Source: Parvularculaceae bacterium (lineage in GTDB: Bacteria > Pseudomonadota > Alphaproteobacteria > Caulobacterales > Parvularculaceae). From it: a stretch of 64,000 bases of DNA. This document shows positions 1-64,000 of this stretch, piece after piece. A program made the translations under genes and the position numbers. Numbering within the stretch: position 1 is the first letter of the stretch; each line of letters starts with the position of its first letter. Location: assembly GCA_021776475.1 (NCBI GenBank), contig JAJFFV010000006.1, positions 434,001-498,000 of the forward strand, given 5' to 3'. The notes beneath the pieces are model-generated. The model did not search any database, was not told where the DNA came from, and saw nothing but the letters and a program-made list of their open reading frames with translations.

Positions 1-1
1 G

Positions 2-1021
<1,020 letters not shown>

Positions 1022-1393
1022 CGGTCAAGTCACCTTTTTGTCACCCTGAACAAGCAAATCTAGTGAGCACAGCATTCAAGGTCCACTGACCAGAACAACG
1101 ATTGAGTGGTATGGATAGAATTTGCGTTCGGTTGGGATGACGAACCACGAGATCAGTTGGGCACTCGAATAAAACGACCATTCGCAAAACTCAACCAACA
1201 GTGATATTATGGTTATAGGCGCTGTTCGCAGGCACTGGGCTACAGTTGAAGTAAATTCTGCAGACCAGGTCTTATATTCGCTTACCCAAGATAGCCTTCG
1301 AAGTCGACGCATCACCCATGGGGCGCCAATTACATCTACCCTAAAGATCCGTTAGGCGTAGATATAATTGTTTTCGAAAGCGCGAAATGGCAA
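1022..1393. other. Intergenic stretch, possibly a decayed gene
   Basis: No intact gene is evident. On the plus strand three short open stretches in different frames read like protein: FAFGWDDEPRDQLGTRI near 1115-1190, VIGAVRRHWATVEVNSADQ near 1210-1265, and GANYIYPKDPLGVDIIVF near 1321-1375, which runs into the end of the next gene. They could be pieces of one frame-broken gene, but I do not recognise a family, and chance is not excluded. Confidence 0.25.
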
Positions 1394-2653
1394 TTACTCA
1401 AATCTATTTCTATCCCTGAAGGTCACGATCTGCAATTTGTCTTCGCCGACGTGATCGGCAATCGTTTTGTGTAGGGACATCTGGTTGAACCGCGCCCACT
1501 CATTGGCATGGAGGACGTTCAGGATTTCGGGCATCGCCTTGCCCATGATCATGGAATAGGCGACCGCCACAAACACGACACTGAAAACGCCGCTGCCGAT
1601 CAACAATGTGATGCTTGGTCCAATCGATGCCATCAACCACGTCAGCATCATCGCCGTCAGCGCAAACACCAGGCACAACGCAACGCCGCCGACGTTGTAC
1701 AGGGTCGTGTTGCGTCTGATTTGATAGATCTTGTTACGGACCAGCTTCTCACACAGGAAAAGCCGCATTCCGAACCAGTTATAGGCGAGGGTCCAGATAC
1801 CGGCTTCCTCTTTCAATTCGTCGGCCTGGTTCATCCGTTTGTTGCGCTCGACATTGAGCGCGCGGCGTTTCGCGACGAGGAAATTCTGGTTTACGCGAGA
1901 GAATTTACTGGTGATGTAATTATCAAGACCGAGCAAATTGCGCTGTTGGGTCACTTTGTACGGCCATTGATAGAGCAGCAAAAGCAACAAAAGACCACTA
2001 AGAAAGATACCGCCGGAGACCAGCAAGCTCGTGACCATGCCGGCTTGCGCAACTGAAATGCCGCTTGTTTCCACAAAGGACAAATGGACCTGGCCACCTG
2101 GTAGATTGATCATCAGGCTGGCGATCAGGCATAAGGCAAACACAAACGGCGCGTAGTAGAGAAACAGCCGCCGCGAATTATCGTTCAGCACACGGCGAAA
2201 CTGGGTCATGATGCGAATAAAACGCGCATCTGTCGATTTATTTTCAAGACCAAGCGCCTTTTCAAGGAAATTCTGCTCGACTTCCTCATAGAAAAAATCG
2301 CCGCTCGGAAACATAGAAAAATTATAGGTGTAGAAGCGCACGGCATGATCGACTTCGAACTGGGCTTCCTCAAGCGTCATGTCCGCGGCGGCACGCTCAA
2401 TGAGGCGCGGGCGTTCGAGCTGTCTGAAAAGCAGAGATTCAAGACCCGCCGGGCGGGTTTCAACCGCTTCACCGTTTTCCGCCGGTCTTTTGATTTCGGA
2501 AAAGTGATCATCCTGCGTGGACGCAACAAGACTGCCGCTGGATTTTCGAATGGCCTTGCCAGTGTTTTTGCCTATGATTTGGCGCAGCATGCGGATTGGC
2601 CAATATAATAATTTGAATGGTAAGAGTAATATTCGAACCAGTGTTCCTCCCAT
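1394..2653 (-). CDS. Multi-pass membrane protein of unknown function
   Basis: I do not recognise a family. The 419-residue product begins with a basic, hydrophobic stretch, followed by a polar region to about residue 165. Four or so membrane segments follow: around 165-185 (LYYAPFVFALCLIASLMI), 205-230, and two between about 325 and 375. Between the middle segments lies a basic cytosolic-looking loop rich in Arg, Lys and Asn. The start at 2653 is supported by AAGGAGG about five bases upstream on the minus strand. It is transcribed away from dps, so the two genes share a divergent promoter region of about 160 bp. A second unknown membrane protein lies on the other side of dps. Function cannot be inferred. 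Confidence 0.75.
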   Translation of the reverse strand: MGGTLVRILLLPFKLLYWPIRMLRQIIGKNTGKAIRKSSGSLVASTQDDHFSEIKRPAENGEAVETRPAGLESLLFRQLERPRLIERAAADMTLEEAQFEVDHAVRFYTYNFSMFPSGDFFYEEVEQNFLEKALGLENKSTDARFIRIMTQFRRVLNDNSRRLFLYYAPFVFALCLIASLMINLPGGQVHLSFVETSGISVAQAGMVTSLLVSGGIFLSGLLLLLLLYQWPYKVTQQRNLLGLDNYITSKFSRVNQNFLVAKRRALNVERNKRMNQADELKEEAGIWTLAYNWFGMRLFLCEKLVRNKIYQIRRNTTLYNVGGVALCLVFALTAMMLTWLMASIGPSITLLIGSGVFSVVFVAVAYSMIMGKAMPEILNVLHANEWARFNQMSLHKTIADHVGEDKLQIVTFRDRNRFE

Positions 2654-2816
2654 AAGCCCTCCTTGGTTCCATTACATATTGGTAAGGAGGACGCTGTTTT
2701 CAAGAGGTGCTTTATGTGAAATTTTTGTGACGTCCCCGAACATTATTCACACGCAGATTTCTTTGGACTAAGTGATCTGCACTTCCTATCTGTTAGAAAA
2801 TCAAAGGAGAGACAGC

Positions 2817-3287
2817 ATGACAATTGATATCGGTATTGATGAAGCAAAACGGGAAGCCGTCGCGGCGGCGCTGAAGAACACCCTGGCTGATACCTATGCA
2901 GTCTATATCAAGACCCACGGCTACCACTGGAATGTCACCGGGCCGGAGTTCCGCACCCTGCATCTGATGTTTGAAGAACAGTATACGGAAATGTGGCAGG
3001 CGTTGGACGAGATTGCTGAACGTATTCGTTCACTTGGCGTTTTCGCGCCGGGATCGGGCAGTGAGTTTGCCGACCTGACGACAATCCACGGCAGTGCCAA
3101 AGGCGTGCCGGAAGCGCGGCAGATGGTGCAAAATCTGCTGCACGATCAGGAAACCCTTATCCGGCGGGCCCGTGAAGCGCTTGATCTCGCCGGTGATGCC
3201 GGTGACCAGGCGTCCGAAGACCTGCTGACACAACGCATCCAGATCCATGAGAAAACAGCCTGGATGCTGCGCAGCTATCTGGCCTGA
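2817..3287 (+). CDS. dps: Dps family ferritin-like DNA-protection protein
   Basis: Starvation and oxidative-stress protein that forms 12-mers, oxidises Fe(II) with peroxide and stores the iron. The 156-residue product has the usual Dps length. The inter-subunit ferroxidase ligands are visible: His37 in THGYHWNV, His49 twelve residues later in TLHLMFEEQY, and the acidic residues Glu53, Asp64 and Glu68, with the spacing of the classical site. An upstream in-frame start at 2772 exists, but ATG 2817 is preceded by AAAGGAGA at good spacing and gives the normal N-terminus MTIDIGIDEAKR. The N-terminus is short, without the Lys-rich DNA-binding tail of E. coli Dps, so DNA binding is uncertain. Confidence 0.93.
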   Translation: MTIDIGIDEAKREAVAAALKNTLADTYAVYIKTHGYHWNVTGPEFRTLHLMFEEQYTEMWQALDEIAERIRSLGVFAPGSGSEFADLTTIHGSAKGVPEARQMVQNLLHDQETLIRRAREALDLAGDAGDQASEDLLTQRIQIHEKTAWMLRSYLA

Positions 3288-3294
3288 CCATATG

Positions 3295-5118
3295 CTAGTC
3301 TTTGAGATAAGGTGCGATTGTCCCCGGTTTGCGATCTGCGAACCGGGACTTACGATTTAGCACAGCTGGCTCTTGCTGTTGCGAAGGCGACGGTGCCAGT
3401 TCTACCCCTTCCTCCCGCATCTCAATATCAACCCGGCAAAAAGGCGCTTTGGCATCCTCCGTGAATGAGACCGCGCGGTCGGTATCTGGTTTCTCGGGCA
3501 GTTCATCATCTTCGGCCATCGGTTCAGTTGGCCAAGTGATCCCGTGTTCATCCTTATATATACTTGTCATGCCGCCGCTACGATCAACACTCGTTTGCTC
3601 TGAAGTCCGGAAACCGTAATATCCGCGCAGCCACCATTCCTGAGGCAAGCCGCCAACAGCCTGTGTTCGCCCCAGAGGGTCAACTTCTTTGCGCGCCATC
3701 AGGCAACGCAGATTGTCAATGAACAGACAATCGCCACGCTTCAGTACAATCGGAAGGGCTTTCTTGCTGGCCCGCTCGACAGCTTCAAAGAGTACAGCAA
3801 AAGACTGGCTTGTGTCCGATTCCGCATCATCCTGAATTTCCGTCCAGTCGATGAAGTTTGGGTCCCAACGAAGTGCCCAGTCGTGCTCATGGGCTTCGTC
3901 AGAAAGAACATCCTCAATATCGGCAATACCGGTTTTGCCGAGGGAGAGATCGCGCAATATTGGTTGTGGCTCAATACCGGTCTCTGATGTAGTCAGCAAA
4001 GTTTTGCGGCTGTACTTGCCGAACATCTTTACATTGATGTCCGCGACCTTAGCAACAACCGCCTGATAGCGTTCCTGCCTGATTTCCAGCGACCCTTCGT
4101 CTTCGCCTTGCGCATCCTCATAAAAATCCCGGATCACGCCGCTGAATTCGTTCATGATGGCTTTTACCGGCAAGACAAATAGAGGTATATTGCTGGGGTT
4201 TTCGATGCAGGTGATCGCGCGGATCGTCGCGGTCTCACCAACGGATTTCGCCCGCGACTGATCCGGCCAGCGATAATGCGGCGCACTGGTCCTGAACCGC
4301 CGATGCAGATCAATCTCGTCAAACAAGGCTGTGATTTGGCGGTTTCGTTCAGTTTTGTATTCACGGACCCAGCGGTCACCTGCCGGCACTTCGTCGCGCA
4401 GTTCGGTGTTCATAATACGATAGGCGAGGGCAATCTTGATAGCGTTGCGCAGCGCCCGTGATCGCAGAAAATAAATTTTCCGCTCTTCGTCGCGCGGCGA
4501 ATTGTACCAGTGCTTGGAATACTCCGTCCACGGCTTGCGCTCGGCAAACCGTTCGACCAAAAGATAGGGTTCACCTTTTCCGTTGGTCAGGCCTTCAAGT
4601 CTCTGCCTGAAAGATGCCGGAAACAGTTCGAGAGGCGATTTCTTGTAGAGTTGTTCATAAATCCGAGCGGCTTGTTCCGGCCGCGTCCGCATCCAGTTGC
4701 TGACGGCATCAAGGACGGCTGTTTTTTTTGGTGCGCTGCCGCCAAACTTACGCGTCGCAATGATCCAGCGTCCGACATATTCGAGGATCGTATCGGACAG
4801 CATTTGCAATGGCCGCCAGACCACAAAGAAGAAAATCGGCAGGGTGAAGACGCCGCTGACAATGAGCCGTGTTGTCTCAGACTGACCGGCCATGAAAGGC
4901 AACCAATTCACCGACAAACCCACAAGAAACACATTGAGAGCAAAAATCGCGATCAGGCCGGCGATCATCATCACGCCCGTCACAGCGTTTTCAGCGGTGT
5001 TGATCAGGTTGACGAAGTTGTCGTCGATCGAAACCAGACGGTCGAAGATACGCTGCGAAACGGCATTCAGCCGTTTGCGGTCGTTTTGCTTGAACTGATA
5101 CCTGTTCTCCCCGCTCAT
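3295..5118 (-). CDS. Membrane-anchored protein of unknown function with a weak TauD/clavaminate-synthase-like C-terminal region
   Basis: The 607-residue product has two membrane helices near residues 46-70 and 84-101, then a long soluble part. Around residues 415-500 the pattern RWDPNFIDW, then LKRGDCLFIDNLRCLM, then EWWLRGYYGF resembles the second half of TauD-like Fe(II)/2-oxoglutarate oxygenases, where the Gly-Asp-x-Leu-x-x-Asp-Asn strand leads to the distal iron-binding His. Here that position is Met474, and I see no H-x-D/E upstream, so if related it is probably not an active oxygenase. The last 100 residues are acidic and low-complexity. The frame is open further upstream to 5343, but ATG 5118 has GGAAGA six bases before it, and the longer version would overlap the divergent amidohydrolase. 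The similarity is my inference. Confidence 0.72.
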   Translation of the reverse strand: MSGENRYQFKQNDRKRLNAVSQRIFDRLVSIDDNFVNLINTAENAVTGVMMIAGLIAIFALNVFLVGLSVNWLPFMAGQSETTRLIVSGVFTLPIFFFVVWRPLQMLSDTILEYVGRWIIATRKFGGSAPKKTAVLDAVSNWMRTRPEQAARIYEQLYKKSPLELFPASFRQRLEGLTNGKGEPYLLVERFAERKPWTEYSKHWYNSPRDEERKIYFLRSRALRNAIKIALAYRIMNTELRDEVPAGDRWVREYKTERNRQITALFDEIDLHRRFRTSAPHYRWPDQSRAKSVGETATIRAITCIENPSNIPLFVLPVKAIMNEFSGVIRDFYEDAQGEDEGSLEIRQERYQAVVAKVADINVKMFGKYSRKTLLTTSETGIEPQPILRDLSLGKTGIADIEDVLSDEAHEHDWALRWDPNFIDWTEIQDDAESDTSQSFAVLFEAVERASKKALPIVLKRGDCLFIDNLRCLMARKEVDPLGRTQAVGGLPQEWWLRGYYGFRTSEQTSVDRSGGMTSIYKDEHGITWPTEPMAEDDELPEKPDTDRAVSFTEDAKAPFCRVDIEMREEGVELAPSPSQQQEPAVLNRKSRFADRKPGTIAPYLKD

Positions 5119-5263
5119 GGTTCTTCCACGCATTACCCCATGCCCATTCTCATCACTATAACATGATTGCCCGTTGATGATACCTGTGATGATAGAAGGT
5201 CTTGCCACGCTCCAGAGCATATGGGACCGTTCAGTCAAACATGTATAAATGTGGAGGAATATC

Positions 5264-6595
5264 ATGGGGATAACCAAATCTGCTGCGATGGCGGCTGCGA
5301 TTGTTGTGGGCTCGCTAGCCCCGGCGCTGGCAGAAAACATCACAGTCGTTCATGCTGGCACATTGCTCGATCAGCCTGGCGAGGCAGCAAAGGCGAATCA
5401 TACTGTCATCATCCGCGATGGCCGTGTCGCGAAAGTGCTGCCAACCGGTTCTTATAGTGAAATGACGCTCGGCGCCGGCACAGATGACACGGTCATGGTC
5501 CATGATCTGAAAGATCATTTTGTCCTGCCCGGCCTGATCGATGGTCACGTTCATCTGACCAGTGAATTGAACTCGCAAGGCCGCCTGCAAAATGTGCAGA
5601 TGTCAGATGCAGATCGTGGTCTTCTTGGCGCGCTGCATGCGCGCCGCACTTTGATGGCGGGTTTCACCACTGTCCGTGATGTTGGGGCGGGCAATGGCGA
5701 CGCAATCTTTGCCTTGCGGGAAGCAACGGCTAAGGGCTGGGTTGAAGGCCCGCGTATTTTCGCGTCTGGCTCGACCATCTCTGTCACCGGCGGGCATGGT
5801 GACGGGACTCAGGGCTATCGCGACGATCTCGCGCATTTTTTTAAGGAAGCAGGGACTTCCGGGACCTGTGACGGTGTTGCGTCCTGCCGCAGCGCCGTGC
5901 GTGAACAGGTGCGCCGTGGTGCTGATCACATTAAGCTTACAGCAACCGGAGGTGTGCTGAGCAATACGTCAGCTGGAACCGAGCAACAGTTCTTCGAGGA
6001 TGAACTGCAAGCGATTATGGATACTGCTCATTCCATGGGCCGCAAAGTTACCGCCCATGCTCATGGCAAGCGCGGTATCGATTCAGCCCTGAAAGCAGGC
6101 GTCGACGCGATTGAGCATGGGACGTATCTAGACAAGGACTCGGTTCGCCTGTTTAAGCGCACCGGTGCCTATCTGGTGCCGACTTTGCTCGCCGGCGCCA
6201 CTGTGGTGGCGATTGCTGAGAGCCCGCAGTCATTCCTGACACCGCCCCAGCGGGAAAAAGCGCTCGCTGTCGGCCCGCAAATGCTGAACATGGCGCGCAC
6301 AGCCCATGACGGCGGCGTAAAGATCGCTTTTGGCACGGACAGTGGCGTCTCCAGGCATGGTGACAATGCGCAAGAGTTTCCGCTTCTGGTCGAAGCGGGG
6401 ATGACACCGGCAGAGGCGATTTACGCCGCAACGGTCGCCGGTGCTGATAACATCAACCAGACGGATAATCTCGGCACCCTGGCGCCCGGCAAATATGGCG
6501 ACCTCATCGCCGTCAGCGGTAACCCGCTGCAGGATGTGAATGTATTGCTCAGCGTCGACTTCGTCATGAAAGGTGGCGTGGTGTATAAGGAGTAG
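5264..6595 (+). CDS. Exported metal-dependent amidohydrolase (prolidase/imidazolonepropionase-like)
   Basis: Amidohydrolase-superfamily enzyme with a signal peptide (MGITKSAAMAAAIVVGSLAP, cleaved after about Ala23), so it probably acts in the periplasm. Metal ligands are visible in order: His95 and His97 in IDGHVHLTS, the candidate bridging Lys in DHIKLTATGG, His in TAHAHGKRG, His in IEHGTYLD, and the catalytic Asp in FGTDSG. This pattern matches the Xaa-Pro dipeptidase / aryl-dialkylphosphatase-like clade, often active on N-acylated or proline dipeptides. The exact substrate is not determinable. ATG 5264 is preferred over an in-frame ATG at 5249 because GGAGG lies six bases upstream of it and the signal peptide then starts cleanly. 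A hairpin-forming repeat follows the stop codon. Confidence 0.88.
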   Translation: MGITKSAAMAAAIVVGSLAPALAENITVVHAGTLLDQPGEAAKANHTVIIRDGRVAKVLPTGSYSEMTLGAGTDDTVMVHDLKDHFVLPGLIDGHVHLTSELNSQGRLQNVQMSDADRGLLGALHARRTLMAGFTTVRDVGAGNGDAIFALREATAKGWVEGPRIFASGSTISVTGGHGDGTQGYRDDLAHFFKEAGTSGTCDGVASCRSAVREQVRRGADHIKLTATGGVLSNTSAGTEQQFFEDELQAIMDTAHSMGRKVTAHAHGKRGIDSALKAGVDAIEHGTYLDKDSVRLFKRTGAYLVPTLLAGATVVAIAESPQSFLTPPQREKALAVGPQMLNMARTAHDGGVKIAFGTDSGVSRHGDNAQEFPLLVEAGMTPAEAIYAATVAGADNINQTDNLGTLAPGKYGDLIAVSGNPLQDVNVLLSVDFVMKGGVVYKE

Positions 6596-6599
6596 TTAG

Positions 6600-6678
6600 C
6601 GTCCTTCGAGACATCCTGATCCCGAAGGTGAATTGGTTTCACATCCAATTCATCCGCAAGGCGGCGTCTCGAAGGACG
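6600..6678. repeat. REP-like inverted repeat element
   Basis: Perfect 13-bp arms, CGTCCTTCGAGAC at 6600-6612 and GTCTCGAAGGACG at 6666-6678, enclose a 53-nt interior that holds a second small hairpin (GAATTGG / CCAATTC). The arm sequence with a following GAGG resembles the CCTTCGAGAC-type intergenic palindromes common in alphaproteobacterial genomes. It lies between two same-strand genes and could also act as a transcription attenuator or mRNA stabiliser. Copy number elsewhere cannot be seen here. Confidence 0.7.
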
Positions 6679-6719
6679 AGGGATCCCCAATACCAGTGTA
6701 CCCAGACTGAGAGTAAGAA

Positions 6720-7061
6720 ATGACTCGCGAAATCACCTTCGACGACTTCCTCAAAGTTGACATCCGTGTCGGCACGGTGACCGAGGCGCAATCGTTCCCG
6801 GAGGCTCGTAAACCAGCGATCAAGCTGTGGGTTGATTTCGGGCCGGAAATCGGCGTCAGGAAATCCTCCGCCCAGATTACAAAGTATTACCCGGTGGAAG
6901 ACCTGATCGGCCAACAGGTCTGCGCCGTCGTTAATTTTCCACCACGCCAGATCGGCAAATTCATCTCGGAAGTGCTAGTGGTGGGCATGCCGGATGAAGA
7001 AGGCCAGGTGGTGCTGGTCACGCCAGACAAGGATATCCCGAACGGAGCCCGGCTTTATTAA
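6720..7061 (+). CDS. csaA: CsaA-type tRNA-binding/chaperone protein
   Basis: Small 113-residue single-domain OB-fold protein of the CsaA family, related to the EMAP-II/Trbp111 tRNA-binding fold. It is reported to bind tRNA and to have export-chaperone activity in Bacillus. Characteristic signatures are DFLKVDIRVGTVTEAQSFP at the N-terminus, the AQITKYYPVEDLIGQQVCAVVNFPPRQIG core and VVLVTPDKDIPNGARLY at the C-terminus, and the length is exactly that of the family. The start ATG is preceded by GAGAGTAAGA. It stands alone between an inverted repeat and a convergent esterase gene. Confidence 0.93.
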   Translation: MTREITFDDFLKVDIRVGTVTEAQSFPEARKPAIKLWVDFGPEIGVRKSSAQITKYYPVEDLIGQQVCAVVNFPPRQIGKFISEVLVVGMPDEEGQVVLVTPDKDIPNGARLY

Positions 7062-7143
7062 ACCGCAGATGCTTGAAGCGAGAGCGCAAGCACCGGAATA
7101 AGTTCGATCGACAGGCTACGCTCTAGCAATACTCAAAAGTTTG

Positions 7144-8073
7144 TCACCCCAACCATCGCTCCGTAATCGCGCTATCCCCGTCACTCAGTCCCGCGATTAC
7201 ATCGAAATGGTGATACCCCTCATCAATCATCAGGTCCGGTGGTTCGCCGAGGCCGGCCCAGACCTTTGCCAGTAATTCGCTCTGGCGGATGAATTCCGGG
7301 CGTTCATTACCGCCGACCCAGGAGATTATACTAATCCCCGGCACCGGGCCGAGCAGTGCAGGGCTTTCCGTATACGCTTCATCGTCGTCAATCCGCAGGC
7401 CCTGGTTCATGGATGTTTTCATCAACGGTCGCAAATCATAAAGTCCTGAAATCCCCAGCACGCGATCAACGCGCGCCGTGACATCATCACCCAGCGGCTT
7501 GTCGGTGCAGGCCATGCGCATGCACAAATGCCCGCCCGCCGAATGGCCAGTGATGCGGATCGGCCCGGCAATTTCTTTAGCTGCAACTCCAATCGCCGTT
7601 GCCACCTGCCGCGTAATCTCGCCGATACGCACCTGCGGACACAAATCATAAGAAGGGACAGCGCAGGCCCAGCCGCGCGCGACCGCACCGGCTGCCAAAT
7701 GCGACCACATCGACTTGTCGGTCTCGAGCCAGTAGCCGCCATGAACAAACACCGCGAGCCCCTTCGGCTTGCCCGCCGGCATAAATAAATCCATCCGGTT
7801 GCGCGAACTGGAGCCGTACTCAATATCGAGTGTTCCCAAGTCCGATGCGCGGAATGCTGCCGCATCCTCCACCCAGCTTGTATAAAACTGGTTCGCATCC
7901 GGAATATAGGCGCCGTTAGAATAGGCGTCGTCCCAATAGGCTCTGCTTTGGTAGCGATCTTTGTCCTGCATGGTATTACCTCTGAACTGCGCCAGCACCG
8001 GCAAGCCAGCCAAAGCGCCGGCGAGCGCTGTGCCGGAAACAAGGGAGAGAAGATGTCGTCGAATGATGGTCAT
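7144..8073 (-). CDS. Alpha/beta hydrolase resembling kynurenine formamidase (KynB-like esterase)
   Basis: Alpha/beta-hydrolase of the carboxylesterase/arylformamidase group. HGGYW forms the oxyanion hole, GHSAGGH carries the nucleophile Ser, and the late Asp and His would come from the region ending in YHHFDV. The N-terminus MTIIRRHLLSLVSGTALAGA looks like a twin-arginine-type export signal, unusual because formamidases of this type are normally cytosolic. No ribosome-binding site precedes ATG 8073, whereas an internal in-frame ATG at 7971 (MQDKDRYQSR) has AGAGGT eight bases upstream. A shorter cytosolic form is therefore possible. No kynurenine-pathway genes are nearby, so the substrate is open. 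Confidence 0.82.
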   Translation of the reverse strand: MTIIRRHLLSLVSGTALAGALAGLPVLAQFRGNTMQDKDRYQSRAYWDDAYSNGAYIPDANQFYTSWVEDAAAFRASDLGTLDIEYGSSSRNRMDLFMPAGKPKGLAVFVHGGYWLETDKSMWSHLAAGAVARGWACAVPSYDLCPQVRIGEITRQVATAIGVAAKEIAGPIRITGHSAGGHLCMRMACTDKPLGDDVTARVDRVLGISGLYDLRPLMKTSMNQGLRIDDDEAYTESPALLGPVPGISIISWVGGNERPEFIRQSELLAKVWAGLGEPPDLMIDEGYHHFDVIAGLSDGDSAITERWLG

Positions 8074-8154
8074 CGGAGGAGTTTAGCGTGCTGTCATTTG
8101 CTGTCATCCATTATCATCGGCGATATGGGATAATAGTCCTCATATTCCAGCCGT

Positions 8155-9381
8155 TCACTCATACCGCAACGCGTCAATTGGTGAGAGCCGTGCGGCCTGC
8201 CGGGCCGGGAAAAAGCCAAATACAATCCCCACCGCAAGCGACGTCACAATGGCGATGATGACAAGCGATGGTTCGATAAGAATTTCCCATTCGGCCAGGC
8301 TGGTGATAGCATAAGCGCCGCCAAGGCCGAGAGCGAGACCGATCAGGCCACCGATGGTGCACAAAACAACCGCCTCGATCAGAAACTGTATCATAATGTC
8401 GCGTCGCCGGGCACCGATCGCCATGCGCAGGCCAATTTCGCGTGTCCGCTCGGTGACGGAGACAAGCATGATGTTCATGATCCCGATCCCGCCAACGAGC
8501 AGGGAAATCCCAGCTGCCGCTGCCAGCAGATAGCTGAAAGTTTTTGAGGTTTCGTTGCGGGCCTGTACGAAACTTGCAAAACTCAATACGCGGAAATTAT
8601 CGTTCTGGCCGGGTTCAATATTGCGATCGAGCCGTAGAGCCGTTTCAAGGTCGGCCTTTGCCTCGTCAATATCGATCCCTTGTCTGAACAGGAAGTACAT
8701 ACTGTCGATCCGGTCCGGCACGGGTCGCCAGTTACCGGCGAGACGATCACGAACGGTTTTTAACGGTGCCAGGATGACATCATCAGAATCTCGGCCGCGG
8801 AAAGTCTCGCCGGTTGCCGCCAGAACACCGATCACTTCAAACGGCACATTGTTGAGCCGGATCGAGGCGCCAACCGCTGATATTTCACCAAAAACCTCGC
8901 GCTGGATGGTCGCACCAATGACAGCATAACGCCGGCCCGAGGTTACATCTTCTGCGGCAAAGAAATCTCCATCGGCGACCAACTGGTTACGCACCAGCGG
9001 GTAAGTCGCGTTAACACCGCGCACGGTCGTCGCCCAGTCGGTCTCGGCACTGACGAGTGTTACCTGCGCCGAAATATCACCTGTAACCGCGAGAACGTCC
9101 GGCAGCTCCAGCTCTAGGGCATACATGGTTTTTTCTGAAAACGGCATAAACCGGCCAGACGCCTGTCCCCGGCTCGCCCGAGTTGAGGGGAAAACTGTCA
9201 GCATGGAAGAGCCGAGACGTTCAATCTGTTCCTCAACAGATTTGCGCGCACCGTTACCGATTGCCACCATCACGATGACGGAGGCAATCCCGATGATGAT
9301 CCCGAGCGTGGTCAACAGGCTCCGTAAGCCGTTAAGGCGCAATGCCTGCAGTGCCGTAAAGAATGAGTTCACAAAACTCAT
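8155..9381 (-). CDS. MacB-type ABC transporter permease
   Basis: Inner-membrane permease of the MacB/FtsX class, 408 residues. It has one helix near residues 20-42 (LLTTLGIIIGIASVIVMVAI), a periplasmic MacB-type domain from about 45 to 270, and three C-terminal helices in the FtsX domain, with the conserved coupling segment TERTREIGLRMAIGARRRDI. These mechanotransmission transporters move substrates such as macrolides, peptides or lipoproteins from the periplasmic side instead of pumping across the inner membrane. It overlaps the ATPase gene by 4 bp, so translation is probably coupled. The substrate is unknown. Confidence 0.92.
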   Translation of the reverse strand: MSFVNSFFTALQALRLNGLRSLLTTLGIIIGIASVIVMVAIGNGARKSVEEQIERLGSSMLTVFPSTRASRGQASGRFMPFSEKTMYALELELPDVLAVTGDISAQVTLVSAETDWATTVRGVNATYPLVRNQLVADGDFFAAEDVTSGRRYAVIGATIQREVFGEISAVGASIRLNNVPFEVIGVLAATGETFRGRDSDDVILAPLKTVRDRLAGNWRPVPDRIDSMYFLFRQGIDIDEAKADLETALRLDRNIEPGQNDNFRVLSFASFVQARNETSKTFSYLLAAAAGISLLVGGIGIMNIMLVSVTERTREIGLRMAIGARRRDIMIQFLIEAVVLCTIGGLIGLALGLGGAYAITSLAEWEILIEPSLVIIAIVTSLAVGIVFGFFPARQAARLSPIDALRYE

Positions 9382-10073
9382 GCGACCAAATCCTCGCGCT
9401 CATCGGCGATGATATGGCCATCCCTCAATCGCAATATCCGCCGGGTCAGATCGGCGACTTCCTGTTCATGTGTAACAACAATAATCGTCACGCCATGGTC
9501 GTTCAATTCAGAAAAAAGCTGCATGATGTCTTCCGATGTCTGACTATCGAGCGCGCCGGTTGGCTCATCGGCCAGAATGATTTTCGGGTTGTTTACCAGC
9601 GCCCGCGCAATCGCTACGCGCTGCTGCTGACCGCCTGAAAGCTGAGAGGGGTGGTGGTCCATGCGATCTTCAAGGCCAACCCGGCGAAGTGCCTCGATCG
9701 CGCGGATCTTCGCTTCATCCAGCGATCCGTCGCGATAGAGCAGAGGCAGTTTGACATTGTCGAGCGCCGTCGTTCGGCGCAGCAAGTTGAATTGCTGGAA
9801 CACGAAGCCGACAGTCCGGTTGCGCAGTGAGGCAAGGTCGTCAGGCGTCATCGTTGCGATATCTTCGCCGGCAATCCGCAGTGAGCCCGTCGTCGGCACG
9901 TCAAGCGCGCCAATCATGTTCATCAATGTCGATTTGCCGGAGCCCGAAGGGCCCATGATTGAGATAAATTCGCCTTCGTGAATATCAAAGCTGACCCCGT
10001 CAAGCGCGCGCACTTCCTGTCCGCCCATTGTATATATCTTGTAGAGTTCACGGCAGGTAACCACGGCTTCCAT
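9378..10073 (-). CDS. MacB/LolD-type ABC transporter ATPase
   Basis: ATP-binding subunit of 231 residues with Walker A GPSGSGKSTLMN near residue 41, the Q-loop in FVFQQFNLL, the ABC signature LSGGQQQRVAIARAL, Walker B with catalytic Glu in IILADEPTGALD, and the switch His in VVTHEQEVA. The TSGALD-type Walker B extension and the short length place it in the LolD/MacB group. It sits between the adaptor (3 bp downstream of its stop) and the permease (4 bp overlap), forming one transcription unit adaptor-ATPase-permease. In E. coli MacB the two domains are fused; here they are separate, as is common. Confidence 0.95.
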   Translation of the reverse strand: MEAVVTCRELYKIYTMGGQEVRALDGVSFDIHEGEFISIMGPSGSGKSTLMNMIGALDVPTTGSLRIAGEDIATMTPDDLASLRNRTVGFVFQQFNLLRRTTALDNVKLPLLYRDGSLDEAKIRAIEALRRVGLEDRMDHHPSQLSGGQQQRVAIARALVNNPKIILADEPTGALDSQTSEDIMQLFSELNDHGVTIIVVTHEQEVADLTRRILRLRDGHIIADEREDLVA

Positions 10074-10076
10074 CGG

Positions 10077-11501
10077 CTACCCCTTGGTCAACCGTTGAAT
10101 GACGGCGCTGCCTTCGCTCAATTCCTTCGCAATCACTTCCGTATAAGATGTATCGGAAATACCAAGTCGGACGCGCACGGCTTCCGGAGAACCGCGATCG
10201 TCCAGCACCCACAATGTGGCGGACCGTGGGCTGTCACCGGCGACAGGGGCCTCCTGATATTTTGTCCATTGCTCTTCGGTCAGAATGCTTTTCAACGCCT
10301 TGTTGATGGCTTCTCGCGGGTTTCCATCACCACCAGGCCCGCCGCCTTGCTGTTCAGCGCCGGAGAAAACCGCCCGCATTTTCTCCCGCAGCTCCTTTTG
10401 CTGTGCGTCGCTTAGCTCAAGTTGCTCTGCCAGCGCTGCGATTCGTCCGCCGCCGCCTTGCCCGGGCCGACCGCTCGGCGCGTCTGCGCCGTCCGGTTTG
10501 AACCGTAAGACACTATTTGCCACGCGCAATACCGCTTGGCGCTCCCCGGTTACAATTTCAACGCTCGCTGTCATACCAGGATAGAGAATTTTGCCTGGAT
10601 TATCGGCATTTATAATAACCGTGTACGAAATAATGTTGGACTCTTCTTTCGGCGCCAACCGCACTTGCCGCACGGCGCCACTGAAATTTCGATCAGGATA
10701 GGCATCGACAGAGAAGGTCACCTCGTTGCCCTCCCGGATCGCGCCGATATCAGCTTCGTTGACATCCGCTTCGATCTGGATTTTAGACAGATCCTGGGCG
10801 ATCTCAAAAAGTACCGGCGCTTGCAAGCTCGCGGCAACGGTCTGTCCCACATCAACATTACGCAAAATGACAACGCCGTTAATTGGTGCACGAATGTTTG
10901 TGCGCTGCAGATCAACCTGTGCCTGTCGCAGCGAGGCCTCACGTTGTGAGACGACCGCGAGCGCATTTTCAACCTGCGCTTCACCCGCGAGATAGTCGGC
11001 AACGGAAGCATCAAATTGCGCTTGTGCCGCATCAACCTCGATCTCTGAAATCGCATCAAATTCGAGAAGTGGTGCGAACCGGGCAAGGTCGCTTCGCCGC
11101 TGGGTTAAGTTCGCTTGTGCCCGTTTGAGGTTCGCCCGTGCCACCGATAGGCCGGCCTTGGCGATATTCAATTGCGCCGTCGCCTCTTCTTTGCGTGAAC
11201 GAAAGGTGTCAGGGTCGATCCGAGCCAGCAATTCGCCTTCCTCGACCTCGCTGTTGAAGTCGGCCAGAATTTCAATCAGCTGACCGGATAGCTGCGAGCC
11301 GACCTCGACACTGACTAACGGCTGCACTCTACCGGAAGTCGAAACAGACCGCTTGATATCACCAATATCGAGCATGAGCGTGACGTAGCCACGTTCATCC
11401 GGCGTGTCTTGCCGCGAAAATCCGCCGGAAAAGACGATCACAGCGACAACCGCTACAACCATCGCCGCCCAGAAATATCGTGATTTTAACAAATTACCCA
11501 T
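10077..11501 (-). CDS. MacA-like periplasmic adaptor with LTEEQ-containing insertion
   Basis: Membrane-fusion protein for the ABC permease below. It has an N-terminal anchor at residues 8-25, a lipoyl half-motif near GSQLSGQLIEILADF, a long alpha hairpin at roughly 105-185, the second lipoyl half near RAPINGVVILRNVDVGQ, a beta-barrel, and a membrane-proximal domain. Between LRFKPD and the final WVLDDRG strand, residues 336-427 form an insertion: two Gly/Pro-rich linkers around a helical part containing LSDAQQKELREKM and ILTEEQWTKYQ, like the LTxxQ repeats of CpxP/Spy. E. coli MacA lacks such a block. It is the first gene of the three-gene operon; no outer-membrane TolC gene is nearby. Confidence 0.9.
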   Translation of the reverse strand: MGNLLKSRYFWAAMVVAVVAVIVFSGGFSRQDTPDERGYVTLMLDIGDIKRSVSTSGRVQPLVSVEVGSQLSGQLIEILADFNSEVEEGELLARIDPDTFRSRKEEATAQLNIAKAGLSVARANLKRAQANLTQRRSDLARFAPLLEFDAISEIEVDAAQAQFDASVADYLAGEAQVENALAVVSQREASLRQAQVDLQRTNIRAPINGVVILRNVDVGQTVAASLQAPVLFEIAQDLSKIQIEADVNEADIGAIREGNEVTFSVDAYPDRNFSGAVRQVRLAPKEESNIISYTVIINADNPGKILYPGMTASVEIVTGERQAVLRVANSVLRFKPDGADAPSGRPGQGGGGRIAALAEQLELSDAQQKELREKMRAVFSGAEQQGGGPGGDGNPREAINKALKSILTEEQWTKYQEAPVAGDSPRSATLWVLDDRGSPEAVRVRLGISDTSYTEVIAKELSEGSAVIQRLTKG

Positions 11502-11803
11502 TAACCCAACCGATTCAAACCCGTCGTTACCATAGAGAACTACGCACTGCGTATAAATATTTGTTTGTCAGCAAGGTTAATTCGGTGTCACTTGACCGCC
11601 GGTGCGCGATTGGTTCAACCGGCAGCCTCAAATAAAGAGAATAAAGCCATGTCCGCAGACGAAGCTGCAGTTCCCTTTCAGAATGATCTCCTTGCCTTGC
11701 CTGTCAGCGAATGCACCTCCTAGCCGCCCGAGGACGGTGACAAATGTCGGTTGGCGCGTCGAGGAAATCATGCACAAAAAAATTGAACATAAAAAATGAG
11801 ACC

Positions 11804-12646
11804 ATGCCCAATCAACCACTCTTTTCAAGAATTGAAATTGACCCAGGCCGGCATCTGCATTGTCTGTATGAGGGGCGGAACGAGGCGCCGTTCGTCCTGT
11901 TCGATGCCGGTGCCTTCGGAATTTATGCTGATGGCTGGTGGGTTAAAGAGGCATTGAAAAAAAAATTCGGGGTCTGCCTTTACGACAGGGCTGGGATGGG
12001 AGCGAGTGATCCGGTGCCTGAAGGGATCACACCGTCGCCGGACTTTCATGTGGAGGACATTCGAAAGCTGGTTCGGGCGCTGGGCGTCACAACAAAAATA
12101 ATTCTGATCGGACATTCCATGTCGGGTCTCAGGCTCCATACATTTGTCAATCTGTATCGAGAAGAAATACGTGGCGTCATCTTCGTCGATGCGTTGTCGC
12201 CACGTCAACTCACAAATACCCACGGCAAATTTCTTGGCCAGCAATTTGCTTGGATTCTAAAGGCGGGGGTGCTGGGCGCGAAACTGGGCCTCGCGGAGAC
12301 TGTATCCAAAATTGCGCCCAACAATTTCGCCCTCGATGGAGCAATTCGGGCAGATAAAGTCTGGTCATATGCATCGGAAAGCCACCACGCCGCCTCGCGC
12401 GATGAAGTGCTGGCCGTCGACTATGAAGCGGACTATCTGCACGGGGATGGGATAACGAAGCTGCCGCTGGCGATTTTCACATCGACCCTTGTCAACGGAA
12501 TGAATGAGTCTGACGCAGACATTGCGCAAAAGAATACCGGTTACGGCTGGTTCGGCGCGTTTCCGAAGGAAAACCATGTCAGCATTCTACTCGGTGAGCA
12601 TGCTGATCTAATTGCCGACCGGGTGGTGGAAATCGCAGCCCTTTAA
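11804..12646 (+). CDS. Alpha/beta hydrolase
   Basis: Soluble alpha/beta-fold hydrolase of about 280 residues with FDAGAFG in the oxyanion position, LYDRAGMGASD after strand 4, nucleophile elbow GHSMSG, and a C-terminal ENHVSI that should supply the catalytic His. The frame is open from 11744, but the added N-terminus is Lys-rich and atypical, and ATG 11804 gives MPNQPLFSRIEID. No strong ribosome-binding site is seen at either. There is no signal peptide. It is convergent with the DUF3108 gene, whose stop lies 5 bp downstream. Family members include haloalkane dehalogenase-like and epoxide hydrolase-like enzymes; the substrate is not predictable. Confidence 0.82.
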   Translation: MPNQPLFSRIEIDPGRHLHCLYEGRNEAPFVLFDAGAFGIYADGWWVKEALKKKFGVCLYDRAGMGASDPVPEGITPSPDFHVEDIRKLVRALGVTTKIILIGHSMSGLRLHTFVNLYREEIRGVIFVDALSPRQLTNTHGKFLGQQFAWILKAGVLGAKLGLAETVSKIAPNNFALDGAIRADKVWSYASESHHAASRDEVLAVDYEADYLHGDGITKLPLAIFTSTLVNGMNESDADIAQKNTGYGWFGAFPKENHVSILLGEHADLIADRVVEIAAL

Positions 12647-12650
12647 GCGT

Positions 12651-13634
12651 TTACTGGCGGCCCATATTAATAACCGTGCCGTCGCTAAGCGTGATGATTG
12701 GGAGCTTGGCTTCGAGGGAAGCGCTCAGCATACCGGCTTTGCCGGTGAGATAGACGGGCAGGTACGTGAAATTGGCGGAGCTCGCGGCTTCCGGCACCGG
12801 TGCCAAGTAGACATAGCCTTCGCCTGCAGATTGTTCGTCCAGCTCTTTCTTTTTGTAGCCCGCAACCTTGACCATGTAGACCCGGCATTTGTAGGCGAAG
12901 CCCTCATAGCGGTTCCTGCCGCGGTTCTTAAGGGTCGCGGTGCCCGCTGGTTCCATCCGCATCGTGAACCGCCGGCGCCCGTCATAGGCCTCCACCGTTC
13001 GCTCACAGGGATTTACATCTTCTTCCAGTTCGACGAAGCCAAGCAGCGCGAGTGCCGCGAGTGGATCTACCGTATCAAGACCAATTTCCGGCATCACCGG
13101 ATAAGCGAGCCAGCCGCCTGGATCAGCATCCCAATAACGAAAGCGCTCGCCAGGTGCCGTGCGGGTCAACTCAACCTGTTTTGATTTGCCCGGTTCGCGC
13201 TCGTTGCGGAAATAGTAGAGCGATGTCATGTCGCGACCATTGAGCAATCCGTATGAGAGCACGTCTTGTTCCGACTGGTCGAGCCAGCGGACCACACCCT
13301 CGGGCTGGACCTTATAGGTCATCTCATATGTCTCATCTGTCAACGCCGCGGTGACATATACAATACCAAGCTTGAGACCGAGTGCTTTGCCTTTGTAGGC
13401 AACGGTCAGTTTGGTCGCCCCGTCGATATTGACCTGGGGCGGCGAGGGGTCCCGTGTGTCATGTTGATCGACCGAAAAAGCGGCGCGCCATTCTTCAGAG
13501 CCGGGCTCCAGCGCGCCCTTCTCAATAACCATGCCCGGTGTGAACGTCGGCTGTGCTATCGCGGAGACCGCAATGGTCAAAACTGATACACCTGCGAGCG
13601 CTTTAATAGACAGGTGAAGACGATTTCTGGTCAT
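12651..13634 (-). CDS. Exported DUF3108-type protein
   Basis: Product of 327 residues with a signal peptide (ending near VSAIAQ), followed by a beta-rich region. The middle carries YKVQPEGVVRWLDQSEQDV and DPLAALALLGF followed by an acidic Cys-containing segment and VEAYDGRRRF, the layout of the DUF3108 family of periplasmic proteins. Members are widespread in Proteobacteria, and their function is unknown. A GTG at 13646 is in frame, but ATG 13634 is the simpler start; neither has an obvious ribosome-binding site. It lies between an alpha/beta hydrolase and the divergent rpmB promoter region. Confidence 0.72.
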   Translation of the reverse strand: MTRNRLHLSIKALAGVSVLTIAVSAIAQPTFTPGMVIEKGALEPGSEEWRAAFSVDQHDTRDPSPPQVNIDGATKLTVAYKGKALGLKLGIVYVTAALTDETYEMTYKVQPEGVVRWLDQSEQDVLSYGLLNGRDMTSLYYFRNEREPGKSKQVELTRTAPGERFRYWDADPGGWLAYPVMPEIGLDTVDPLAALALLGFVELEEDVNPCERTVEAYDGRRRFTMRMEPAGTATLKNRGRNRYEGFAYKCRVYMVKVAGYKKKELDEQSAGEGYVYLAPVPEAASSANFTYLPVYLTGKAGMLSASLEAKLPIITLSDGTVINMGRQ

Positions 13635-13823
13635 GAAGAAGAACACTCTACATTGCCTGACAAAAGAGTTATTTGGGTCATACTTTTATTTCAACTTATC
13701 TTTTCGACAGGGAGGGGCGCAAAATCAGGCGGAAATGCGGATGGTGATCACAATTCCGGTGGGTGCTGCTTGCGCTCTATTGACCGGTGAAATTGGCCCG
13801 ACAATCAGCAGTTGCGACACGGC

Positions 13824-13852
13824 TTGACGCAAGGCGGTGCCTCGCTTATGAC
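13824..13852 (+). promoter_or_regulatory. Sigma-70-type promoter for rpmB
   Basis: TTGACG at 13824-13829 and TATGAC at 13847-13852 are separated by exactly 17 bp, close to the housekeeping consensus, about 65 bp upstream of the L28 start codon. Position and spacing make this the likely rpmB promoter; transcription would begin near 13859. Confidence 0.65.
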
Positions 13853-13917
13853 ACGCCGCTCAATTGCAGATCATGTGTACCAGAGTACGCTTTAATAACC
13901 GATAAAGGACGAGAACG

Positions 13918-14196
13918 ATGTCTCGCGTTTGTGAATTTACCGGCAAAGGGCCGATGAGTGGCAATAATGTGTCACACGCACACAACAAGACTAAGCGGGT
14001 TTTCCGGCCAAATCTTTGTAAGGTGACGCTGTTAAGCGACAAACTTGATCGGTCGTTCAAATTCCGGATTTCGGCACACGCCTTGCGTTCCGTTGACCAT
14101 GTAGGCGGTCTCGATGCCTTTTTGGTTAAGGCAAACGATGGCCAGCTGTCGCCGACGGCATTGAAGGTGAAACGCGAGATCGCTAACGCATCCTAA
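13918..14196 (+). CDS. rpmB: 50S ribosomal protein bL28
   Basis: Ribosomal protein of the large subunit, 92 residues, the usual alphaproteobacterial length. [20 protein letters not shown] is the typical N-terminus, followed by [14 protein letters not shown] and the [14 protein letters not shown] segment found in alphaproteobacterial L28. AAAGGACGAG precedes the ATG at good spacing and a near-consensus promoter lies upstream. The adjoining genes (membrane protein, phytase-like esterase, cobT) form a neighbourhood seen in other Alphaproteobacteria. Confidence 0.97.
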
Positions 14197-14207
14197 AGGC
14201 GTAAACC

Positions 14208-14969
14208 TTGGCACATCAGCCGCGGCATAACTCGGAGACTCGCGGCCCGATGGAAATAAACGCAGGAAGCCCAGTCATAAACGAAGGGTTGCGCGTTCGG
14301 GATGAAACAGTCATCGCGAAATTGCGCCGCCGTACCGTATGGCTTTTATACCGCCTGTGGCTGGTGGCGCGCCTCTCGCTCATTCTCGTGCCCTTAACCC
14401 TCGTGTCTTTATTGCTGCTGGATGTGCCGTTTCGGGTGTTTGATGTCTTCGTCGGCAACTCTTCGGCACTCGCAATCAGCAACTGGCTGAGCCGCGGTGA
14501 CATATTCCTTTGTTCGACGTTCTTTTTCCTGATGCTGGTGACACGGTCCCATGGCTCGGTTTTCGCCGGACGCTTGGTTGGTCTTTCCTGGCTTCTGTGC
14601 GCTGTTTTCGTCGGTGTCATGCTGATCTACCTGGCGCCGCAGTTGGCTCCGGATGATATGCCCAACAGGCGCTTTCTGACCGGTTTCTTGGTGAGCTGGT
14701 ATTTGGGCCAGCTGATGGCGGTCTATGTTTATGACTACACCCGCGGCGGTAATTGGTGGCGGGCACCGCTTTATGGCGGCGTGTTCGGTTTTGCTGTTCA
14801 AAGCGGGATCTATTTCCCGGTTGTGTATGCCGAAACCGGGGCACCTTGGATCACTTGGATGATATTAGATTTCGCAATGAAATCAGTGTTCTGTGTGCTG
14901 TTCCTCCCTATATACTACAGCATGCGGCGCGTGTTTCGACCGTATCTCGGCAGTGGCACACATTCGTGA
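14208..14969 (+). CDS. VUT-like integral membrane protein (queuosine-precursor transporter fold, tentative)
   Basis: Protein of up to 253 residues with about six membrane helices. The C-terminal half, YLGQLMAVYVYDYTR then NWWRAPLYGGVFG and WMILDFAMKSVFCVLFLP, follows the pattern of YhhQ/VUT proteins (G-Q-x-x-D-V-x-V-F, W-W-x-A-P, and a late D-Y-x-x-K), which carry queuosine precursors. The first half is divergent, so substrate assignment is unsafe. TTG 14208 is 11 bp after the rpmB stop with AAAGG upstream; the alternative ATG 14250 (MEINAGSPVIN) has a poorer site. It probably shares the rpmB transcript. Confidence 0.7.
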   Translation: MAHQPRHNSETRGPMEINAGSPVINEGLRVRDETVIAKLRRRTVWLLYRLWLVARLSLILVPLTLVSLLLLDVPFRVFDVFVGNSSALAISNWLSRGDIFLCSTFFFLMLVTRSHGSVFAGRLVGLSWLLCAVFVGVMLIYLAPQLAPDDMPNRRFLTGFLVSWYLGQLMAVYVYDYTRGGNWWRAPLYGGVFGFAVQSGIYFPVVYAETGAPWITWMILDFAMKSVFCVLFLPIYYSMRRVFRPYLGSGTHS

Positions 14970-14979
14970 TTACATAGGG

Positions 14980-16107
14980 CTATTCCAGTACTTCCCAGCT
15001 CATCAGGATCGTTCGCTGTGTGATACTGAAATTGTCGTCGGACAGGAGATACAACATCAGCCGGCCGTCATCCGTCCGTCTTAGATCCATACCTTCAAAA
15101 TTGTCGATGCCGTGTATCATGGAAAGTCGGGCAACTTCTTCACCGGAAAGTATTGCGCCTGACTGAACATCTTTTAGGGATAGACGTGTAACTCTTACCC
15201 GAACACCTTTTGTCCGAGAATACGCCCGTTCCAGTACGTAAACGTCATCGCTCTGCTTATCCCGCGCCAGGTCGGTTACCGAAAATTCATCCGCTGGCTG
15301 ATAGGCAAGTGGCCGCCAGTCATCGCCGCCCTCAAACCATATCGCTGGAGGTGAGACCCAGCCGGGTCGCTCGTTGCCCGCGATCAGACTCCCGGCTTCA
15401 TTGGTCGGCGTCCCCGCCTTTACAGTCCCTTCAGCAATCGTCAGCACCCGGCCATCGCCCAACAGGACTAGGCTCTCAAGCGAACTATTATCTTGCAGCC
15501 CTTCAGCCAAGCGGTTGTGAAAAATCCTTTGGCGAAAGGCAAATCGACCATTGTTGTCGCGTTCGTAGTGATCAATCCGGTGATAGCGCTCGAACCCGAC
15601 AATCGCGCCACCATCCGGCGTCAGTTCAAGCGATTCTGCATCACCAGCTGTGCCGGTCAGTGCTTCTCCGTTGTGGCGCATCATCGTCGCCATTCGCACC
15701 GTTTGCAGGTTCGCGATGGCGCGTTGGTCATCATAGGCCACGGTCGCCGTCAGCCATTGGCCACGGTCCGAAATTGCGTACAGTATCTGGCCGTCGTCGG
15801 ACAGCCGAAGACCCGAGAATCCGCCGAACCTTTTGTCGGGCGACGTTATCACTAGACCACCACGAAACTGAAGTTTGCCAACTACGAGTGGCGCCGTTTC
15901 GATTGTCCCCTTTGGCGCGTTGCCGGATGTGCCGACAGGTTTTGCGACAATCTTCACATCTCGCCATTCACCTACTGCAAGCTCGGCCGCTTTGGTTAGG
16001 GACGGAGCATCTGCGAAATGGCCAAGCCACGCAGATGCCCAGGCAGGTACGGCGAACAGACTAATGCTCACGGCGGAAGCAACAGATATGAAGCATTTTC
16101 TGGGCAT
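14980..16107 (-). CDS. Exported esterase-like activity of phytase family protein
   Basis: Product of 375 residues with a signal peptide (cleavage near VPAWASA) and a beta-propeller-like body of the phytase-like (PF13449) family. Landmarks are RFGGFSGLRLSDDGQILYAI, AGDAESLELTPDGGAIVGFE, SSLESLVLLGDGRVLTIAE and IDNFEGMDLRRTDDGRLMLY, acidic loops that probably bind Ca2+. Family members are annotated as having esterase-like activity; the natural substrate is unknown. ATG 16107 is chosen over GTG 16113 because AGG of the overlapping cobT stop region sits seven bases upstream. It directly follows cobT, and the two are probably co-transcribed. Confidence 0.85.
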   Translation of the reverse strand: MPRKCFISVASAVSISLFAVPAWASAWLGHFADAPSLTKAAELAVGEWRDVKIVAKPVGTSGNAPKGTIETAPLVVGKLQFRGGLVITSPDKRFGGFSGLRLSDDGQILYAISDRGQWLTATVAYDDQRAIANLQTVRMATMMRHNGEALTGTAGDAESLELTPDGGAIVGFERYHRIDHYERDNNGRFAFRQRIFHNRLAEGLQDNSSLESLVLLGDGRVLTIAEGTVKAGTPTNEAGSLIAGNERPGWVSPPAIWFEGGDDWRPLAYQPADEFSVTDLARDKQSDDVYVLERAYSRTKGVRVRVTRLSLKDVQSGAILSGEEVARLSMIHGIDNFEGMDLRRTDDGRLMLYLLSDDNFSITQRTILMSWEVLE

Positions 16108-16115
16108 GAGCACGC

Positions 16116-17972
16116 CTAAGCTGATCGCCGAAGCGGCGCTGACTTGCTGCTGGCGTCCTCGTCAAATAACTCCGCAAGCTTGTCGGTCATCGCACCGCCC
16201 AACTGTTCAGCATCGGCGATCGTCAGTGCACGCGAATAGAACCGCGTGACATCATGGCCGATACCAATCGCGAGTAATTCCACAGGTGAGCGTCGTTCAA
16301 TCCAGCCGATCACTTCGCGCAAATGTTTCTCAAGATAAGCACCGCCATTGGTCGACGAGGTTGTGTCGTCAACTGGTGCTCCGTCGGAGATTACCATCAT
16401 GATGCGCCGTGATTCAGACCGACCAAGTAACCGCTCATGTGCCCAAAGCAATGCCTCACCATCAATATTCTCTTTCAGGAGGCCTTCTTTTAGCATCAGG
16501 CCGAGATTGGTTCGTACCCGTCGCCACGGTGCGTCGGCCGATTTGTAGATGATATGGCGCAGATCATTCAGTCGGCCGGGCTTTTCGGGTCTGCCGTTCT
16601 GCGTCCATTTTTCGCGGGATTGCCCGCCTTTCCAGGCGCGCGTGGTGAACCCGAGGATTTCCACCTTCACCCCGCATCGCTCAAGCGTCCGCGCCAGAAT
16701 ATCAGCACAAATTGCGGCGATCGATATTGGCCGGCCGCGCATCGACCCTGAATTGTCAATCAGGAGCGTTACCGTGGTATCGCGGAATTCCTGATCGAGT
16801 TCCTGTTTGTACGAGAGCGGCTGTGTCGGGTCGACGACGACACGAGCAAGTCTTGCCGCATCGAGCACACCTTCATCCAGGTCGAATTGCCAAGCGCGGT
16901 TCTGTTGCGCCATCAACTTGCGCTGTAGCCGGTTGGCAAGACGGGATACAACCGTGTGTAGGCTTTCAAGCTGCTGATCGAGCAGGCGGCGCAGCCTCGC
17001 CAGCTCTTCTGGATCGCAGAGCTCGTCGGCCTGTGCTATCTCGTCGAAGTCGCGGGTGAAAATCTTGTAGGTGCCGCCCAGGTCCCGATCCCAGTTTGGC
17101 CGGACGACCACGCCCTGCATTTCATCGCCCGCATCCGGATCGATTTGTGAGTCGCTGTCATCGAATTCGCTAAGATCGCTATCCCCGTCAGGCGAGTCGC
17201 CCATGTCTGGCGTAGGATCGTCGTGCATGTCTTCACCGGTCTCGCCGTCGTCCTGTGTATCATCGTCGTTGTTCTCGTTCTCGTCTTCTTCCGGATCTTC
17301 GTCATGAGAATCATCATTGGTTTCCTCATCGCCAGCTTCATCCGCAAGACCAAGATCATCGAGGATATTTCGCGCAAGCTTGGCGAACAGGGTCTGATCT
17401 TTGTAGGCACCCGCTTCTGTCAATGCCTCAAGGGACGTACCAGCCTTCTTCTTAACCTCGTCCCGCCATTGATCGATCAGTTTTCTGGCTGAAGGGGGTA
17501 TTGCGCGCCCGGTGAGCTGCTCGCGCGCCAGCATTGCCATAACCTCCGCCAGCGGAATATCGGTCCGGTTTTCGATCCGGGCATACCCCTTGTCGAGACA
17601 GGTTCTTTCAAGCTGTGCGTCGATATTGTCGCCGACACCTTTAAGGGCGTTCGTACCAACAGCCTCGATGCGCGCATCTTCCAGAGCCCTGAAAATAGCG
17701 CGACCATCCCCGTTGACCGGTTGCAGCTTCGCGTGCGTTAACTCGTCATGGTAAGCGAGTCTGAGGGCCGCGATGTCAGCCTGGCCACGCGCGATGGCGG
17801 CTGTCTCAGGGGACAATTTTCGCGGTGGCTGGGGGATGCGTGCTTTCTTCCCGGTGACGACCGTCCGATCGCCGCCGAAGCCGATCTCAGCGTCCTTGTC
17901 GGCGGAAAGGGCCCGCGCGGTCTGCATCAATGCTCGCTTAAAGGCTTCTTTTGGTGTCTCGGCGTTACTCAT
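16116..17972 (-). CDS. cobT: Aerobic cobaltochelatase subunit CobT
   Basis: Subunit of the ATP-dependent cobalt chelatase that inserts Co2+ into hydrogenobyrinic acid a,c-diamide in aerobic cobalamin synthesis. The 618-residue protein has the family layout: an N-terminal helical domain ([31 protein letters not shown]), a very acidic low-complexity linker around residues 210-285, and a C-terminal von Willebrand A domain with an intact MIDAS motif in [13 protein letters not shown] and a later ISDGAPVDD. The partners CobS and CobN are not in the window; the adjacent divergent gene is a patatin instead of cobS. The phytase-like esterase follows at once. Confidence 0.95.
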
Positions 17973-18099
17973 GATGACTATTTAAGACCTGTTGGGACAA
18001 AGTGATAGGGGATTGTACCGTCACGTTGCGATCCTTACCAACCGATCTTATGTATCTGTATCTTATCAGCGGTGTTGAATTTAACTTGGAGAGTTTGAA

Positions 18100-19050
18100 A
18101 TAACCGAGACCTCAAAAATTGGCCTCGTTCTCGGGTCCGGCGCTGCACGCGGCTGGGTTCATGTTGGCGTGCTTCAGGCGCTGGGTGAACTGCAGATCAA
18201 ACCGGACGTGATGACAGGTTGCTCGGTGGGCGCGCTGGTCGCCGGTGCACATCTTCTAGGCATTCTGCCGGAACTCGAAAAATGGGCGCGCGAACTAAGT
18301 CCGCTGGGCGCCTTGAAGGAATTCGAATTCCGGCTATCAAAAGCCGGTGTCATTGATCCGCAATCTGCATTTGAGATTTTTAAGCCTGCGGACAAAAACA
18401 TCGAAGATCTGTCGATCCCGCTGGGCATAAGCGCAACCGATCTTGCGACCGGCGAAGAGGTGCAGCTCACCACCGGATCGGTTATCGACGCTGCCCGTGC
18501 GTCGAGCGCCATCCCGATCATCTTTCCTGCGGCCCGACTTGACGGAGCAAGCGGCGACTTATGGCTTGTCGATGGGGCTCTCACCAATCCTGTGCCAGTA
18601 GACCTGGCGCGACAACTGGGCGCGGAGAAAATCATCGCTGTTGATCTTCATGCCCGCAGCAGAACGCTGGATCGATTCGATCCGCCTAAAACCCGCGCTC
18701 TGACTGTTCGGCACGAACCCGATATTCAGTCTTCAAATGTACTGCCTCAACAAGTTACAGCATTTGTGAACAAAACAAGGTCGTATGTTGAAGAGCAGGT
18801 CGCGCTCGCTAAAGCCAAGATAGGCGCCGAGCCGCACTTCGTCGAAACGGGTATTGCCTCACTCGATATTTTTCAGATGCATCTGTCACGGGCAAAAATG
18901 GCCCAAACAACGACAGACATTTTGCTCGCACCGGATCTGCGCGCCTTTCCGCCGACCGCATTTGACTGTCCCGATGAGATGATCACGCTAGGGTATGAGA
19001 CGACCATGGACGCAAAAGCCGACCTGTTGGCACTGGTAACAACAGCGTAA
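18100..19050 (+). CDS. Patatin-like phospholipase with apparent ATA start codon
   Basis: Serine acyl hydrolase of the patatin/RssA type. IGLVLGSGAARGW carries the glycine-rich oxyanion loop, TGCSVGALVAG the nucleophile Ser in G-x-S-x-G, and LVDGALTNPVPV the catalytic Asp in D-G-A. The first in-frame standard start is GTG 18169, which would delete the oxyanion loop. Upstream the frame is open to an in-frame TAA at 18082, with no ATG, GTG or TTG. ATA 18100 sits eight bases after GGAG and would give MTETSKIGLVLGSG, exactly where relatives begin. Either AUA initiates, or an ATG has mutated (or been misread). The fold is complete, with no other defects. Confidence 0.85.
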   Translation: MTETSKIGLVLGSGAARGWVHVGVLQALGELQIKPDVMTGCSVGALVAGAHLLGILPELEKWARELSPLGALKEFEFRLSKAGVIDPQSAFEIFKPADKNIEDLSIPLGISATDLATGEEVQLTTGSVIDAARASSAIPIIFPAARLDGASGDLWLVDGALTNPVPVDLARQLGAEKIIAVDLHARSRTLDRFDPPKTRALTVRHEPDIQSSNVLPQQVTAFVNKTRSYVEEQVALAKAKIGAEPHFVETGIASLDIFQMHLSRAKMAQTTTDILLAPDLRAFPPTAFDCPDEMITLGYETTMDAKADLLALVTTA

Positions 19051-19063
19051 GAGCCGAGTAAGT

Positions 19064-21712
19064 TTAGTCGGGCTGCGTCTCGGTTTTTGGGTCCGGGGCC
19101 GTCAACACAAAGCGCTGGTAGAAAAGCGCCACCCCGATAAGTGCAGCGCCGAGGCCAATGAAACTGACAGCCCGTATGACGCCTTCGAGCGCGCTAAGGT
19201 CAACGAGAAAGACCTTGGCAAGGGCGAGAAGCAACACCAGCAGAGACGCATATCGGGCAGAGGATTTTTTGCGCAATACGCCCCAGAACAGCAGCGCCAG
19301 TGCATATATGATCCATACGAATGAATATGCCCACATTTCGGCATCCGAGCTGTTGCCAAAGGGATCAAGACCAGGCCCGTGAAAGACGCGTCTTGTTTCA
19401 AATGAGAGCCACAGAAACCCAATAATCATCGCGCTTGCATTTGTCGCCCGGGCACCGTTAAGGCGCGCCGCCCGGCGCAATCCTCTCGAATACCCTGCCA
19501 GCAACAATGCCGGCATCGCGATAGCAGGCAGTAGAAGGTTAAATATAAATATGCCATGCGCCTCGTCGGACCCCGTGGCAATTAGAGCAGTAATGATCCC
19601 GCCAAAACCGATTGCCGCCGCGATCAACTCGAAAATACGCCAGACTTTGCCGCTTGCCGGAAACCGCCAGGCGAGCGTTGCCGCAAGGCCGAGATAGGCA
19701 ATTGCGTAGGATGACGCTTCGCCAAAGCCGTTAAACGGGGCGTCCAGTCTGCCGCCGCCTGCTGTGTGTCGGATCAGTAATCCAATCAAGGCAAATCCGA
19801 TAGTGAGGGCGGCTGCCTCATAGGCGGTCACAGTGCGCGATCCTTTGGACCAGAAGCGGCTGGCAAATCCGATCGCCAGGATCGCAAGGCCGAATCCGAA
19901 AGTCAGTTCGTTAAAGATGGGAACGGATGAAATTTCGGAGGGTGAAATCGCGCCGGGTCTGATGAGCAACGCTGCGGCGAGGCCGGCGGTGGATGGGCCG
20001 ATCCAGGTCAGAACTTTCAAGGTGAACCGCTGATGCAGGATGGCGATCAACAACGCCACCACAGCAACCGCCGGGCCGAGCCAAATGCCGGAAAGCATCA
20101 GGAACGGTGCAAGGATCGCCATCAACGCCGCGCCCATTGCATAACACGTGATGGCGCCGGGATGTGCGTTAAGGTCAGCAGACTGACGGTGCCGCGTCTC
20201 GATAACCCCGACCAGCAGGAACGCAACCCCGAGGGCACCAATGCCCCACAATAGCTTGGGCTCAAGCGATCCGGCATACCAGAATGCCAGCAATAGTCCA
20301 GTCGCCGGTGCGAGGGCGCCGCACGCCGCGAGCGGCGTTTGCGTCCGGACCCGCGACATTAGCAGCGTCCCGATGATGCCAAACCCGGCGCCAAACCCTA
20401 GCGATGTTGCAAGATGCCCCGGCATCGAATGAGGCCAGAATAGCAGGGCGGTAACGATTGCGCCGGCTGAGATAATCGGCATCAGGCCAAATCCTTCACG
20501 CTTCAGTGCTGCATAAAGACTGGCACCCGCGTAGGCAGCCATGGCGATCCATGTAGGCTGGAGGGCCTGTTGCTCCAGCAGATGAAGAAAAATAAACGCG
20601 CCAGCTGAAATCCACAAAAGGTGTGCTGCGAAAATACTTTCGCTCTCGCGCCGGAGCAGGCTTTTGATGGCCGTTGTGTTTAAGGCGATGGGTGGAACGA
20701 GGGGTGTTCGCGTAAACGGCTCGGCAAAAATCAACCCCATCAATCCGATGCTGAGAGCATATGCCGGCACGGCCCAGTCGCTCAGGTCTGTTGCAACGCC
20801 ACCTAGGTTCACCAGTCCCCAGAACACGCTACCAGCCAGTGTCAGCCACGACAAGAATCGCCAACGCTTGAGGCGCGAGAGTAATAGCCCGGCTGCAGTG
20901 ACACTCGCAGCATAAGGCAAGGTGATGATCGCTGAGCCCGCCGCCGCACCGGTCAGTATTGGAGAAATATAAGCGCCAGCCAGTCCAAGCGCAGCAATCA
21001 TTGGTCCGTGCTTGAACGCGAGGGCAGCAGACAGAGCCGAAACCAGAACAAAAAGAACAAGGGCAACAAGTGGTGGGACCAGACCGTGAAGAGCACCCGC
21101 TGCCAGACAGGCGCCGTAAAGTGCAATGATCCCCGCGCCTGCCAAGATCGCCGGCAAATGGCGGATGGCGTTTTTGGCCTCGGTCACGAGCTTCCATCTG
21201 TTGGCCCGCATCGATGCGGCGACCAACACGTTGCCGAGAACAGCGGCGCTCGCGGTTCGGGCCAGAGGGCCGAAAAAGCCGGCATCAATTGCCACCCGTA
21301 CAAGGAATAGACCACCCAGCGTGAGGGCAATGCCGCCGATCCAGATCAGCCAGTTAGCGGCGATCAGCTGCTCCCAGTCTTGCTTCGCGCGTTCCGATTT
21401 TGTGTGTGCGGGTTTGTCCTGCTTGGCGGTATTTTGCAACGGAGAGCCAACCGCCTCCGGTTCAGGTCCGCCGGGAGTGCCGGTTGCCCAGGGTTTCGTT
21501 TTTGCTAAAGCTGTTGTTACAGGTTGGTGGGCAGCAGCGGGGCTTTTTTCCTTAACCGACGCTGCGGTAGGTTCAACTAAACCGCTAGACGTTTTCAACG
21601 CTGCAATCTTACGCTCCAGATCGCTTATTCGTGCGAACGCGATAACCCCAAGAATTGGTGTAACAACCAACCATACGGCCAGGACCAGAACCAGTGAAGC
21701 AAGACCGTCCAA
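19064..21712 (-). CDS. DUF2339 polytopic membrane protein
   Basis: Very hydrophobic protein of about 880 residues with an N-terminal helix, a coiled-coil-like segment (ISDLERKIAALK), a Pro/Thr/Ala linker, WEQLIAANWLIWIGGIALTLG and then some twenty-five membrane segments. This is the layout of the DUF2339 family, whose function is unknown but which is usually linked to the cell envelope. The frame extends to 21799, but the first thirty codons are uncharacteristic. TTG 21712 has GGGAG five bases upstream and places the membrane helix near the N-terminus as in relatives, so I take it as start. It is convergent with the patatin gene, 13 bp apart. Confidence 0.85.
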   Translation of the reverse strand: MDGLASLVLVLAVWLVVTPILGVIAFARISDLERKIAALKTSSGLVEPTAASVKEKSPAAAHQPVTTALAKTKPWATGTPGGPEPEAVGSPLQNTAKQDKPAHTKSERAKQDWEQLIAANWLIWIGGIALTLGGLFLVRVAIDAGFFGPLARTASAAVLGNVLVAASMRANRWKLVTEAKNAIRHLPAILAGAGIIALYGACLAAGALHGLVPPLVALVLFVLVSALSAALAFKHGPMIAALGLAGAYISPILTGAAAGSAIITLPYAASVTAAGLLLSRLKRWRFLSWLTLAGSVFWGLVNLGGVATDLSDWAVPAYALSIGLMGLIFAEPFTRTPLVPPIALNTTAIKSLLRRESESIFAAHLLWISAGAFIFLHLLEQQALQPTWIAMAAYAGASLYAALKREGFGLMPIISAGAIVTALLFWPHSMPGHLATSLGFGAGFGIIGTLLMSRVRTQTPLAACGALAPATGLLLAFWYAGSLEPKLLWGIGALGVAFLLVGVIETRHRQSADLNAHPGAITCYAMGAALMAILAPFLMLSGIWLGPAVAVVALLIAILHQRFTLKVLTWIGPSTAGLAAALLIRPGAISPSEISSVPIFNELTFGFGLAILAIGFASRFWSKGSRTVTAYEAAALTIGFALIGLLIRHTAGGGRLDAPFNGFGEASSYAIAYLGLAATLAWRFPASGKVWRIFELIAAAIGFGGIITALIATGSDEAHGIFIFNLLLPAIAMPALLLAGYSRGLRRAARLNGARATNASAMIIGFLWLSFETRRVFHGPGLDPFGNSSDAEMWAYSFVWIIYALALLFWGVLRKKSSARYASLLVLLLALAKVFLVDLSALEGVIRAVSFIGLGAALIGVALFYQRFVLTAPDPKTETQPD

Positions 21713-21913
21713 GAGATCTCCCGTAACACGCGCAAGGAGTAGCCTGCTGTCCTGCGCCGAAGTGAAAGGAAGAGTTGTACAGTTCGCCGCTATTCGCAAT
21801 ATGCCTCTGCCGGGCGATGTGCAAACCGCTGTAAAAACGGGGCTTTACATTGCTGGCCAGGGACTTAACCTCAATTGGTTCCAGCCAGTCACGGTCATAC
21901 GAGAACGGATAAT

Positions 21914-22870
21914 ATGCGAGATTATTTTGAAACAGAGCAGATATTGATCACTGGCGGTGCCGGATTCATCGGCTCGCACCTGTGTGAACGACTTTTGGCC
22001 GATGGTAATGATGTTATCTGTGCGGATAATTATTTCACTGGCCGCCGAGAAAACATCGCCCATCTGATGGGCGATGTTCGCTTCGAAACCATGCGGCATG
22101 ATGTCACATTCCCGCTTTATCTTGAAGTCAGCCAGATCTATAATCTCGCCTGTCCGGCATCGCCTGTTCACTATCAGCACGATCCGGTTCAAACGACAAA
22201 AACAAGCGTTCACGGCGCCATCAACATGCTCGGCTTGGCGAAACGCTTGCGGGCTAAGATTTTTCAGGCATCGACTTCCGAAGTTTATGGAGATCCAGAA
22301 ATTCATCCCCAGACTGAAGACTACTGGGGACGTGTAAATCCAATCGGTATCCGTTCATGCTACGATGAAGGGAAACGTTGCGCTGAAACGCTGTTTTTTG
22401 ACTATCACCGTCAACATAATCTTGAAATCAAGGTAGCGAGAATTTTCAACACTTATGGCCCACGGATGCATCCAAACGATGGCAGGGTCGTTTCAAACTT
22501 TATCGTTCAGGCGCTGAGCGGTGAGAACATCACCATCTATGGTGACGGATTGCAGACCCGGTCATTCTGCTATGTGGACGATCTAATTGAAGCTTTTGTT
22601 CGTCTTATGGCGACCGGACCGGAAACTGCCGGACCGTTCAATCTTGGAAATCCTCATGAGTTCACAATGCTCGAGCTTGCCGAAATGGTTTTGAATCTAA
22701 GCGGCTCAAAGTCCCGATTGATTCATAAACCTTTGCCGCAGGATGACCCAAGACAACGCCAACCTGACATAACACTTGCTAAAAAAGTGATAGATTGGGA
22801 GCCAACAGTCGCTCTCGAGGACGGCTTGAAAGAAACAATTAAGTACTTCCGAAAGCAGCTTCAGGCGTAA
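21914..22870 (+). CDS. UDP-glucuronate decarboxylase-type NAD-dependent epimerase (UXS)
   Basis: Extended short-chain dehydrogenase of 318 residues. [19 protein letters not shown] is the NAD-binding Rossmann motif, [13 protein letters not shown] follows strand 2, [19 protein letters not shown] is typical of UDP-xylose synthases, and the catalytic set is Ser/Thr in [11 protein letters not shown] with Tyr and Lys in [11 protein letters not shown]. It should convert UDP-glucuronate to UDP-xylose for glycan synthesis in the cytosol. ATG 21914 gives the family N-terminus; an upstream in-frame start at 21875 adds an implausible tail. It heads a degraded glycan region with two pseudogenes downstream. 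Confidence 0.92.
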
Positions 22871-23046
22871 GAGCAGTTCTCAATTGCAAATGCCTCTTGT
22901 TGAATGTGAATGCAACGGATGTCGGATTACCTGTAACAAACAACTGTGTTTATAGGTGGCGGCAGTCTGTCGGATGGTTTTTGGATGAACTATATGCCGT
23001 CAATTTCACTGTGACAGGGGGGTGCAGTTTGTTGATGCGCCCTTAA
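22871..23046. other. Intergenic DNA after the epimerase gene
   Basis: I see no gene, hairpin terminator or repeat in this stretch. It separates the epimerase from the pseudogene that begins after the in-frame TAA at 23044. Confidence 0.4.
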
Positions 23047-23744
23047 AACAGAACGTCCAACCGGAGTTTCCGAAGTGACCAATCCAACGCTAGACTAATT
23101 CGAAAACTGAAAAATACGGTCGCCACGACTGGCCGCATATCTGCCAGCATGTGCCCTTTCGTGGCTTCATCGCTCGGTGCAGAGCCGATCAGCGAGGCAG
23201 AACTTTATTTTTAGTTAAATGCAACCGATCGCGATCTGGGTCTTCATGGCCTGTTTGATGCTGTCTCTTGGGAAACGATCAGAATTTCGGGTCCCAAGGG
23301 TGATTTGGATGCCATCACTGTTCGAACAAACTCAGGCTCATCGGATTTTGCCCTAACCGAGCTGTTCTTTGAGAGCAATGAACCACCAATTGACAAACGA
23401 TCCGGGAGCGTATGAAGTTTCAGTTGAGAGCAACGCTGCTGGAAGGTTGCGGGCGGCACCGGAAACATCGTACCTGCGATGTCCGCCGTTCATGCTGTTA
23501 CCGACAAATGTTGACGTCGGTGATCTCATTCTTCAATGGCGCCTTCAGTCAGGTATGTTTGATCCCGACACCGATAGGTGTTCACAGGACCACCGCTGAG
23601 TTACCGCCAGCCGCCAACAGATTCAGGATGCCGTCCAAGTTTTTTGCTGGCGCAGGTTCCACCAATATTAGTGCAAAAGCCGAGTTGCAGGATATCGAAG
23701 AGACCGGTAATAGGAGTTCCGTAGAAAAAGAACTCGACCTATAA
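23047..23744 (+). pseudogene. Decayed exported protein of the N-A-T-D / F-F-E-S signature family
   Basis: Reading across frames recovers one protein. The first frame gives FVASSLGAEPISEAELYF, a signal-peptide end, then an in-frame TAG at 23212-23214, then LNATDRDLGLHGLFDAVSWE and FALTELFFESNEPPID to a TGA at 23413. A second frame continues to 23599 with VDVGDLILQWRLQSG, and a third ends LQDIEETGNRSSVEKELDL at 23744. I recall exported proteins with N-A-T-D-x-D-L-G, L-T-E-L-F-F-E-S-x-E-P and a fibronectin-III-like end in G-N-x-T-x-x-E in marine Proteobacteria; the order matches. One nonsense codon and at least two frameshifts, plus no clear start codon, mark it as dead. Confidence 0.75.
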
Positions 23745-23751
23745 GTCCCAA

Positions 23752-24534
23752 ATGACAAAACCCGGATTAGGAATACTCTCCTGGAAAGGAAATGAGAGCC
23801 TCGCGGCGGCGCTGGAGACATACGCTGCACAGGATCTCTTTTCCCTGTTCGATGAAAAGCTGATTTTCTTTCCAGAGATAGACGAAGAGGCACGGGCGCT
23901 CGCGAAGCGCTTCGACCTGCCGTTCGAGGGCAGCGCCGCAAATCTTGGTATTTGTGGCGGTTTCAAAGCGCTCGGAGGGGCGATGTCATCCGACATTGTC
24001 ATGCTTTTGGAAAATGACTGCCCCCTGATCGAAGATAGCGCTGAGGCAAAGAGGCAAGTCGCCGTAGCCGAACAGGCGTTGCGGGCCGACGATGTGGTCA
24101 TGTTCCGGATGCGCAGCATCAAACATCCAGGACAGAAATTTCCTCTGCTGAACAAGTATAAGCGCTATCACGAAGACGGATTTATGCCTACCGTGCGCAG
24201 GTTGGTGCGTCCGGGCAAAGCGACACGGCTGGCGGGTGGCTCTTTATATGCTGATCCCAATCCCGTACAAAAATTTCCAGACCTGATTGAGCGCACACCC
24301 GAAGGCTACTTTAAAGTCTCGGCCGCATGTCTACCCTGGACCAATCAGTCGATCATGGTGAAGCGGGAATTCCTGCTCGATAAGATCATCGCTTATGCCG
24401 AGGCAAATCCGTCGAAACACTTCCTGATGAATGGATTCCCTCTTATAGAGGTCGAATGGAACGGTCCGATCTGGCGCAATTCAGGCTGGTTTATCGGCGC
24501 GGACAAGGGGCTGTTTACCCACGAGCGAATCTAA
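23752..24534 (+). CDS. Glycosyltransferase-like protein
   Basis: Soluble protein of 260 residues. LGILSWKGNESLAAALETY at the N-terminus and SDIVMLLENDCPLIED around residue 85 resemble the first strand and the acidic nucleotide-sugar/metal-binding motif of GT-A fold glycosyltransferases. KRYHEDGFMPTVRRLVRPGK and WTNQSIMVKREFLLDKI follow, and the end SGWFIGADKGLFTHERI would fit an acceptor-side region. I cannot assign a numbered GT family or a sugar. It lies between two pseudogenes and shares direction with the UXS gene, so it may be a survivor of a former polysaccharide locus. No good ribosome-binding site is visible. Confidence 0.65.
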   Translation: MTKPGLGILSWKGNESLAAALETYAAQDLFSLFDEKLIFFPEIDEEARALAKRFDLPFEGSAANLGICGGFKALGGAMSSDIVMLLENDCPLIEDSAEAKRQVAVAEQALRADDVVMFRMRSIKHPGQKFPLLNKYKRYHEDGFMPTVRRLVRPGKATRLAGGSLYADPNPVQKFPDLIERTPEGYFKVSAACLPWTNQSIMVKREFLLDKIIAYAEANPSKHFLMNGFPLIEVEWNGPIWRNSGWFIGADKGLFTHERI

Positions 24535-24600
24535 CACTACGGTTGCAACCTGAAGCCCGCTTTGCTCGCATCCCCCAAATATACGTCTAATGGTCCGTGA

Positions 24601-24890
24601 CCACTCTTCGACATCTGGATGATTCGCCGCCGGCGGCGCTTTGGCGAAGGTGTTCTAGCAAGCGCCGCGCCATATGTCGCAGTGATGGATGCTGATCTGC
24701 AGCTGATGAGCGACTACTGACGAGGATGCTGGAGGTAATGCGGTCAGGCGAGGCAGACCTCGTTGTCGCAAGCCGGTTTTTGAATAGCGGTCAGGCTGAT
24801 GGCCTCTCGCCGATGCGAAAAAAGGTGAACCGGTTCGCTACAGTTTTACCAACAAACTGCTCGGAACATCGTTGAGTGATCTTTCTCTGA
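24601..24890 (+). pseudogene. Decayed polyprenol-phosphate glycosyltransferase (GT2, DPM1-like)
   Basis: Frame one (24601-24720) reads FGEGVLASAAPYVAVMDADL and ends in TGA. An overlapping frame from 24714 continues MLEVMRSGEADLVVASRF and LNSGQADGLSPMRKKVNRFA. A third, from about 24850, gives TNKLLGTSLSD. Together these match the D-A-D-L-Q to L-x-S-D-P-M-S-G core of bacterial dolichol-phosphate-mannose-synthase-like enzymes. Two frameshifts, and both ends missing, make it a remnant. It supports the view that this region was once a glycan-synthesis cluster. Confidence 0.78.
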
Positions 24891-25044
24891 AACATATCGC
24901 CCGCTTACGAATACTTCAGAAGCGACAATCCAAAATCCAATCTCGCCGGCCGGACTGAACTATCAGCTTATTTTCTGGAAGATCTATTTATGCCCATATC
25001 GGAAGGCCAGTCGACGACTAAGAGAATGGGTTAGTCGAAAACAG
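24891..25044. other. Intergenic DNA, no gene seen
   Basis: Trailing sequence after the glycosyltransferase remnant. Short open stretches exist, but none resembles a known protein. It may be further decayed coding DNA from the same locus. Confidence 0.35.
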
Positions 25045-25482
25045 TTAGATTTGTTTTACATTCCGTACACGTTTGATAGTGCCTGAAAAATTCAGACACG
25101 GACGCTCGTTTGCTGTCACAATACCGCGCACAAAAATCAGTGACTTGCCGGCTCGTAACACCTCGCCGCGCGCCTCAATATATTCTTTTACACGCGGTCC
25201 ATCGAGAAACTCGGAGGTAAAGGCAACTGTGATCCCGTAGGCATCCTCGCCGATTTCCGATGCCGCGATCCCGAATAGGGCGAAATCCGCAAATGTCATC
25301 AGGCATCCGCCATGCATGACATCGATGCCGTTCATATGCTTGTGCTCGGCCCGGAAGGCGCAGACCGGACCGCGGTCATCTTTGTGAAAATGAAAAGGCC
25401 CGGTGAGACCATACTCGAATGGGTCCTGTGGCCAGGTTTTCCAGCCGGCGAATTCACCTGTTTCAACAATACTTGGTTTCAT
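25045..25482 (-). CDS. PaaI-type hotdog-fold thioesterase
   Basis: Single hotdog-domain protein of 145 residues. HKHMNGIDVMHGGCLMTFAD contains the H-G-G-x-x-x-x-x-x-D active-site motif of PaaI/YdiI-like acyl-CoA thioesterases, where the Asp activates water at the thioester. VAFTSEFLDGPRVKEYIEA and GKSLIFVRGIV complete the fold. No partner domain or pathway genes are adjacent, so the acyl group is unknown. It diverges from the HSL-type hydrolase gene at 25625, sharing a 140-bp upstream region. Confidence 0.88.
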   Translation of the reverse strand: MKPSIVETGEFAGWKTWPQDPFEYGLTGPFHFHKDDRGPVCAFRAEHKHMNGIDVMHGGCLMTFADFALFGIAASEIGEDAYGITVAFTSEFLDGPRVKEYIEARGEVLRAGKSLIFVRGIVTANERPCLNFSGTIKRVRNVKQI

Positions 25483-25624
25483 GGGAACTCTGTCCGCCGT
25501 TTCTGATCAGCGCATCTTCTATTGAAGAGCGCACAGTAGAACAACCGTCAGCTACAGCGACCTGCTTCCCGGCATTGCCATCGCAGCAGGAAGCTGCATA
25601 GGCTCGGGCGCGAAAGGAAAAATT

Positions 25625-26722
25625 ATGCTTCTGGCTCTTCCGCTTGTCGTTCCTGTCCTGGGCGTTGCAGCAGCTGCGGCTGTCACCAAATATCATCTGA
25701 AGGGTGAGGACCTCAGCCAGTATGATGAGGCCGACCTGCCGGTGACCTTCATGTCGGACCTCAATTCAAAAGCCAACCAGGCCGTCAAGGCATATTTGCG
25801 CGAGAACTTCGTCAAACCGGCAAAAGAGGGCGGGTCACGTCGCGAAAAACTGAACGCAAAACGCGCGAGCTTCGATCAGGTTGGGCTCTCGCGTGACTTT
25901 AACTGCACATTCACACCAGCTACCGCGACCAGCGGGAAAGTCAATGTCGCCGGGGAGTGGGTGAGGGCGGCGGGCGCAGATCCTGACCGACGCATATTAT
26001 ATCTCCACGGCGGTGCCGGCACTGTCGGCAGTGCCGTCAGTCACCGCTCGATAACAACCAACATCGCGACCCGTACCGGCGCGAGTGTCTTTGCAGCGAA
26101 CTATCGGCTGATGCCGGAAAATTCTAGAATGGCTAGCGTCGAGGACAGCCGCACCGTATACAGATGGCTTATCGACAATGGCCCGGAGGGAGTAGCGTCA
26201 GTCAATAGGCTCGCTGTTGCCGGCGACAGTGCTGGCGGCAATCTAACATTGTCGCTGATCAATTGGGTTCGTGACAGTGGCTTCCGTTCGGCTGACGCCG
26301 TTGTTGCCATTTCGCCGGCGGTGGACGCGACCCTATCCGGCCCGAGTATTCGAACAAATTATGAAACAGACATCATGCTGCAGCCACTGGTCGGCAGAAT
26401 ATTGAAAATCCCGCGTCCGGTTTTGTTGTGGATGGCGTGGAGGGCCTATCGGGTGTCGCCAGCGGCTCCTGAAATTTCGCCGATATTTGCTGACCTCTCA
26501 AACCTCCCGCCGACCCTGGTCCATGTCAGCGCCGCCGAAATGCTATATGATGACGCAAGGCGCTATGTAGCGAAGGCACAGGCGGCTGGATCTCCTGCGA
26601 CGTTGCAGAGCTGGGCGCATATGGCGCATGTCTGGCATGCGTTTGATCGGATGTTGCCCGAAGCGCATCAGGCCTTTGACGAAATTACCAAGTTCCTGAA
26701 ACAGCATGGTGTCACCGCCTAA
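25625..26722 (+). CDS. Alpha/beta hydrolase of the hormone-sensitive lipase family
   Basis: Protein of 365 residues with an N-terminal hydrophobic segment (MLLALPLVVPVLGVAAAAA) that could be an anchor or uncleaved signal. The HSL-family core follows: LYLHGGAGTVGS for the oxyanion hole, VAGDSAGGNLTLSL for the nucleophile Ser, SAAEMLYDDARRY for the Asp and HMAHVWHAFD for the His. Such enzymes hydrolyse short-chain esters or lipid-like substrates. AAAGGAAA lies a few bases before the ATG. There is no operon partner; the 3' side is a 330-bp region without a recognisable gene. Confidence 0.88.
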   Translation: MLLALPLVVPVLGVAAAAAVTKYHLKGEDLSQYDEADLPVTFMSDLNSKANQAVKAYLRENFVKPAKEGGSRREKLNAKRASFDQVGLSRDFNCTFTPATATSGKVNVAGEWVRAAGADPDRRILYLHGGAGTVGSAVSHRSITTNIATRTGASVFAANYRLMPENSRMASVEDSRTVYRWLIDNGPEGVASVNRLAVAGDSAGGNLTLSLINWVRDSGFRSADAVVAISPAVDATLSGPSIRTNYETDIMLQPLVGRILKIPRPVLLWMAWRAYRVSPAAPEISPIFADLSNLPPTLVHVSAAEMLYDDARRYVAKAQAAGSPATLQSWAHMAHVWHAFDRMLPEAHQAFDEITKFLKQHGVTA

Positions 26723-27048
26723 TTGTCCTTGTGCGCAATGATAAGCGGGTTGCTTGAGGCGGAGACGTATCCTGTGCTTGAGAAGTCGAACGGTAGGATA
26801 TCACTCGCGCAAGCTGAAACTGCGTGTCTTTCAAACGCATTGCGTAAGAAAGTCTGGCAGGTTTGGACTGGCCGATGTATACGCGCGCTTCTATCCACAC
26901 AGGCCTTTGACCAACCGGGCTTCGCGACACTTGAAAACGAAAGAAACCGTGTTTGTGAAACAGACCGCAAGTCCTATCCAACGCCAGAACAACTTGCGGA
27001 GTTTATCAAATAAACGCCGCCGTTTTGACAGCATTCGGACGGTTATTT
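26723..27048. other. Region without a recognisable gene
   Basis: A plus-strand frame stays open from the end of the hydrolase gene to a TAA at 27011-27013 and ends in SYPTPEQLAEFIK, but it lacks a good start and any family resemblance. Minus-strand frames are no better. It may be a gene fragment; I would not annotate a gene. Confidence 0.35.
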
Positions 27049-28386
27049 TCAGGCGGCGCGTTGCGGGCGTCCGGCTTGGGGCCGACGGCGCTTGCCTCCC
27101 GGTTTTGTGTTGCCACCTGGACGACCATTGCCGCCGGGTTTTCCATTTCCATTTGGCCGGCCATTGCCACCCGATCTGAAGCCGCCACCGGATTTTTTCT
27201 TGCCGCGAGCAGGGCCGCCGCGTTCGTCGCTCCCGCGCGCTTGCGGTTCAGCATGATACGCGTGTTCGGCGTCAACTGTGATAACACTCTTGAGCAGCTT
27301 TTCGATGCCGCGTAGCAAAGCGATATCATCCGGCGCACAAAGCGATAACGCGCGTCCCTCCATGCCATTTCTGCCGGTACGCCCGACGCGGTGAATGTAG
27401 GCTTCAGGTTCACGCGGCAGATCAAAATTTATCACCCGATCAATTCCTGGTACGTCAATCCCGCGCGCCGCCACATCGGTGGCAACAAGAATATCCACTC
27501 TGCCTTCACGAAACCCCTTCAGGGTCCGCTGGCGCTGGCTTTGATTACGATCGCCATGGATCGCATCGGTTTTAAGTCCGTCTCTGGCGAGATCTCGACT
27601 AAGCCGGTCAGCACCATGTTTGGTCTTGGTAAAGATGATCACCTGGCCGGTGCTTTCGTCGGTCAGAAGATTCTTCAAAAGCGCTTTTTTGTTGCCGGCT
27701 GACACGTGCAGTACACAGTGTGCAACTGACTGGGAGACGGCAACTTTTTGCGCAATGTCGATCCGCACTGGATCGTTGAGCAACGTAGAAGCCAGTTTAT
27801 CGATGGCGCGGTTCATCGTCGCAGAAAAGAGCATTGTCTGATGTCCGTGCGGCAACGCTTTAGCGATCGCCGTGACATCCGGGATAAATCCCATATCGAG
27901 CATCCGGTCCGCTTCATCGAGAATAAATGTTTCGGTACGGTCAAACGAGACACTGCCGCGCCGCGAATGATCCATCAGCCGGCCGGGCGTTGCCACCAGA
28001 ATATCAAGTCCGCCGCGTAGCGCCTGGAGCTGTTTGCCGAAAGGGGCACCGCCGAAAATAACAGTAGTGCGTAGTTTTGAGAAACTGCCGAGCACATTAA
28101 TTGCCTGACCGATCTGTTGCGCCAATTCGCGGGTTGGTGCGAGGATCAAGGCCCTTGGTCTGCCTGCTTGTTGTTTTTTGGGATTGGCCAGCAACCGATC
28201 CATCAGTGGCAGGAGAAACGCGGCCGTCTTGCCGGTGCCTGTTTCGGCAAGGCCGATCAGGTCGCGGCCATCGAGGAGCGGTGGGATTGCACGGGCCTGA
28301 ATGTCGGTGGCGGTGGTGAATTGTTGTGCTTTAAGCGCACGAAGTATTGGCGCGCTCAATCCGAGCGCTGCAAAATCAGTCATCAT
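27049..28386 (-). CDS. rhlE: DEAD-box RNA helicase (RhlE-like)
   Basis: ATP-dependent RNA helicase of 445 residues with the full motif set: the Q motif near FTTATDIQARAIPPLL, motif I AETGTGKTAAF, Ia PTRELAQQI, motif II LDEADRMLD, motif III FSATM, motif V VATDVAARGIDVP and motif VI HRVGRTGRNG. The C-terminal 60 residues are a basic tail of repeated Gly-Asn-Gly-Arg/Lys-Pro-type units ending in a Lys/Arg cluster, typical of RhlE proteins and used for non-specific RNA binding in rRNA maturation or mRNA decay. GAAGG lies six bases upstream of the first of two tandem ATGs. Confidence 0.94.
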   Translation of the reverse strand: MMTDFAALGLSAPILRALKAQQFTTATDIQARAIPPLLDGRDLIGLAETGTGKTAAFLLPLMDRLLANPKKQQAGRPRALILAPTRELAQQIGQAINVLGSFSKLRTTVIFGGAPFGKQLQALRGGLDILVATPGRLMDHSRRGSVSFDRTETFILDEADRMLDMGFIPDVTAIAKALPHGHQTMLFSATMNRAIDKLASTLLNDPVRIDIAQKVAVSQSVAHCVLHVSAGNKKALLKNLLTDESTGQVIIFTKTKHGADRLSRDLARDGLKTDAIHGDRNQSQRQRTLKGFREGRVDILVATDVAARGIDVPGIDRVINFDLPREPEAYIHRVGRTGRNGMEGRALSLCAPDDIALLRGIEKLLKSVITVDAEHAYHAEPQARGSDERGGPARGKKKSGGGFRSGGNGRPNGNGKPGGNGRPGGNTKPGGKRRRPQAGRPQRAA

Positions 28387-28763
28387 AATGGTCCTTCAAC
28401 CGGGGCCCACCAGACGATCCGGCGGGTATGCTTCATCCGGCTTGAGGACACAAAATCGAAACTAGGGTCGGACCGGCAGCGACAGAACGCGTCGCCAAAA
28501 CATCAAGAGGCGGAGCTGTGCAGAAGCCTTTCCTTAATGTCAATCGAATTCGGTGAAATTTGTCAAAATGGCACGAATTTCACCCGGGATCGGATCAAAT
28601 GCCCCAAAACTCGATTACAATCCTTTAATCGAGCACCTTTACCGTCCTTACATTCAGCAGATACGGGTGATTCCTTAGTCGCCCAGCAGCAAGTGGCATT
28701 TGCCTTTTGACCGAAAACACCTCTAGGTTCCACGTTACGGGGCTTATCAAAAAAAGCAGGAGT
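28387..28763. other. Intergenic region between helicase and desaturase
   Basis: Divergent upstream regions of the helicase gene (minus) and desaturase gene (plus). I see no small gene, hairpin terminator or clear promoter. An in-frame TTG at 28707 could extend the desaturase by 19 residues. Confidence 0.4.
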
Positions 28764-29834
28764 ATGTGTAACCTGATGAACCACATGCCACAACAGACCG
28801 AATTCAATGTGCCGGTCGCATCGGCGCACCAGAAACCAGCGCGCGAGTGGATGCCAATCCTGGCGCGCTACCGAGAACCGTCACTGCCACGCAGTCTCAC
28901 CGAGTTCTCGTTGACGGCCGTGCCGCTGGCCCTGTTGTGGCTGGCTGCTTGGTGGTCCTTGTCGGTCAGTTACTGGCTGACGCTTGCTATCTGCCTGCCG
29001 ACTGCCGGCTTTCTAGTCCGGCTGTTCACGATCCAGCATGATTGCGGCCACGGCTCGTATTTCCGCAACAAAACACTGAACGACTGGGTCGGGCGCAGCA
29101 TCGGTGTTTTCACCCTCACACCTTACTATGTTTGGCGCCGTGCTCATTCACGTCACCATGGGTCGTCCGGCAATCTTGACGACCGGGGGATTGGTGCAGT
29201 CCATACACTGACGGTCAAAGAGTACCGCGCGAAACCATTATTCGGACGCCTGACCTATCGTCTGTTTCGCCATCCAGTCATTCTGTTTGGCCTCGGGCCC
29301 GCTTATGTATTCTTTCTGCAAAACCGGCTGCCAATTGAATTTATGCGCGGTGGCTGGTCTTACTGGATCAGCGCCATGGGCACCAATTTCGGCATCCTCC
29401 TGTTTGTCAGCGCGATGATTTATCTGATGGGCGCTGCCCCGTTTTTTATGATCTGGCTGCCAATGATGTTGATGGCTGCGAGCATCGGGGTTTGGCTGTT
29501 TTATGTTCAACACCAGTTTGCAGACACGCACTGGGCGCGGGGTGATGACTGGCAGCTGCACGACGCGGCGCTTTACGGATCATCGCATTATGATCTGCCG
29601 CGGCCACTGCGCTGGATCACCGGCAATATCGGAATCCATCATGTCCACCATTTGAACAGCCGCATCCCGTCTTACCGATTGCCCCAGATTTTGAAGGATC
29701 ATCCGGCGCTGGGGAATATCCGCCGTCTTACCCTGTGGCGCAGCCTTGCCTCCATAAATCTGCATCTGTGGTGCGAAACCCGGCAGCGGCTCGTGTCGTT
29801 CTCTGATGCAAAGAGGTTGGCGTTGCCTGTGTGA
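28764..29834 (+). CDS. Membrane-bound fatty acid desaturase
   Basis: Integral-membrane di-iron desaturase of about 356 residues. All three histidine boxes are present: HDCGHGSYF, HSRHHGSSG and HHVHHLNSRIP. Membrane segments flank them, and the spacing is that of the acyl-lipid delta-12 / omega-6 type (COG3239). It introduces a double bond into membrane lipid acyl chains and would adjust fluidity. The start is uncertain: ATG 28764 directly follows AGGAGT at too short a distance, ATGs 28776 and 28785 are further, and TTG 28707 lacks a site. The protein core is unaffected. It stands alone between the helicase and a non-coding region. Confidence 0.9.
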   Translation: MCNLMNHMPQQTEFNVPVASAHQKPAREWMPILARYREPSLPRSLTEFSLTAVPLALLWLAAWWSLSVSYWLTLAICLPTAGFLVRLFTIQHDCGHGSYFRNKTLNDWVGRSIGVFTLTPYYVWRRAHSRHHGSSGNLDDRGIGAVHTLTVKEYRAKPLFGRLTYRLFRHPVILFGLGPAYVFFLQNRLPIEFMRGGWSYWISAMGTNFGILLFVSAMIYLMGAAPFFMIWLPMMLMAASIGVWLFYVQHQFADTHWARGDDWQLHDAALYGSSHYDLPRPLRWITGNIGIHHVHHLNSRIPSYRLPQILKDHPALGNIRRLTLWRSLASINLHLWCETRQRLVSFSDAKRLALPV

Positions 29835-30314
29835 CATTATTGATCCGGCTGGTCGGACACGGCGATTCTGTCTCTGCATGAAAGAAACCGCAGGAGTTAT
29901 CCGTTGAGCCAAACTGACAATATGCAGCCGCATATGTAGTTGTTTGCGCACCTGCGTGCGGAGTTGAAACAAACGCGCAAATCGCGGTCCAGTTTTATTG
30001 GACAGGGTCGGCGTCAACCTCCGCCTGTTGTTGCTCGTGCCAGTTTTCCGGAAACCCTGGAATTGTCGCCAGTGGAGCGATCGTGCCACGCCTCCTTCGC
30101 CCGTTTCATTTTCCCAAACAACATTCTGGTCTTTCACCCGGGCTATATCAGCCAGCTCGCGCTTCATCCGCAGTCCATTGACACAACCGGGAGCGGGCTT
30201 TCGACATTGTTAAAACGGTGTTTTTCAGTTTGAAGACTACTTCGCTTGCGAAACGCCCAGATAAGCATGGCTTCAGGTGCGAATGACACGGGGTGAACGC
30301 GCGATGGCGCAAAT
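29835..30314. other. Region without intact gene; possible remnant
   Basis: AGGAG precedes a TTG at 29904 that opens MSQTDNMQPHM, followed by an in-frame TAG. The same frame then continues LFAHLRAELKQTRKSRSSFI up to about 30233. This could be the start of a dead gene, but I recognise no family and other frames are equally open. No terminator for the desaturase is obvious. Confidence 0.3.
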
Positions 30315-30773
30315 CTAACCACGGGTCAATCTTACCAGCACCTCATCCAGCGTTGACAAAAATCGCGACCGGTCCGTCTTTGAATAGGGCGGATTGTGGC
30401 CAACCTGATTTCCGCCGCCGCGCAAATCGGCCATGATTGCGCGGGTGGCGATCGCCGCACCGATAGAATCCTCGGTAAACGGCCTACCATCGTGTGACAA
30501 CACTCTGGCCCCAGCTTTCAAGCAGCGCTCGGCCAGCAGGATATCCGCAGTGATCACTACTGATTTGTCGTGTGCCGTTTCAGCAATGTGATCGTCTGCC
30601 GCATCAAATCCGTCACTGACGATCACCCGTTCAATCAATGGATGCTCGGGCAGGCGCATATAGGAATTCGAGACAATCGCAACCGGCACGCTGTGACGAA
30701 GCGCGACTTTGTAAATCTCTTCCTTCACCGGACAAGCATCCGCATCGACAAGGATATGGCGTCGATCTGTCAT
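30315..30773 (-). CDS. YaiI/YqxD family protein (DUF188, UPF0178)
   Basis: Protein of 152 residues in the DUF188 family, which has a PIN-like nuclease fold. ILVDADACPVKEEIYKVA at the N-terminus is the family signature, with TADILLAERCLKAGARVLS and FTEDSIGAAIATRAIMADLR in the body. The acidic residues suggest metal binding and possible nuclease activity, but no role is established. An upstream in-frame start at 30812 adds 13 residues not usual for the family, so ATG 30773 is preferred; neither has a clear ribosome-binding site. Confidence 0.9.
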   Translation of the reverse strand: MTDRRHILVDADACPVKEEIYKVALRHSVPVAIVSNSYMRLPEHPLIERVIVSDGFDAADDHIAETAHDKSVVITADILLAERCLKAGARVLSHDGRPFTEDSIGAAIATRAIMADLRGGGNQVGHNPPYSKTDRSRFLSTLDEVLVRLTRG

Positions 30774-30995
30774 AATGGAGAGAAGAATAGGGTTGTTGCG
30801 AGTGGCTGTCATCCCGGCCGCACGACGAGGATATCCGGCAGGCGCTTTAAAATAACGACCTAGAATTACGCACCTGGTGCGCGCGTTAGGTTAAAAAACC
30901 GCCCACACCCCCCGCGCGCCCTTGATTTCCTGTATTCGTGATCCCATCTCAAGGTCAGGGTGCTTGGAACTGGACTAAGAGAGGAACTGGAAGAG

Positions 30996-31472
30996 ATGAA
31001 CACATCTACTCAATCAACAACCCGCCAGGGTAACTGGCGACACCAACTTCGTCCTGCCTGGACCCCGCTGAACATAGCCATCATGGTCATCTCGTTTATG
31101 ACCGGGGTCTTTTGGTGGGTCGGCCTTTTCATGATTGCTTACATGATCTGGGGTCGCGACTGGGGCTTTGATTTTTCATCATGGGGAAACGTGGAAGACA
31201 GTGTGAACCGTATGGGTGACAATCTGAAATCTGCTTTCGACGGCACTGCAAAATCGAGCCGTACCGGCAATGCTGCGTTTGACGACTGGCGCGCAGCAGA
31301 AATAAAGCGCCTTGAAGAGGAGCGTCAGAAGCTTGAAGAAGCCAGACGCGAGTTTGAAAACTATATGGCTGAACTACGCCGGGCCCGTGACCGGGAAGAA
31401 TTCGACCGCTTCCAGTCTCAGTGGAATGCCCGCAAGGCTGGTGGTGCTCCTTCAGACACGATCAATCGGTAA
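30996..31472 (+). CDS. DUF2852 membrane protein
   Basis: Protein of 158 residues with a hydrophobic region around residues 25-55 (ISFMTGVFWWVGLFMIAYMI) forming one or two membrane helices, a linker containing FDDWRAAEIKRLEEERQKLE, and a charged coiled-coil end with ELRRARDREEFDRF. This is the DUF2852 layout, a family largely confined to Alphaproteobacteria and of unknown function. ATG 30996 has GGAAGAG directly before it and GAGGAA further up; an in-frame ATG at 30960 is possible but less likely. Confidence 0.87.
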   Translation: MNTSTQSTTRQGNWRHQLRPAWTPLNIAIMVISFMTGVFWWVGLFMIAYMIWGRDWGFDFSSWGNVEDSVNRMGDNLKSAFDGTAKSSRTGNAAFDDWRAAEIKRLEEERQKLEEARREFENYMAELRRARDREEFDRFQSQWNARKAGGAPSDTINR

Positions 31473-31663
31473 GCCTGACGAAACCCCAAGGCGATGAGCG
31501 CTGCTCCGTTAAACGGGCGGCGTTCTTTATGGTGCTCACGGAATATTCGTCTTCTCAAGCTTGCGAGAACAGGCGTGACGGGACATTGAGCAAAGCAATG
31601 CCTATCTATTGACTAGAACGAAAGTTCTCCATTCCCCTCCCTCAGATGAGGCCGGTTGTACCC

Positions 31664-31700
31664 AAAGCCCACTGACGCTCCCGTCAGTGGGCTTTTTTTG
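31664..31700 (+). terminator. Strong intrinsic terminator
   Basis: A perfect 14-bp stem, AAAGCCCACTGACG at 31664-31677 and CGTCAGTGGGCTTT at 31682-31695, with a CTCC loop is followed by seven T residues in total. On the plus strand it would end transcription from DUF2852 or from a short RNA starting near 31630. On the minus strand the U-tract is weak, although the HerA-like gene ends immediately beside it. Confidence 0.88.
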
Positions 31701-33203
31701 TCATCGTTTGAAACTACCGAGGATGCCGCGCATCAAAGAACGCACAATCTGGCTTGTTGCTGTCCGTGCAGCCTGTTTGGCAACGGTTGTGGCTGTGCTC
31801 TGGCGGCGCGATGAACGCCGCCTCGTTGTGCCGCGCGACGAAGAAGCACGGCTCGACGACTTCTTCGTCCGGGCTTTTTCCTTCTCCTCTTGTGCGGCAA
31901 GGCGCTCTGCCTCTTTCACCGCCCGCTCAGTGCGTTCGTGCAGGATTTCGTAGGCCGAACGACGATCAATCCGCTTGCGGTATTTGTCTTCATAGTCAGA
32001 AGCCGCAATGACGACCGTTCGTTCTTTCTTCGTGATCGGTCCCATGCGTGAGGAGGGCGGCCGGACAAGTGTGCGTTCAACAACTGACGGCACACCTTTT
32101 TTTAGCAGCGTACTGACAAGCGCCTCGCCAATACCAAGCTCGGTGATAACGTCTTCAGCTTTAAAGGCCGGGTTTGGGCGGAAGGTTTCGGCTGCTGCCT
32201 TGATCACCCTGTGTTCCTTCGGGGTAAAGGCGCGCAAGGCATGCTGCACCCGGTTGCCAAGCTGGCTGGACACACTGTCCGGCACATCCATCGGGTTTTG
32301 CGTGACAAAATACACACCGACGCCCTTGGAGCGGATCAGCCTGACAACCTGTTCGATCTTTTCGAGCAAGGCTTTCGGGCAATCGTCAAACAGCAAATGC
32401 GCTTCGTCGAAGAAGAACACGAATACCGGTTTGTCGGGATCGCCGATCTCCGGCAGTTCTTCAAACAGTTCGGACAGGAGCCAGAGCAGAAAAGTGCCGT
32501 ACAGTTTCGGCGTCATCATCAGCTGGTCCGCGGCTAGAATATTGATCATACCCTTGCCGGCATCATCTGTTGCGATGAAGTCATTCAGTTCAAGCGCCGG
32601 TTCGCCAAAGAACTTGTCCGCGCCCTGTTCCTCGAGCGCCAGAAGCTTGCGCTGGATCGCCCCGACTGAAGCTGTGGAAACATTGCCGTACTCTGCAGAC
32701 AGTTCCTTGCGCCGGTTGGCGATGTTGACCAGCAATGCCCGCAGATCCTTGAGGTCGAGCAGCAGCATACTCTCGTCGTCGGCAACCCGGAAAGCCAGGA
32801 CAAGGACGCCTTCCTGCGTATCGTTGAGCCCAAGCAGGCGCGCCAGTAACAAAGGTCCCATCTCGCTCACAGTCGCCCGGATCGGGTGGCCCTGTTTGCC
32901 GTGCAGGTCCCAAAGAGTTACCGGAAAACCTCGATACTCGTAGGGATCAAGACCGATTGTCTCAGCGCGTTTCTCGAGGAAGTCTTTTTCGGTTCCCGCC
33001 ATAATCATACCCGCGAGATCGCTCTTCACGTCAGCAACGAAGACCGGTACTCCGGCGTCGGAAAACCCCTCTGCCAAGATCTGCAGGGTCACCGTTTTGC
33101 CGGTGCCTGTCGCGCCGGAAACGAGGCCATGCCGGTTGGCATATTTCAGCGTCAGCTCAACCGGGATTTTACCCTTGCCAATGAATATGCCTGTTTCAGA
33201 CAT
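31701..33203 (-). CDS. HerA-like ATPase (DUF853/YjgR family)
   Basis: Cytosolic FtsK/HerA-superfamily ATPase of 500 residues. Walker A is SGATGTGKTVTLQ near residue 30 and Walker B is VFVFFFDEAHLLFDDCPK. GVGVYFVTQNPMDVPDSV is the sensor-like motif, and EVLSQLGNRVQHALRAFTP-like sequence follows it. The order and the N-terminus IFIGKGKIPVELTLKYANRH are those of YjgR/DUF853. A basic, Ser/Arg-rich tail ends the protein. Function is unknown; it may be a DNA-translocating or disassembly ATPase. No NurA-like nuclease gene is next to it, which argues against a defence or repair pair. Confidence 0.9.
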   Translation of the reverse strand: MSETGIFIGKGKIPVELTLKYANRHGLVSGATGTGKTVTLQILAEGFSDAGVPVFVADVKSDLAGMIMAGTEKDFLEKRAETIGLDPYEYRGFPVTLWDLHGKQGHPIRATVSEMGPLLLARLLGLNDTQEGVLVLAFRVADDESMLLLDLKDLRALLVNIANRRKELSAEYGNVSTASVGAIQRKLLALEEQGADKFFGEPALELNDFIATDDAGKGMINILAADQLMMTPKLYGTFLLWLLSELFEELPEIGDPDKPVFVFFFDEAHLLFDDCPKALLEKIEQVVRLIRSKGVGVYFVTQNPMDVPDSVSSQLGNRVQHALRAFTPKEHRVIKAAAETFRPNPAFKAEDVITELGIGEALVSTLLKKGVPSVVERTLVRPPSSRMGPITKKERTVVIAASDYEDKYRKRIDRRSAYEILHERTERAVKEAERLAAQEEKEKARTKKSSSRASSSRGTTRRRSSRRQSTATTVAKQAARTATSQIVRSLMRGILGSFKR

Positions 33204-33380
33204 GGTTACTCTCCGCTCCTGCGATCATTTGAAGGCGTGCATAGCTGGATTTTCGCACCAATCACAACCATTTAAGGCGAAACTGCGTTTTCTCAGCGCT
33301 TTGTTGAGTCAAAAGAGAATAAGGGGTAAGATTTGGCGCTGCCAGATCGATCAGCGAGTTAGGGATAAGGGGACTGCGGG

Positions 33381-33986
33381 ATGTTGAGATTATTATTGGT
33401 TGCTACGGTGGTGCTTGCTGCGATCATTGCCGCAATTAAGTTTTCGGGCGGCGATGTGACGGATGTCGTCAAAGAGGGCGCAGGCGTTGCCGATGATGTC
33501 GCAGACGCGGCCACGGACACAACCGAAGATGTCGTTGATACGGTCCAGGATGTGGCGGATGAGTTAACAGGTGCTTCTCAAGAATCTGTCGTCGTCGAAG
33601 AAGACGGTATAGCACCTGTCACCGATGAGACCGGGGATACCACTGACACACCCGGCGAAACAGCAGAACTGTCGGGCGATGAAGACGCAGCCGACGAAGC
33701 AGCCGCGCTGGCCGCGGCTTTCAATGCACCTGCGGCTGAAATTGTTGCGGAGGAAGCCGTTGCAGACGTGACTGAAGAAGTCGTCGATTTGGCGTCCGGG
33801 GCGAAGGATGTCGCTGTTGATAAAGTTGAAGAAAGTGTAAACGATGTAACCGAAGAGGTAGCTGGTTCGGCCGAGGTAGTCGCTGATGCAGGGGCGGATG
33901 TGGCAGAGGAATCAGAAACCGTGGCGTATCCGACTGCGGCTACGCCACCTGAAGAAGATGGCGATGAAGAACCAGCGCCTGAGTGA
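33381..33986 (+). CDS. Acidic, repetitive, membrane-anchored protein of unknown function
   Basis: Protein of 201 residues with one N-terminal membrane helix (LLLVATVVLAAIIAAIKF) and then an extremely acidic tail built from loose repeats such as VADDVADAATDTTEDVVDTV, VADVTEEVVDLASGAKDVAV and VEESVNDVTEEVAGSAEVVA. The tail is probably helical and soluble, on the periplasmic or cytoplasmic face. No domain is recognised. Composition matches LEA-like or envelope-tethered spacer proteins only in a general way. GGGGACTGCGGG precedes the ATG. A clear terminator follows the stop, so this is a single-gene unit divergent from the HerA-like gene. Confidence 0.75.
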   Translation: MLRLLLVATVVLAAIIAAIKFSGGDVTDVVKEGAGVADDVADAATDTTEDVVDTVQDVADELTGASQESVVVEEDGIAPVTDETGDTTDTPGETAELSGDEDAADEAAALAAAFNAPAAEIVAEEAVADVTEEVVDLASGAKDVAVDKVEESVNDVTEEVAGSAEVVADAGADVAEESETVAYPTAATPPEEDGDEEPAPE

Positions 33987-34022
33987 AATTCTGAATGATC
34001 AGTTAACAGAGTGATTAAACTT

Positions 34023-34050
34023 AACGCGCTTTCTGAAGCGCGTTTTTTTT
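34023..34050 (+). terminator. Intrinsic terminator
   Basis: Perfect 9-bp stem AACGCGCTT (34023-34031) and AAGCGCGTT (34036-34044) with a TCTG loop, followed by a run of T residues to 34050. It ends the transcript of the acidic membrane-anchored protein gene. Confidence 0.9.
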
Positions 34051-34117
34051 GTTATCCATAACGACCTGTTAAACATGTTGGGGTAAAACCGAGTGTGTCT
34101 AATCAGGGGAAATAGTG

Positions 34118-34465
34118 ATGAGTAGCAAGGTATTAATCGATCTGGATCACCTTGACCGTTATGTAGCGGGTGATCGTTCCTTACGTGACGAAATTTTGGG
34201 CATTTTTGAAGAACAGGCAGATATGTGGACACGTATGCTTGAGCCACATGCTGACGATGCTGCCTGGAAAGATGCTGCACACGCGCTGAAGGGGGCTTCA
34301 CGTGGTGTTGGCGCATGGGACGTTGGTGATATCTGCGCCGAAGCAGAAAAACTCGTCGGCGAAGAGCAGCGGGATGTTGCTCGGCGCTCGGTTGTTCTTG
34401 AAGAATTGCGCCAAAAGGTACACGAAACAGTCGCTGAAGTGCGCCGGTTACGCGACGCTTCCTGA
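34118..34465 (+). CDS. Histidine phosphotransfer (Hpt) domain protein
   Basis: Single Hpt domain of 115 residues. AWKDAAHALKGASRGVGAWD contains the phosphoryl-accepting His in H-x-L-K-G-x-S, and GDICAEAEKLVGEEQ and the final helix complete a four-helix bundle. It would relay phosphate between a hybrid kinase and a response regulator. No kinase is adjacent, but the window holds a hybrid kinase with two receiver domains and no Hpt (50687-54220), a possible partner. ATG 34118 follows AGGGGA at good spacing; a GTG three bases earlier is in frame. Confidence 0.88.
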   Translation: MSSKVLIDLDHLDRYVAGDRSLRDEILGIFEEQADMWTRMLEPHADDAAWKDAAHALKGASRGVGAWDVGDICAEAEKLVGEEQRDVARRSVVLEELRQKVHETVAEVRRLRDAS

Positions 34466-34571
34466 CTAACAAGACTATAGTTGTAGTTGCCCTGTCACTG
34501 GCTGCTGGAAAAGCAGAACTCTGACGTGGTTGTTTCTAGTTTTTCTGTTGGATCCGCGGTGCTCGGGTGCA

Positions 34572-35750
34572 TTACCGTTTTAACTCAGCCATCGCCTTAT
34601 CAAGCCCACTTAGTGTCAACGGATACATGCGATCACCAAAAAGCTGCTCGATCATCTGTGTTGAGGGCACATAACGCCAGGAATTCTCGGCGATCGGGTT
34701 AATCCAGATGGACCGTTCATAAATATCGAGAACCCTCTGCAGCCAGGTGGCCCCAGCCTCTTCGTTAAAGTACTCAACAGATCCACCAGGGACAGTTATC
34801 TCGTAAGGGCTCATCGACGCATCACCGACAAAGATCACCTTGTAGTCACTGCCATAGGTATGCAGCACATCCCAGGTTTTTGTCTTGTCGGTCCAGCGGC
34901 GATTGTTGTCTTTCCAGACGTAATCGTAAAGGCAGTTGTGGAAGTAGAAATACTCCATATGTTTGAATTCTGACCTGGCGGCGGAAAACAGCTCCTCCAT
35001 CAACTTGATATACGGGTCCATTGACCCACCAATATCAAAAAAGATCAGTACCTTGACGGTATTACGCCGTTCCGGGCGCATCTGGATGTCCAGATAGCCG
35101 TGGCGGGCGGTGGCATCTATAGTACCATCAAGATCGAATTCGTCGAGCGCGCCTTTGCGGGCAAATTGGCGCAACTTGCGCAGCGCCATTTTGATGTTGC
35201 GGGTGCCCAGCTCAATCGAGTCATCAAGGTTCTTGTATTCCCGCTTCTCCCAGACTTTGACGGCGCGTTTGTGCTGCGATTGCCCGCCAATCCGAATGCC
35301 TTCCGGGTTATAGCCGCCATTCCCGAACGGGGACGTGCCCCCCGTGCCGATCCATTTGGAGCCGCCTTCGTGCCTTTTCGCCTGTTCCTCCAGGCGCTCC
35401 TTCAAGGTCGCCATCAGCTGGTCCCAGCCGCCGAGCGCCTCGATCTGGGCTTTCTCTTCTTCGGTGAGATACTTCTCGGTCAGCCGCTGCAGCCATTCAT
35501 CAGGAATTTCCGCTTCCGCCAGAAGGCCGTCGTCAACCGTCTCGAGGCCTTTGAACACATGGCCGAAAACCCGGTCGAATTTGTCCAGATGGCGTTCGTC
35601 TTTCACCAGAGACGCGCGCGAGAGATAATAGAAATCTTCAACTTTCCGGCCAGCGAGATTTGCTTCCATCGCCTCCATGAGCGTCAAATACTCGCGCAAG
35701 GTCACAGGGATACTTGCAGCTTTCAGTTCCTGAAAAAAATTTATGAACAT
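34572..35750 (-). CDS. CoxE-like von Willebrand A domain protein
   Basis: Protein of 392 residues. The N-terminal half is helical (FINFFQELKAASIPVTLREY). The C-terminal half is a VWA domain with the degenerate MIDAS F-F-D-I-G-G-S-M-D-P, LYDYVWKDNNRRWTD, and KVIFVGDASMSPYEI. This is the DUF/CoxE-type VWA family that usually works with a MoxR AAA+ ATPase as a chaperone or metal-insertion pair. The MoxR gene normally found upstream is not in this window. ATG 35750 is chosen since the upstream extension to 35813 is Cys-rich and unlike relatives. Confidence 0.9.
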   Translation of the reverse strand: MFINFFQELKAASIPVTLREYLTLMEAMEANLAGRKVEDFYYLSRASLVKDERHLDKFDRVFGHVFKGLETVDDGLLAEAEIPDEWLQRLTEKYLTEEEKAQIEALGGWDQLMATLKERLEEQAKRHEGGSKWIGTGGTSPFGNGGYNPEGIRIGGQSQHKRAVKVWEKREYKNLDDSIELGTRNIKMALRKLRQFARKGALDEFDLDGTIDATARHGYLDIQMRPERRNTVKVLIFFDIGGSMDPYIKLMEELFSAARSEFKHMEYFYFHNCLYDYVWKDNNRRWTDKTKTWDVLHTYGSDYKVIFVGDASMSPYEITVPGGSVEYFNEEAGATWLQRVLDIYERSIWINPIAENSWRYVPSTQMIEQLFGDRMYPLTLSGLDKAMAELKR

Positions 35751-36422
35751 AGGTGAGAGATTAGGGTCACGGCAGATATATGTCACCACTTTGGCGCAGC
35801 ACGTACGTAGCAAAGTAGTGTTATGCAGCCCCTATGTGAATTGCAGCGGTCGGCGCTGCTCCAGGCGAGATTACTTTAGCGGTATCACCAGAACACATTG
35901 CACAGAGTGTTCAATGAATATTCTGGAATTTTTAGAGAAGGTGGTTGGGATTGAACTGGTGCTTATGCACCCTACATTATAGCCTCGCGAGCTATAAGAG
36001 TTCTTTCTTAACAACGATGGCAGCCTCCGTTGCGATTTCAATGCGTCAACAGCCATCACTGCATAATCCGCTGCTAGTGGCCATGGTCGGTGCCAAAGCC
36101 TCTCGCCCAAACCATGTGCGTAGGCATCGTTGCTTGATGACATTTAGTCGGAAAAACCTGAGAAAAAAATCAAACCGCTGGATTGGTCGGATAAGTGTCC
36201 GTGGAAAACGAACAATCATTTTTTTGAAACCTATATTAGCAAAACAGCGGCTTAGTCTGAAAAGTGTGTAAGGGTTAGATCACGAACCGCTTCTGCGAAG
36301 AACACCCCTTAAATCAAAACGTTACGTTCATCATATGTCCTAGATGAGGCAACTGGTGTGATGCCGCGCAGACCGTTTAAAAATCACTGGCAAATCTTGG
36401 CAAGGGGCACTAAATAACGGCT
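35751..36422. other. 670-bp region without a recognisable gene
   Basis: This stretch, more AT-rich than the flanks from about 35950, separates the VWA gene from nadE. All open frames are short and low in protein-like character. One 22-codon piece at 35913-35981 (MNILEFLEKVVGIE) looks vaguely like the end of a sugar-nucleotide epimerase but is too short to call. No tRNA or strong hairpin was found. Confidence 0.4.
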
Positions 36423-38105
36423 ATGTCAGATATGCTCAAAATAAGCATAGCTCAAATCGCACCGGTCGTTGGAGACATCGACGGCAATGTGAAAAAAATT
36501 TCCGCGGCTCGAAAAAAAGCGGCGGCGCGGGGTGTTGATCTTGTGATTTTGCCGGAACTGGTCGTCAGTGGCTATCCGCCCGAAGACTTGGTGCTCAAGC
36601 CTGCCTATCAAATCGCGTGCCGCGAAGCGGTTTATCAACTTGCGCGCGAAACCAATGATGGCGGCCCGGCGGTCTTGATAGGTGCACCTTGGACGGAAAC
36701 CGAACAGGGCGGGGGCAAACCCTTCAATGCCGCCCTTTTTTGTGATCGTGGCGAGGTCGTTGCGATCGTCTACAAAACCCGGCTGCCCAACTACGGCGTT
36801 TTCGACGAGCCACGCCGCTACCGTGCTGGGAAAGGGCATGCGCCGGTTCAGTTTCGTGGCGTTAAACTTGGGATCATGATTTGTGAAGATATGTGGTATC
36901 CGGAGGCAGCGACAGAATTAAAAGAACAAGGCGCGGAGTTGCTGATCGTGCCGCATGGCTCGCCGTTTCGGGTTACAGCGCAGGCTGAACGATTTGCTAT
37001 AGCCGACGCCAGGATCGCCGAAACCGGCTTGCCGGTGATTTTCGTAAATCAGCTTGGCGGCCAGGACGAGTTGATCTTCGACGGCGCATCATTTGTTGCC
37101 GGGAGTGATGGCGACAGGTTTTTGGCGCCTGCGTTTGAAGAAGGTGTATTTCTGACGCAGTGGGCCAAACGGGACGATAAATGGGTATGTACAGAAGGCC
37201 CGGAAGCGATCTGGCCGACCGAACGTGAAATGATGTATCAGGCGTTGGTCGTCGGGGTGAGGGAGTATGTCAACAAAAACCATTTTCCAGGTGTTTTTAT
37301 AGGCCTTTCTGGTGGTGTGGATTCGGCTCTCACAGCGGCGATCGCTGTAGATGCTCTTGGGCCGGATCGGGTGCGATGTGTGATGTTGCCGTCACGCTAC
37401 ACCTCTACAGAGAGCCTGACGGACGCTAAAGAATGTGCGGCCGGTCTTGGTGTGTATTATGAAAGTATATCGATCGAACCAGCGGTCGGGGCATTCGATG
37501 AAATGCTCTCTCCTATATTTCAAGACAGGGAAGCGGACATTACTGAAGAAAATATTCAGTCTCGTATCCGGGGTGTTCTGTTGATGGCACTTTCCAACAA
37601 GTTCGGCCATATGGTTCTGACGACGGGAAACAAGTCCGAAATGTCTGTGGGCTATGCAACCCTGTATGGTGATATGAATGGCGGGTATAATCCGTTGAAG
37701 GATATTTATAAAACAGATGCGTTCGCGTTGTGCTATTGGCGAAATAAAAATATTCCAGCGGGCGCACTTGGGCCACAAGGCCAAGTTGTTCCGGAAAACA
37801 TTATCACCAAACCACCCTCAGCCGAATTGAGAGAGGACCAGAAAGACGCCGATAGTTTGCCGCCCTATGAAGTGCTTGATGATATATTGCAGGGACTGGT
37901 AGAAGATGAACTGTCAGTCCGGGAAATCGTTGCCGGCGCAAATGGGCGCCCGCCACAGGAAGAACAGGTCGTTCGCAGGGTCCAACACCTGTTGTATGTC
38001 GCTGAATACAAACGCCGCCAGGCGCCGCCCGGTCCAAAGGTTACGGTCAGAAGTTTCGGTCGTGATCGGCGCTACCCGATCACCAACGGTTTCAGAGACA
38101 GTTAG
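36423..38105 (+). CDS. nadE: Glutamine-dependent NAD+ synthetase
   Basis: Final step of NAD synthesis: amidation of nicotinate adenine dinucleotide using ammonia released from glutamine. The 560-residue two-domain protein has an N-terminal nitrilase/glutaminase domain with the catalytic triad Glu45 (LPELVVSGYP), Lys118 (YKTRLPNYGVFDE) and Cys154 (IMICEDMWYPE). The C-terminal synthetase domain has the PP-loop LSGGVDSAL at 295-303 and the later LTTGNKSEMSVGYATLYGD. Length and order are those of bacterial glutamine-using NadE. No strong ribosome-binding site precedes the ATG; the second Met (codon 4) is an alternative. Confidence 0.96.
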   Translation: MSDMLKISIAQIAPVVGDIDGNVKKISAARKKAAARGVDLVILPELVVSGYPPEDLVLKPAYQIACREAVYQLARETNDGGPAVLIGAPWTETEQGGGKPFNAALFCDRGEVVAIVYKTRLPNYGVFDEPRRYRAGKGHAPVQFRGVKLGIMICEDMWYPEAATELKEQGAELLIVPHGSPFRVTAQAERFAIADARIAETGLPVIFVNQLGGQDELIFDGASFVAGSDGDRFLAPAFEEGVFLTQWAKRDDKWVCTEGPEAIWPTEREMMYQALVVGVREYVNKNHFPGVFIGLSGGVDSALTAAIAVDALGPDRVRCVMLPSRYTSTESLTDAKECAAGLGVYYESISIEPAVGAFDEMLSPIFQDREADITEENIQSRIRGVLLMALSNKFGHMVLTTGNKSEMSVGYATLYGDMNGGYNPLKDIYKTDAFALCYWRNKNIPAGALGPQGQVVPENIITKPPSAELREDQKDADSLPPYEVLDDILQGLVEDELSVREIVAGANGRPPQEEQVVRRVQHLLYVAEYKRRQAPPGPKVTVRSFGRDRRYPITNGFRDS

Positions 38106-38111
38106 GCGTGC

Positions 38112-39320
38112 TTATTTAACTTGATCTCGATCTTCTTCTTCTCGCGATGGCAGCGTTATTTCATCGACGATGATCACACGTCCACGCAATTTGCCTTGCT
38201 CTTTCAGATTTTCGACTTTGGTGCTCAACTCGCGCATCATCCGCAAGGCAGAAGCCGGTAAGTTATATGCCGCCGCTGATCCGATATCAGAGCTAGTGAT
38301 ATTACTCTTCGCTGAAAAAGGTTCACCGCCCGACAAGTCCGCAACGCGTGTTTCATAGATTTGAAATTCTATCGGTAAGGTGAAGTCAAATTCGACCTGA
38401 ACCTCAAGGTCCATGAATCTGATCAAATGATTTTTTATGTCAGCGGGCCAGTTTGCGAAGAAGAACGGGCGCGCTTCTTCATATATTCGTGAAACCTTGA
38501 CAGCGTTTCTAGTTTTGTAGGCCCCGCGCAGAGAGTTGACGTATTCGCGTGCATTTCTATCCAACTGGCTGGTTATGTTCTCTCTTGTAAAGGCACTGCT
38601 CTGAATTGTGGGACCGCCGAGGTCACCCCGAAAAAAGCCATAGATAACCTTGGCATCGCTCCAGTTCGGGTAAACAATCTGTGTCCTGATATCGTTAAGG
38701 CTCAGAGGAACTCCCTTAATTGTTACAAGCTTGGCGACATCCAGTGGTTCCTTGCCAGGACCCACTTTTAAGGTCGAAGGATTTTGCATTGGATATTTTA
38801 TCGCTATTTGCTCGATCGTGATCGCGTTATACAGATTAAGCCAGTAGGCGAGCTGTTCGTTCCGGTTCAGTCTTGTAATATCGACCTGATTGCCGACACG
38901 CTCCAGATCGATTTTGTACTCCGTAAGCGCTGATTTAAGTTCGTCATCAAGACCAGAGAAGAAAATCTTGTTCCCTTCGAGCCTGAACGCAGAATCGTGA
39001 CCTTGAATTAAACGCGTTCCAACCATCGGTTCCGGTCTCGAAGCGCGGGTTCGCTCCGATGGTCCCATATAGATAACCATGGCGCGGAGCATTTCGCCCC
39101 AGATCGCGTAGTCTATCGTAACCCGGTTACGTTTCACTGCGGGTGCCGGCTTAAACACCAAATAGGTTGCAGCAGCCTCTGGCTTCGGTGGTAGTTCAGC
39201 CGTTGGTGTTTGCTCAAGGGCAGCAGACTGTCGAGAGACGGCAGTGTCTGACGAAGGCCCACTGGTTGCGCATGCCCCAACCGCCGCGCACAAGATAGTC
39301 GTATAAATTAGTCGCTTCAT
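38112..39320 (-). CDS. DUF547 lipoprotein
   Basis: Lipoprotein of 402 residues with a signal peptide and lipobox ending V-G-A-C near residue 17, so it is probably tethered to the periplasmic side of a membrane. The DUF547 domain spans about residues 130-260: RNEQLAYWLNLYNAITIEQI, GKEPLDVAKLVTIKGVPLSL, IVYPNWSDAKVIYGFFRGDL. The family is found in many bacteria and plants; no function is established. AGGGGAA lies six bases before the ATG. It is convergent with nadE, 6 bp apart, and divergent from gltX. Confidence 0.88.
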   Translation of the reverse strand: MKRLIYTTILCAAVGACATSGPSSDTAVSRQSAALEQTPTAELPPKPEAAATYLVFKPAPAVKRNRVTIDYAIWGEMLRAMVIYMGPSERTRASRPEPMVGTRLIQGHDSAFRLEGNKIFFSGLDDELKSALTEYKIDLERVGNQVDITRLNRNEQLAYWLNLYNAITIEQIAIKYPMQNPSTLKVGPGKEPLDVAKLVTIKGVPLSLNDIRTQIVYPNWSDAKVIYGFFRGDLGGPTIQSSAFTRENITSQLDRNAREYVNSLRGAYKTRNAVKVSRIYEEARPFFFANWPADIKNHLIRFMDLEVQVEFDFTLPIEFQIYETRVADLSGGEPFSAKSNITSSDIGSAAAYNLPASALRMMRELSTKVENLKEQGKLRGRVIIVDEITLPSREEEDRDQVK

Positions 39321-39499
39321 GAATTTCCCCTGGATTGACTGAAGGATTTTCCTTCAAAAACGCCCATGGCGCCAACCTCGTCATTGCAACCGCGTATTTC
39401 AAGCAAATTTTCTGTAAGATTCTGATTATTCTCCGGAAATTTGACCCGAATTGCGGGAAGGTATATGGCATCGCTCCTCTGGATATGAAGGTTCCTACT

Positions 39500-40846
39500 A
39501 TGTCGTCTGTCAAAGTACGTTTTGCTCCCTCACCGACGGGCAAAATACATGTGGGCAATGTTCGTGCTGCGCTCCTCAACTGGCTGTTTGCTAGAAAAGA
39601 AGGCGGTGTATTCATGTTGCGGTCAGATGATACTGACCAGGCCCGCTCAACAAAAGAATTCGAAGGCGGCATTTTCAGGGATTTGGCGTGGCTCGGGTTG
39701 GAACATCAGGAGTTCGCTCGTCAATCCGAACGATTTGACCTATATGATCAGGCCGCACGGTGGCTGAAGGACCAAAACCTCCTTTATCCTTGTTACGAGT
39801 CTGCAGAAGAACTGGACCGAAAACGAAAACTTCAACGCGCACGAGGGTTGCCGCCTGTCTATGATCGAGCAGCCTTGGATCTGACCAGTGAGCAAAGAAG
39901 CGATTACGAATCGGAAGGGCGGCGTCCTCATTGGCGGTTCAAACTGTCTCAACTACCGGTGAGTTGGGAAGATCTCATCCGGGGATCGGTCACAGTAGAC
40001 ACGGCTGCTGTCTCCGATCCGGTTTTGATAAGGGAAGATGGTCAATACCTTTATACATTGCCGTCCTGTGTAGATGACGTTGATCTTGGTATCACACATG
40101 TCATCAGGGGGGAGGATCACGTCACGAATACCGCGACACAGGTCGAGCTCTTTCGCCGCTTGATTTCATTCAACGGCGACGGAGCGATGCCGTCGTTTGC
40201 CCATCATTCCTTGCTTGTCGGTGCAGACGGGCAGGGACTGTCAAAGCGGCTAGGCTCACTTTCCATTGACGCTCTTCGAGCCCAGGGCATCGAGCCACAA
40301 GCCATCACAAGTTTCCTAGCGCGCCTCGGTACATCGGATCCGGTATCGCCGCATACGGATATTGATGATCTCGTAGAAGGGTTTTCATTTTCAAAGATGG
40401 GTCGGGCCCCTGCACGGTTTGACCTCGATGAAATGAAACAGCTGAACGCCAAGATTCTACATGAAACGCCGTTTGCGAATGTAGCTGACCGACTTAAATC
40501 GATGGCGGTGAATGAGGACCTCTGGGAATCCGTCAAAGGGAATATCGAAAAACTGTCAGACGCCGCTGATTGGCTGGCAGTTGTTCACGGCGAAATCGAA
40601 CCGGTAATCGGTGACAAACCCTATACGGATGAGGCAGCAGCATTTGTACCTGATGATTTGGACGAAAGCAGTTGGGCTACGCTAGTCGAGCAGCTAAAAG
40701 ACAAAACAGGCCGGAAAGGCAAACAGCTTTTTATGCCGCTTCGGTTAGCGCTAACCGGCCAGGAGCACGGCCCTGATATGTCGGTGCTCTTCCGGATGAT
40801 TGGCGCTGAAAAAGCGCGGGCGAGACTGCAGGGAAAGCGCGCCTAA
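39500..40846 (+). CDS. gltX: Glutamate--tRNA ligase
   Basis: Class I aminoacyl-tRNA synthetase charging tRNA-Glu, and in many Alphaproteobacteria also tRNA-Gln before amidation. VRFAPSPTGKIHVGNVRAA holds the HIGH-type motif and LSKRLGSLS the KMSKS-type loop, and DVDLGITHVIRGEDHVTNTA is a strong family signature. The 448-residue length is normal. The frame is open from 39335, but ATG 39500 has GAAGG eight bases upstream and gives the standard N-terminus MSSVKVRFAPSP. The 3' end overlaps the convergent LOG gene by 4 bp. Confidence 0.96.
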   Translation: MSSVKVRFAPSPTGKIHVGNVRAALLNWLFARKEGGVFMLRSDDTDQARSTKEFEGGIFRDLAWLGLEHQEFARQSERFDLYDQAARWLKDQNLLYPCYESAEELDRKRKLQRARGLPPVYDRAALDLTSEQRSDYESEGRRPHWRFKLSQLPVSWEDLIRGSVTVDTAAVSDPVLIREDGQYLYTLPSCVDDVDLGITHVIRGEDHVTNTATQVELFRRLISFNGDGAMPSFAHHSLLVGADGQGLSKRLGSLSIDALRAQGIEPQAITSFLARLGTSDPVSPHTDIDDLVEGFSFSKMGRAPARFDLDEMKQLNAKILHETPFANVADRLKSMAVNEDLWESVKGNIEKLSDAADWLAVVHGEIEPVIGDKPYTDEAAAFVPDDLDESSWATLVEQLKDKTGRKGKQLFMPLRLALTGQEHGPDMSVLFRMIGAEKARARLQGKRA

Positions 40847-41406
40847 AGCCTTGATGCCATCAAACGCTCCTCGGCTGCCGATATAACATCTTCCGCTCTT
40901 TCGACGACAACAAGATCATCACGAAGCTCTTTTGCGGCGAATCCGCGGTCGATAATGTGGTTCAACAATTCCACCAGTGGTGACCAAAAACCCTCAAGGT
41001 TGAGAAGGACAACTGGCTTTCGGTGCAAATCAAGCCTGGCCCAAGAGAGAATTTCTATAATCTCTTCGAGTGTGCCGATACCGCCCGGCATCGTGCAGAT
41101 GGCATCGCATTGCTCAAACATCAGCATTTTGCGTTCGTGCATCGTATCGACGAGCTTGTGATCTACGCCGTCCAGCACACCCTCCATCTCGACCAAAAAC
41201 TTAGGTATGACGCCGAAAACTTCGCCTTTATTATCGCGAACCGCACCTGCTACGGTGCCCATCAAACCAAGTTTTCCGCCGCCATAAACCAGGCGGACAT
41301 TTCTCTTGGCCATGTCGCGACCTAGTTTTGCGGCTGCATCTTCGAATATCGGGCTGTCCCCTGGCCGGGAGCCGCAATAAACACATAATGAGTTGAGGTT
41401 CGTCAT
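40843..41406 (-). CDS. LOG family protein (TIGR00730, nucleotide 5'-monophosphate phosphoribohydrolase)
   Basis: Rossmann-like protein of 187 residues of the LOG family, which hydrolyses the N-glycosidic bond of (cytokinin) nucleoside monophosphates. SLCVYCGSRPGDSP at the N-terminus, LVYGGGKLGLMGTVA, and the hallmark MPGGIGTLEEIIEILSWAR with its P-G-G-x-G-T-x-x-E motif are all present. The frame reaches 41448, but MTNLNSLCVYCGS starting at 41406 is the family-like N-terminus. The ribosome-binding site is weak for both. Confidence 0.92.
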   Translation of the reverse strand: MTNLNSLCVYCGSRPGDSPIFEDAAAKLGRDMAKRNVRLVYGGGKLGLMGTVAGAVRDNKGEVFGVIPKFLVEMEGVLDGVDHKLVDTMHERKMLMFEQCDAICTMPGGIGTLEEIIEILSWARLDLHRKPVVLLNLEGFWSPLVELLNHIIDRGFAAKELRDDLVVVERAEDVISAAEERLMASRL

Positions 41407-41535
41407 TAATATCCGTTTCTTTGTTCGCTGGTCATGTTGACCAGACATGCTAGAGTGTCACTCGGCCCAAGCCCGGACGGGATCGTCGGGGCGTTAAATC
41501 TGTAGACTAAAATAATTTTCAAAAAGGCTTCGGAA

Positions 41536-42519
41536 ATGCGCGTTGTTCTCTTCTTTCTTCTCGTCGTTGCTCTTGCGGTAGTTGGCTATTTCTTTGCCCA
41601 GAAAGCAGGATGGCTTGGTGAATATGGCACCGAGCCGGATACTATAGAACAAACGAGACCAGAAAGCGAGACCGTTGGTGAAGACACCGACACAGGGCTG
41701 AAACCGCCGCGTTTCGACATCGTTCGGGTTGATCGGAGCGGCTTCGCAGTAATCGCAGGTATTGCTGCACCGGGATCCGAAATTACCGTTTTCGCGAATG
41801 GCGACATTCTTGAGACCGAAACGGTTGGTCCGGATGGCAGCTGGGCGATGAATACCGAAACACCCCTCAAAGCCGGTCCGGTTGAACTTACATTGTCAAT
41901 GACGACAGAGGATGGGTTAACGGTGCAGTCAGATGAGACTATCGTTATTTATGTGCCGGAGCGTGAAGGGGATAAACCCCTCATTTTGCGGACGACGCCG
42001 GGCGGTGCCAGTGAAATCCTGCAACGACCTACCGATCCTGACATTAGCCTCGGCCCGTTGGCGCTCGAGACTATTGACTATGACGATGCGGGTAATGTGA
42101 TCTTTGCCGGTCGCGCTTCCCCCGGTGCCACGGTAACAGTGTACGCCAACAGCAGTTTTATCGATCAGGCGGTCGCTGACGAAAACGGGCGCTGGTCCAT
42201 ATCAGCAACAATCAATCCTGGCCGATATACGCTCCAGGTCATCCAACTGGATGAATTTGGCGAGCCTGCATACGCGCTTGAGTTACCCTTTGAAAGAGCG
42301 TCTTTCAGCGATGTGCAGTTTCAGGATGGAAACGTCATCGTTCAACCGGGCAATTCGCTTTGGGTCATTTCCCGCCGCATTTACGGGCGTGGCGCTCAGT
42401 ACACAATTATCTACGAAGCGAATGCGAGCCAGATCAGGGATCCTGATCTTATCTATCCAGGCCAAATATTCACTGTTCCCGAAGAAAACGAAGAAAGCCC
42501 AGACGGTGAAGCTGAATAA
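41536..42519 (+). CDS. LysM-domain protein with two Ig-like repeats
   Basis: Protein of 327 residues with an N-terminal membrane anchor (VVLFFLLVVALAVVGYFFA), two bacterial Ig-like modules recognisable from the repeated pattern A-x-P-G-(S/A)-x-(I/V)-T-V-(F/Y)-A-N followed by D-x-x-G-x-W, and a C-terminal LysM domain (VQPGNSLWVISRRIYGRG, then ASQIRDPDLIYPGQIFTVP). The LysM should bind peptidoglycan on the periplasmic side. This architecture is common in alphaproteobacterial LysM proteins of unknown role. It is convergent with the TIGR02466 gene, with stops abutting. Confidence 0.9.
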   Translation: MRVVLFFLLVVALAVVGYFFAQKAGWLGEYGTEPDTIEQTRPESETVGEDTDTGLKPPRFDIVRVDRSGFAVIAGIAAPGSEITVFANGDILETETVGPDGSWAMNTETPLKAGPVELTLSMTTEDGLTVQSDETIVIYVPEREGDKPLILRTTPGGASEILQRPTDPDISLGPLALETIDYDDAGNVIFAGRASPGATVTVYANSSFIDQAVADENGRWSISATINPGRYTLQVIQLDEFGEPAYALELPFERASFSDVQFQDGNVIVQPGNSLWVISRRIYGRGAQYTIIYEANASQIRDPDLIYPGQIFTVPEENEESPDGEAE

Positions 42520-43179
42520 TCAGGCGGCATTCTGAGGTGGTTTTGGTACGGGAACGGCGATCAGGTTCATCGCAATTGAAATCCTGTCATGTGTACCCTT
42601 GTGGGGGCGAACACCGTGCGTTAGCCATGACGGAAAACCGATAAGCCGGCCCGGTTTGGGCAACACTGTAATTTCGGTTCTCTCTTTATTGCCCTCAGCA
42701 TCTTGTACCGTCAGATCAGGTACTGTCATCTTGTTTAGCGGAAACCGTGGATCTTGCAGGACCAGATAGCCGCTGTCATTGGTTCCACCATCATCAACAT
42801 AATAAACCGCTGACCAGAATGCACCTGGATGTGCGTGGTACTGATTTGACGCACCCGGTGGTGACACATTTGCCCAGGCTTGCATGGACCAGGCGTAACG
42901 AGGCTGATCATCTTTCATGCCCGCGTCATGTGTGAACTTGTTGCACATCTCTATTGCAGTGACAGCAACGGTTTTCATTTCCTCACCACCCCAGGCGAGC
43001 AAATCGTCTTTGGAATGCCAGCCGTTGAAGTTCGACCGATTGATGCCCGGATCTTCTGATTTTTTTTTCATAATTGTTTGACGGAGACCTTCGTTCACGC
43101 TGGCGGCATCGGGGATGGTCGCATCAAGAACCAGCGTTGGAAAAAGGGTTCTTACCTGCAAGTTCTCAGGCTCACTCAT
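42520..43179 (-). CDS. TIGR02466 family putative 2OG-Fe(II) oxygenase
   Basis: Double-stranded beta-helix protein of 219 residues of the TIGR02466/PF13759 family. NQYHAHPGAFWSAVYYVD provides the first metal-binding His cluster and SGYLVLQDPRFP follows. GRLIGFPSWLTHGVRPHKG supplies the distal His, and the Arg in DRISIAMNL the 2-oxoglutarate carboxylate contact. Substrate is unknown; relatives occur in marine bacteria and phages. It has a short gap to the RND permease (21 bp) and the same direction, but the RND stop comes first, so it lies downstream of that operon and may be co-transcribed. Confidence 0.85.
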   Translation of the reverse strand: MSEPENLQVRTLFPTLVLDATIPDAASVNEGLRQTIMKKKSEDPGINRSNFNGWHSKDDLLAWGGEEMKTVAVTAIEMCNKFTHDAGMKDDQPRYAWSMQAWANVSPPGASNQYHAHPGAFWSAVYYVDDGGTNDSGYLVLQDPRFPLNKMTVPDLTVQDAEGNKERTEITVLPKPGRLIGFPSWLTHGVRPHKGTHDRISIAMNLIAVPVPKPPQNAA

Positions 43180-43200
43180 ACTACTTGTCCTTATTGTATT

Positions 43201-46200
43201 TTATTCGGCGGCCGTTCGGTGATATTCGTCATCGCTGGTGGACAAGGAGATTTTCTCGGAAGTTTGGGAGACTGTCAATTGTCCTAACGGAAGAGGCGTT
43301 TGTCCGCGCAACCGAGCCAGCGCAACCGGACTGAAATCTCTGATCTCACGATAGGCGGCAAGAATATTTCTTGGAATCTGCACAGGTGCCGCCAACAAAA
43401 CTGGTGTCAGGATCAAAGTGAGCAAAGTTGAAAATGCGAGGCCGTAAACCACTGCTGAAGATAGAAGCACCCACCAGTCAGAAGTAGCGTTGCCAATACC
43501 GATTTGACCGCTAGCGAAATTCACATTGACCTCAAACACCATCGGTAGAAGACCCATGATGGTGGTTACGGTGGTCATCAATACGGGTCGAAGCCGTTGA
43601 GCCGCAGTACGTACTACAGCCTCTTCCACGGAAAGGCCCGTCTTACGCAAATGTTGATACGTATCGATCAGCACAATGTTGTTGTTCACAACAATACCGG
43701 CGAGCGCGACGATGCCCGTGCCGGTCATGATCACAGAAATATATTGTCCTGACAGCCCGATACCCAGCAGTACGCCGAATACGGACAGTACCACTGCCGA
43801 TAGTGTAAGTGCGGCGTGGTAGAAGGAGTTGAACTGCAGGAGCAGGATGAGTCCTATTGTAAACATGGCTGCCGCCATGGCGCCGACAAAAAACGCTGAC
43901 GCTTCATCACGTTCTTCTGTCGAGCCAACCAACGACCAGGAAACTGCTGGTCCGACTGCTTCGGCTAATTCACCGCTGTCGAGCCAGTCCTGCATAATTG
44001 CGATGGCTTTGTCCTGGCCGACGATGTGGCCGGAAACATTGGTATTGCCGTTGGCTTTGACATCGAGAACGCGGCGGCTATCGCGCCGTGTTACACGATC
44101 GATCTGCGCCTGGGGCACACGCTGGACAAAGTTGGAAATAGGTAGCGCGCCATTGGCTGTTTGAATGCGTAACTTCTCGAGGGCAGTGATTGTGCGCTCA
44201 TTTTCAGGGAAGCGTATACGGACATCAATCTCCTCTTCGCTGTCGTCCGGGCGAAACTTGTCAATCAACAGGCCGTCAGTCACCAGCTGCACCACGGTCC
44301 CAATTTCGTTGACAGAAACCCCAAAGCGGCCCGCCTGCTCACGGTCGACCTGCAAGGCCAATTCAATACCGGGCAGAGGCCGGTTGTCCTCGACATCCAT
44401 GAAGGTAGGCACTTCGAGCCCGTTCGTGACGGTCTTGCTGCTCTCGATAAACTCGCGGACCAGACTGGCCGCTTGAAGTCCCTTGGTTTCATCTTCAGAT
44501 ACTATCTCAACTTGTACATCCTTGCCGACCGGCGGACCGTTTTCCGGTTGTCCGATCTCCAGCACAACACCAGGTAACCCGAGTGTCATTTGCCGAAATT
44601 CTTCAAGGATGAGAAGGCTATGCTCCCGTTCTTCATACGGCGTAAGGTCGATATTCAACTGGGCGATCGTTTCGACAGGCGAGTTGTTGCCACGGCTGAG
44701 GGCCGGGCCAGTTTGCGTATAAATGCTCTCGATAGATTTGTGATCTTGGACTTTGCTCCTGACCTCGTTGGCAATCGCGAGTTTTTCTTGCTCGGAAATA
44801 TTTCCCCGTCCCTGAATGGTAATGTAGACTTGTTCACTGTCGCCACGGATAAAGAATTCAGATTCGGGGGCCGCGCGCTCGAATGTAAGTATACAGATAT
44901 TTAATACCAGAAATGCCAGCACAAGTGTTGCCAGCGGTTTTTTAAGAACCCATTGGACAAATCGCGCATATCGGCCGGTTAAGTTGTTAAGTGTCGTCGG
45001 ATCAATGCTATCGATGTCGATCTTCGGCTCGCTGTCTGTCTTGCCCTTCAAGTTTAGTTTCTTCTTCAGCAGATCAGGAATGCCAAAATATGATCCGAGC
45101 AACGGCAAAAATATCAGAGCCATGAACATCGAACTGGTTAATACAAAAATCAGAGTGATCGGGAGAAGCCGCATGAACTGACCAGGAATATCCTGCCAGA
45201 AAAGGAAAGGCACAAAGGCTGCTAGTGTTGTTGCTGTTGAAGCAACGATAGGCCAAAACATGCGTTTGGCAGCACTTGAATATGCCTCTCGCCGACTTGC
45301 GCCCTCGGTCATTCGTCGGTCCGCATATTCCACAATCACGATAGCGCCATCGACCAGCATGCCAACCGAAAGCACCATGGCAAACATTGTCAGCATATTG
45401 AGCGTGTAGCCCATGAGATTTAGGAAGCCCATGCCAATAAGAAATGAAGACGGGATGGAAATTCCCACCATAATAGATGATCGCATGCCAAGTGCTGCAA
45501 CGACGACGATCATCACCAACAAAATCGCCAGCATGATGGACGCGGTCAGACTACTCAGGATCGAATCTACAAAATAAGACTGGTCGCCAATAAAGTCATA
45601 ACGAACCGATTGAGGCCATGTGCTGGCGGCCGCCATTTCGGCAGTTATCACTTTCACGCCCTCAGTCATTTCGATGATGTTTGCACCAGTGCGCTTGTTG
45701 ACATTTATTCCTATTGCTTGCTCGCCGTTGAATTGAGCGAAGCCATCAGGGTCTTCAAACGTCCGTCTTATGTCTGCAATGTCACCAAGGGTAATCACAC
45801 TCTCCCCATCGCTGCGGATTGGAACAGATTGCATTCCCTCAACACTTTTAATGAGACCCGGGACTTTGACGGCATACGCCCCATCCCGAAACCGCATCGA
45901 ACCTGCGGTAATAAGGCTGTTGTTGTTGCGTATGGCCAACGCGACTTCCTGCGCATTCAATCCATAAGATTCCAAAGTGTCGGGACTAATGACAATTTCA
46001 AGCACTTCATCCCGTTTACCGACAAGATTTGCTTCCAATACGCCCGGCACAGCTTGAATGGCTTTTTGCAGCCGGTCTGCTGTTTGGTAGAGTGTTCGAT
46101 CTGGCGCATCTCCCGAAAGGATCACAGAAATAATTGGGAATTGCCGCTGTGCATTGAATTCTTCAATGAGCGGCTCCAGAGCTTCTGCCGGATATTCTCC

Positions 46201-46551
46201 ACGTGCCTTGTCGACAGCTTCGCGCACATCAATAAGCGTCTGGTCCATGTCGACAGTTACTTCAAACTGCAATGAAATCTGTGCTGCGCCCTCATAAGCA
46301 AGCGCGTTCATTTCTTCCAGACCCTCGAGGGTCTGAAGTTCAAGCTCGGTGGGTTTGATCAGCAAGCGTTCAGCATCTTCTGGTGAGATGCCTGGCAACG
46401 GTATAATAATCAGAGCCGCTGGGAACGTAACATCAGGATCGGCTTCACGGGGAATATTGATGAACGAGCTGACACCTGCGAACACCAGCACCGCCAATGC
46501 CAGCAGCGTGACCTTAGCGCGTTTAAAAGCTATATCAACAATGTGCGGCAT
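43201..46551 (-). CDS. RND efflux transporter permease
   Basis: Inner-membrane proton-driven transporter of 1116 residues with the twelve-helix, two-large-loop architecture of AcrB-like proteins. IPREADPDVTFPAALIIIPL is a typical N-terminal motif. In helix 4 VGMLVDGAIVIVEYAD keeps one of the two Asp residues of the AcrB proton relay, the second being Gly. Helix 10 reads GIVVNNNIVLIDTY in place of the AcrB Lys-bearing segment. This pattern fits RND subgroups close to heavy-metal or general efflux permeases, and the substrate is unknown. ATG 46551 has GAGGG just upstream. The adaptor gene lies 11 bp upstream. No outer-membrane factor is next to it. Confidence 0.93.
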   Translation of the reverse strand: MPHIVDIAFKRAKVTLLALAVLVFAGVSSFINIPREADPDVTFPAALIIIPLPGISPEDAERLLIKPTELELQTLEGLEEMNALAYEGAAQISLQFEVTVDMDQTLIDVREAVDKARGEYPAEALEPLIEEFNAQRQFPIISVILSGDAPDRTLYQTADRLQKAIQAVPGVLEANLVGKRDEVLEIVISPDTLESYGLNAQEVALAIRNNNSLITAGSMRFRDGAYAVKVPGLIKSVEGMQSVPIRSDGESVITLGDIADIRRTFEDPDGFAQFNGEQAIGINVNKRTGANIIEMTEGVKVITAEMAAASTWPQSVRYDFIGDQSYFVDSILSSLTASIMLAILLVMIVVVAALGMRSSIMVGISIPSSFLIGMGFLNLMGYTLNMLTMFAMVLSVGMLVDGAIVIVEYADRRMTEGASRREAYSSAAKRMFWPIVASTATTLAAFVPFLFWQDIPGQFMRLLPITLIFVLTSSMFMALIFLPLLGSYFGIPDLLKKKLNLKGKTDSEPKIDIDSIDPTTLNNLTGRYARFVQWVLKKPLATLVLAFLVLNICILTFERAAPESEFFIRGDSEQVYITIQGRGNISEQEKLAIANEVRSKVQDHKSIESIYTQTGPALSRGNNSPVETIAQLNIDLTPYEEREHSLLILEEFRQMTLGLPGVVLEIGQPENGPPVGKDVQVEIVSEDETKGLQAASLVREFIESSKTVTNGLEVPTFMDVEDNRPLPGIELALQVDREQAGRFGVSVNEIGTVVQLVTDGLLIDKFRPDDSEEEIDVRIRFPENERTITALEKLRIQTANGALPISNFVQRVPQAQIDRVTRRDSRRVLDVKANGNTNVSGHIVGQDKAIAIMQDWLDSGELAEAVGPAVSWSLVGSTEERDEASAFFVGAMAAAMFTIGLILLLQFNSFYHAALTLSAVVLSVFGVLLGIGLSGQYISVIMTGTGIVALAGIVVNNNIVLIDTYQHLRKTGLSVEEAVVRTAAQRLRPVLMTTVTTIMGLLPMVFEVNVNFASGQIGIGNATSDWWVLLSSAVVYGLAFSTLLTLILTPVLLAAPVQIPRNILAAYREIRDFSPVALARLRGQTPLPLGQLTVSQTSEKISLSTSDDEYHRTAAE

Positions 46552-46562
46552 CAAGCCCTCAG

Positions 46563-47660
46563 TTATCCCGTACTCAAGGTATCACCCGGTTGTGCTGTTT
46601 CTACCCGTTGACCCTGTTTAACATAGTCTTGCCCGCGAACGATGAGTTCAACAGTATCCTGCATCCCTGCTACCCAGATACCGTCCGCTTCGTCGCGCAA
46701 AATTGAAACCGGCACGAATCTTACATCTCCGATACCCGTATCAGGCGCAATATTCTCAACGACACGTACACCGAGGCTACCTGTGTCATCCCGAAGAAGC
46801 GCATTACGGGGAACGATGTGCGCTTCGGCGCCGCCTAGTTCAATTCTGGCATTGGCCGTCAACCCATCCGGCAACATTTGAGGGTTGGGCGCTTCAAGCT
46901 CAACCATAAAGGTACGCGTAGTCGGAGACGCCATCGCTGAAACCATGGTTACGTTCGCCTCCAACGTATCGCCGGTTGAGACCGTCACTTTCGCAGAGAC
47001 ACCATTGCGGAGTAGGATAATTTCCTTCTCTGACACTGAGCCCTCGATGATGACCGGATCGAGTTGAGAGACGGTGGCGCAGGCAGAGCCCAAGCTGAGG
47101 AGGTCTCCCACCTCAACGTGACGGGTCTGCAGAATTCCATCAAAAGGGGCGGTGATACGGGTTTTGACAAAATCCGTGCGCGCTCTGGTTAAGTTGGCTT
47201 CGCTCAAATCATAGGCCGCCTTAGCAGAAGCGACGGCGGCATCCGACTGAAATCCCTTTTGTGATAATTCAAGCGCGGCTTGGTAGTCTATCCTGGCTTT
47301 TTGGAAAGCTGCTTCAGCTTCCGCGAGCCCTGCGCCTCTGACCCCTTTTGTGATTAGACACAACGTTGTGCCTTTTATGACAAATCCACCTTCTTCGGCA
47401 GGTGTCGCCTCTACTTGGCCGGCGGTTTCAGCCCGCAGGGTTGCGATCCTCTTAGCTTTGGTGCGGCCTCTGATTTCAATGATCTGGTTTTGGATTCCGG
47501 GCTCGATAATACGGGTTACAACACGCGGTAACGGATCTTCGATACTTTCGGTCGTAACAGCCGTTTCAGCACGAAAAAGGGTACTCCCGCCAAAATATAA
47601 AATGACCAGTAACGTCATTACGAAGGCGGTTCTGACTGAACTTGGGATTTGGCTTAACAT
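46563..47660 (-). CDS. RND efflux periplasmic adaptor
   Basis: Membrane-fusion protein of 365 residues with an N-terminal anchor (VRTAFVMTLLVILYFGGS), lipoyl half-motifs around AETAGQVEATPAEEGGFVIKG and TRITAPFDGILQTRHVEVGD, a short alpha hairpin between them, and a beta-barrel with MLPDGLTANARIELG. It bridges the RND permease and an outer-membrane channel. ATG 47660 has GGAA at about seven bases; GTG 47666 is an alternative. It is the first gene of a two-gene unit with the permease; an upstream TetR-type regulator, often present, is not seen. Confidence 0.93.
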   Translation of the reverse strand: MLSQIPSSVRTAFVMTLLVILYFGGSTLFRAETAVTTESIEDPLPRVVTRIIEPGIQNQIIEIRGRTKAKRIATLRAETAGQVEATPAEEGGFVIKGTTLCLITKGVRGAGLAEAEAAFQKARIDYQAALELSQKGFQSDAAVASAKAAYDLSEANLTRARTDFVKTRITAPFDGILQTRHVEVGDLLSLGSACATVSQLDPVIIEGSVSEKEIILLRNGVSAKVTVSTGDTLEANVTMVSAMASPTTRTFMVELEAPNPQMLPDGLTANARIELGGAEAHIVPRNALLRDDTGSLGVRVVENIAPDTGIGDVRFVPVSILRDEADGIWVAGMQDTVELIVRGQDYVKQGQRVETAQPGDTLSTG

Positions 47661-47792
47661 ACTCACATTCCGCGAATAGACCCACTGGTCTACAGGTCCT
47701 TTGCAATAACAGTGTCATTTAGGGACTTTTCTTAAAAATAATACACCACAGAACACATGCCACAGCCCCTGTGCAGAATTGTGAGGCGACGA

Positions 47793-50615
47793 TCAGCCAA
47801 TCGCGCCGTAATAATGGCTGATCCCGTTGGTTATGTGTCTAAGTAATAACTGGCATTCTAGCAGCGGGTCGACCAGTTCGACCCTGATTTCCCGGTATGT
47901 AGGAGTGATGTTGTTTGGATAATCAGCGTCTTCCTTCAGGTTAAAATCGCTCAATTTCGGCGAATCAACCGGGAAAATATCACACAAAAGTTCATGCGCC
48001 TCATCGATATGAAGAGAAAAAATCATTTCCATCACATCGTTTTTGGTATGACCGGTCTGGGGAGCAAAACCAGGTAATCGAGCTGCCATCAAAAACAGGT
48101 GCTGGATAATAGCAATGCGCACAGCGTGCAACAGATCGAGGTCAAGCGGCGTTGAATTTTCCAGATCACGCAGATTCATATCGGTAAGTGAACGCGTCAG
48201 CGCGATACCGTCGGAACGCAATCGGGCAGCAAGCTGAAGCGCACCAAAATATCGCTTGTCTGCAGAAAGGGCGCTTGCAAGTTCAGCGCAAGGTTGTTCA
48301 AGCTCAGATTCACGGCCTGAAAGCGGACGGGTCGCCCAGAACGAACCATCGAACAGTTTCATGTAAGCGATCATCGTTTTGAGATCGCTCAACCCACGTG
48401 CTCGTGCAACGAGGGACATCAGTCGCGCAAAACGATCTGAACTCACAGCGAGACCTACAAAATAGTCGTGTTCGGATGAAAGTGCCTGGCCGATCCCGGC
48501 GGTTATGTTTGCAAGCTGACCGAGTTGCTGAAGGATGGCGTTGTGGGGAATTGCACGGATCTTCCGCAAAGATGTATCTTCATCACCACGGCGTTCGAAT
48601 TGGCGGCGAGATTTTCGGGATCCTGTTGAGGGTAGCAGCGACAGGCCAAGCGCTGAGAGGGTCGCATGGTAGGCTTTGTCAGCAAATAGATCTTCCTGCC
48701 GTGCTTTTACGGTGCGATAAAAATCGAGGCTGGTGCTGATGTCTTCATAAAATAAATCGGGTTTAGCTAAAACGTCCCTCGCCGTTGCATGTGCCGAGAG
48801 GACACCACTCAAGACAGCCCTGGCGAGGGGTTGGTTGCCAAATAACACGTACCCATCGCCGCCCTGAAAACTTGACTCGTGAACCAGGCGGATATTTTGA
48901 GTCGCGAATTTCTGCCGAGACCACGGCGAGAGTGCATATAGGAACCGGTCTACTACACTCTCTTGGTGATTGCCTCGCCCCATAGATTCGCCGTGAGTAT
49001 CAAAAACCACAGCCTCGAGATGGGCGAGGCCATGCTTTGCCATCAGATCGGCAAAATGACCGTGCAGGCGCTCTATCGCCAGCGAGGCTGGAATCTGCCC
49101 CATAAATCGTCCTGCATCTGAAAATCCAGCCTGTATTGCAATGCGGCCTCTTTGTTCAGCATAAGTCCGAAAGGCGGGTTGTTGAAACAGAACATCCAGG
49201 ATGCGACGTGACCGGTCCAGCGCTCTGGCGGTCTCGAAAAGCGGGCAGATATCAATGCGTTGTTCAATGCCAAAGAGTTTTGCCAGGTAGATAGTTGCCA
49301 GCACGGTAACTGGATTCTCCAGTTCAGCGATCAGCAGCCTTATGGGTTGATCGGCATCGATGTGTTTTAAAATCTGCGCCATGGCGATTACGAGCCGCGC
49401 AGCGGATGCTTTTTCAATGGAAAGTGAGGCGAAGTTGACCTGTACCGGTTCAACAGCGTCAATCAGTTCCTGAACCCGATCAAGCGCTGAGCGGCCAAAA
49501 AGATCTTGATCGGTTGCGAGTTGCAAGACATGCCTGGCAGCGTTGCGTATTTGTACTGCGTTCAGCCTGAAATGAATTTCCCCGGCGCCGAGGGAGAAAG
49601 TGTGCATATTGGCTCTGAGGACCGCGAGTTGAAGGGCTGAGCCGTCGTCCGTACCAACGATTGCTTGATCCAGGAGGTCCGTCAATTGGGAAATGCGGAT
49701 GAGTTTTTGTGGTTGCTCCGTCAGAAGGTCAGCGGCTTTCGCGAGCGCATCCGCCGAGAGGCTTTCACTTGAAAAGCTCCGTAACGCCGCTGCGGTGTGC
49801 TTGATTGACTGGCGGAGTAGCTGGTCAAGTGTTTCGATGGCTTCAGGCAGTGCAGGGAGACAAATTTTGTCCAATTCTTGCTTATACCATTCCAAGCGGA
49901 ACAGTTTTTCTTTGAGCCGATGCCGGATAACATCCTGCCAACCAATATCGTTTCGGCCATCCATATCATAACCAACCCAGCTGGCGAGAGTGACCGGCGA
50001 CGGTATGAAACTTCTCCAGCGACCTGGAAACCGGCGCCTTGCCTGTTCGAGGAGGAGCCGGTTTAACAGCGAGATAGCAAGGGTAGCGTTTGTTATCGCT
50101 TCAAGCACAGCCTGATGTTCATACTCAAGCGTTATACCTTCATCAGGACAGTGATCAATTGCCTTAAGGCTGGCTGTTGGTGGCGTATTGTTTTCAAGGG
50201 CATTATCTGAAAGCCACTGGCTTTGCTTCCGGGACAGGATGAAAGTCGGGTGCGCGGTAAAGACAACTACATCACGCCGCTGTTGCCAGTAGGCGGAGAA
50301 ATCTTCGAAAAGGTCAAAGCGCCTGCTTTCGTTTTCGACAATGTTAGCTAGGTGTTGTTCTGTATCGGTTCCAGCAGTGAAGTTGAGATATCTCCGTAAA
50401 TGCTCCCGTCTTGTTTCAAGAGAGCCGTCAGACAGAAATTTGATCAGTGCCGACAAGTCGGTCAGCGTCAGGTTACCGGCCTCCAGATCAACCGATAGCT
50501 CGTGCGCAACCAGACGCACGGGGTTGGACAGCGGATCTTCTCGAATAAAGGCGCGCAGTTCCATCAGGCGACGTTTTAGGTTGTCCACAAGGTCATTTGT
50601 GTCGCAGGCCAACAA
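47793..50615 (-). CDS. Divergent phosphoenolpyruvate carboxylase-like protein
   Basis: About 940 residues, the length of PEP carboxylase, with PEPC-like segments in the right order: VVVFTAHPTFILSRKQ around His122, SWVGYDMDGRND at 212-223, EIHFRLNAVQIRNA near 350, AGFSDAGRFMG at 497-506, FDTHGESMGRGN near 540 and SSFQGGDGYVLFG. Compared with canonical PEPC, T-A-H-P-T-E has Phe for Glu, the G-x-S-D-x-x-K motif has Arg for Lys, and the H-G-R-G-G loop is shortened, so carboxylase activity is not certain. The frame is open to 50678. TTG 50615 follows GGGAG and is preferred, but TTG 50612 and TTG 50678 are possible. It follows the hybrid kinase by 71 bp. Confidence 0.78.
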   Translation of the reverse strand: MLACDTNDLVDNLKRRLMELRAFIREDPLSNPVRLVAHELSVDLEAGNLTLTDLSALIKFLSDGSLETRREHLRRYLNFTAGTDTEQHLANIVENESRRFDLFEDFSAYWQQRRDVVVFTAHPTFILSRKQSQWLSDNALENNTPPTASLKAIDHCPDEGITLEYEHQAVLEAITNATLAISLLNRLLLEQARRRFPGRWRSFIPSPVTLASWVGYDMDGRNDIGWQDVIRHRLKEKLFRLEWYKQELDKICLPALPEAIETLDQLLRQSIKHTAAALRSFSSESLSADALAKAADLLTEQPQKLIRISQLTDLLDQAIVGTDDGSALQLAVLRANMHTFSLGAGEIHFRLNAVQIRNAARHVLQLATDQDLFGRSALDRVQELIDAVEPVQVNFASLSIEKASAARLVIAMAQILKHIDADQPIRLLIAELENPVTVLATIYLAKLFGIEQRIDICPLFETARALDRSRRILDVLFQQPAFRTYAEQRGRIAIQAGFSDAGRFMGQIPASLAIERLHGHFADLMAKHGLAHLEAVVFDTHGESMGRGNHQESVVDRFLYALSPWSRQKFATQNIRLVHESSFQGGDGYVLFGNQPLARAVLSGVLSAHATARDVLAKPDLFYEDISTSLDFYRTVKARQEDLFADKAYHATLSALGLSLLPSTGSRKSRRQFERRGDEDTSLRKIRAIPHNAILQQLGQLANITAGIGQALSSEHDYFVGLAVSSDRFARLMSLVARARGLSDLKTMIAYMKLFDGSFWATRPLSGRESELEQPCAELASALSADKRYFGALQLAARLRSDGIALTRSLTDMNLRDLENSTPLDLDLLHAVRIAIIQHLFLMAARLPGFAPQTGHTKNDVMEMIFSLHIDEAHELLCDIFPVDSPKLSDFNLKEDADYPNNITPTYREIRVELVDPLLECQLLLRHITNGISHYYGAIG

Positions 50616-50686
50616 TCTTTCTCCCAATTGAATAAGACAGGTTGTGGGTATGCAGCTGGCGCGCGTCAAGCCTGTCAATTGGAGGA

Positions 50687-53600
50687 TCAGGCGCTTTTTT
50701 CTGCCGGGTGTGGCAAGGATTTTTCGGCAACCCAGGCCTTAACCAGTTCGATCAGCTTTTCCTGCTTTATTGGTTTGGGCATATACCCATCCATGCCGGC
50801 AGAAAGGCATTTTGCTTCATCCTCGCGCATCGCGTGGGCTGTGACACCGATTACAGGTATGTGGACGCCGGTTGTTTTTCGGATTGCTATAATTTCTGCG
50901 GTCGCCTGAAACCCATCCATAACGGGCATCGAAACATCCATCAGTACAATATCATATTTATTCTCCCGGTATTTGTAGACTGCTTCTTGCCCGTTGCTGG
51001 CAATATCGACAATGCAACTCACGGGTTCCAACATGGACTTAAGGACCATTTGATTGACAATATTATCTTCGGCGACAAGAATCCGGCAACCCGGTGCTAG
51101 GTCAATAGTTGGTGCCGTATCTGCCGTTGCAATATCAGTTGGGGCGTTGTCCTGAAGCTGCTTTCTAGTTTGTTTCAACGTGTCAACGTTTTTGTTGTGT
51201 AAGGCACAGATAACTGTATCAAGTAGAAGCGATGAACGGGCGGGCTTCACCAGATAGCCGGCAAGGTCTAGCGAGCGTTGCAAAGACGTGTCGTCGCGCT
51301 GTCCGGCAGATGTCAGCAGGATTAATGGCAGGTCTGGATATTGCGACTCTTTTCGAATCTTCTGAGCAAGCTCGCCGCCATCCATCCCGGGCATTTGGAA
51401 ATCGAGGATCGCCAGGCCAAATGGCTGATTCCCTTCCTCGGCTTTTTTGAGTGTGTCCAGTGCTTGGAACCCATCTTCCACCAGAACGGGTACGAGTGAC
51501 CAATCTGTGAGTTGCTCTTTTAAAATATCGCGGTTGACCGGATTGTCATCGACCACAAGAACGCGGATCCCGCTGAGAACCGGTGTTGTCAGTCGTTTGA
51601 TTTGGGGGGCTGCTTGATCAAGCGGTAGCGAGATATTGAAAAAGAAAGTTGATCCGATGCCGACCGTGCTAGTTACCGAAATAGATCCGTTCATCAGCTC
51701 GATGATCTTTTTGGAAATACTTAGTCCCAGCCCGGTGCCTTCGAACTTGCGGGAATTGGAGCCATCCACCTGTTCAAATTTGTTGAAGACTTTACTGAGT
51801 TTCTCGGTAGGGATGCCACAACCCGTATCTTTTACTGAGACGCAAAGTTCGACTGTCTCACCGCGCGGTTTGCCTGCTATGTCAATCAGGATGTGCCCAC
51901 CGTCTGTAAACTTGACGGCGTTGCCAACCAAGTTGGTGATTACTTGACGCAACCGCCCGACATCGCCGATGAAGTGCTGTGGCAGGTTCGGCTGGTACCT
52001 AATCATCAGCTCCAAGTCTTTAGCCTGAACGTTCGGCGAAACCAGGCTCGCAACATCTTCAATTGCAGCTCGCAAGTCAAACTGCCCCTTGTCGATATTC
52101 ATTTTGCCAGCTTCAAGTTTAGAGAAGTCCAGGATATCATTGATTATCGTTAGCAAACTATCACCGGAACGCATGATCACCTGCGCCATTTCGAGCTGGC
52201 GTTTGGTCAGACCGGATTTCAAGAGAAGTTCCGCCATACCAAGAACCCCGTTCATTGGTGTTCGGATCTCGTGACTCATATTGGCTAGGAATTCTGATTT
52301 GGCGCGGCTCGCATCCTCCGCCATTTCTTTTGACTTGCGCAAATCTCGGGATAGCTCACGTAGTTCTTCTTCACGTCTTGCGTCGCGAGTGACGTCTGCG
52401 TACAAAATTACATAGCCATCATCGGCGCGGGGATAAAATATCTCGTTAATGTGTTGTCCGGACACGTCCATCCGCACAGCGCGAAACGATTTGCGTTGGT
52501 CCAGACATTCCAATATTTTCTGGTCCGGGGCGTTATTCCGTTCATGGCCTTTTGTGTCATAGAGCCTCATGTCACAAGCAGTTGCGTAAAGTTCGCGCGC
52601 GTTGTGCCCGACTTGCCAGTTTCCGGGAGGTAAAGAGACATCCGGTTTTTCATTGACCATTTCGATATTGAGATCAGAATCGAGCACAACAAGGCTGTCA
52701 CCCATCGTGTCGAGAATTTCCTGCAACAGATCCGTTTGCTTTTGTAAATCGTTAGTTCGCTCTGTGATCCGCTCTTCGAGGATCAGATTGGCGCGTTGCA
52801 ATTCAGCTTGTGCCGCGTTGGCTTCGAGTCGAGCTTGGAATTCCTTGGTAATTTCTTTCGTGTAACCACGATACCCCTGAAAAACGCCGTTCTGACCAAA
52901 TTTTGGAATGCCACTGGTACTGAGGATCTCATCATTTTTGGTTTTGATCAAGAAATCCATAAATGGGCGTTGTGTCTCAAGATCCTTCAGATGTTCCCGC
53001 CAATTGGCGAGCTCTTCGTCGGGGGAGGTGTCGCCGAAAAATGCACCACGTTCGCTGCCAATGATATCTTCAGACTTCTTTCCGGTCCATTTTTCGACGA
53101 TATCAGAGATGTAGACATAACGGTGTTCAGCGTCAGTTTCCCATAAACAATCTGCCGCCAGCTCCGCAAAATCACGGAAACGGTCTTCGCTTTTCAAAAT
53201 TTCATTTCTTTGGAAGGTTTGCCTGGTGATGTTAGTGATTACACCGCGATATCCCATGATCTCAAGCGCATCGTCATATACAGGTGAACCGGAAATATCC
53301 GCATACAGGGTTTTCCCATCTGTTGTGATGACATTACAGACCAAGTGATGAAACGAGCCTTCGTTTTTTAGGGCTTCGTGATAGGCAGCAATTGACGCCG
53401 CCGTTTCTGCGTCGTCTCCGTTCACAAGAGCGATGGGATCTTTACCGATCAGTTTATGGGACGGTGCGCCTGAAAACGCTTCAATTGCGTCTGACATGAA
53501 TGTCAAGCGCATGCTTTTGTCGGTTTCCCAGACGATATCATGGGACAAGTCAACGAAATCCTGCATGGCAACAGCCAGCTTCTGGCTTTTTTCGGCGTGT

Positions 53601-54220
53601 TCCAGTGCCTCGCTTTTGATCCTGGTCATGACGCGAAGGACCGTCGAAAAGCAGACCATGCAGAACAGGCTCATCAGTATCATGGCGGCCCCAAACAGCT
53701 TAAACTGATATTCTTCGAACGTAAACATCACGAGGTTTGAGGGTAACAGTAACACAAGCATAACAGCGCGGGCTGTGGCCGGTGTGGCACACAGACTGAT
53801 GCCGGTGATACAGGCCATTAAAGCCATCCAGCCGCCTATGATGAAAGCGCTTTCGGGCGGAATAATGTTTATGAAGTAAAGCGAGTAGGATGTCAGGATT
53901 GGCGCGAAAAACAGGGCACTGAGATTGATGAACCGCATCGATTTGTTGAGCTTCGAAATACTGAAGGACGAAACGTCTGCGGCTTGCCAATAGAGGTAGC
54001 GCCTAAGTGAGAACAACCCGACAAGAAAAAACGGCCAGGCCATCAGCATTTTGCCGAGGAACATCAAGGCAAAAACTGCAAGAAGCGATGTCGTACCCAT
54101 GCATGCAAACAGCATCGGCGACATGCCCTTGAAGACCTCGACGATCTGACGTTTCTCTGAAACGGACTTTTCGGGCGACAATGATCCCAAAAATGCCGAG
54201 AATATGCCGGCTAAACGCAT
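50687..54220 (-). CDS. Hybrid sensor histidine kinase with PAS and two receiver domains
   Basis: Inner-membrane kinase of 1177 residues. About six helices lie between residues 35 and 195. PAS domains follow at roughly 220-335 and 345-460, then a coiled coil (470-500) and a third PAS-like region (500-615). The HisKA domain has the phospho-acceptor His650 in FLANMSHEIRTPMNGVLG, and the HATPase has N, G1 and G2 boxes near 760-835. Receiver 1 has Asp940 in LDFQMPGMDG and receiver 2 has Asp1095 in LMDVSMPVMDG. There is no Hpt domain, so relay needs a separate Hpt. GAGGTAG precedes the ATG. No response-regulator gene adjoins; the signal is unknown. Confidence 0.94.
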   Translation of the reverse strand: MRLAGIFSAFLGSLSPEKSVSEKRQIVEVFKGMSPMLFACMGTTSLLAVFALMFLGKMLMAWPFFLVGLFSLRRYLYWQAADVSSFSISKLNKSMRFINLSALFFAPILTSYSLYFINIIPPESAFIIGGWMALMACITGISLCATPATARAVMLVLLLPSNLVMFTFEEYQFKLFGAAMILMSLFCMVCFSTVLRVMTRIKSEALEHAEKSQKLAVAMQDFVDLSHDIVWETDKSMRLTFMSDAIEAFSGAPSHKLIGKDPIALVNGDDAETAASIAAYHEALKNEGSFHHLVCNVITTDGKTLYADISGSPVYDDALEIMGYRGVITNITRQTFQRNEILKSEDRFRDFAELAADCLWETDAEHRYVYISDIVEKWTGKKSEDIIGSERGAFFGDTSPDEELANWREHLKDLETQRPFMDFLIKTKNDEILSTSGIPKFGQNGVFQGYRGYTKEITKEFQARLEANAAQAELQRANLILEERITERTNDLQKQTDLLQEILDTMGDSLVVLDSDLNIEMVNEKPDVSLPPGNWQVGHNARELYATACDMRLYDTKGHERNNAPDQKILECLDQRKSFRAVRMDVSGQHINEIFYPRADDGYVILYADVTRDARREEELRELSRDLRKSKEMAEDASRAKSEFLANMSHEIRTPMNGVLGMAELLLKSGLTKRQLEMAQVIMRSGDSLLTIINDILDFSKLEAGKMNIDKGQFDLRAAIEDVASLVSPNVQAKDLELMIRYQPNLPQHFIGDVGRLRQVITNLVGNAVKFTDGGHILIDIAGKPRGETVELCVSVKDTGCGIPTEKLSKVFNKFEQVDGSNSRKFEGTGLGLSISKKIIELMNGSISVTSTVGIGSTFFFNISLPLDQAAPQIKRLTTPVLSGIRVLVVDDNPVNRDILKEQLTDWSLVPVLVEDGFQALDTLKKAEEGNQPFGLAILDFQMPGMDGGELAQKIRKESQYPDLPLILLTSAGQRDDTSLQRSLDLAGYLVKPARSSLLLDTVICALHNKNVDTLKQTRKQLQDNAPTDIATADTAPTIDLAPGCRILVAEDNIVNQMVLKSMLEPVSCIVDIASNGQEAVYKYRENKYDIVLMDVSMPVMDGFQATAEIIAIRKTTGVHIPVIGVTAHAMREDEAKCLSAGMDGYMPKPIKQEKLIELVKAWVAEKSLPHPAEKSA

Positions 54221-54426
54221 GAACTACCTCGCAACCACAAGGCAGCATAGGAATTACTGGTTAATCCAGTGTTTAAGGAGTGCCGAAACCCGCATTAATT
54301 AACGTTATTTTGGTTATTTAGATCAGTAAACAAATTATGAAAATGCGCAATTATTGCGCACTTGTTCTGAGGTCCTTGTACGGCGATGACCGGATTTTCA
54401 ATCGATATACCTTCGGGTCACGGTGC

Positions 54427-56208
54427 TCAAAAACTCGCGGCAATCTTTTCTGAAACCTGAACGTTTTGGGTGAGTAAAATCTGAGCATATCCCTTGCCTT
54501 GCGCGTCATTACGCAAGCTTGCGGCACCGCCGCCGCCAAGTACGCGATCAATAAGATAATTAATCGCGTTTGGACCAGGGAGATAGTATCGCTCAACTGT
54601 ACTTTCTGGCTCCATAAAATGCGCAAACGTATTTTTGAGCACATCTTCTGTCAGTGCAGCCCAAATGTACGGTAAATATTCCGGTCGGCGGGCTATAATG
54701 CCGATATTCGCCTTGTCACCTTTGTCGCCTGAGCGACCCCATGCGAGTTTGACCAACGGCACTGCGACGCTGGCGTCCGTCGGCACCGGCGGTCGTTCGG
54801 GCCGGCAGATGTTTTTGTCATCTGTGCCAGCCGAAAAATCAGTATGAGATTGAACATCGCCGTCGACGTCGATGGAAACGGCAATTTCACGTTTGGGAGT
54901 AAGAAAGGAAAACAAACGCACGACTGGTGACGGTTTTGCCCTGATGCCAGTAAAGCCGGACAGGCCAGGTGGCGTTGCAAGGCCCATACCTGCAATTTCC
55001 TTTAGGAACATGCCGGCTCCCCTGATATCAGGATGCTTTACAGCGAATTTCATAATCACTTCACGTGGACTGGCAACTGCTTCACCGAATTGACTGCCAG
55101 CGCCGATAATTTCTGTACTGATTTCGGAAAATTCCCCAATATTAAAAAAACGCGACATGATCTTTGCGCGTGTAAGAACTGCCTCAGCAAAGGCCACCGC
55201 TTTTTTTTCCGCATTGGTGCCATAAAAAGTAAGATACGTACCGGCGCGGAAACCATCTGTATAGGTCAGGCAGGTCTTGTAGCTATCGGGGGCTGGTCTG
55301 CCTTTCGCCGATGAAACGCGAACCTGATTTGGCCCGTCCTCTTCAATTGATACGGCAGAGAAATCACAGATGACATCGGGCAAGATGTAGGATTGTGGGT
55401 CACCTATTTCGTAGACTAGCTGTTCGGAGACGGTACCAATTGATACAAGTCCACCAGTGCTGTCCGGTTTTGTTACCGAAAACGATCCGTCGGATCTGAT
55501 CTCGGCGACCGGATAACCTATGTTGCTGATGTTCTTCGCTTTTTCCCAGTCGGTGAAGTTACCACCGGTTGCCTGAGGGCCACATTCCAGGATGTGGCCA
55601 GCTAAAGAGCCGCTTGCAAGCAGGTCCCAGTCCTCCGTATTCCATCCAAATTCATAAATGCAAGCGCCAAGGGTTACCGCACTGTCGACACAGCGGCCGG
55701 TAATGATAATGTCAGCGCCCGCGGTGAGAGCTTTGGCGATAGGAAATGCGCCAATGTAAGCGTTGATACTGGCAATGTTTTCCACCGGCGGGAGGGGGGT
55801 GCCCGAAAACATATCCGTCACGCCGGTCGCTGCGAGCTGTTCTTTCTTGCTCACAAGATCGTCACCAGTGATTATTGCCACCTTGAGGTCCAGCCCCAAT
55901 TCTTTGATCGTATTGCGAACCGCTTCGCCGCAGGATCGTGGGTTTATGCCGCCCGCGTTGGCAATCACCTTTACACCCTGCGTGTCAATCTGCCGTGCAA
56001 ATGGCTTCATGACACCCGTAACAAAATCGGTCGCATAACCGAGAGCTGGATCTTTGGCCTTGGCTCTTGCCATGATCGACATAGTGATTTCGGCCAGATA
56101 GTCATAGACAAGGTAGTTGAGGCCATCAGTCCCCAACAGTTGCGGCGTTGCCATCACACTTTCACCCCAATACCCGCTCGCGCCACCAATTCTGATAGAA
56201 TTTTCCAA
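54427..56208 (-). CDS. AtuA family protein (acyclic terpene utilisation-like, DUF1446)
   Basis: Protein of 593 residues. The N-terminal AtuA domain covers about residues 1-450: IRIGGASGYWGES, VIANAGGINPRSCGEAV, ITGRCVDSAVTLGACIYEFG, ECGPQATGGNFTDWE. A second small domain near the C-terminus starts at VKLAWGRSGDKGDKANIGI. Both parts together are the full fused form of the family; in Pseudomonas, AtuA belongs to citronellol/geranyl-CoA catabolism. No carboxylase or acyl-CoA genes are adjacent, so the pathway here is open. The start appears to be TTG 56208, because the conserved N-terminus begins there; ATG 56154 would cut it off. Confidence 0.88.
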   Translation of the reverse strand: MENSIRIGGASGYWGESVMATPQLLGTDGLNYLVYDYLAEITMSIMARAKAKDPALGYATDFVTGVMKPFARQIDTQGVKVIANAGGINPRSCGEAVRNTIKELGLDLKVAIITGDDLVSKKEQLAATGVTDMFSGTPLPPVENIASINAYIGAFPIAKALTAGADIIITGRCVDSAVTLGACIYEFGWNTEDWDLLASGSLAGHILECGPQATGGNFTDWEKAKNISNIGYPVAEIRSDGSFSVTKPDSTGGLVSIGTVSEQLVYEIGDPQSYILPDVICDFSAVSIEEDGPNQVRVSSAKGRPAPDSYKTCLTYTDGFRAGTYLTFYGTNAEKKAVAFAEAVLTRAKIMSRFFNIGEFSEISTEIIGAGSQFGEAVASPREVIMKFAVKHPDIRGAGMFLKEIAGMGLATPPGLSGFTGIRAKPSPVVRLFSFLTPKREIAVSIDVDGDVQSHTDFSAGTDDKNICRPERPPVPTDASVAVPLVKLAWGRSGDKGDKANIGIIARRPEYLPYIWAALTEDVLKNTFAHFMEPESTVERYYLPGPNAINYLIDRVLGGGGAASLRNDAQGKGYAQILLTQNVQVSEKIAASF

Positions 56209-56681
56209 GAGTCGTTTTCTTTCTCAAATTTATCCGCCAAAAAAAGCAGACCATCCGACTGTAGCATTACATTGATCGATCCGATATAAGCGACATTGTG
56301 TGGGTTTCGCAAATATCAAACGCAGCGGTTTCAATTCGGGGTGTATATCCCGTTAAATTGCACACCCGGCTTTGAGCTAAAACAACTTCCCTTACAGAAG
56401 ATATGTTGGGGAACTTTAGACACACGTCTCCCGCGGCGATTGAAATCAAAACCGCAAACTAGGGCAAGCGAGGCAGCTACCCAAAATTAACAAATAGCGA
56501 GCCGAAGAACAAAACAGGGTTAATCGTGTTTTGCGGTCAAAATAAACGGCGGTAAGAAAACCAGCCCAGATTATCGCAAGGTATCCAGTGATTTCCACGA
56601 GGGAGGAATTCAACTGGACTTGAGCTAAGTCAAAACCGCAGCGCCGATTTCGATATTGAATGAAACAAGGAGGTATTGAGC
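56209..56681. other. Upstream region of the AtuA gene and of the stress-protein cluster
   Basis: Divergent intergenic region of 470 bp without a credible gene. It holds the FNR-type palindrome at 56620-56633 and a strong ribosome-binding site for the universal stress gene. A possible -10 element (TATTGA, 56654-56659) would suit activation from the palindrome. Confidence 0.5.
56620..56633 (+). promoter_or_regulatory. FNR-type binding site upstream of the universal stress gene
   Basis: TTGAGCTAAGTCAA matches the TTGA(T/C)-N4-(A/G)TCAA palindrome at eight of ten informative bases. It ends 48 bp before the usp ATG. With its centre at -41.5 the start site would fall near 56668, just before the ribosome-binding site, as for a class II activated promoter. 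Confidence 0.6.
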
Positions 56682-57554
56682 ATGACCTACAAATCAATTT
56701 TTGTCCCTGCAATATCCAAAAAAACTTTCGGTCCTACCTTGGAAGCAGCATTGATTTTTGCCCGCAAGTTTGAAAGTCATATTGTTGCTTGTCAGGTGCG
56801 TCAGCCGTTTGAAGAATACATTCAGCCGCTGCCATATCCACTCGAATTGAATTCGTTGTCGCAGGCACGAGACATCCACGAAAAAGCTATGGACGCATTG
56901 ATCAGGAACCTAAGGAGCCAGTTTGAATCCATAACCCGAGATTATGATTGCGAGGAAGTTTCTCTGAACGGACAGCCGGTAACGCCGTCTTCAAGCGCAT
57001 CGTGGATGCTTCGTACGGGTGATCCCTTGGATATTCTGAATCGGTACGGCCGCATGACCGATATCGTGTTCATGCAACCTACCGCCTATCCGCCACAATC
57101 CCAAGAAACTGAACTGTGTCGGCAAGCGGTAACGGAAATTGGTCGCCCCATTTGCCTGATTCCCGAGATCGGCTTGAAAGAATTTCCGGCGAAAGCAGTG
57201 ATCGGCTGGAATGGGTCTTTAGAGGCGACGCGCGCGCTTGCCAGTTCCCTTCCGTTGTTGAAGAAAGTAAATAGCGTCACCCTGCTTGTGGCAGGTGAGT
57301 TGCCGCCAAATTCTCCTGACACGGAATCGGTTGCGAGATATCTGAAGTTTCATGGTGTCGAAGCGGATGTTGAGACGATTGAAAGATCAAAATCCTCAAT
57401 TGCGATACAGATCGCCGAGCGCTTAGATGATGGCGACGGAAATATTTTCGTCATGGGTGGCTACTCGCACAGCCGGGTGCGCGAGCGCGTGTTTGGTGGC
57501 GTGACACACGAATTGATACGCGCGCCGACATCGCCCATTTTTATCGCTCATTAA
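56682..57554 (+). CDS. Tandem-domain universal stress protein
   Basis: Protein of 290 residues made of two UspA-like domains. The second is the clearer: KAVIGWNGSLEATRALASSL is its first strand and helix, and the nucleotide-loop region FVMGGYSHSRVRERVFGGVT followed by PTSPIFIAH carries the G-x2-G-x9-G-(S/T)-type ending. The first domain (IFVPAISKKTFGPTLEAALI) is degenerate. Such proteins are induced under oxygen limitation in several Alphaproteobacteria. AAGGAGG lies eight bases before ATG 56682, and an FNR-type palindrome lies upstream. It is the first gene of a run of five plus-strand genes ending with fnrL. Confidence 0.9.
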   Translation: MTYKSIFVPAISKKTFGPTLEAALIFARKFESHIVACQVRQPFEEYIQPLPYPLELNSLSQARDIHEKAMDALIRNLRSQFESITRDYDCEEVSLNGQPVTPSSSASWMLRTGDPLDILNRYGRMTDIVFMQPTAYPPQSQETELCRQAVTEIGRPICLIPEIGLKEFPAKAVIGWNGSLEATRALASSLPLLKKVNSVTLLVAGELPPNSPDTESVARYLKFHGVEADVETIERSKSSIAIQIAERLDDGDGNIFVMGGYSHSRVRERVFGGVTHELIRAPTSPIFIAH

Positions 57555-57597
57555 TACGAATGATTGATGGAGACCGGTCTATGGCGGGTGCGATACA

Positions 57598-57870
57598 ATG
57601 ATGGTGATCAGGTTTGTTATCTCTGTGCTGGCAATTGCGATGATCGTGATGGGCTTCATCGCGATGATCAGTCCGGTGCCTCTCGGCATATTTGTCATTT
57701 TTCTGGGACTGATCATTCTTACATTGGCCAATCCACATGCGAGACCATTTCTAAAATGGATTCGCGAACGCTGGCCGTGGTTGAGTAAACGCTTGACCGA
57801 GGCGCAGGAAAACACTCCGCCAGCTTTATCCGATCCGTTGAAAGAAACCGAACCAGATCAGTGGCGGTAA
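57598..57870 (+). CDS. Small two-helix membrane protein
   Basis: Protein of 90 residues with two membrane helices joined by a tight Pro-Gly turn: FVISVLAIAMIVMGFIAMI, then SPVPLGIFVIFLGLIILTLA. A basic amphipathic stretch (RPFLKWIRERWPWLSKRL) and a polar tail follow. The S-P-x-P-x-G-I-F-x-I-x-L-G-L turn is shared with a group of short PGPGW-like membrane proteins, whose role is unknown. It sits 43 bp after the universal stress gene and probably shares its transcript. ATG 57601 is an equal alternative start. Confidence 0.72.
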   Translation: MMVIRFVISVLAIAMIVMGFIAMISPVPLGIFVIFLGLIILTLANPHARPFLKWIRERWPWLSKRLTEAQENTPPALSDPLKETEPDQWR

Positions 57871-57925
57871 ATATCCATATTAGTTTTTGCTGATACTAAG
57901 CATGTCAGGTACGAGGAGAAATTAG

Positions 57926-58243
57926 GTGAGAAACGAAAAATACAAACAAAAGTTGTTGAATAGATTAAAAGAGCTTGATGGTCGGTTGCTCGATATTGAG
58001 CATGAGCTGGACGCACCGGCGAGCAAAGACTCCGAGGAACGTGCTGTCGAGCGAGAAGATGACGAAGTGCTGGAGGCGCTGGGGAACAAGGGGCTCGCGG
58101 AAGTTAAGCAAATTCGCGCAGCACTCGTTCGGATGAACGAGGATACATATGGCGTCTGCGTAAATTGTAATGGTGAGATATCTGACGAACGTCTTACCGT
58201 GCTGCCGCATACAACGCTATGCCGCAAATGTGCCCCGGTATAG
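57926..58243 (+). CDS. DksA/TraR-type zinc-finger protein
   Basis: Protein of 105 residues: an N-terminal coiled coil (LLNRLKELDGRLLDIEHELD) followed by a C4 zinc finger, CVNC then sixteen-odd residues to CRKC. This is the TraR/YbiI/DksA-like family that acts in the RNA polymerase secondary channel or as a stress-linked regulator. The acidic pair expected at the coiled-coil tip is not clearly present, so DksA-like activity is uncertain. The start is GTG 57926 with GAGGAG eight bases upstream. It lies between the membrane protein and hemN in the FNR island. Confidence 0.88.
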   Translation: MRNEKYKQKLLNRLKELDGRLLDIEHELDAPASKDSEERAVEREDDEVLEALGNKGLAEVKQIRAALVRMNEDTYGVCVNCNGEISDERLTVLPHTTLCRKCAPV

Positions 58244-58263
58244 CCGGTAGGTCGCGATGGAAT

Positions 58264-58277
58264 TTGATTTATATCAC
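58264..58277 (+). promoter_or_regulatory. FNR-type binding site upstream of hemN
   Basis: TTGATTTATATCAC matches TTGAT-N4-ATCAA at nine of ten positions. Its end is 35 bp before the hemN ATG, so activation at -41.5 would start transcription essentially at the start codon, giving a leaderless message. No ribosome-binding site is seen before hemN, which agrees. Confidence 0.75.
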
Positions 58278-58312
58278 GACAACGGGACCCGGCAGCGTCC
58301 ACGGTTGTCATC

Positions 58313-59665
58313 ATGAACCCGAAATGGCTTAAATATCTTGATGTCAACGCACCACGGTACACAAGTTTTCCGTCGGCGCTTTTTTTTGACGAGCGTGTCG
58401 GCGCCGATGTTTACGAGAGCGCCTTGTCTCGTGTTTCAATGTATGAGCCGCTTTCGTTATATATTCACATTCCCTTTTGCCGACAGCTTTGCTGGTATTG
58501 TGGCTGCAATATGGTCGTCGAAAATCAGTATGAACGAGCCGTTCGGTACGTCGATTTATTGATCAGAGAGATAGAAATGGTAGCCGATACTCTCGGCGGT
58601 TGCGGCGAGGTCGTCAGTATCCACCTGGGTGGCGGAACACCGAATTATCTCAATATTGAAGACCTTGGCAGGATTTTCGACAGCATCGAACTCAATCTCG
58701 GACTGACAGACAAGGCAAATATCGCGATAGAGATCGATCCGCGCCTGTGTGAGACAGGCTTGATCAAAATGCTCACGAAGATCGGCATCAACAGATTGAG
58801 CATAGGCGTGCAGGATTTTGATAGTTCCGTCCAGGAAGCGATCAATCGTGAGCAACCCTACGAATTGGTTGAAGCCTGCGTCACGGAAATGCGGGAAAAT
58901 GCGCAAGCTGATATCAGCTTTGATCTGCTGTACGGTCTCCCGCGCCAAAGTACGGAAGGGTTTGTCGATACTCTGGAGAAAGCCGTATCCCTGTCTCCTG
59001 ACCGGATTTCACTTTTTGGTTACGCGCATCTGCCATCGAAGCTGAAGCATCAGCGCGTTATCGATGAGACACAGCTGCCCGGCAAATTGCCACGCTATCA
59101 ATTGGCAGAAATGGCTGGCAGGTATCTGGTAGATGAAGGCTACGTGTGTGTCGGGTTCGATCATTTTGCGAAACCGTCGAACTCTCTCGCGGTTGCGGTG
59201 CACGCGGGCACTCTGAAGAGAAACTTTCAGGGCTTCACGGATGATATTGCCAATGCAACTATCGGTCTCGGTGTTTCGTCCGTTAGCTTGGTAAGAGGGG
59301 TGTACGCCCAGAACATCAAACGGTCTGATGAATATGCGTCCCGGGTGTCGAAGGGAAAATTGCCGACTGCAAAAGGTTGGATCAAGACGATGGAGGACGA
59401 ATTCTGGGCGAAAGTTATTTCGGATTTGTTGTGTTATGGCAAAACTGACTTGCATGAGCATGCTCATATTTCCGGCGGCTCGCTGAGCGATTTGATGGCT
59501 GTGTCTAGAAAACGAATCATCTCCCTTGAAAAAGACGGCCTCGCTGAATGGCGAGACGGTATTGTGATCATTCCAGATCAGGCAAAACACTTCTCAAGGG
59601 TAGTAGCGGCCGCCTTTGATCCCTATATAAATCGTGGGAATTTTTCCCTGTCACAAGCTGTATAA
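58313..59665 (+). CDS. hemN: Oxygen-independent coproporphyrinogen III oxidase
   Basis: Radical-SAM enzyme converting coproporphyrinogen III to protoporphyrinogen IX without oxygen in haem synthesis. The 450-residue protein has the cluster motif C-x3-C-x2-C at Cys56, Cys60 and Cys63 plus the conserved Cys65 in FCRQLCWYCGC, then HLGGGTPNYL for SAM binding, IEIDPRLCETGL, NRLSIGVQDFDSSVQEAINR and DLLYGLPRQS. The N-terminus YLDVNAPRYTSFPSALFF is typical of HemN proper as opposed to the HemW paralogue, and the C-terminal HemN domain is present. An FNR-type site lies just upstream and fnrL follows directly, the usual arrangement in Alphaproteobacteria. Confidence 0.95.
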   Translation: MNPKWLKYLDVNAPRYTSFPSALFFDERVGADVYESALSRVSMYEPLSLYIHIPFCRQLCWYCGCNMVVENQYERAVRYVDLLIREIEMVADTLGGCGEVVSIHLGGGTPNYLNIEDLGRIFDSIELNLGLTDKANIAIEIDPRLCETGLIKMLTKIGINRLSIGVQDFDSSVQEAINREQPYELVEACVTEMRENAQADISFDLLYGLPRQSTEGFVDTLEKAVSLSPDRISLFGYAHLPSKLKHQRVIDETQLPGKLPRYQLAEMAGRYLVDEGYVCVGFDHFAKPSNSLAVAVHAGTLKRNFQGFTDDIANATIGLGVSSVSLVRGVYAQNIKRSDEYASRVSKGKLPTAKGWIKTMEDEFWAKVISDLLCYGKTDLHEHAHISGGSLSDLMAVSRKRIISLEKDGLAEWRDGIVIIPDQAKHFSRVVAAAFDPYINRGNFSLSQAV

Positions 59666-59722
59666 ACCACCAGCCCCTGAAACTGGCCTTGCTTCACTGA
59701 CCAACAGGTTTAGGCTGTGGAT

Positions 59723-60418
59723 ATGTCGGAAGCACACGATTGCGCATTTCAAAGGGCTAACGCGAGTTTCTGTGCGCTTTGCAAAGTGCGCGAGCAGTCG
59801 ATTTGTGCGGAGCTCGATCTAGGGGAAATGGAAGACCTCGCCAAGACAATGGCGCACCGACCCGTAAAGGAGGGCAAGGCTCTGATCGCTGAAGGTGAAG
59901 AGAATGACAGCTTGTATATTGTAGTAGACGGCAGTTTTCGATTGGTGCGCCATCTGGTCGACGGGCGTCGCCAGATTGTTGGATTTCTCTTCCGCGGTGA
60001 TTATCTGGGAATGCAGCCAACCGAGTCGAGTTTTCATACGGCCGAAGCGCTGGAGCCGGGCCTGGTATGTCGGTTTCCGCATTCGCTTCTTGATGAGCTG
60101 AGCGTCCGGCACCCAGGCATAAAAAACCGGCTGCTGGCTCGAGGCCAGACCGAAATGCACAAAGCTGAAGAACATATCGTGCTGCTCGGCAAAAAAACCG
60201 CCGAAGAGCGTGTTATGAGTTTCCTCGAATCGCTGCGCGACAAGAACGAGGCAGATGACGATACAATATTCCTGTCGATGTCCAGGCAAGACGTGGCTGA
60301 CTACCTTGGCTTAAGATTGGAAACATTGAGCCGGACGCTTGCGGTACTTAAAAAAAGAGGTGATCTCCAGGAAGTCTCAGGCCGACGTATAACTTTTAAT
60401 GGTTCGGCTTCAGACTGA
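59723..60418 (+). CDS. fnrL: FnrL-type oxygen-responsive Crp/Fnr regulator
   Basis: Transcription factor of 231 residues: N-terminal cluster region, cyclic-nucleotide-type beta-roll, dimer helix and C-terminal winged helix. Cys17, Cys20 and Cys28 (C-x2-C-x7-C) together with Cys116 in LVCRFPH provide the four ligands expected for an oxygen-labile [4Fe-4S] cluster; Cys7 is extra. The recognition helix SRQDVADYLGLRLETLSRTL has the Glu and Ser-Arg that read TTGA half-sites in FNR. ATG 59723 has TAGG eight bases upstream; GTG 59717 is in frame. Its 3' end overlaps the convergent DUF2189 gene by 9 bp. Confidence 0.94.
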   Translation: MSEAHDCAFQRANASFCALCKVREQSICAELDLGEMEDLAKTMAHRPVKEGKALIAEGEENDSLYIVVDGSFRLVRHLVDGRRQIVGFLFRGDYLGMQPTESSFHTAEALEPGLVCRFPHSLLDELSVRHPGIKNRLLARGQTEMHKAEEHIVLLGKKTAEERVMSFLESLRDKNEADDDTIFLSMSRQDVADYLGLRLETLSRTLAVLKKRGDLQEVSGRRITFNGSASD

Positions 60419-61204
60419 CGAAGAGTTCTTTAGTTCAGGAAAAACTTCACGGTAGGCGTGCCATGTAGCGTGTCCGAGCAGAGGAAACACAATAATCAGT
60501 CCGACGAACCCTGTGATGATGCCGAGGCCAACAAGAATCACGATGAGCCAGGCCCAGTGCATCATAATACCCGGTTCCCGCTTCACTACCTGAACACTAC
60601 GTTTCACAGCTTCGAGCGCGTGCATTTTCTTATCCAGGAGCATGGGAATAGAAAAGGCGGTCATGGCAAACAGAGCGAGCGCTATTCCGGCACCAATAAT
60701 TGTGCCAAATATAAGCAATAACAGTCCGTCTGGCGTTTCAAGTATAAATTTTGTAAACTGGGATAGCGGCATATAAGATGTATTTGCAAATAATGCATAC
60801 AGTATCGCCGTAATTCTGGCCCACACGAGCAGACCAAACATTATCAGGAAACCGATATAAGCAATGTGGATCGGTGACTTTGTTGTTACAAAGATGATAT
60901 CGAAGATCGAGAAATCCAGTCCGGTCTCATACCGCCGGCTCATCTCGTAGAGACCAACAGCCATCATTGGACCAACCAGCGCAAATGTGCCTGCTGCAGC
61001 TGGGATCATTGCGGAAAGCCCGATATTCCATAAGCCAAAGCTGATGGTCAAACCAATGGCGACAAAAGCCGCACCATAAGAAAGGCTGAGCGCTGGCGTA
61101 CGCCAGAGATCGGCCCAGCCTTTTGACAGCCAGCGCCACGGGGCTTCGGTTGAAAGCTCAGTTTTACGTTCGTCGACCATCAGTTGGGGATTCGCGTCCT
61201 CCAT
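60410..61204 (-). CDS. DUF2189 membrane protein
   Basis: Protein of 264 residues with a polar N-terminus (WRWLSKGWADLWRTP) and about six membrane helices, for example LIVILVGLGIITGFVGLIIV near the end. The closing FPLLGHATWHAYREVF is the hallmark of the DUF2189 family, frequent in Alphaproteobacteria next to respiratory or FNR-regulated genes; function unknown. GGAG lies seven bases before the ATG and an FNR-type palindrome about 50 bp upstream. It is convergent with fnrL. Confidence 0.9.
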   Translation of the reverse strand: MEDANPQLMVDERKTELSTEAPWRWLSKGWADLWRTPALSLSYGAAFVAIGLTISFGLWNIGLSAMIPAAAGTFALVGPMMAVGLYEMSRRYETGLDFSIFDIIFVTTKSPIHIAYIGFLIMFGLLVWARITAILYALFANTSYMPLSQFTKFILETPDGLLLLIFGTIIGAGIALALFAMTAFSIPMLLDKKMHALEAVKRSVQVVKREPGIMMHWAWLIVILVGLGIITGFVGLIIVFPLLGHATWHAYREVFPELKNSSSV

Positions 61205-61224
61205 TGTTCAACTCCGAGCTTTCG

Positions 61225-61540
61225 CTAACGATACATCAACCCTGAAGCAGCAAATTGACCTCGATCAAGTCCGGGTACAACGCCCAGATATTCGCCATGA
61301 TCGGTAACCGTAAGAAAATCCAATGTTGGGTCGGCGAGCTGAATATCACACCACCATGCCGCTATCGGGCGCAAGTGGGTTTCCACATCCTGCAGTTCTC
61401 TGCACTCCGTTTGCTAAATCAAGTAGTTGGGTAAGGCACAGGCCAACCGGGCGTATATTGGTGTAATCAAGCCGATGGCAACCCTTCCGTTCACGTGTGA
61501 GCAAGCGATGTACTGACAGAACGTGATTCAACCCAGGCAT
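61225..61540 (-). pseudogene. Frame-broken gene remnant of unknown family
   Basis: On the minus strand a frame from 61540 codes for VLSVHRLLTRERKGCHRLDY and NIRPVGLCLTQLLDLANGV. After a shift near 61410 another frame, open from 61413 to the TAG at 61225-61227, gives ELQDVETHLRPIAAWWCDIQ, LDFLTVTDHGEYLGVVPG and LDRGQFAASGLMYR. Both parts look like real protein, and joining them gives one domain-sized polypeptide, but I cannot name the family. It lies immediately downstream of the AT-rich TPR gene. Confidence 0.45.
61255..61268 (-). promoter_or_regulatory. FNR-type binding site upstream of the DUF2189 gene
   Basis: TTGACCTCGATCAA (plus-strand reading) matches TTGA(T/C)-N4-ATCAA. Activation at -41.5 would start minus-strand transcription near 61220, with TATCGT as a possible -10 and a 16-nt leader containing the ribosome-binding site. 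It lies inside remnant coding sequence, so chance origin is possible. Confidence 0.6.
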
Positions 61541-61554
61541 CCAAACAATCTGAC

Positions 61555-62199
61555 TCAGGTATCTCGATCCTCTCGGATTCTTTCAAGCTTACTTTTGTAT
61601 TCTTGCGTTTTTGCAAGGTCATCTTTTATCGCATAAATCTGCATCAACGCGTCAATTACTTCAATATCATTTGCATTCCATTTCTCGCACTGCTGAAAAT
61701 ATGGCAGTGCAAGGTCTGCTAATTGCAAAATCTGTTTTTGCCTTTGTGCCTGTCTAGCTAATCCGCCACTACTAAAATCATTATCTATTTGGTTGCGTAT
61801 AATCTCCATTTTATTGAAATATAGCCTCCCGATACTGTAAGTTATTCTGTATACTTCATTGTGGTTATAACTGAGTGCATTTTCAAAATGATAAATGGCC
61901 AAATTAAAAAGCTTTTCACTTTTTAGCTGATTACCAGCCTGACTCTCCACTGCCATTTGGGTTTCATAAAGCCGACCAAGATCGTCATGGAGATACGGAT
62001 TGTGGGGGTCATTTTTGAGCGCTGCCTTTACTTTTGTGATCAAGGCATCCAGTTCCTCAATTGACTCAGGTATGACAACAGGTTCACTGCCAATGTTTTG
62101 TGCAGCTACTGAACTAGCGATTAGATTCAAAGCCAACATCGCGATTGCAAGTAATTTTCCAGAAATGTCAATTCTGAGTGTGCCACCCAAAAAAAGCAT
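61555..62199 (-). CDS. Exported TPR-repeat protein, probably acquired
   Basis: Protein of 214 residues with a signal peptide (LLAIAMLALNLIASSVAAQ) and several tetratricopeptide-like units: NPYLHDDLGRLYETQMAVES, AIYHFENALSYNHNEVYRIT and YFQQCEKWNANDIEVIDALM. The last, followed by QIYAIKDDLAKTQEYKSKLE, resembles the closing TPR of Bacteroidetes proteins. The gene is plainly more AT-rich than everything around it and uses codons such as AAA, ATT and TTA heavily, which suggests horizontal transfer. ATG 62199 follows AGGAG at seven bases; the in-frame ATG 62220 has no such site. Function is unknown beyond likely protein-protein contact in the periplasm. Confidence 0.78.
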   Translation of the reverse strand: MLFLGGTLRIDISGKLLAIAMLALNLIASSVAAQNIGSEPVVIPESIEELDALITKVKAALKNDPHNPYLHDDLGRLYETQMAVESQAGNQLKSEKLFNLAIYHFENALSYNHNEVYRITYSIGRLYFNKMEIIRNQIDNDFSSGGLARQAQRQKQILQLADLALPYFQQCEKWNANDIEVIDALMQIYAIKDDLAKTQEYKSKLERIREDRDT

Positions 62200-62752
62200 G
62201 TTTTTCTCCTGAATTGTCATATTCCAGCTCCGATCACCAACTCACGAGATTTTGGCTCATCAATTGGTCATAATCTAATCTGCAGCACGGTTGTGATGCA
62301 AGCGCTTTGGTACGATGGTTTACGTTTGATCCTTTCTCGGTTGAGTAAAATAGTTGGCCCACGTCCGTAGTAGACACCAGAACTCCAGTTAAAAGAGCAA
62401 TCTTTCGAACAAGCTCAAATTTGATGCATGAACCCGATGATTGCCATCAGAACAATGGCTCCCCAATAGGCTCTATTAGGAGGGTGGCGGGGTACCCCTC
62501 ACCATCGCCAATGCCGCCATGCTCGATAGCGGTAAAAGGTCGAATATTTCTCGTCACGACGCGACGAGCCATAATCCCTCTGGTTTGGCTGGACCGCCTG
62601 AAAAGTAATGGAAACTCGCTTTCATGGGAGGATAGTCTCGTACGAGTGCTGTTTCCTTATTTCGCTGGCTTTGGTCCGCCCGCCAAATTCTCACGCTGAA
62701 TCGTTGGCGCCGACTCAATAGAATGAAGATGATTTGAAAGGTCGAAAAAAGA
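62200..62752. other. Region without a recognisable gene
   Basis: Open frames on both strands are short. One plus-strand frame (62421-62699) and one minus-strand run containing TRNIRPFTAIEHGGIGDGEG look faintly protein-like but match nothing I know. The region separates the AT-rich TPR gene from the nuclease-helicase and probably belongs to the same accessory segment. Confidence 0.35.
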
Positions 62753-64000
62753 TTGGCGGTTTCATATTACAGCGCTTCTTTGTCAGAGTTCGCGGAGCAC
62801 TCGCGGATGGAAATCCTCGGTGAACTTACGCGCAACCATCGTCACGATCTTGAGCATCAGCAACGGGACGCTTGGCTCACCCAGATCGATGTCCTGAAAA
62901 TTCATCTGGCCGGGTTTGCGAATGGGTATGTCCATTTCGAGTTCATCATTCCAAGGATGGGAAAGCGTGCAGATTGTGTGGTTCTGCTTGATGGGATCGT
63001 ATTTGTTCTAGAGTTCAAAGTTAACTCGGCCAGCTTTGATAGAAATGCAATCGATCAGACGCACGATTACGCGCTCGATCTCAAGAATTTTCACCGTGGA
63101 AGCCACAATGCGGCCATCGTACCAATGCTTATCGCGACAGAATCCACCGTCGGTGTTACCAACGTCACTTACGCTGCAGACAAAGTAGCGTCGCCACTAA
63201 TGACTGGATCAACAGGCATTCGCGCCGCCATCCAAAGTGTTCTTGCAGTCACAAATGGCGCAATCCTCGATCCAGAACAATGGGCCGCTAGTGGTTACCA
63301 ACCGACGCCAACGATCATCGAAGCGGCCCAGGCACTCTATCAAAACCACGCCGTTCAGGACATCGCCCGATCCGATGCGGGAGCCAAGAACCTGCAGGCT
63401 ACAGATGCATGTATAGCTGAGATCATCGAGCGATCGAAAACCGAAGGACGAAAGTCTATCTGTTTTATTACCGGCGTTCCAGGTGCCGGCAAGACGCTTG
63501 CAGGGCTCAATATTGCCGCCACGCGCTGATCCGAGCATGCAGATGAGCATGCGGTGTTTCTCTCTGGGAATGGTCCACTAGTCGACGTGCTTCGTGAAGC
63601 TCTGGCACGCGATCAGGCCAGACGCGAAGGCATCAAGAAATCCGATGCGCTGCGAAAAGTGCGCACCTTCGTTCAGAATATTCATCACTTTCGAGACGAA
63701 TACCTGCAGGACCTAAAGGCGCCGATCGAAAAAGTAGTCGTGTTTGACGAAGCGCAGCGCGCTTGGACTAAGGAACAAGCGTCAAAATTTATGCTGTCGA
63801 AGCGCGGTCATGCTGGGTTTTCGCAGTCAGAGCCGGAGTTCTTAGTCAGCGTAATGCATCGCCATACCGACTGGTGCACAATTATTTGCCTCATAGGTGG
63901 CGGGCAAGAGATCAACACCGGCGAGGCGGGCCTTCTCGAATGGTTGACCGCGCTGCAGGATCGGTTTCATGATTGGGACGTGCACGCCTCCGCTCTCCTG
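62753..64000 (+). pseudogene. DUF2075-type nuclease-helicase interrupted by an in-frame TGA (3' end outside window)
   Basis: The first part, to the TGA at 63527-63529, has a PD-(D/E)xK-like nuclease pattern (RADCVVLLDGIVFVLEFKV: Asp, then Glu-x-Lys) and a Walker A motif GVPGAGKTLAG near residue 245. The same reading frame continues straight after the TGA to the window edge with EHAVFLSGNGPLVDVLREAL, the Walker B VVVFDEAQRAW and MHRHTDWCTIICLIGGGQEI, all expected of DUF2075/COG3410 superfamily-1-like helicases. One nonsense codon therefore splits Walker A from Walker B. It is a fresh pseudogene, a sequencing error, or read-through. The start is TTG 62753 with AAAGG ten bases upstream. Relatives occur in defence-type neighbourhoods. 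Confidence 0.82.

What the first reader, a model, noticed from the sequence alone, without database searches (positions are those of the whole stretch)
56620..61268. Compact FNR regulon island with three FNR-type palindromes
usp, a small membrane protein, a DksA/TraR protein, hemN, fnrL and a DUF2189 gene lie together, and TTGA-N6-TCA(A/C) palindromes occur 35-50 bp before usp, hemN and the DUF2189 gene. The regulator thus probably controls its own neighbourhood. The unknown membrane proteins (57598-57870 and DUF2189) and the zinc-finger protein become candidates for new parts of a microaerobic response.
Basis: partly seen in the sequence, partly recalled or inferred. Interest (0 to 1): 0.6.

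Follow-up and report, generated by a model that had tools for sequence, protein, structure and literature searches.

The report
Low-oxygen gene cluster without its oxidase
A bacterium related to Parvularcula keeps the standard low-oxygen control gene and its usual neighbours but appears to have lost the high-affinity oxidase normally found between them, and one leftover neighbour of unknown function proves to be an old companion of that oxidase in many related bacteria.

Summary
A usp-like gene, PGPGW, a DksA-like gene, hemN and an FNR-type regulator lie in line, DUF2189 converges on them, and the three palindromes stand 48, 35 and 50 nt before usp-like, hemN and DUF2189. With a matrix of 48 published Rhodobacter FnrL sites they rank 3, 4 and 1 of 63,987 window positions. 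Two are weak alone, but relatives keep them: hemN in 18 of 19 loci, usp-like in 14 of 21, DUF2189 in 9 of 15 copies near ccoN and 0 of 14 others.

Most of this is the published alphaproteobacterial FNR core regulon, a DksA gene included (PMC2908626, PMC4634722), so the zinc-finger protein is no new part. Beyond it: (1) no ccoN and no cydA were found in the genome; in relatives cbb3 genes sit between fnrL and DUF2189, whose ends overlap here. (2) The DUF2189 copy belongs to a subfamily linked to ccoN in several alphaproteobacterial families. (3) hemN has a fixed site-to-start spacing and no Shine-Dalgarno word: predicted leaderless. (4) Two same-genus relatives carry cytochrome bd genes beside hemN-fnrL instead. 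DUF2189's function is open; its low-confidence model resembles CysZ and choline-transporter-like proteins.

The parts
56620..56633 (+). FNR-type palindrome TTGAGCTAAGTCAA, 48 nt before the usp-like ATG
   Evidence: a site (TTGAGATAAATCAA) 43 nt before the aligned start in two same-genus relatives G001 and G003; matrix rank 3
56682..57554 (+). Usp-like protein, 290 aa
   Evidence: PF00582 only 14.8 bits, below cut-off; relatives over most of the length, 14 of 21 with an FNR-type site
57598..57870 (+). PGPGW small membrane protein, 90 aa
   Evidence: PF09656 27.3 bits, above cut-off; 59% identical stretch between usp-like and hemN in G003 (L211)
57926..58243 (+). short DksA/TraR-type C4 zinc-finger protein, 105 aa
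   Evidence: PF21173 and PF01258 above cut-off; PDB 2kq9 E 3e-22; its four best relatives each have a site (3 exact, 1 with one mismatch)
58264..58277 (+). FNR-type palindrome TTGATTTATATCAC, 35 nt before the hemN ATG
   Evidence: 18 of 19 genomes (window included) have the site, each 33-36 nt before the ATG
58300..58305 (+). -10-like element CACGGT, 13 to 8 nt before the hemN ATG; no Shine-Dalgarno word before the ATG
58313..59665 (+). hemN, oxygen-independent coproporphyrinogen III oxidase, 450 aa
   Evidence: TIGR00538 404.5 bits, cut-off 324.95
59717..60418 (+). fnrL-like FNR-type regulator, 233 aa, GTG start, cysteines 19, 22, 30, 118
   Evidence: cysteines and E202xxSR invariant in the 18 aligned sequences, window plus 17 relatives
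60410..60418 (.). convergent ends of fnrL (stop 60416-60418) and DUF2189 (stop 60410-60412) overlap; many relatives carry the cbb3 genes here
60410..61204 (-). DUF2189 membrane protein, 264 aa, of the cbb3-linked subfamily
   Evidence: PF09955 110.7 bits; tree; C-terminal tail longer than in L048, L051, L052 and L300
61255..61268 (-). FNR-type palindrome TTGATCGAGGTCAA (strand -), 50 nt before the DUF2189 ATG
   Evidence: best matrix score in the window; TATCGT starts at the 22nd base after it

Best explanation
This is the alphaproteobacterial FNR core-regulon island from which the cbb3 oxidase genes have been lost. Inferred mechanism: when oxygen falls, the regulator holds a [4Fe-4S] cluster on Cys19, 22, 30 and 118, dimerises and binds the three palindromes as a class II activator, raising (a) usp-like, PGPGW and DksA-like, (b) hemN and, by read-through, its own gene, (c) DUF2189. 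HemN supplies heme without oxygen; the Usp-like and DksA-like proteins adjust survival and RNA polymerase output. In many relatives the same signal switches on cbb3 genes lying between fnrL and DUF2189; here that block is gone and the two 3' ends meet. With no ccoN and no cydA found, the likely low-oxygen respiration is nitrate reduction by NarGHJI beside the aa3 oxidase. DUF2189 is an integral membrane protein of an old cbb3-linked subfamily, probably a transport or maturation factor of microaerobic respiration whose job is not strictly tied to cbb3. Shown from sequence: gene order, sites, their conservation, no ccoN or cydA match, the DUF2189 subfamily. Inferred: binding, oxygen response, direction of regulation, loss rather than mere absence, leaderless hemN message, function of DUF2189.
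For: Conserved cysteines and recognition residues in 18 aligned sequences. Matrix ranks 1, 3, 4. Sites kept in relatives: hemN 18 of 19, usp-like 14 of 21, four best DksA relatives 4 of 4, against 18 of 109 other upstream regions (Fisher 4e-11 for hemN and 8e-6 for usp-like); DUF2189 9 of 15 near ccoN and 0 of 14 elsewhere. Order hemN-fnrL-ccoN-O-P-G-I-DUF2189 whole in six fetched relatives, L048, L050, L051, L052, L059, L060. No ccoN and no cydA in a genome rated 99.49% complete; one aa3 COX1; narGHJI and a NarK fusion with two sites. In G003, same genus, usp-like, PGPGW and hemN with both sites on one contig and the end of ccoN up to DUF2189, with its site, on another. Published FNR core: cbb3, Usp, FNR, HemN, DksA.
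Against: usp and hemN sites are weak alone, and hits above their score are no more than chance gives. Two other Crp/Fnr proteins of this genome, a FixK-like one and FtrB, could use the same sites. G005 (L048), the closest relative by FnrL, has no such hemN site, only half-sites 5 bp apart. ccoO, ccoG, ccoH, ccoI and ccoS were not sought in the whole genome. Six of 15 DUF2189 copies near ccoN have no site within one mismatch. 7 of 109 unrelated upstream regions also hold an exact palindrome. PMC4999443 found only FixK, no FnrN, in its Caulobacterales genomes. No expression data.
Confidence: 0.75

Rival explanations
1. The sites are used mainly by another Crp/Fnr regulator (the FixK-like protein on contig 3 or FtrB by narK), and fnrL is a passenger of the island.
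For: Both paralogues exist in this genome with TTGA-N6-TCAA sites at their own promoters. Dufour et al. say that FNR, FixK and DNR recognise very similar sites.
Against: In G023, G029 and G035 (drafts of 99, 98 and 84% completeness) the FnrL relative is the only match to this regulator at E 1e-3, yet the hemN and usp-like sites are there. Usp, HemN and a DksA gene were assigned to FNR, not FixK or DNR, in the published profiles, though another Usp was assigned to DNR. The regulator keeps all four cysteines.
Confidence: 0.15
2. The island is ordinary: gene order merely varies, and the missing cbb3 genes are an assembly or detection gap.
For: The genome is in 6 contigs; in G011 and G033 ccoN lies away from fnrL. 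Only ccoN was sought.
Against: The fnrL-DUF2189 junction is continuous inside a 997-kb contig. The ccoN search gave no candidate, while the same model matched in 41 of 61 genomes, a few of them fragments or weak. G002 and G004 of the same genus gave no ccoN match either and carry cydA beside hemN-fnrL.
Confidence: 0.07
3. DUF2189 is a chance neighbour of cbb3 genes and has no part in microaerobic life.
For: It is kept here without ccoN, as in G006, G009 and G010; 20 of 62 tree rows form a side with no such link. 15 of 32 DUF2189-negative genomes have ccoN.
Against: 25 of 29 DUF2189-positive genomes have ccoN (Fisher 0.0014; 0.009 for complete genomes only); 15 of 29 have it within 10 kb, 13 of these at 6.4-7.1 kb. 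In 12 of 30 class loci, the best-scoring ones, ccoN lies within the 3.4-kb stretch. All 30 linked rows fall on one side of a 100/99 branch with the window copy.
Confidence: 0.2

Closest known systems
FNR core regulon of Alphaproteobacteria (Dufour et al. 2010, PMC2908626), e.g. RSP0689-RSP0699 and RSP0166 of Rhodobacter sphaeroides
   Same: Regulator, HemN, Usp and a DksA gene under TTGA-N6-TCAA sites; in R. sphaeroides the locus numbers of cbb3, usp, fnrL and hemZ run on
   Different: No ccoN here; DksA-like gene inside the cluster; PGPGW and DUF2189 are not named in Table 1 of that paper (one hypothetical FNR member, 2905, is unidentified)
FnrL regulons of Rhodobacter capsulatus and R. sphaeroides (Kumka and Bauer 2015, PMC4634722; Imam et al. 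2014, PMC4263372)
   Same: uspA and dksA2 listed as directly activated in both species
   Different: No DUF2189 in the passages I saw; heme genes not directly controlled in R. capsulatus, with hemH a possible exception
Fnr boxes of Sphingopyxis granuli TFA (PMC7713065)
   Same: uspA, hemN2 and ccoN have Fnr boxes centred at -41.5 to -42.5 from the transcription start, the class II position; nitrate respiration
   Different: cbb3 present; a leaderless hemN is not mentioned in the passages seen
CysZ sulfate permease (6d79, 3tx3) and choline transporter-like/PNS1 proteins (9f63, 9qu3, 7wwb)
   Same: Predicted DUF2189 fold aligns at Z 12.1-13.6, next row 5.5
   Different: No sequence relation found (hhalign probability 0.03% to E. 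coli CysZ); model confidence low

Membership tests
FNR-type oxygen-sensing Crp/Fnr regulator | Sensor and Crp-type helix-turn-helix domains | tested here: met
   PF00027, PF13545 and PF00325 above cut-off
FNR-type oxygen-sensing Crp/Fnr regulator | Four cysteines for a [4Fe-4S] cluster (three N-terminal, one central) | tested here: met
   C19, C22, C30, C118 invariant in 18 of 18 aligned; their role is recalled from E. coli FNR and FnrL
FNR-type oxygen-sensing Crp/Fnr regulator | E-x-x-S-R in the recognition helix | tested here: met
   E202, S205, R206 invariant; meaning recalled
FNR-type oxygen-sensing Crp/Fnr regulator | Oxygen-labile cluster and oxygen-dependent DNA binding | not testable with these tools
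   needs protein work
NCBIfam NF045989 FnrL (Rhodobacter equivalog) | Score over the curated cut-off of 300 bits | tested here: not met
   131.2 bits, level with the FixK model (131.0); so called FnrL-like, not that equivalog
HemN | TIGR00538 over cut-off | tested here: met
   404.5 against 324.95 bits
Published alphaproteobacterial FNR core-regulon island | FNR gene with hemN, usp and a DksA gene under FNR-type sites | tested here: met
   usp identity weak
Published alphaproteobacterial FNR core-regulon island | cbb3 oxidase genes in the neighbourhood | tested here: not met
   fnrL and DUF2189 overlap; no ccoN match in the genome
Universal stress protein (PF00582) | Score over cut-off | tested here: not met
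   14.8 bits against 24; called Usp-like only
DksA/TraR C4 zinc-finger proteins | Pfam DksA N-terminal and zinc-finger domains, two CxxC pairs | tested here: met
   PF21173 83.9 and PF01258 35.7 bits; CVNC and CRKC in the sequence
DksA equivalog (TIGR02420) | Score over 115.5 bits | tested here: not met
   38.9 bits; a short DksA-like protein, not DksA itself
DUF2189 (PF09955) | Score over the gathering cut-off | tested here: met
   110.7 against 26.2 bits
CysZ / choline-transporter-like fold | Same fold over most of the chain | tested here: inconclusive
   Z 12.1-13.6 over 194-223 residues, five rows, next 5.5, but pLDDT 67.8, no Foldseek match under 1e-3, no sequence support

The most novel reading that the evidence does not exclude
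A subfamily of DUF2189 is an unrecognised partner of microaerobic respiration in Alphaproteobacteria: a membrane permease or maturation factor of CysZ/choline-transporter-like fold, placed next to cbb3 genes and often under FNR-type sites, that works beyond cbb3, since this genome keeps it with a strong site and no ccoN. Together with a leaderless, FNR-driven hemN message conserved in the family, the hemN-fnrL locus would be a swap site for the high-affinity oxidase: cbb3 in many relatives, cytochrome bd in two, none here.
Probability: 0.3. Interest if true: 0.65.

Novelty: new variant of a known kind. Interest (0 to 1): 0.5.

Why it matters
The published core of this regulon is built round cbb3 oxidase genes. 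A genome that keeps the regulator, HemN, Usp-like, DksA-like and DUF2189 without ccoN helps to separate what serves the oxidase from what serves low-oxygen life at large. It points to DUF2189, for which two text searches showed no functional work, as a testable part of that life, and predicts a leaderless hemN message whose promoter and start codon must move together.

Tried and rejected
Plain consensus matching in the window is not significant, so I did not rest on it. The matrix scans give high ranks but no more hits than expected at that threshold. A genome-contig scan with the window FnrL found nothing; with alignment A1 it gave 80 loci, a capped list. Solved-structure searches for DUF2189, single and as profile, gave no match; Foldseek gave none under 1e-3; a profile comparison with CysZ failed. 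I dropped the idea that the HATWHAYR motif marks cbb3-linked copies, because the other subfamily has it too. Text searches for Parvularculaceae with cbb3 (none) and for leaderless with hemN (one unrelated listing) or with FNR (one listing, not read) gave nothing on the point; a search on cbb3 assembly factors listed four papers, of which I saw passages of one.

Corrections. In one search my list 'DUF2189 not next to cco' (0 of 20) wrongly held six copies within 10 kb of ccoN, and its 'next to' list (8 of 13) was incomplete; the corrected counts, one copy per genome, are and are the ones I use. The hemN sets differ: one search has 19 loci without the window (one, L066, has its site at -77), one search has 19 genomes with the window and without L066; each has 18 with a site and L048 without. 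The usp set keeps only loci whose match starts at residue 1 (15, window included). The -10 position was chosen after I had looked at the alignment. The first matrix left out weaker printed sites; one search uses all 48 that I saw. Presence tables were typed by hand, with G034 (very weak ccoN match) left out.
Full report
What is there. The window lies in a 3.41-Mb genome of 6 contigs, rated 99.49% complete. The genes usp-like (56682-57554), PGPGW (57598-57870), DksA-like (57926-58243), hemN (58313-59665) and fnrL-like (59717-60418) run on the plus strand with gaps of 43, 55, 69 and 51 nt; DUF2189 (61204-60410) converges and its end overlaps the end of fnrL. Families. The Usp identity is weak.

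The regulator. It has the cysteine arrangement C-x2-C-x7-C plus a central cysteine, invariant in the window and 17 relatives that I aligned, as are E202, S205 and R206. That these hold an oxygen-labile [4Fe-4S] cluster is established knowledge of FNR proteins, not tested here. It misses the cut-off of the Rhodobacter FnrL equivalog model (131.2 against 300 bits), so I call it FnrL-like.

The sites. All three are real. With a matrix of the 48 distinct FnrL sites in the passages I saw of PMC2908626 and PMC4634722 they score 18.4 (DUF2189), 13.8 (usp-like) and 11.6 (hemN), ranks 1, 3 and 4; the second rank, 53616, lies inside a gene. Alone that is weak: 4 positions at or above the hemN score against 3.25 expected. 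Conservation decides. With up to one mismatch and within about 120 nt of the start, a site is found for hemN in 18 of 19 loci, usp-like in 14 of 21, the four best DksA-like relatives in 4 of 4 and ccoN in 14 of 20, against 18 of 109 other upstream regions of the same loci; exact sites 3, 13, 3 and 12 against 7 of 109. The control set may itself hold regulated genes. For DUF2189: 9 of 15 copies within 10 kb of ccoN (5 exact) and 0 of 14 others, Fisher 0.0007. Rows are related species, so these p-values are rough. Failures: L048, the closest relative, has the hemN half-sites 5 bp apart instead of 6; 7 of 21 usp-like and 6 of 15 DUF2189 copies have none.

hemN promoter. In 19 genomes, window included, 18 have the site and all 18 place its end 33-36 nt before the ATG, so its centre lies at -40.5 to -43.5 from the start codon. 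That is the class II position: most Fnr boxes of Sphingopyxis are centred at -40.5 to -42.5 from the transcription start (passages of PMC7713065). A [CT]AnnnT element starts at -14 to -12 in 13 of 19; 2000 shuffles gave a mean of 1.35 and a maximum of 6; I chose that position after seeing the alignment. None of 19 has a Shine-Dalgarno word; 14 of 15 usp-like genes have one. The one mismatch allowed falls on the last base of the downstream half-site (G 7, T 5, C 3, A 3 in the 18), never on the first base of the upstream one. I infer a leaderless hemN message that starts at its ATG. The first of the two ABC transporter genes beside cydA in L054 and L055 also has a site 34 nt before its called start.

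The missing oxidase. In relatives the order is hemN, fnrL, ccoN, ccoO, ccoP, ccoG, ccoI, then DUF2189 convergent; L048, L050, L051, L052, L059 and L060 show it whole, others are cut by contig or stretch ends, and some (L053, L054, L055, L062, L063) have hemN-fnrL without it. The window genome gave no ccoN match and no cydA match, one COX1 of CtaD type, and narG, narH, narJ, narI and a double NarK, with two sites between NarK and an FtrB-type regulator. G003 of the same genus has usp-like, PGPGW and hemN with both sites on one contig, and the end of ccoN up to DUF2189 with its site on another. The window DUF2189 ends in PELKNSSSV after HATWHAYREVF, where L048, L051, L052 and L300 stop within a few residues; this fits a deletion that joined the two 3' ends, though some other copies also have tails. 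Of 19 genomes with an FnrL relative at about 50% identity or more (own included), G000, G002 and G004 have no ccoN match (in G001 and G003 it is a contig-end fragment). G002 and G004 carry cydA beside hemN-fnrL, with two ABC transporter genes in the place of cydDC by eye; cydB was confirmed in G004.

DUF2189. ccoN is present in 25 of 29 DUF2189-positive and 15 of 32 DUF2189-negative genomes (one very weak match, G034, left out); it lies within 10 kb in 15 of the 29. In 289 genomes of the class 104 have DUF2189. Of the 30 loci fetched, chosen by best score and so not random, 12 hold ccoN as well; all 12 have a site within 250 nt of the DUF2189 start (11 exact, 1 with one mismatch), and none of the other 18 has. 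Within 130 nt it is 11 of 12. Where the two genes are divergent the site may serve ccoN only. A tree of 62 rows (63 extracted, one too short) splits 100/99 into 20 rows without any link and 42 rows holding all 30 linked copies, 11 unlinked and the window copy, which groups with G003 and G005 (94/47). The predicted structure (4 sequences, pLDDT 67.8, pTM 0.63) had no Foldseek match under 1e-3; VIA-align put CysZ and choline-transporter-like proteins at Z 12.1-13.6 and the next row at 5.5, in a range the tool warns can be met by helical bundles. hhalign with E. coli CysZ gave nothing. I treat the fold as a lead.

What is known. Table 1 of PMC2908626 (first part of that section) lists cbb3 structural and assembly genes, Usp RSP0697, FNR RSP0698, HemN RSP0699, OmpW, DnaK suppressor protein RSP0166 and one hypothetical protein among the FNR members; uspA and dksA are listed as directly activated in both Rhodobacter species (passages of PMC4634722; RSP_0166 also bound by FnrL in PMC4263372, passages). 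The same 2010 paper notes that FNR genes are often near cbb3 genes, and that some species have regulators without the matching core regulon (passages). PMC4999443 reports hemN and cco as FnrN/FixK targets and only FixK in Caulobacterales (passages). PMC5829832 (passages) shows a copper importer gene next to ccoGHIS in Rhizobiales, a precedent for further cbb3 partners beside the cluster. A full-text search for DUF2189 found one paper, on mycobacteria (listing only), and none for COG5473, a number I recalled; nothing wider is claimed.

Verdict. The zinc-finger part is already known, PGPGW is unproven, DUF2189 is the real lead, and the unnoticed point is the oxidase that is missing.

Noticed in passing
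L180 4066-4854 (own genome contig 3, 24066-24854): FixK-like Crp/Fnr protein with an unusual cysteine-rich N-terminus and E-T-V-C-R where the window regulator has E-T-L-S-R; a perfect TTGATCTTGATCAA lies at its start.
   Followed up: partly
L180 10185-10661 and L198 4221-4694: Two similar small cytochrome c-like proteins at distant places, each about 57-59 nt after a strong FNR-type site; both just pass the Pfam cytochrome c cut-off.
   Followed up: partly
L054 3213-8121, L055 10429-16472: cydA and two ABC transporter genes (plus cydB in L055) beside hemN-fnrL in two same-genus genomes without a ccoN match, with FNR-type sites; the first transporter gene starts 34 nt after the site, the same spacing as hemN (one transporter gene of L055 was not tested).
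   Followed up: partly
L182 3879-5202: A second tandem Usp gene (UspE-like, below cut-off) with TTGATCCAAGTCAA upstream, divergent from a small 109-aa gene.
   Followed up: no
L062 1930-3111, L063 13580-14782: In two relatives whose ccoN lies elsewhere, an NnrS gene lies near fnrL.
   Followed up: partly
window 53616-53629: TTGATCCTGGTCAT, second-best matrix score in the window, lies inside a gene; probably chance.
   Followed up: no
L081 2036-10665, L124 4608-6788: Alphaproteobacterial records with more distant FnrL relatives in which fnrL, DUF2189 and cbb3 genes lie close together.
   Followed up: partly
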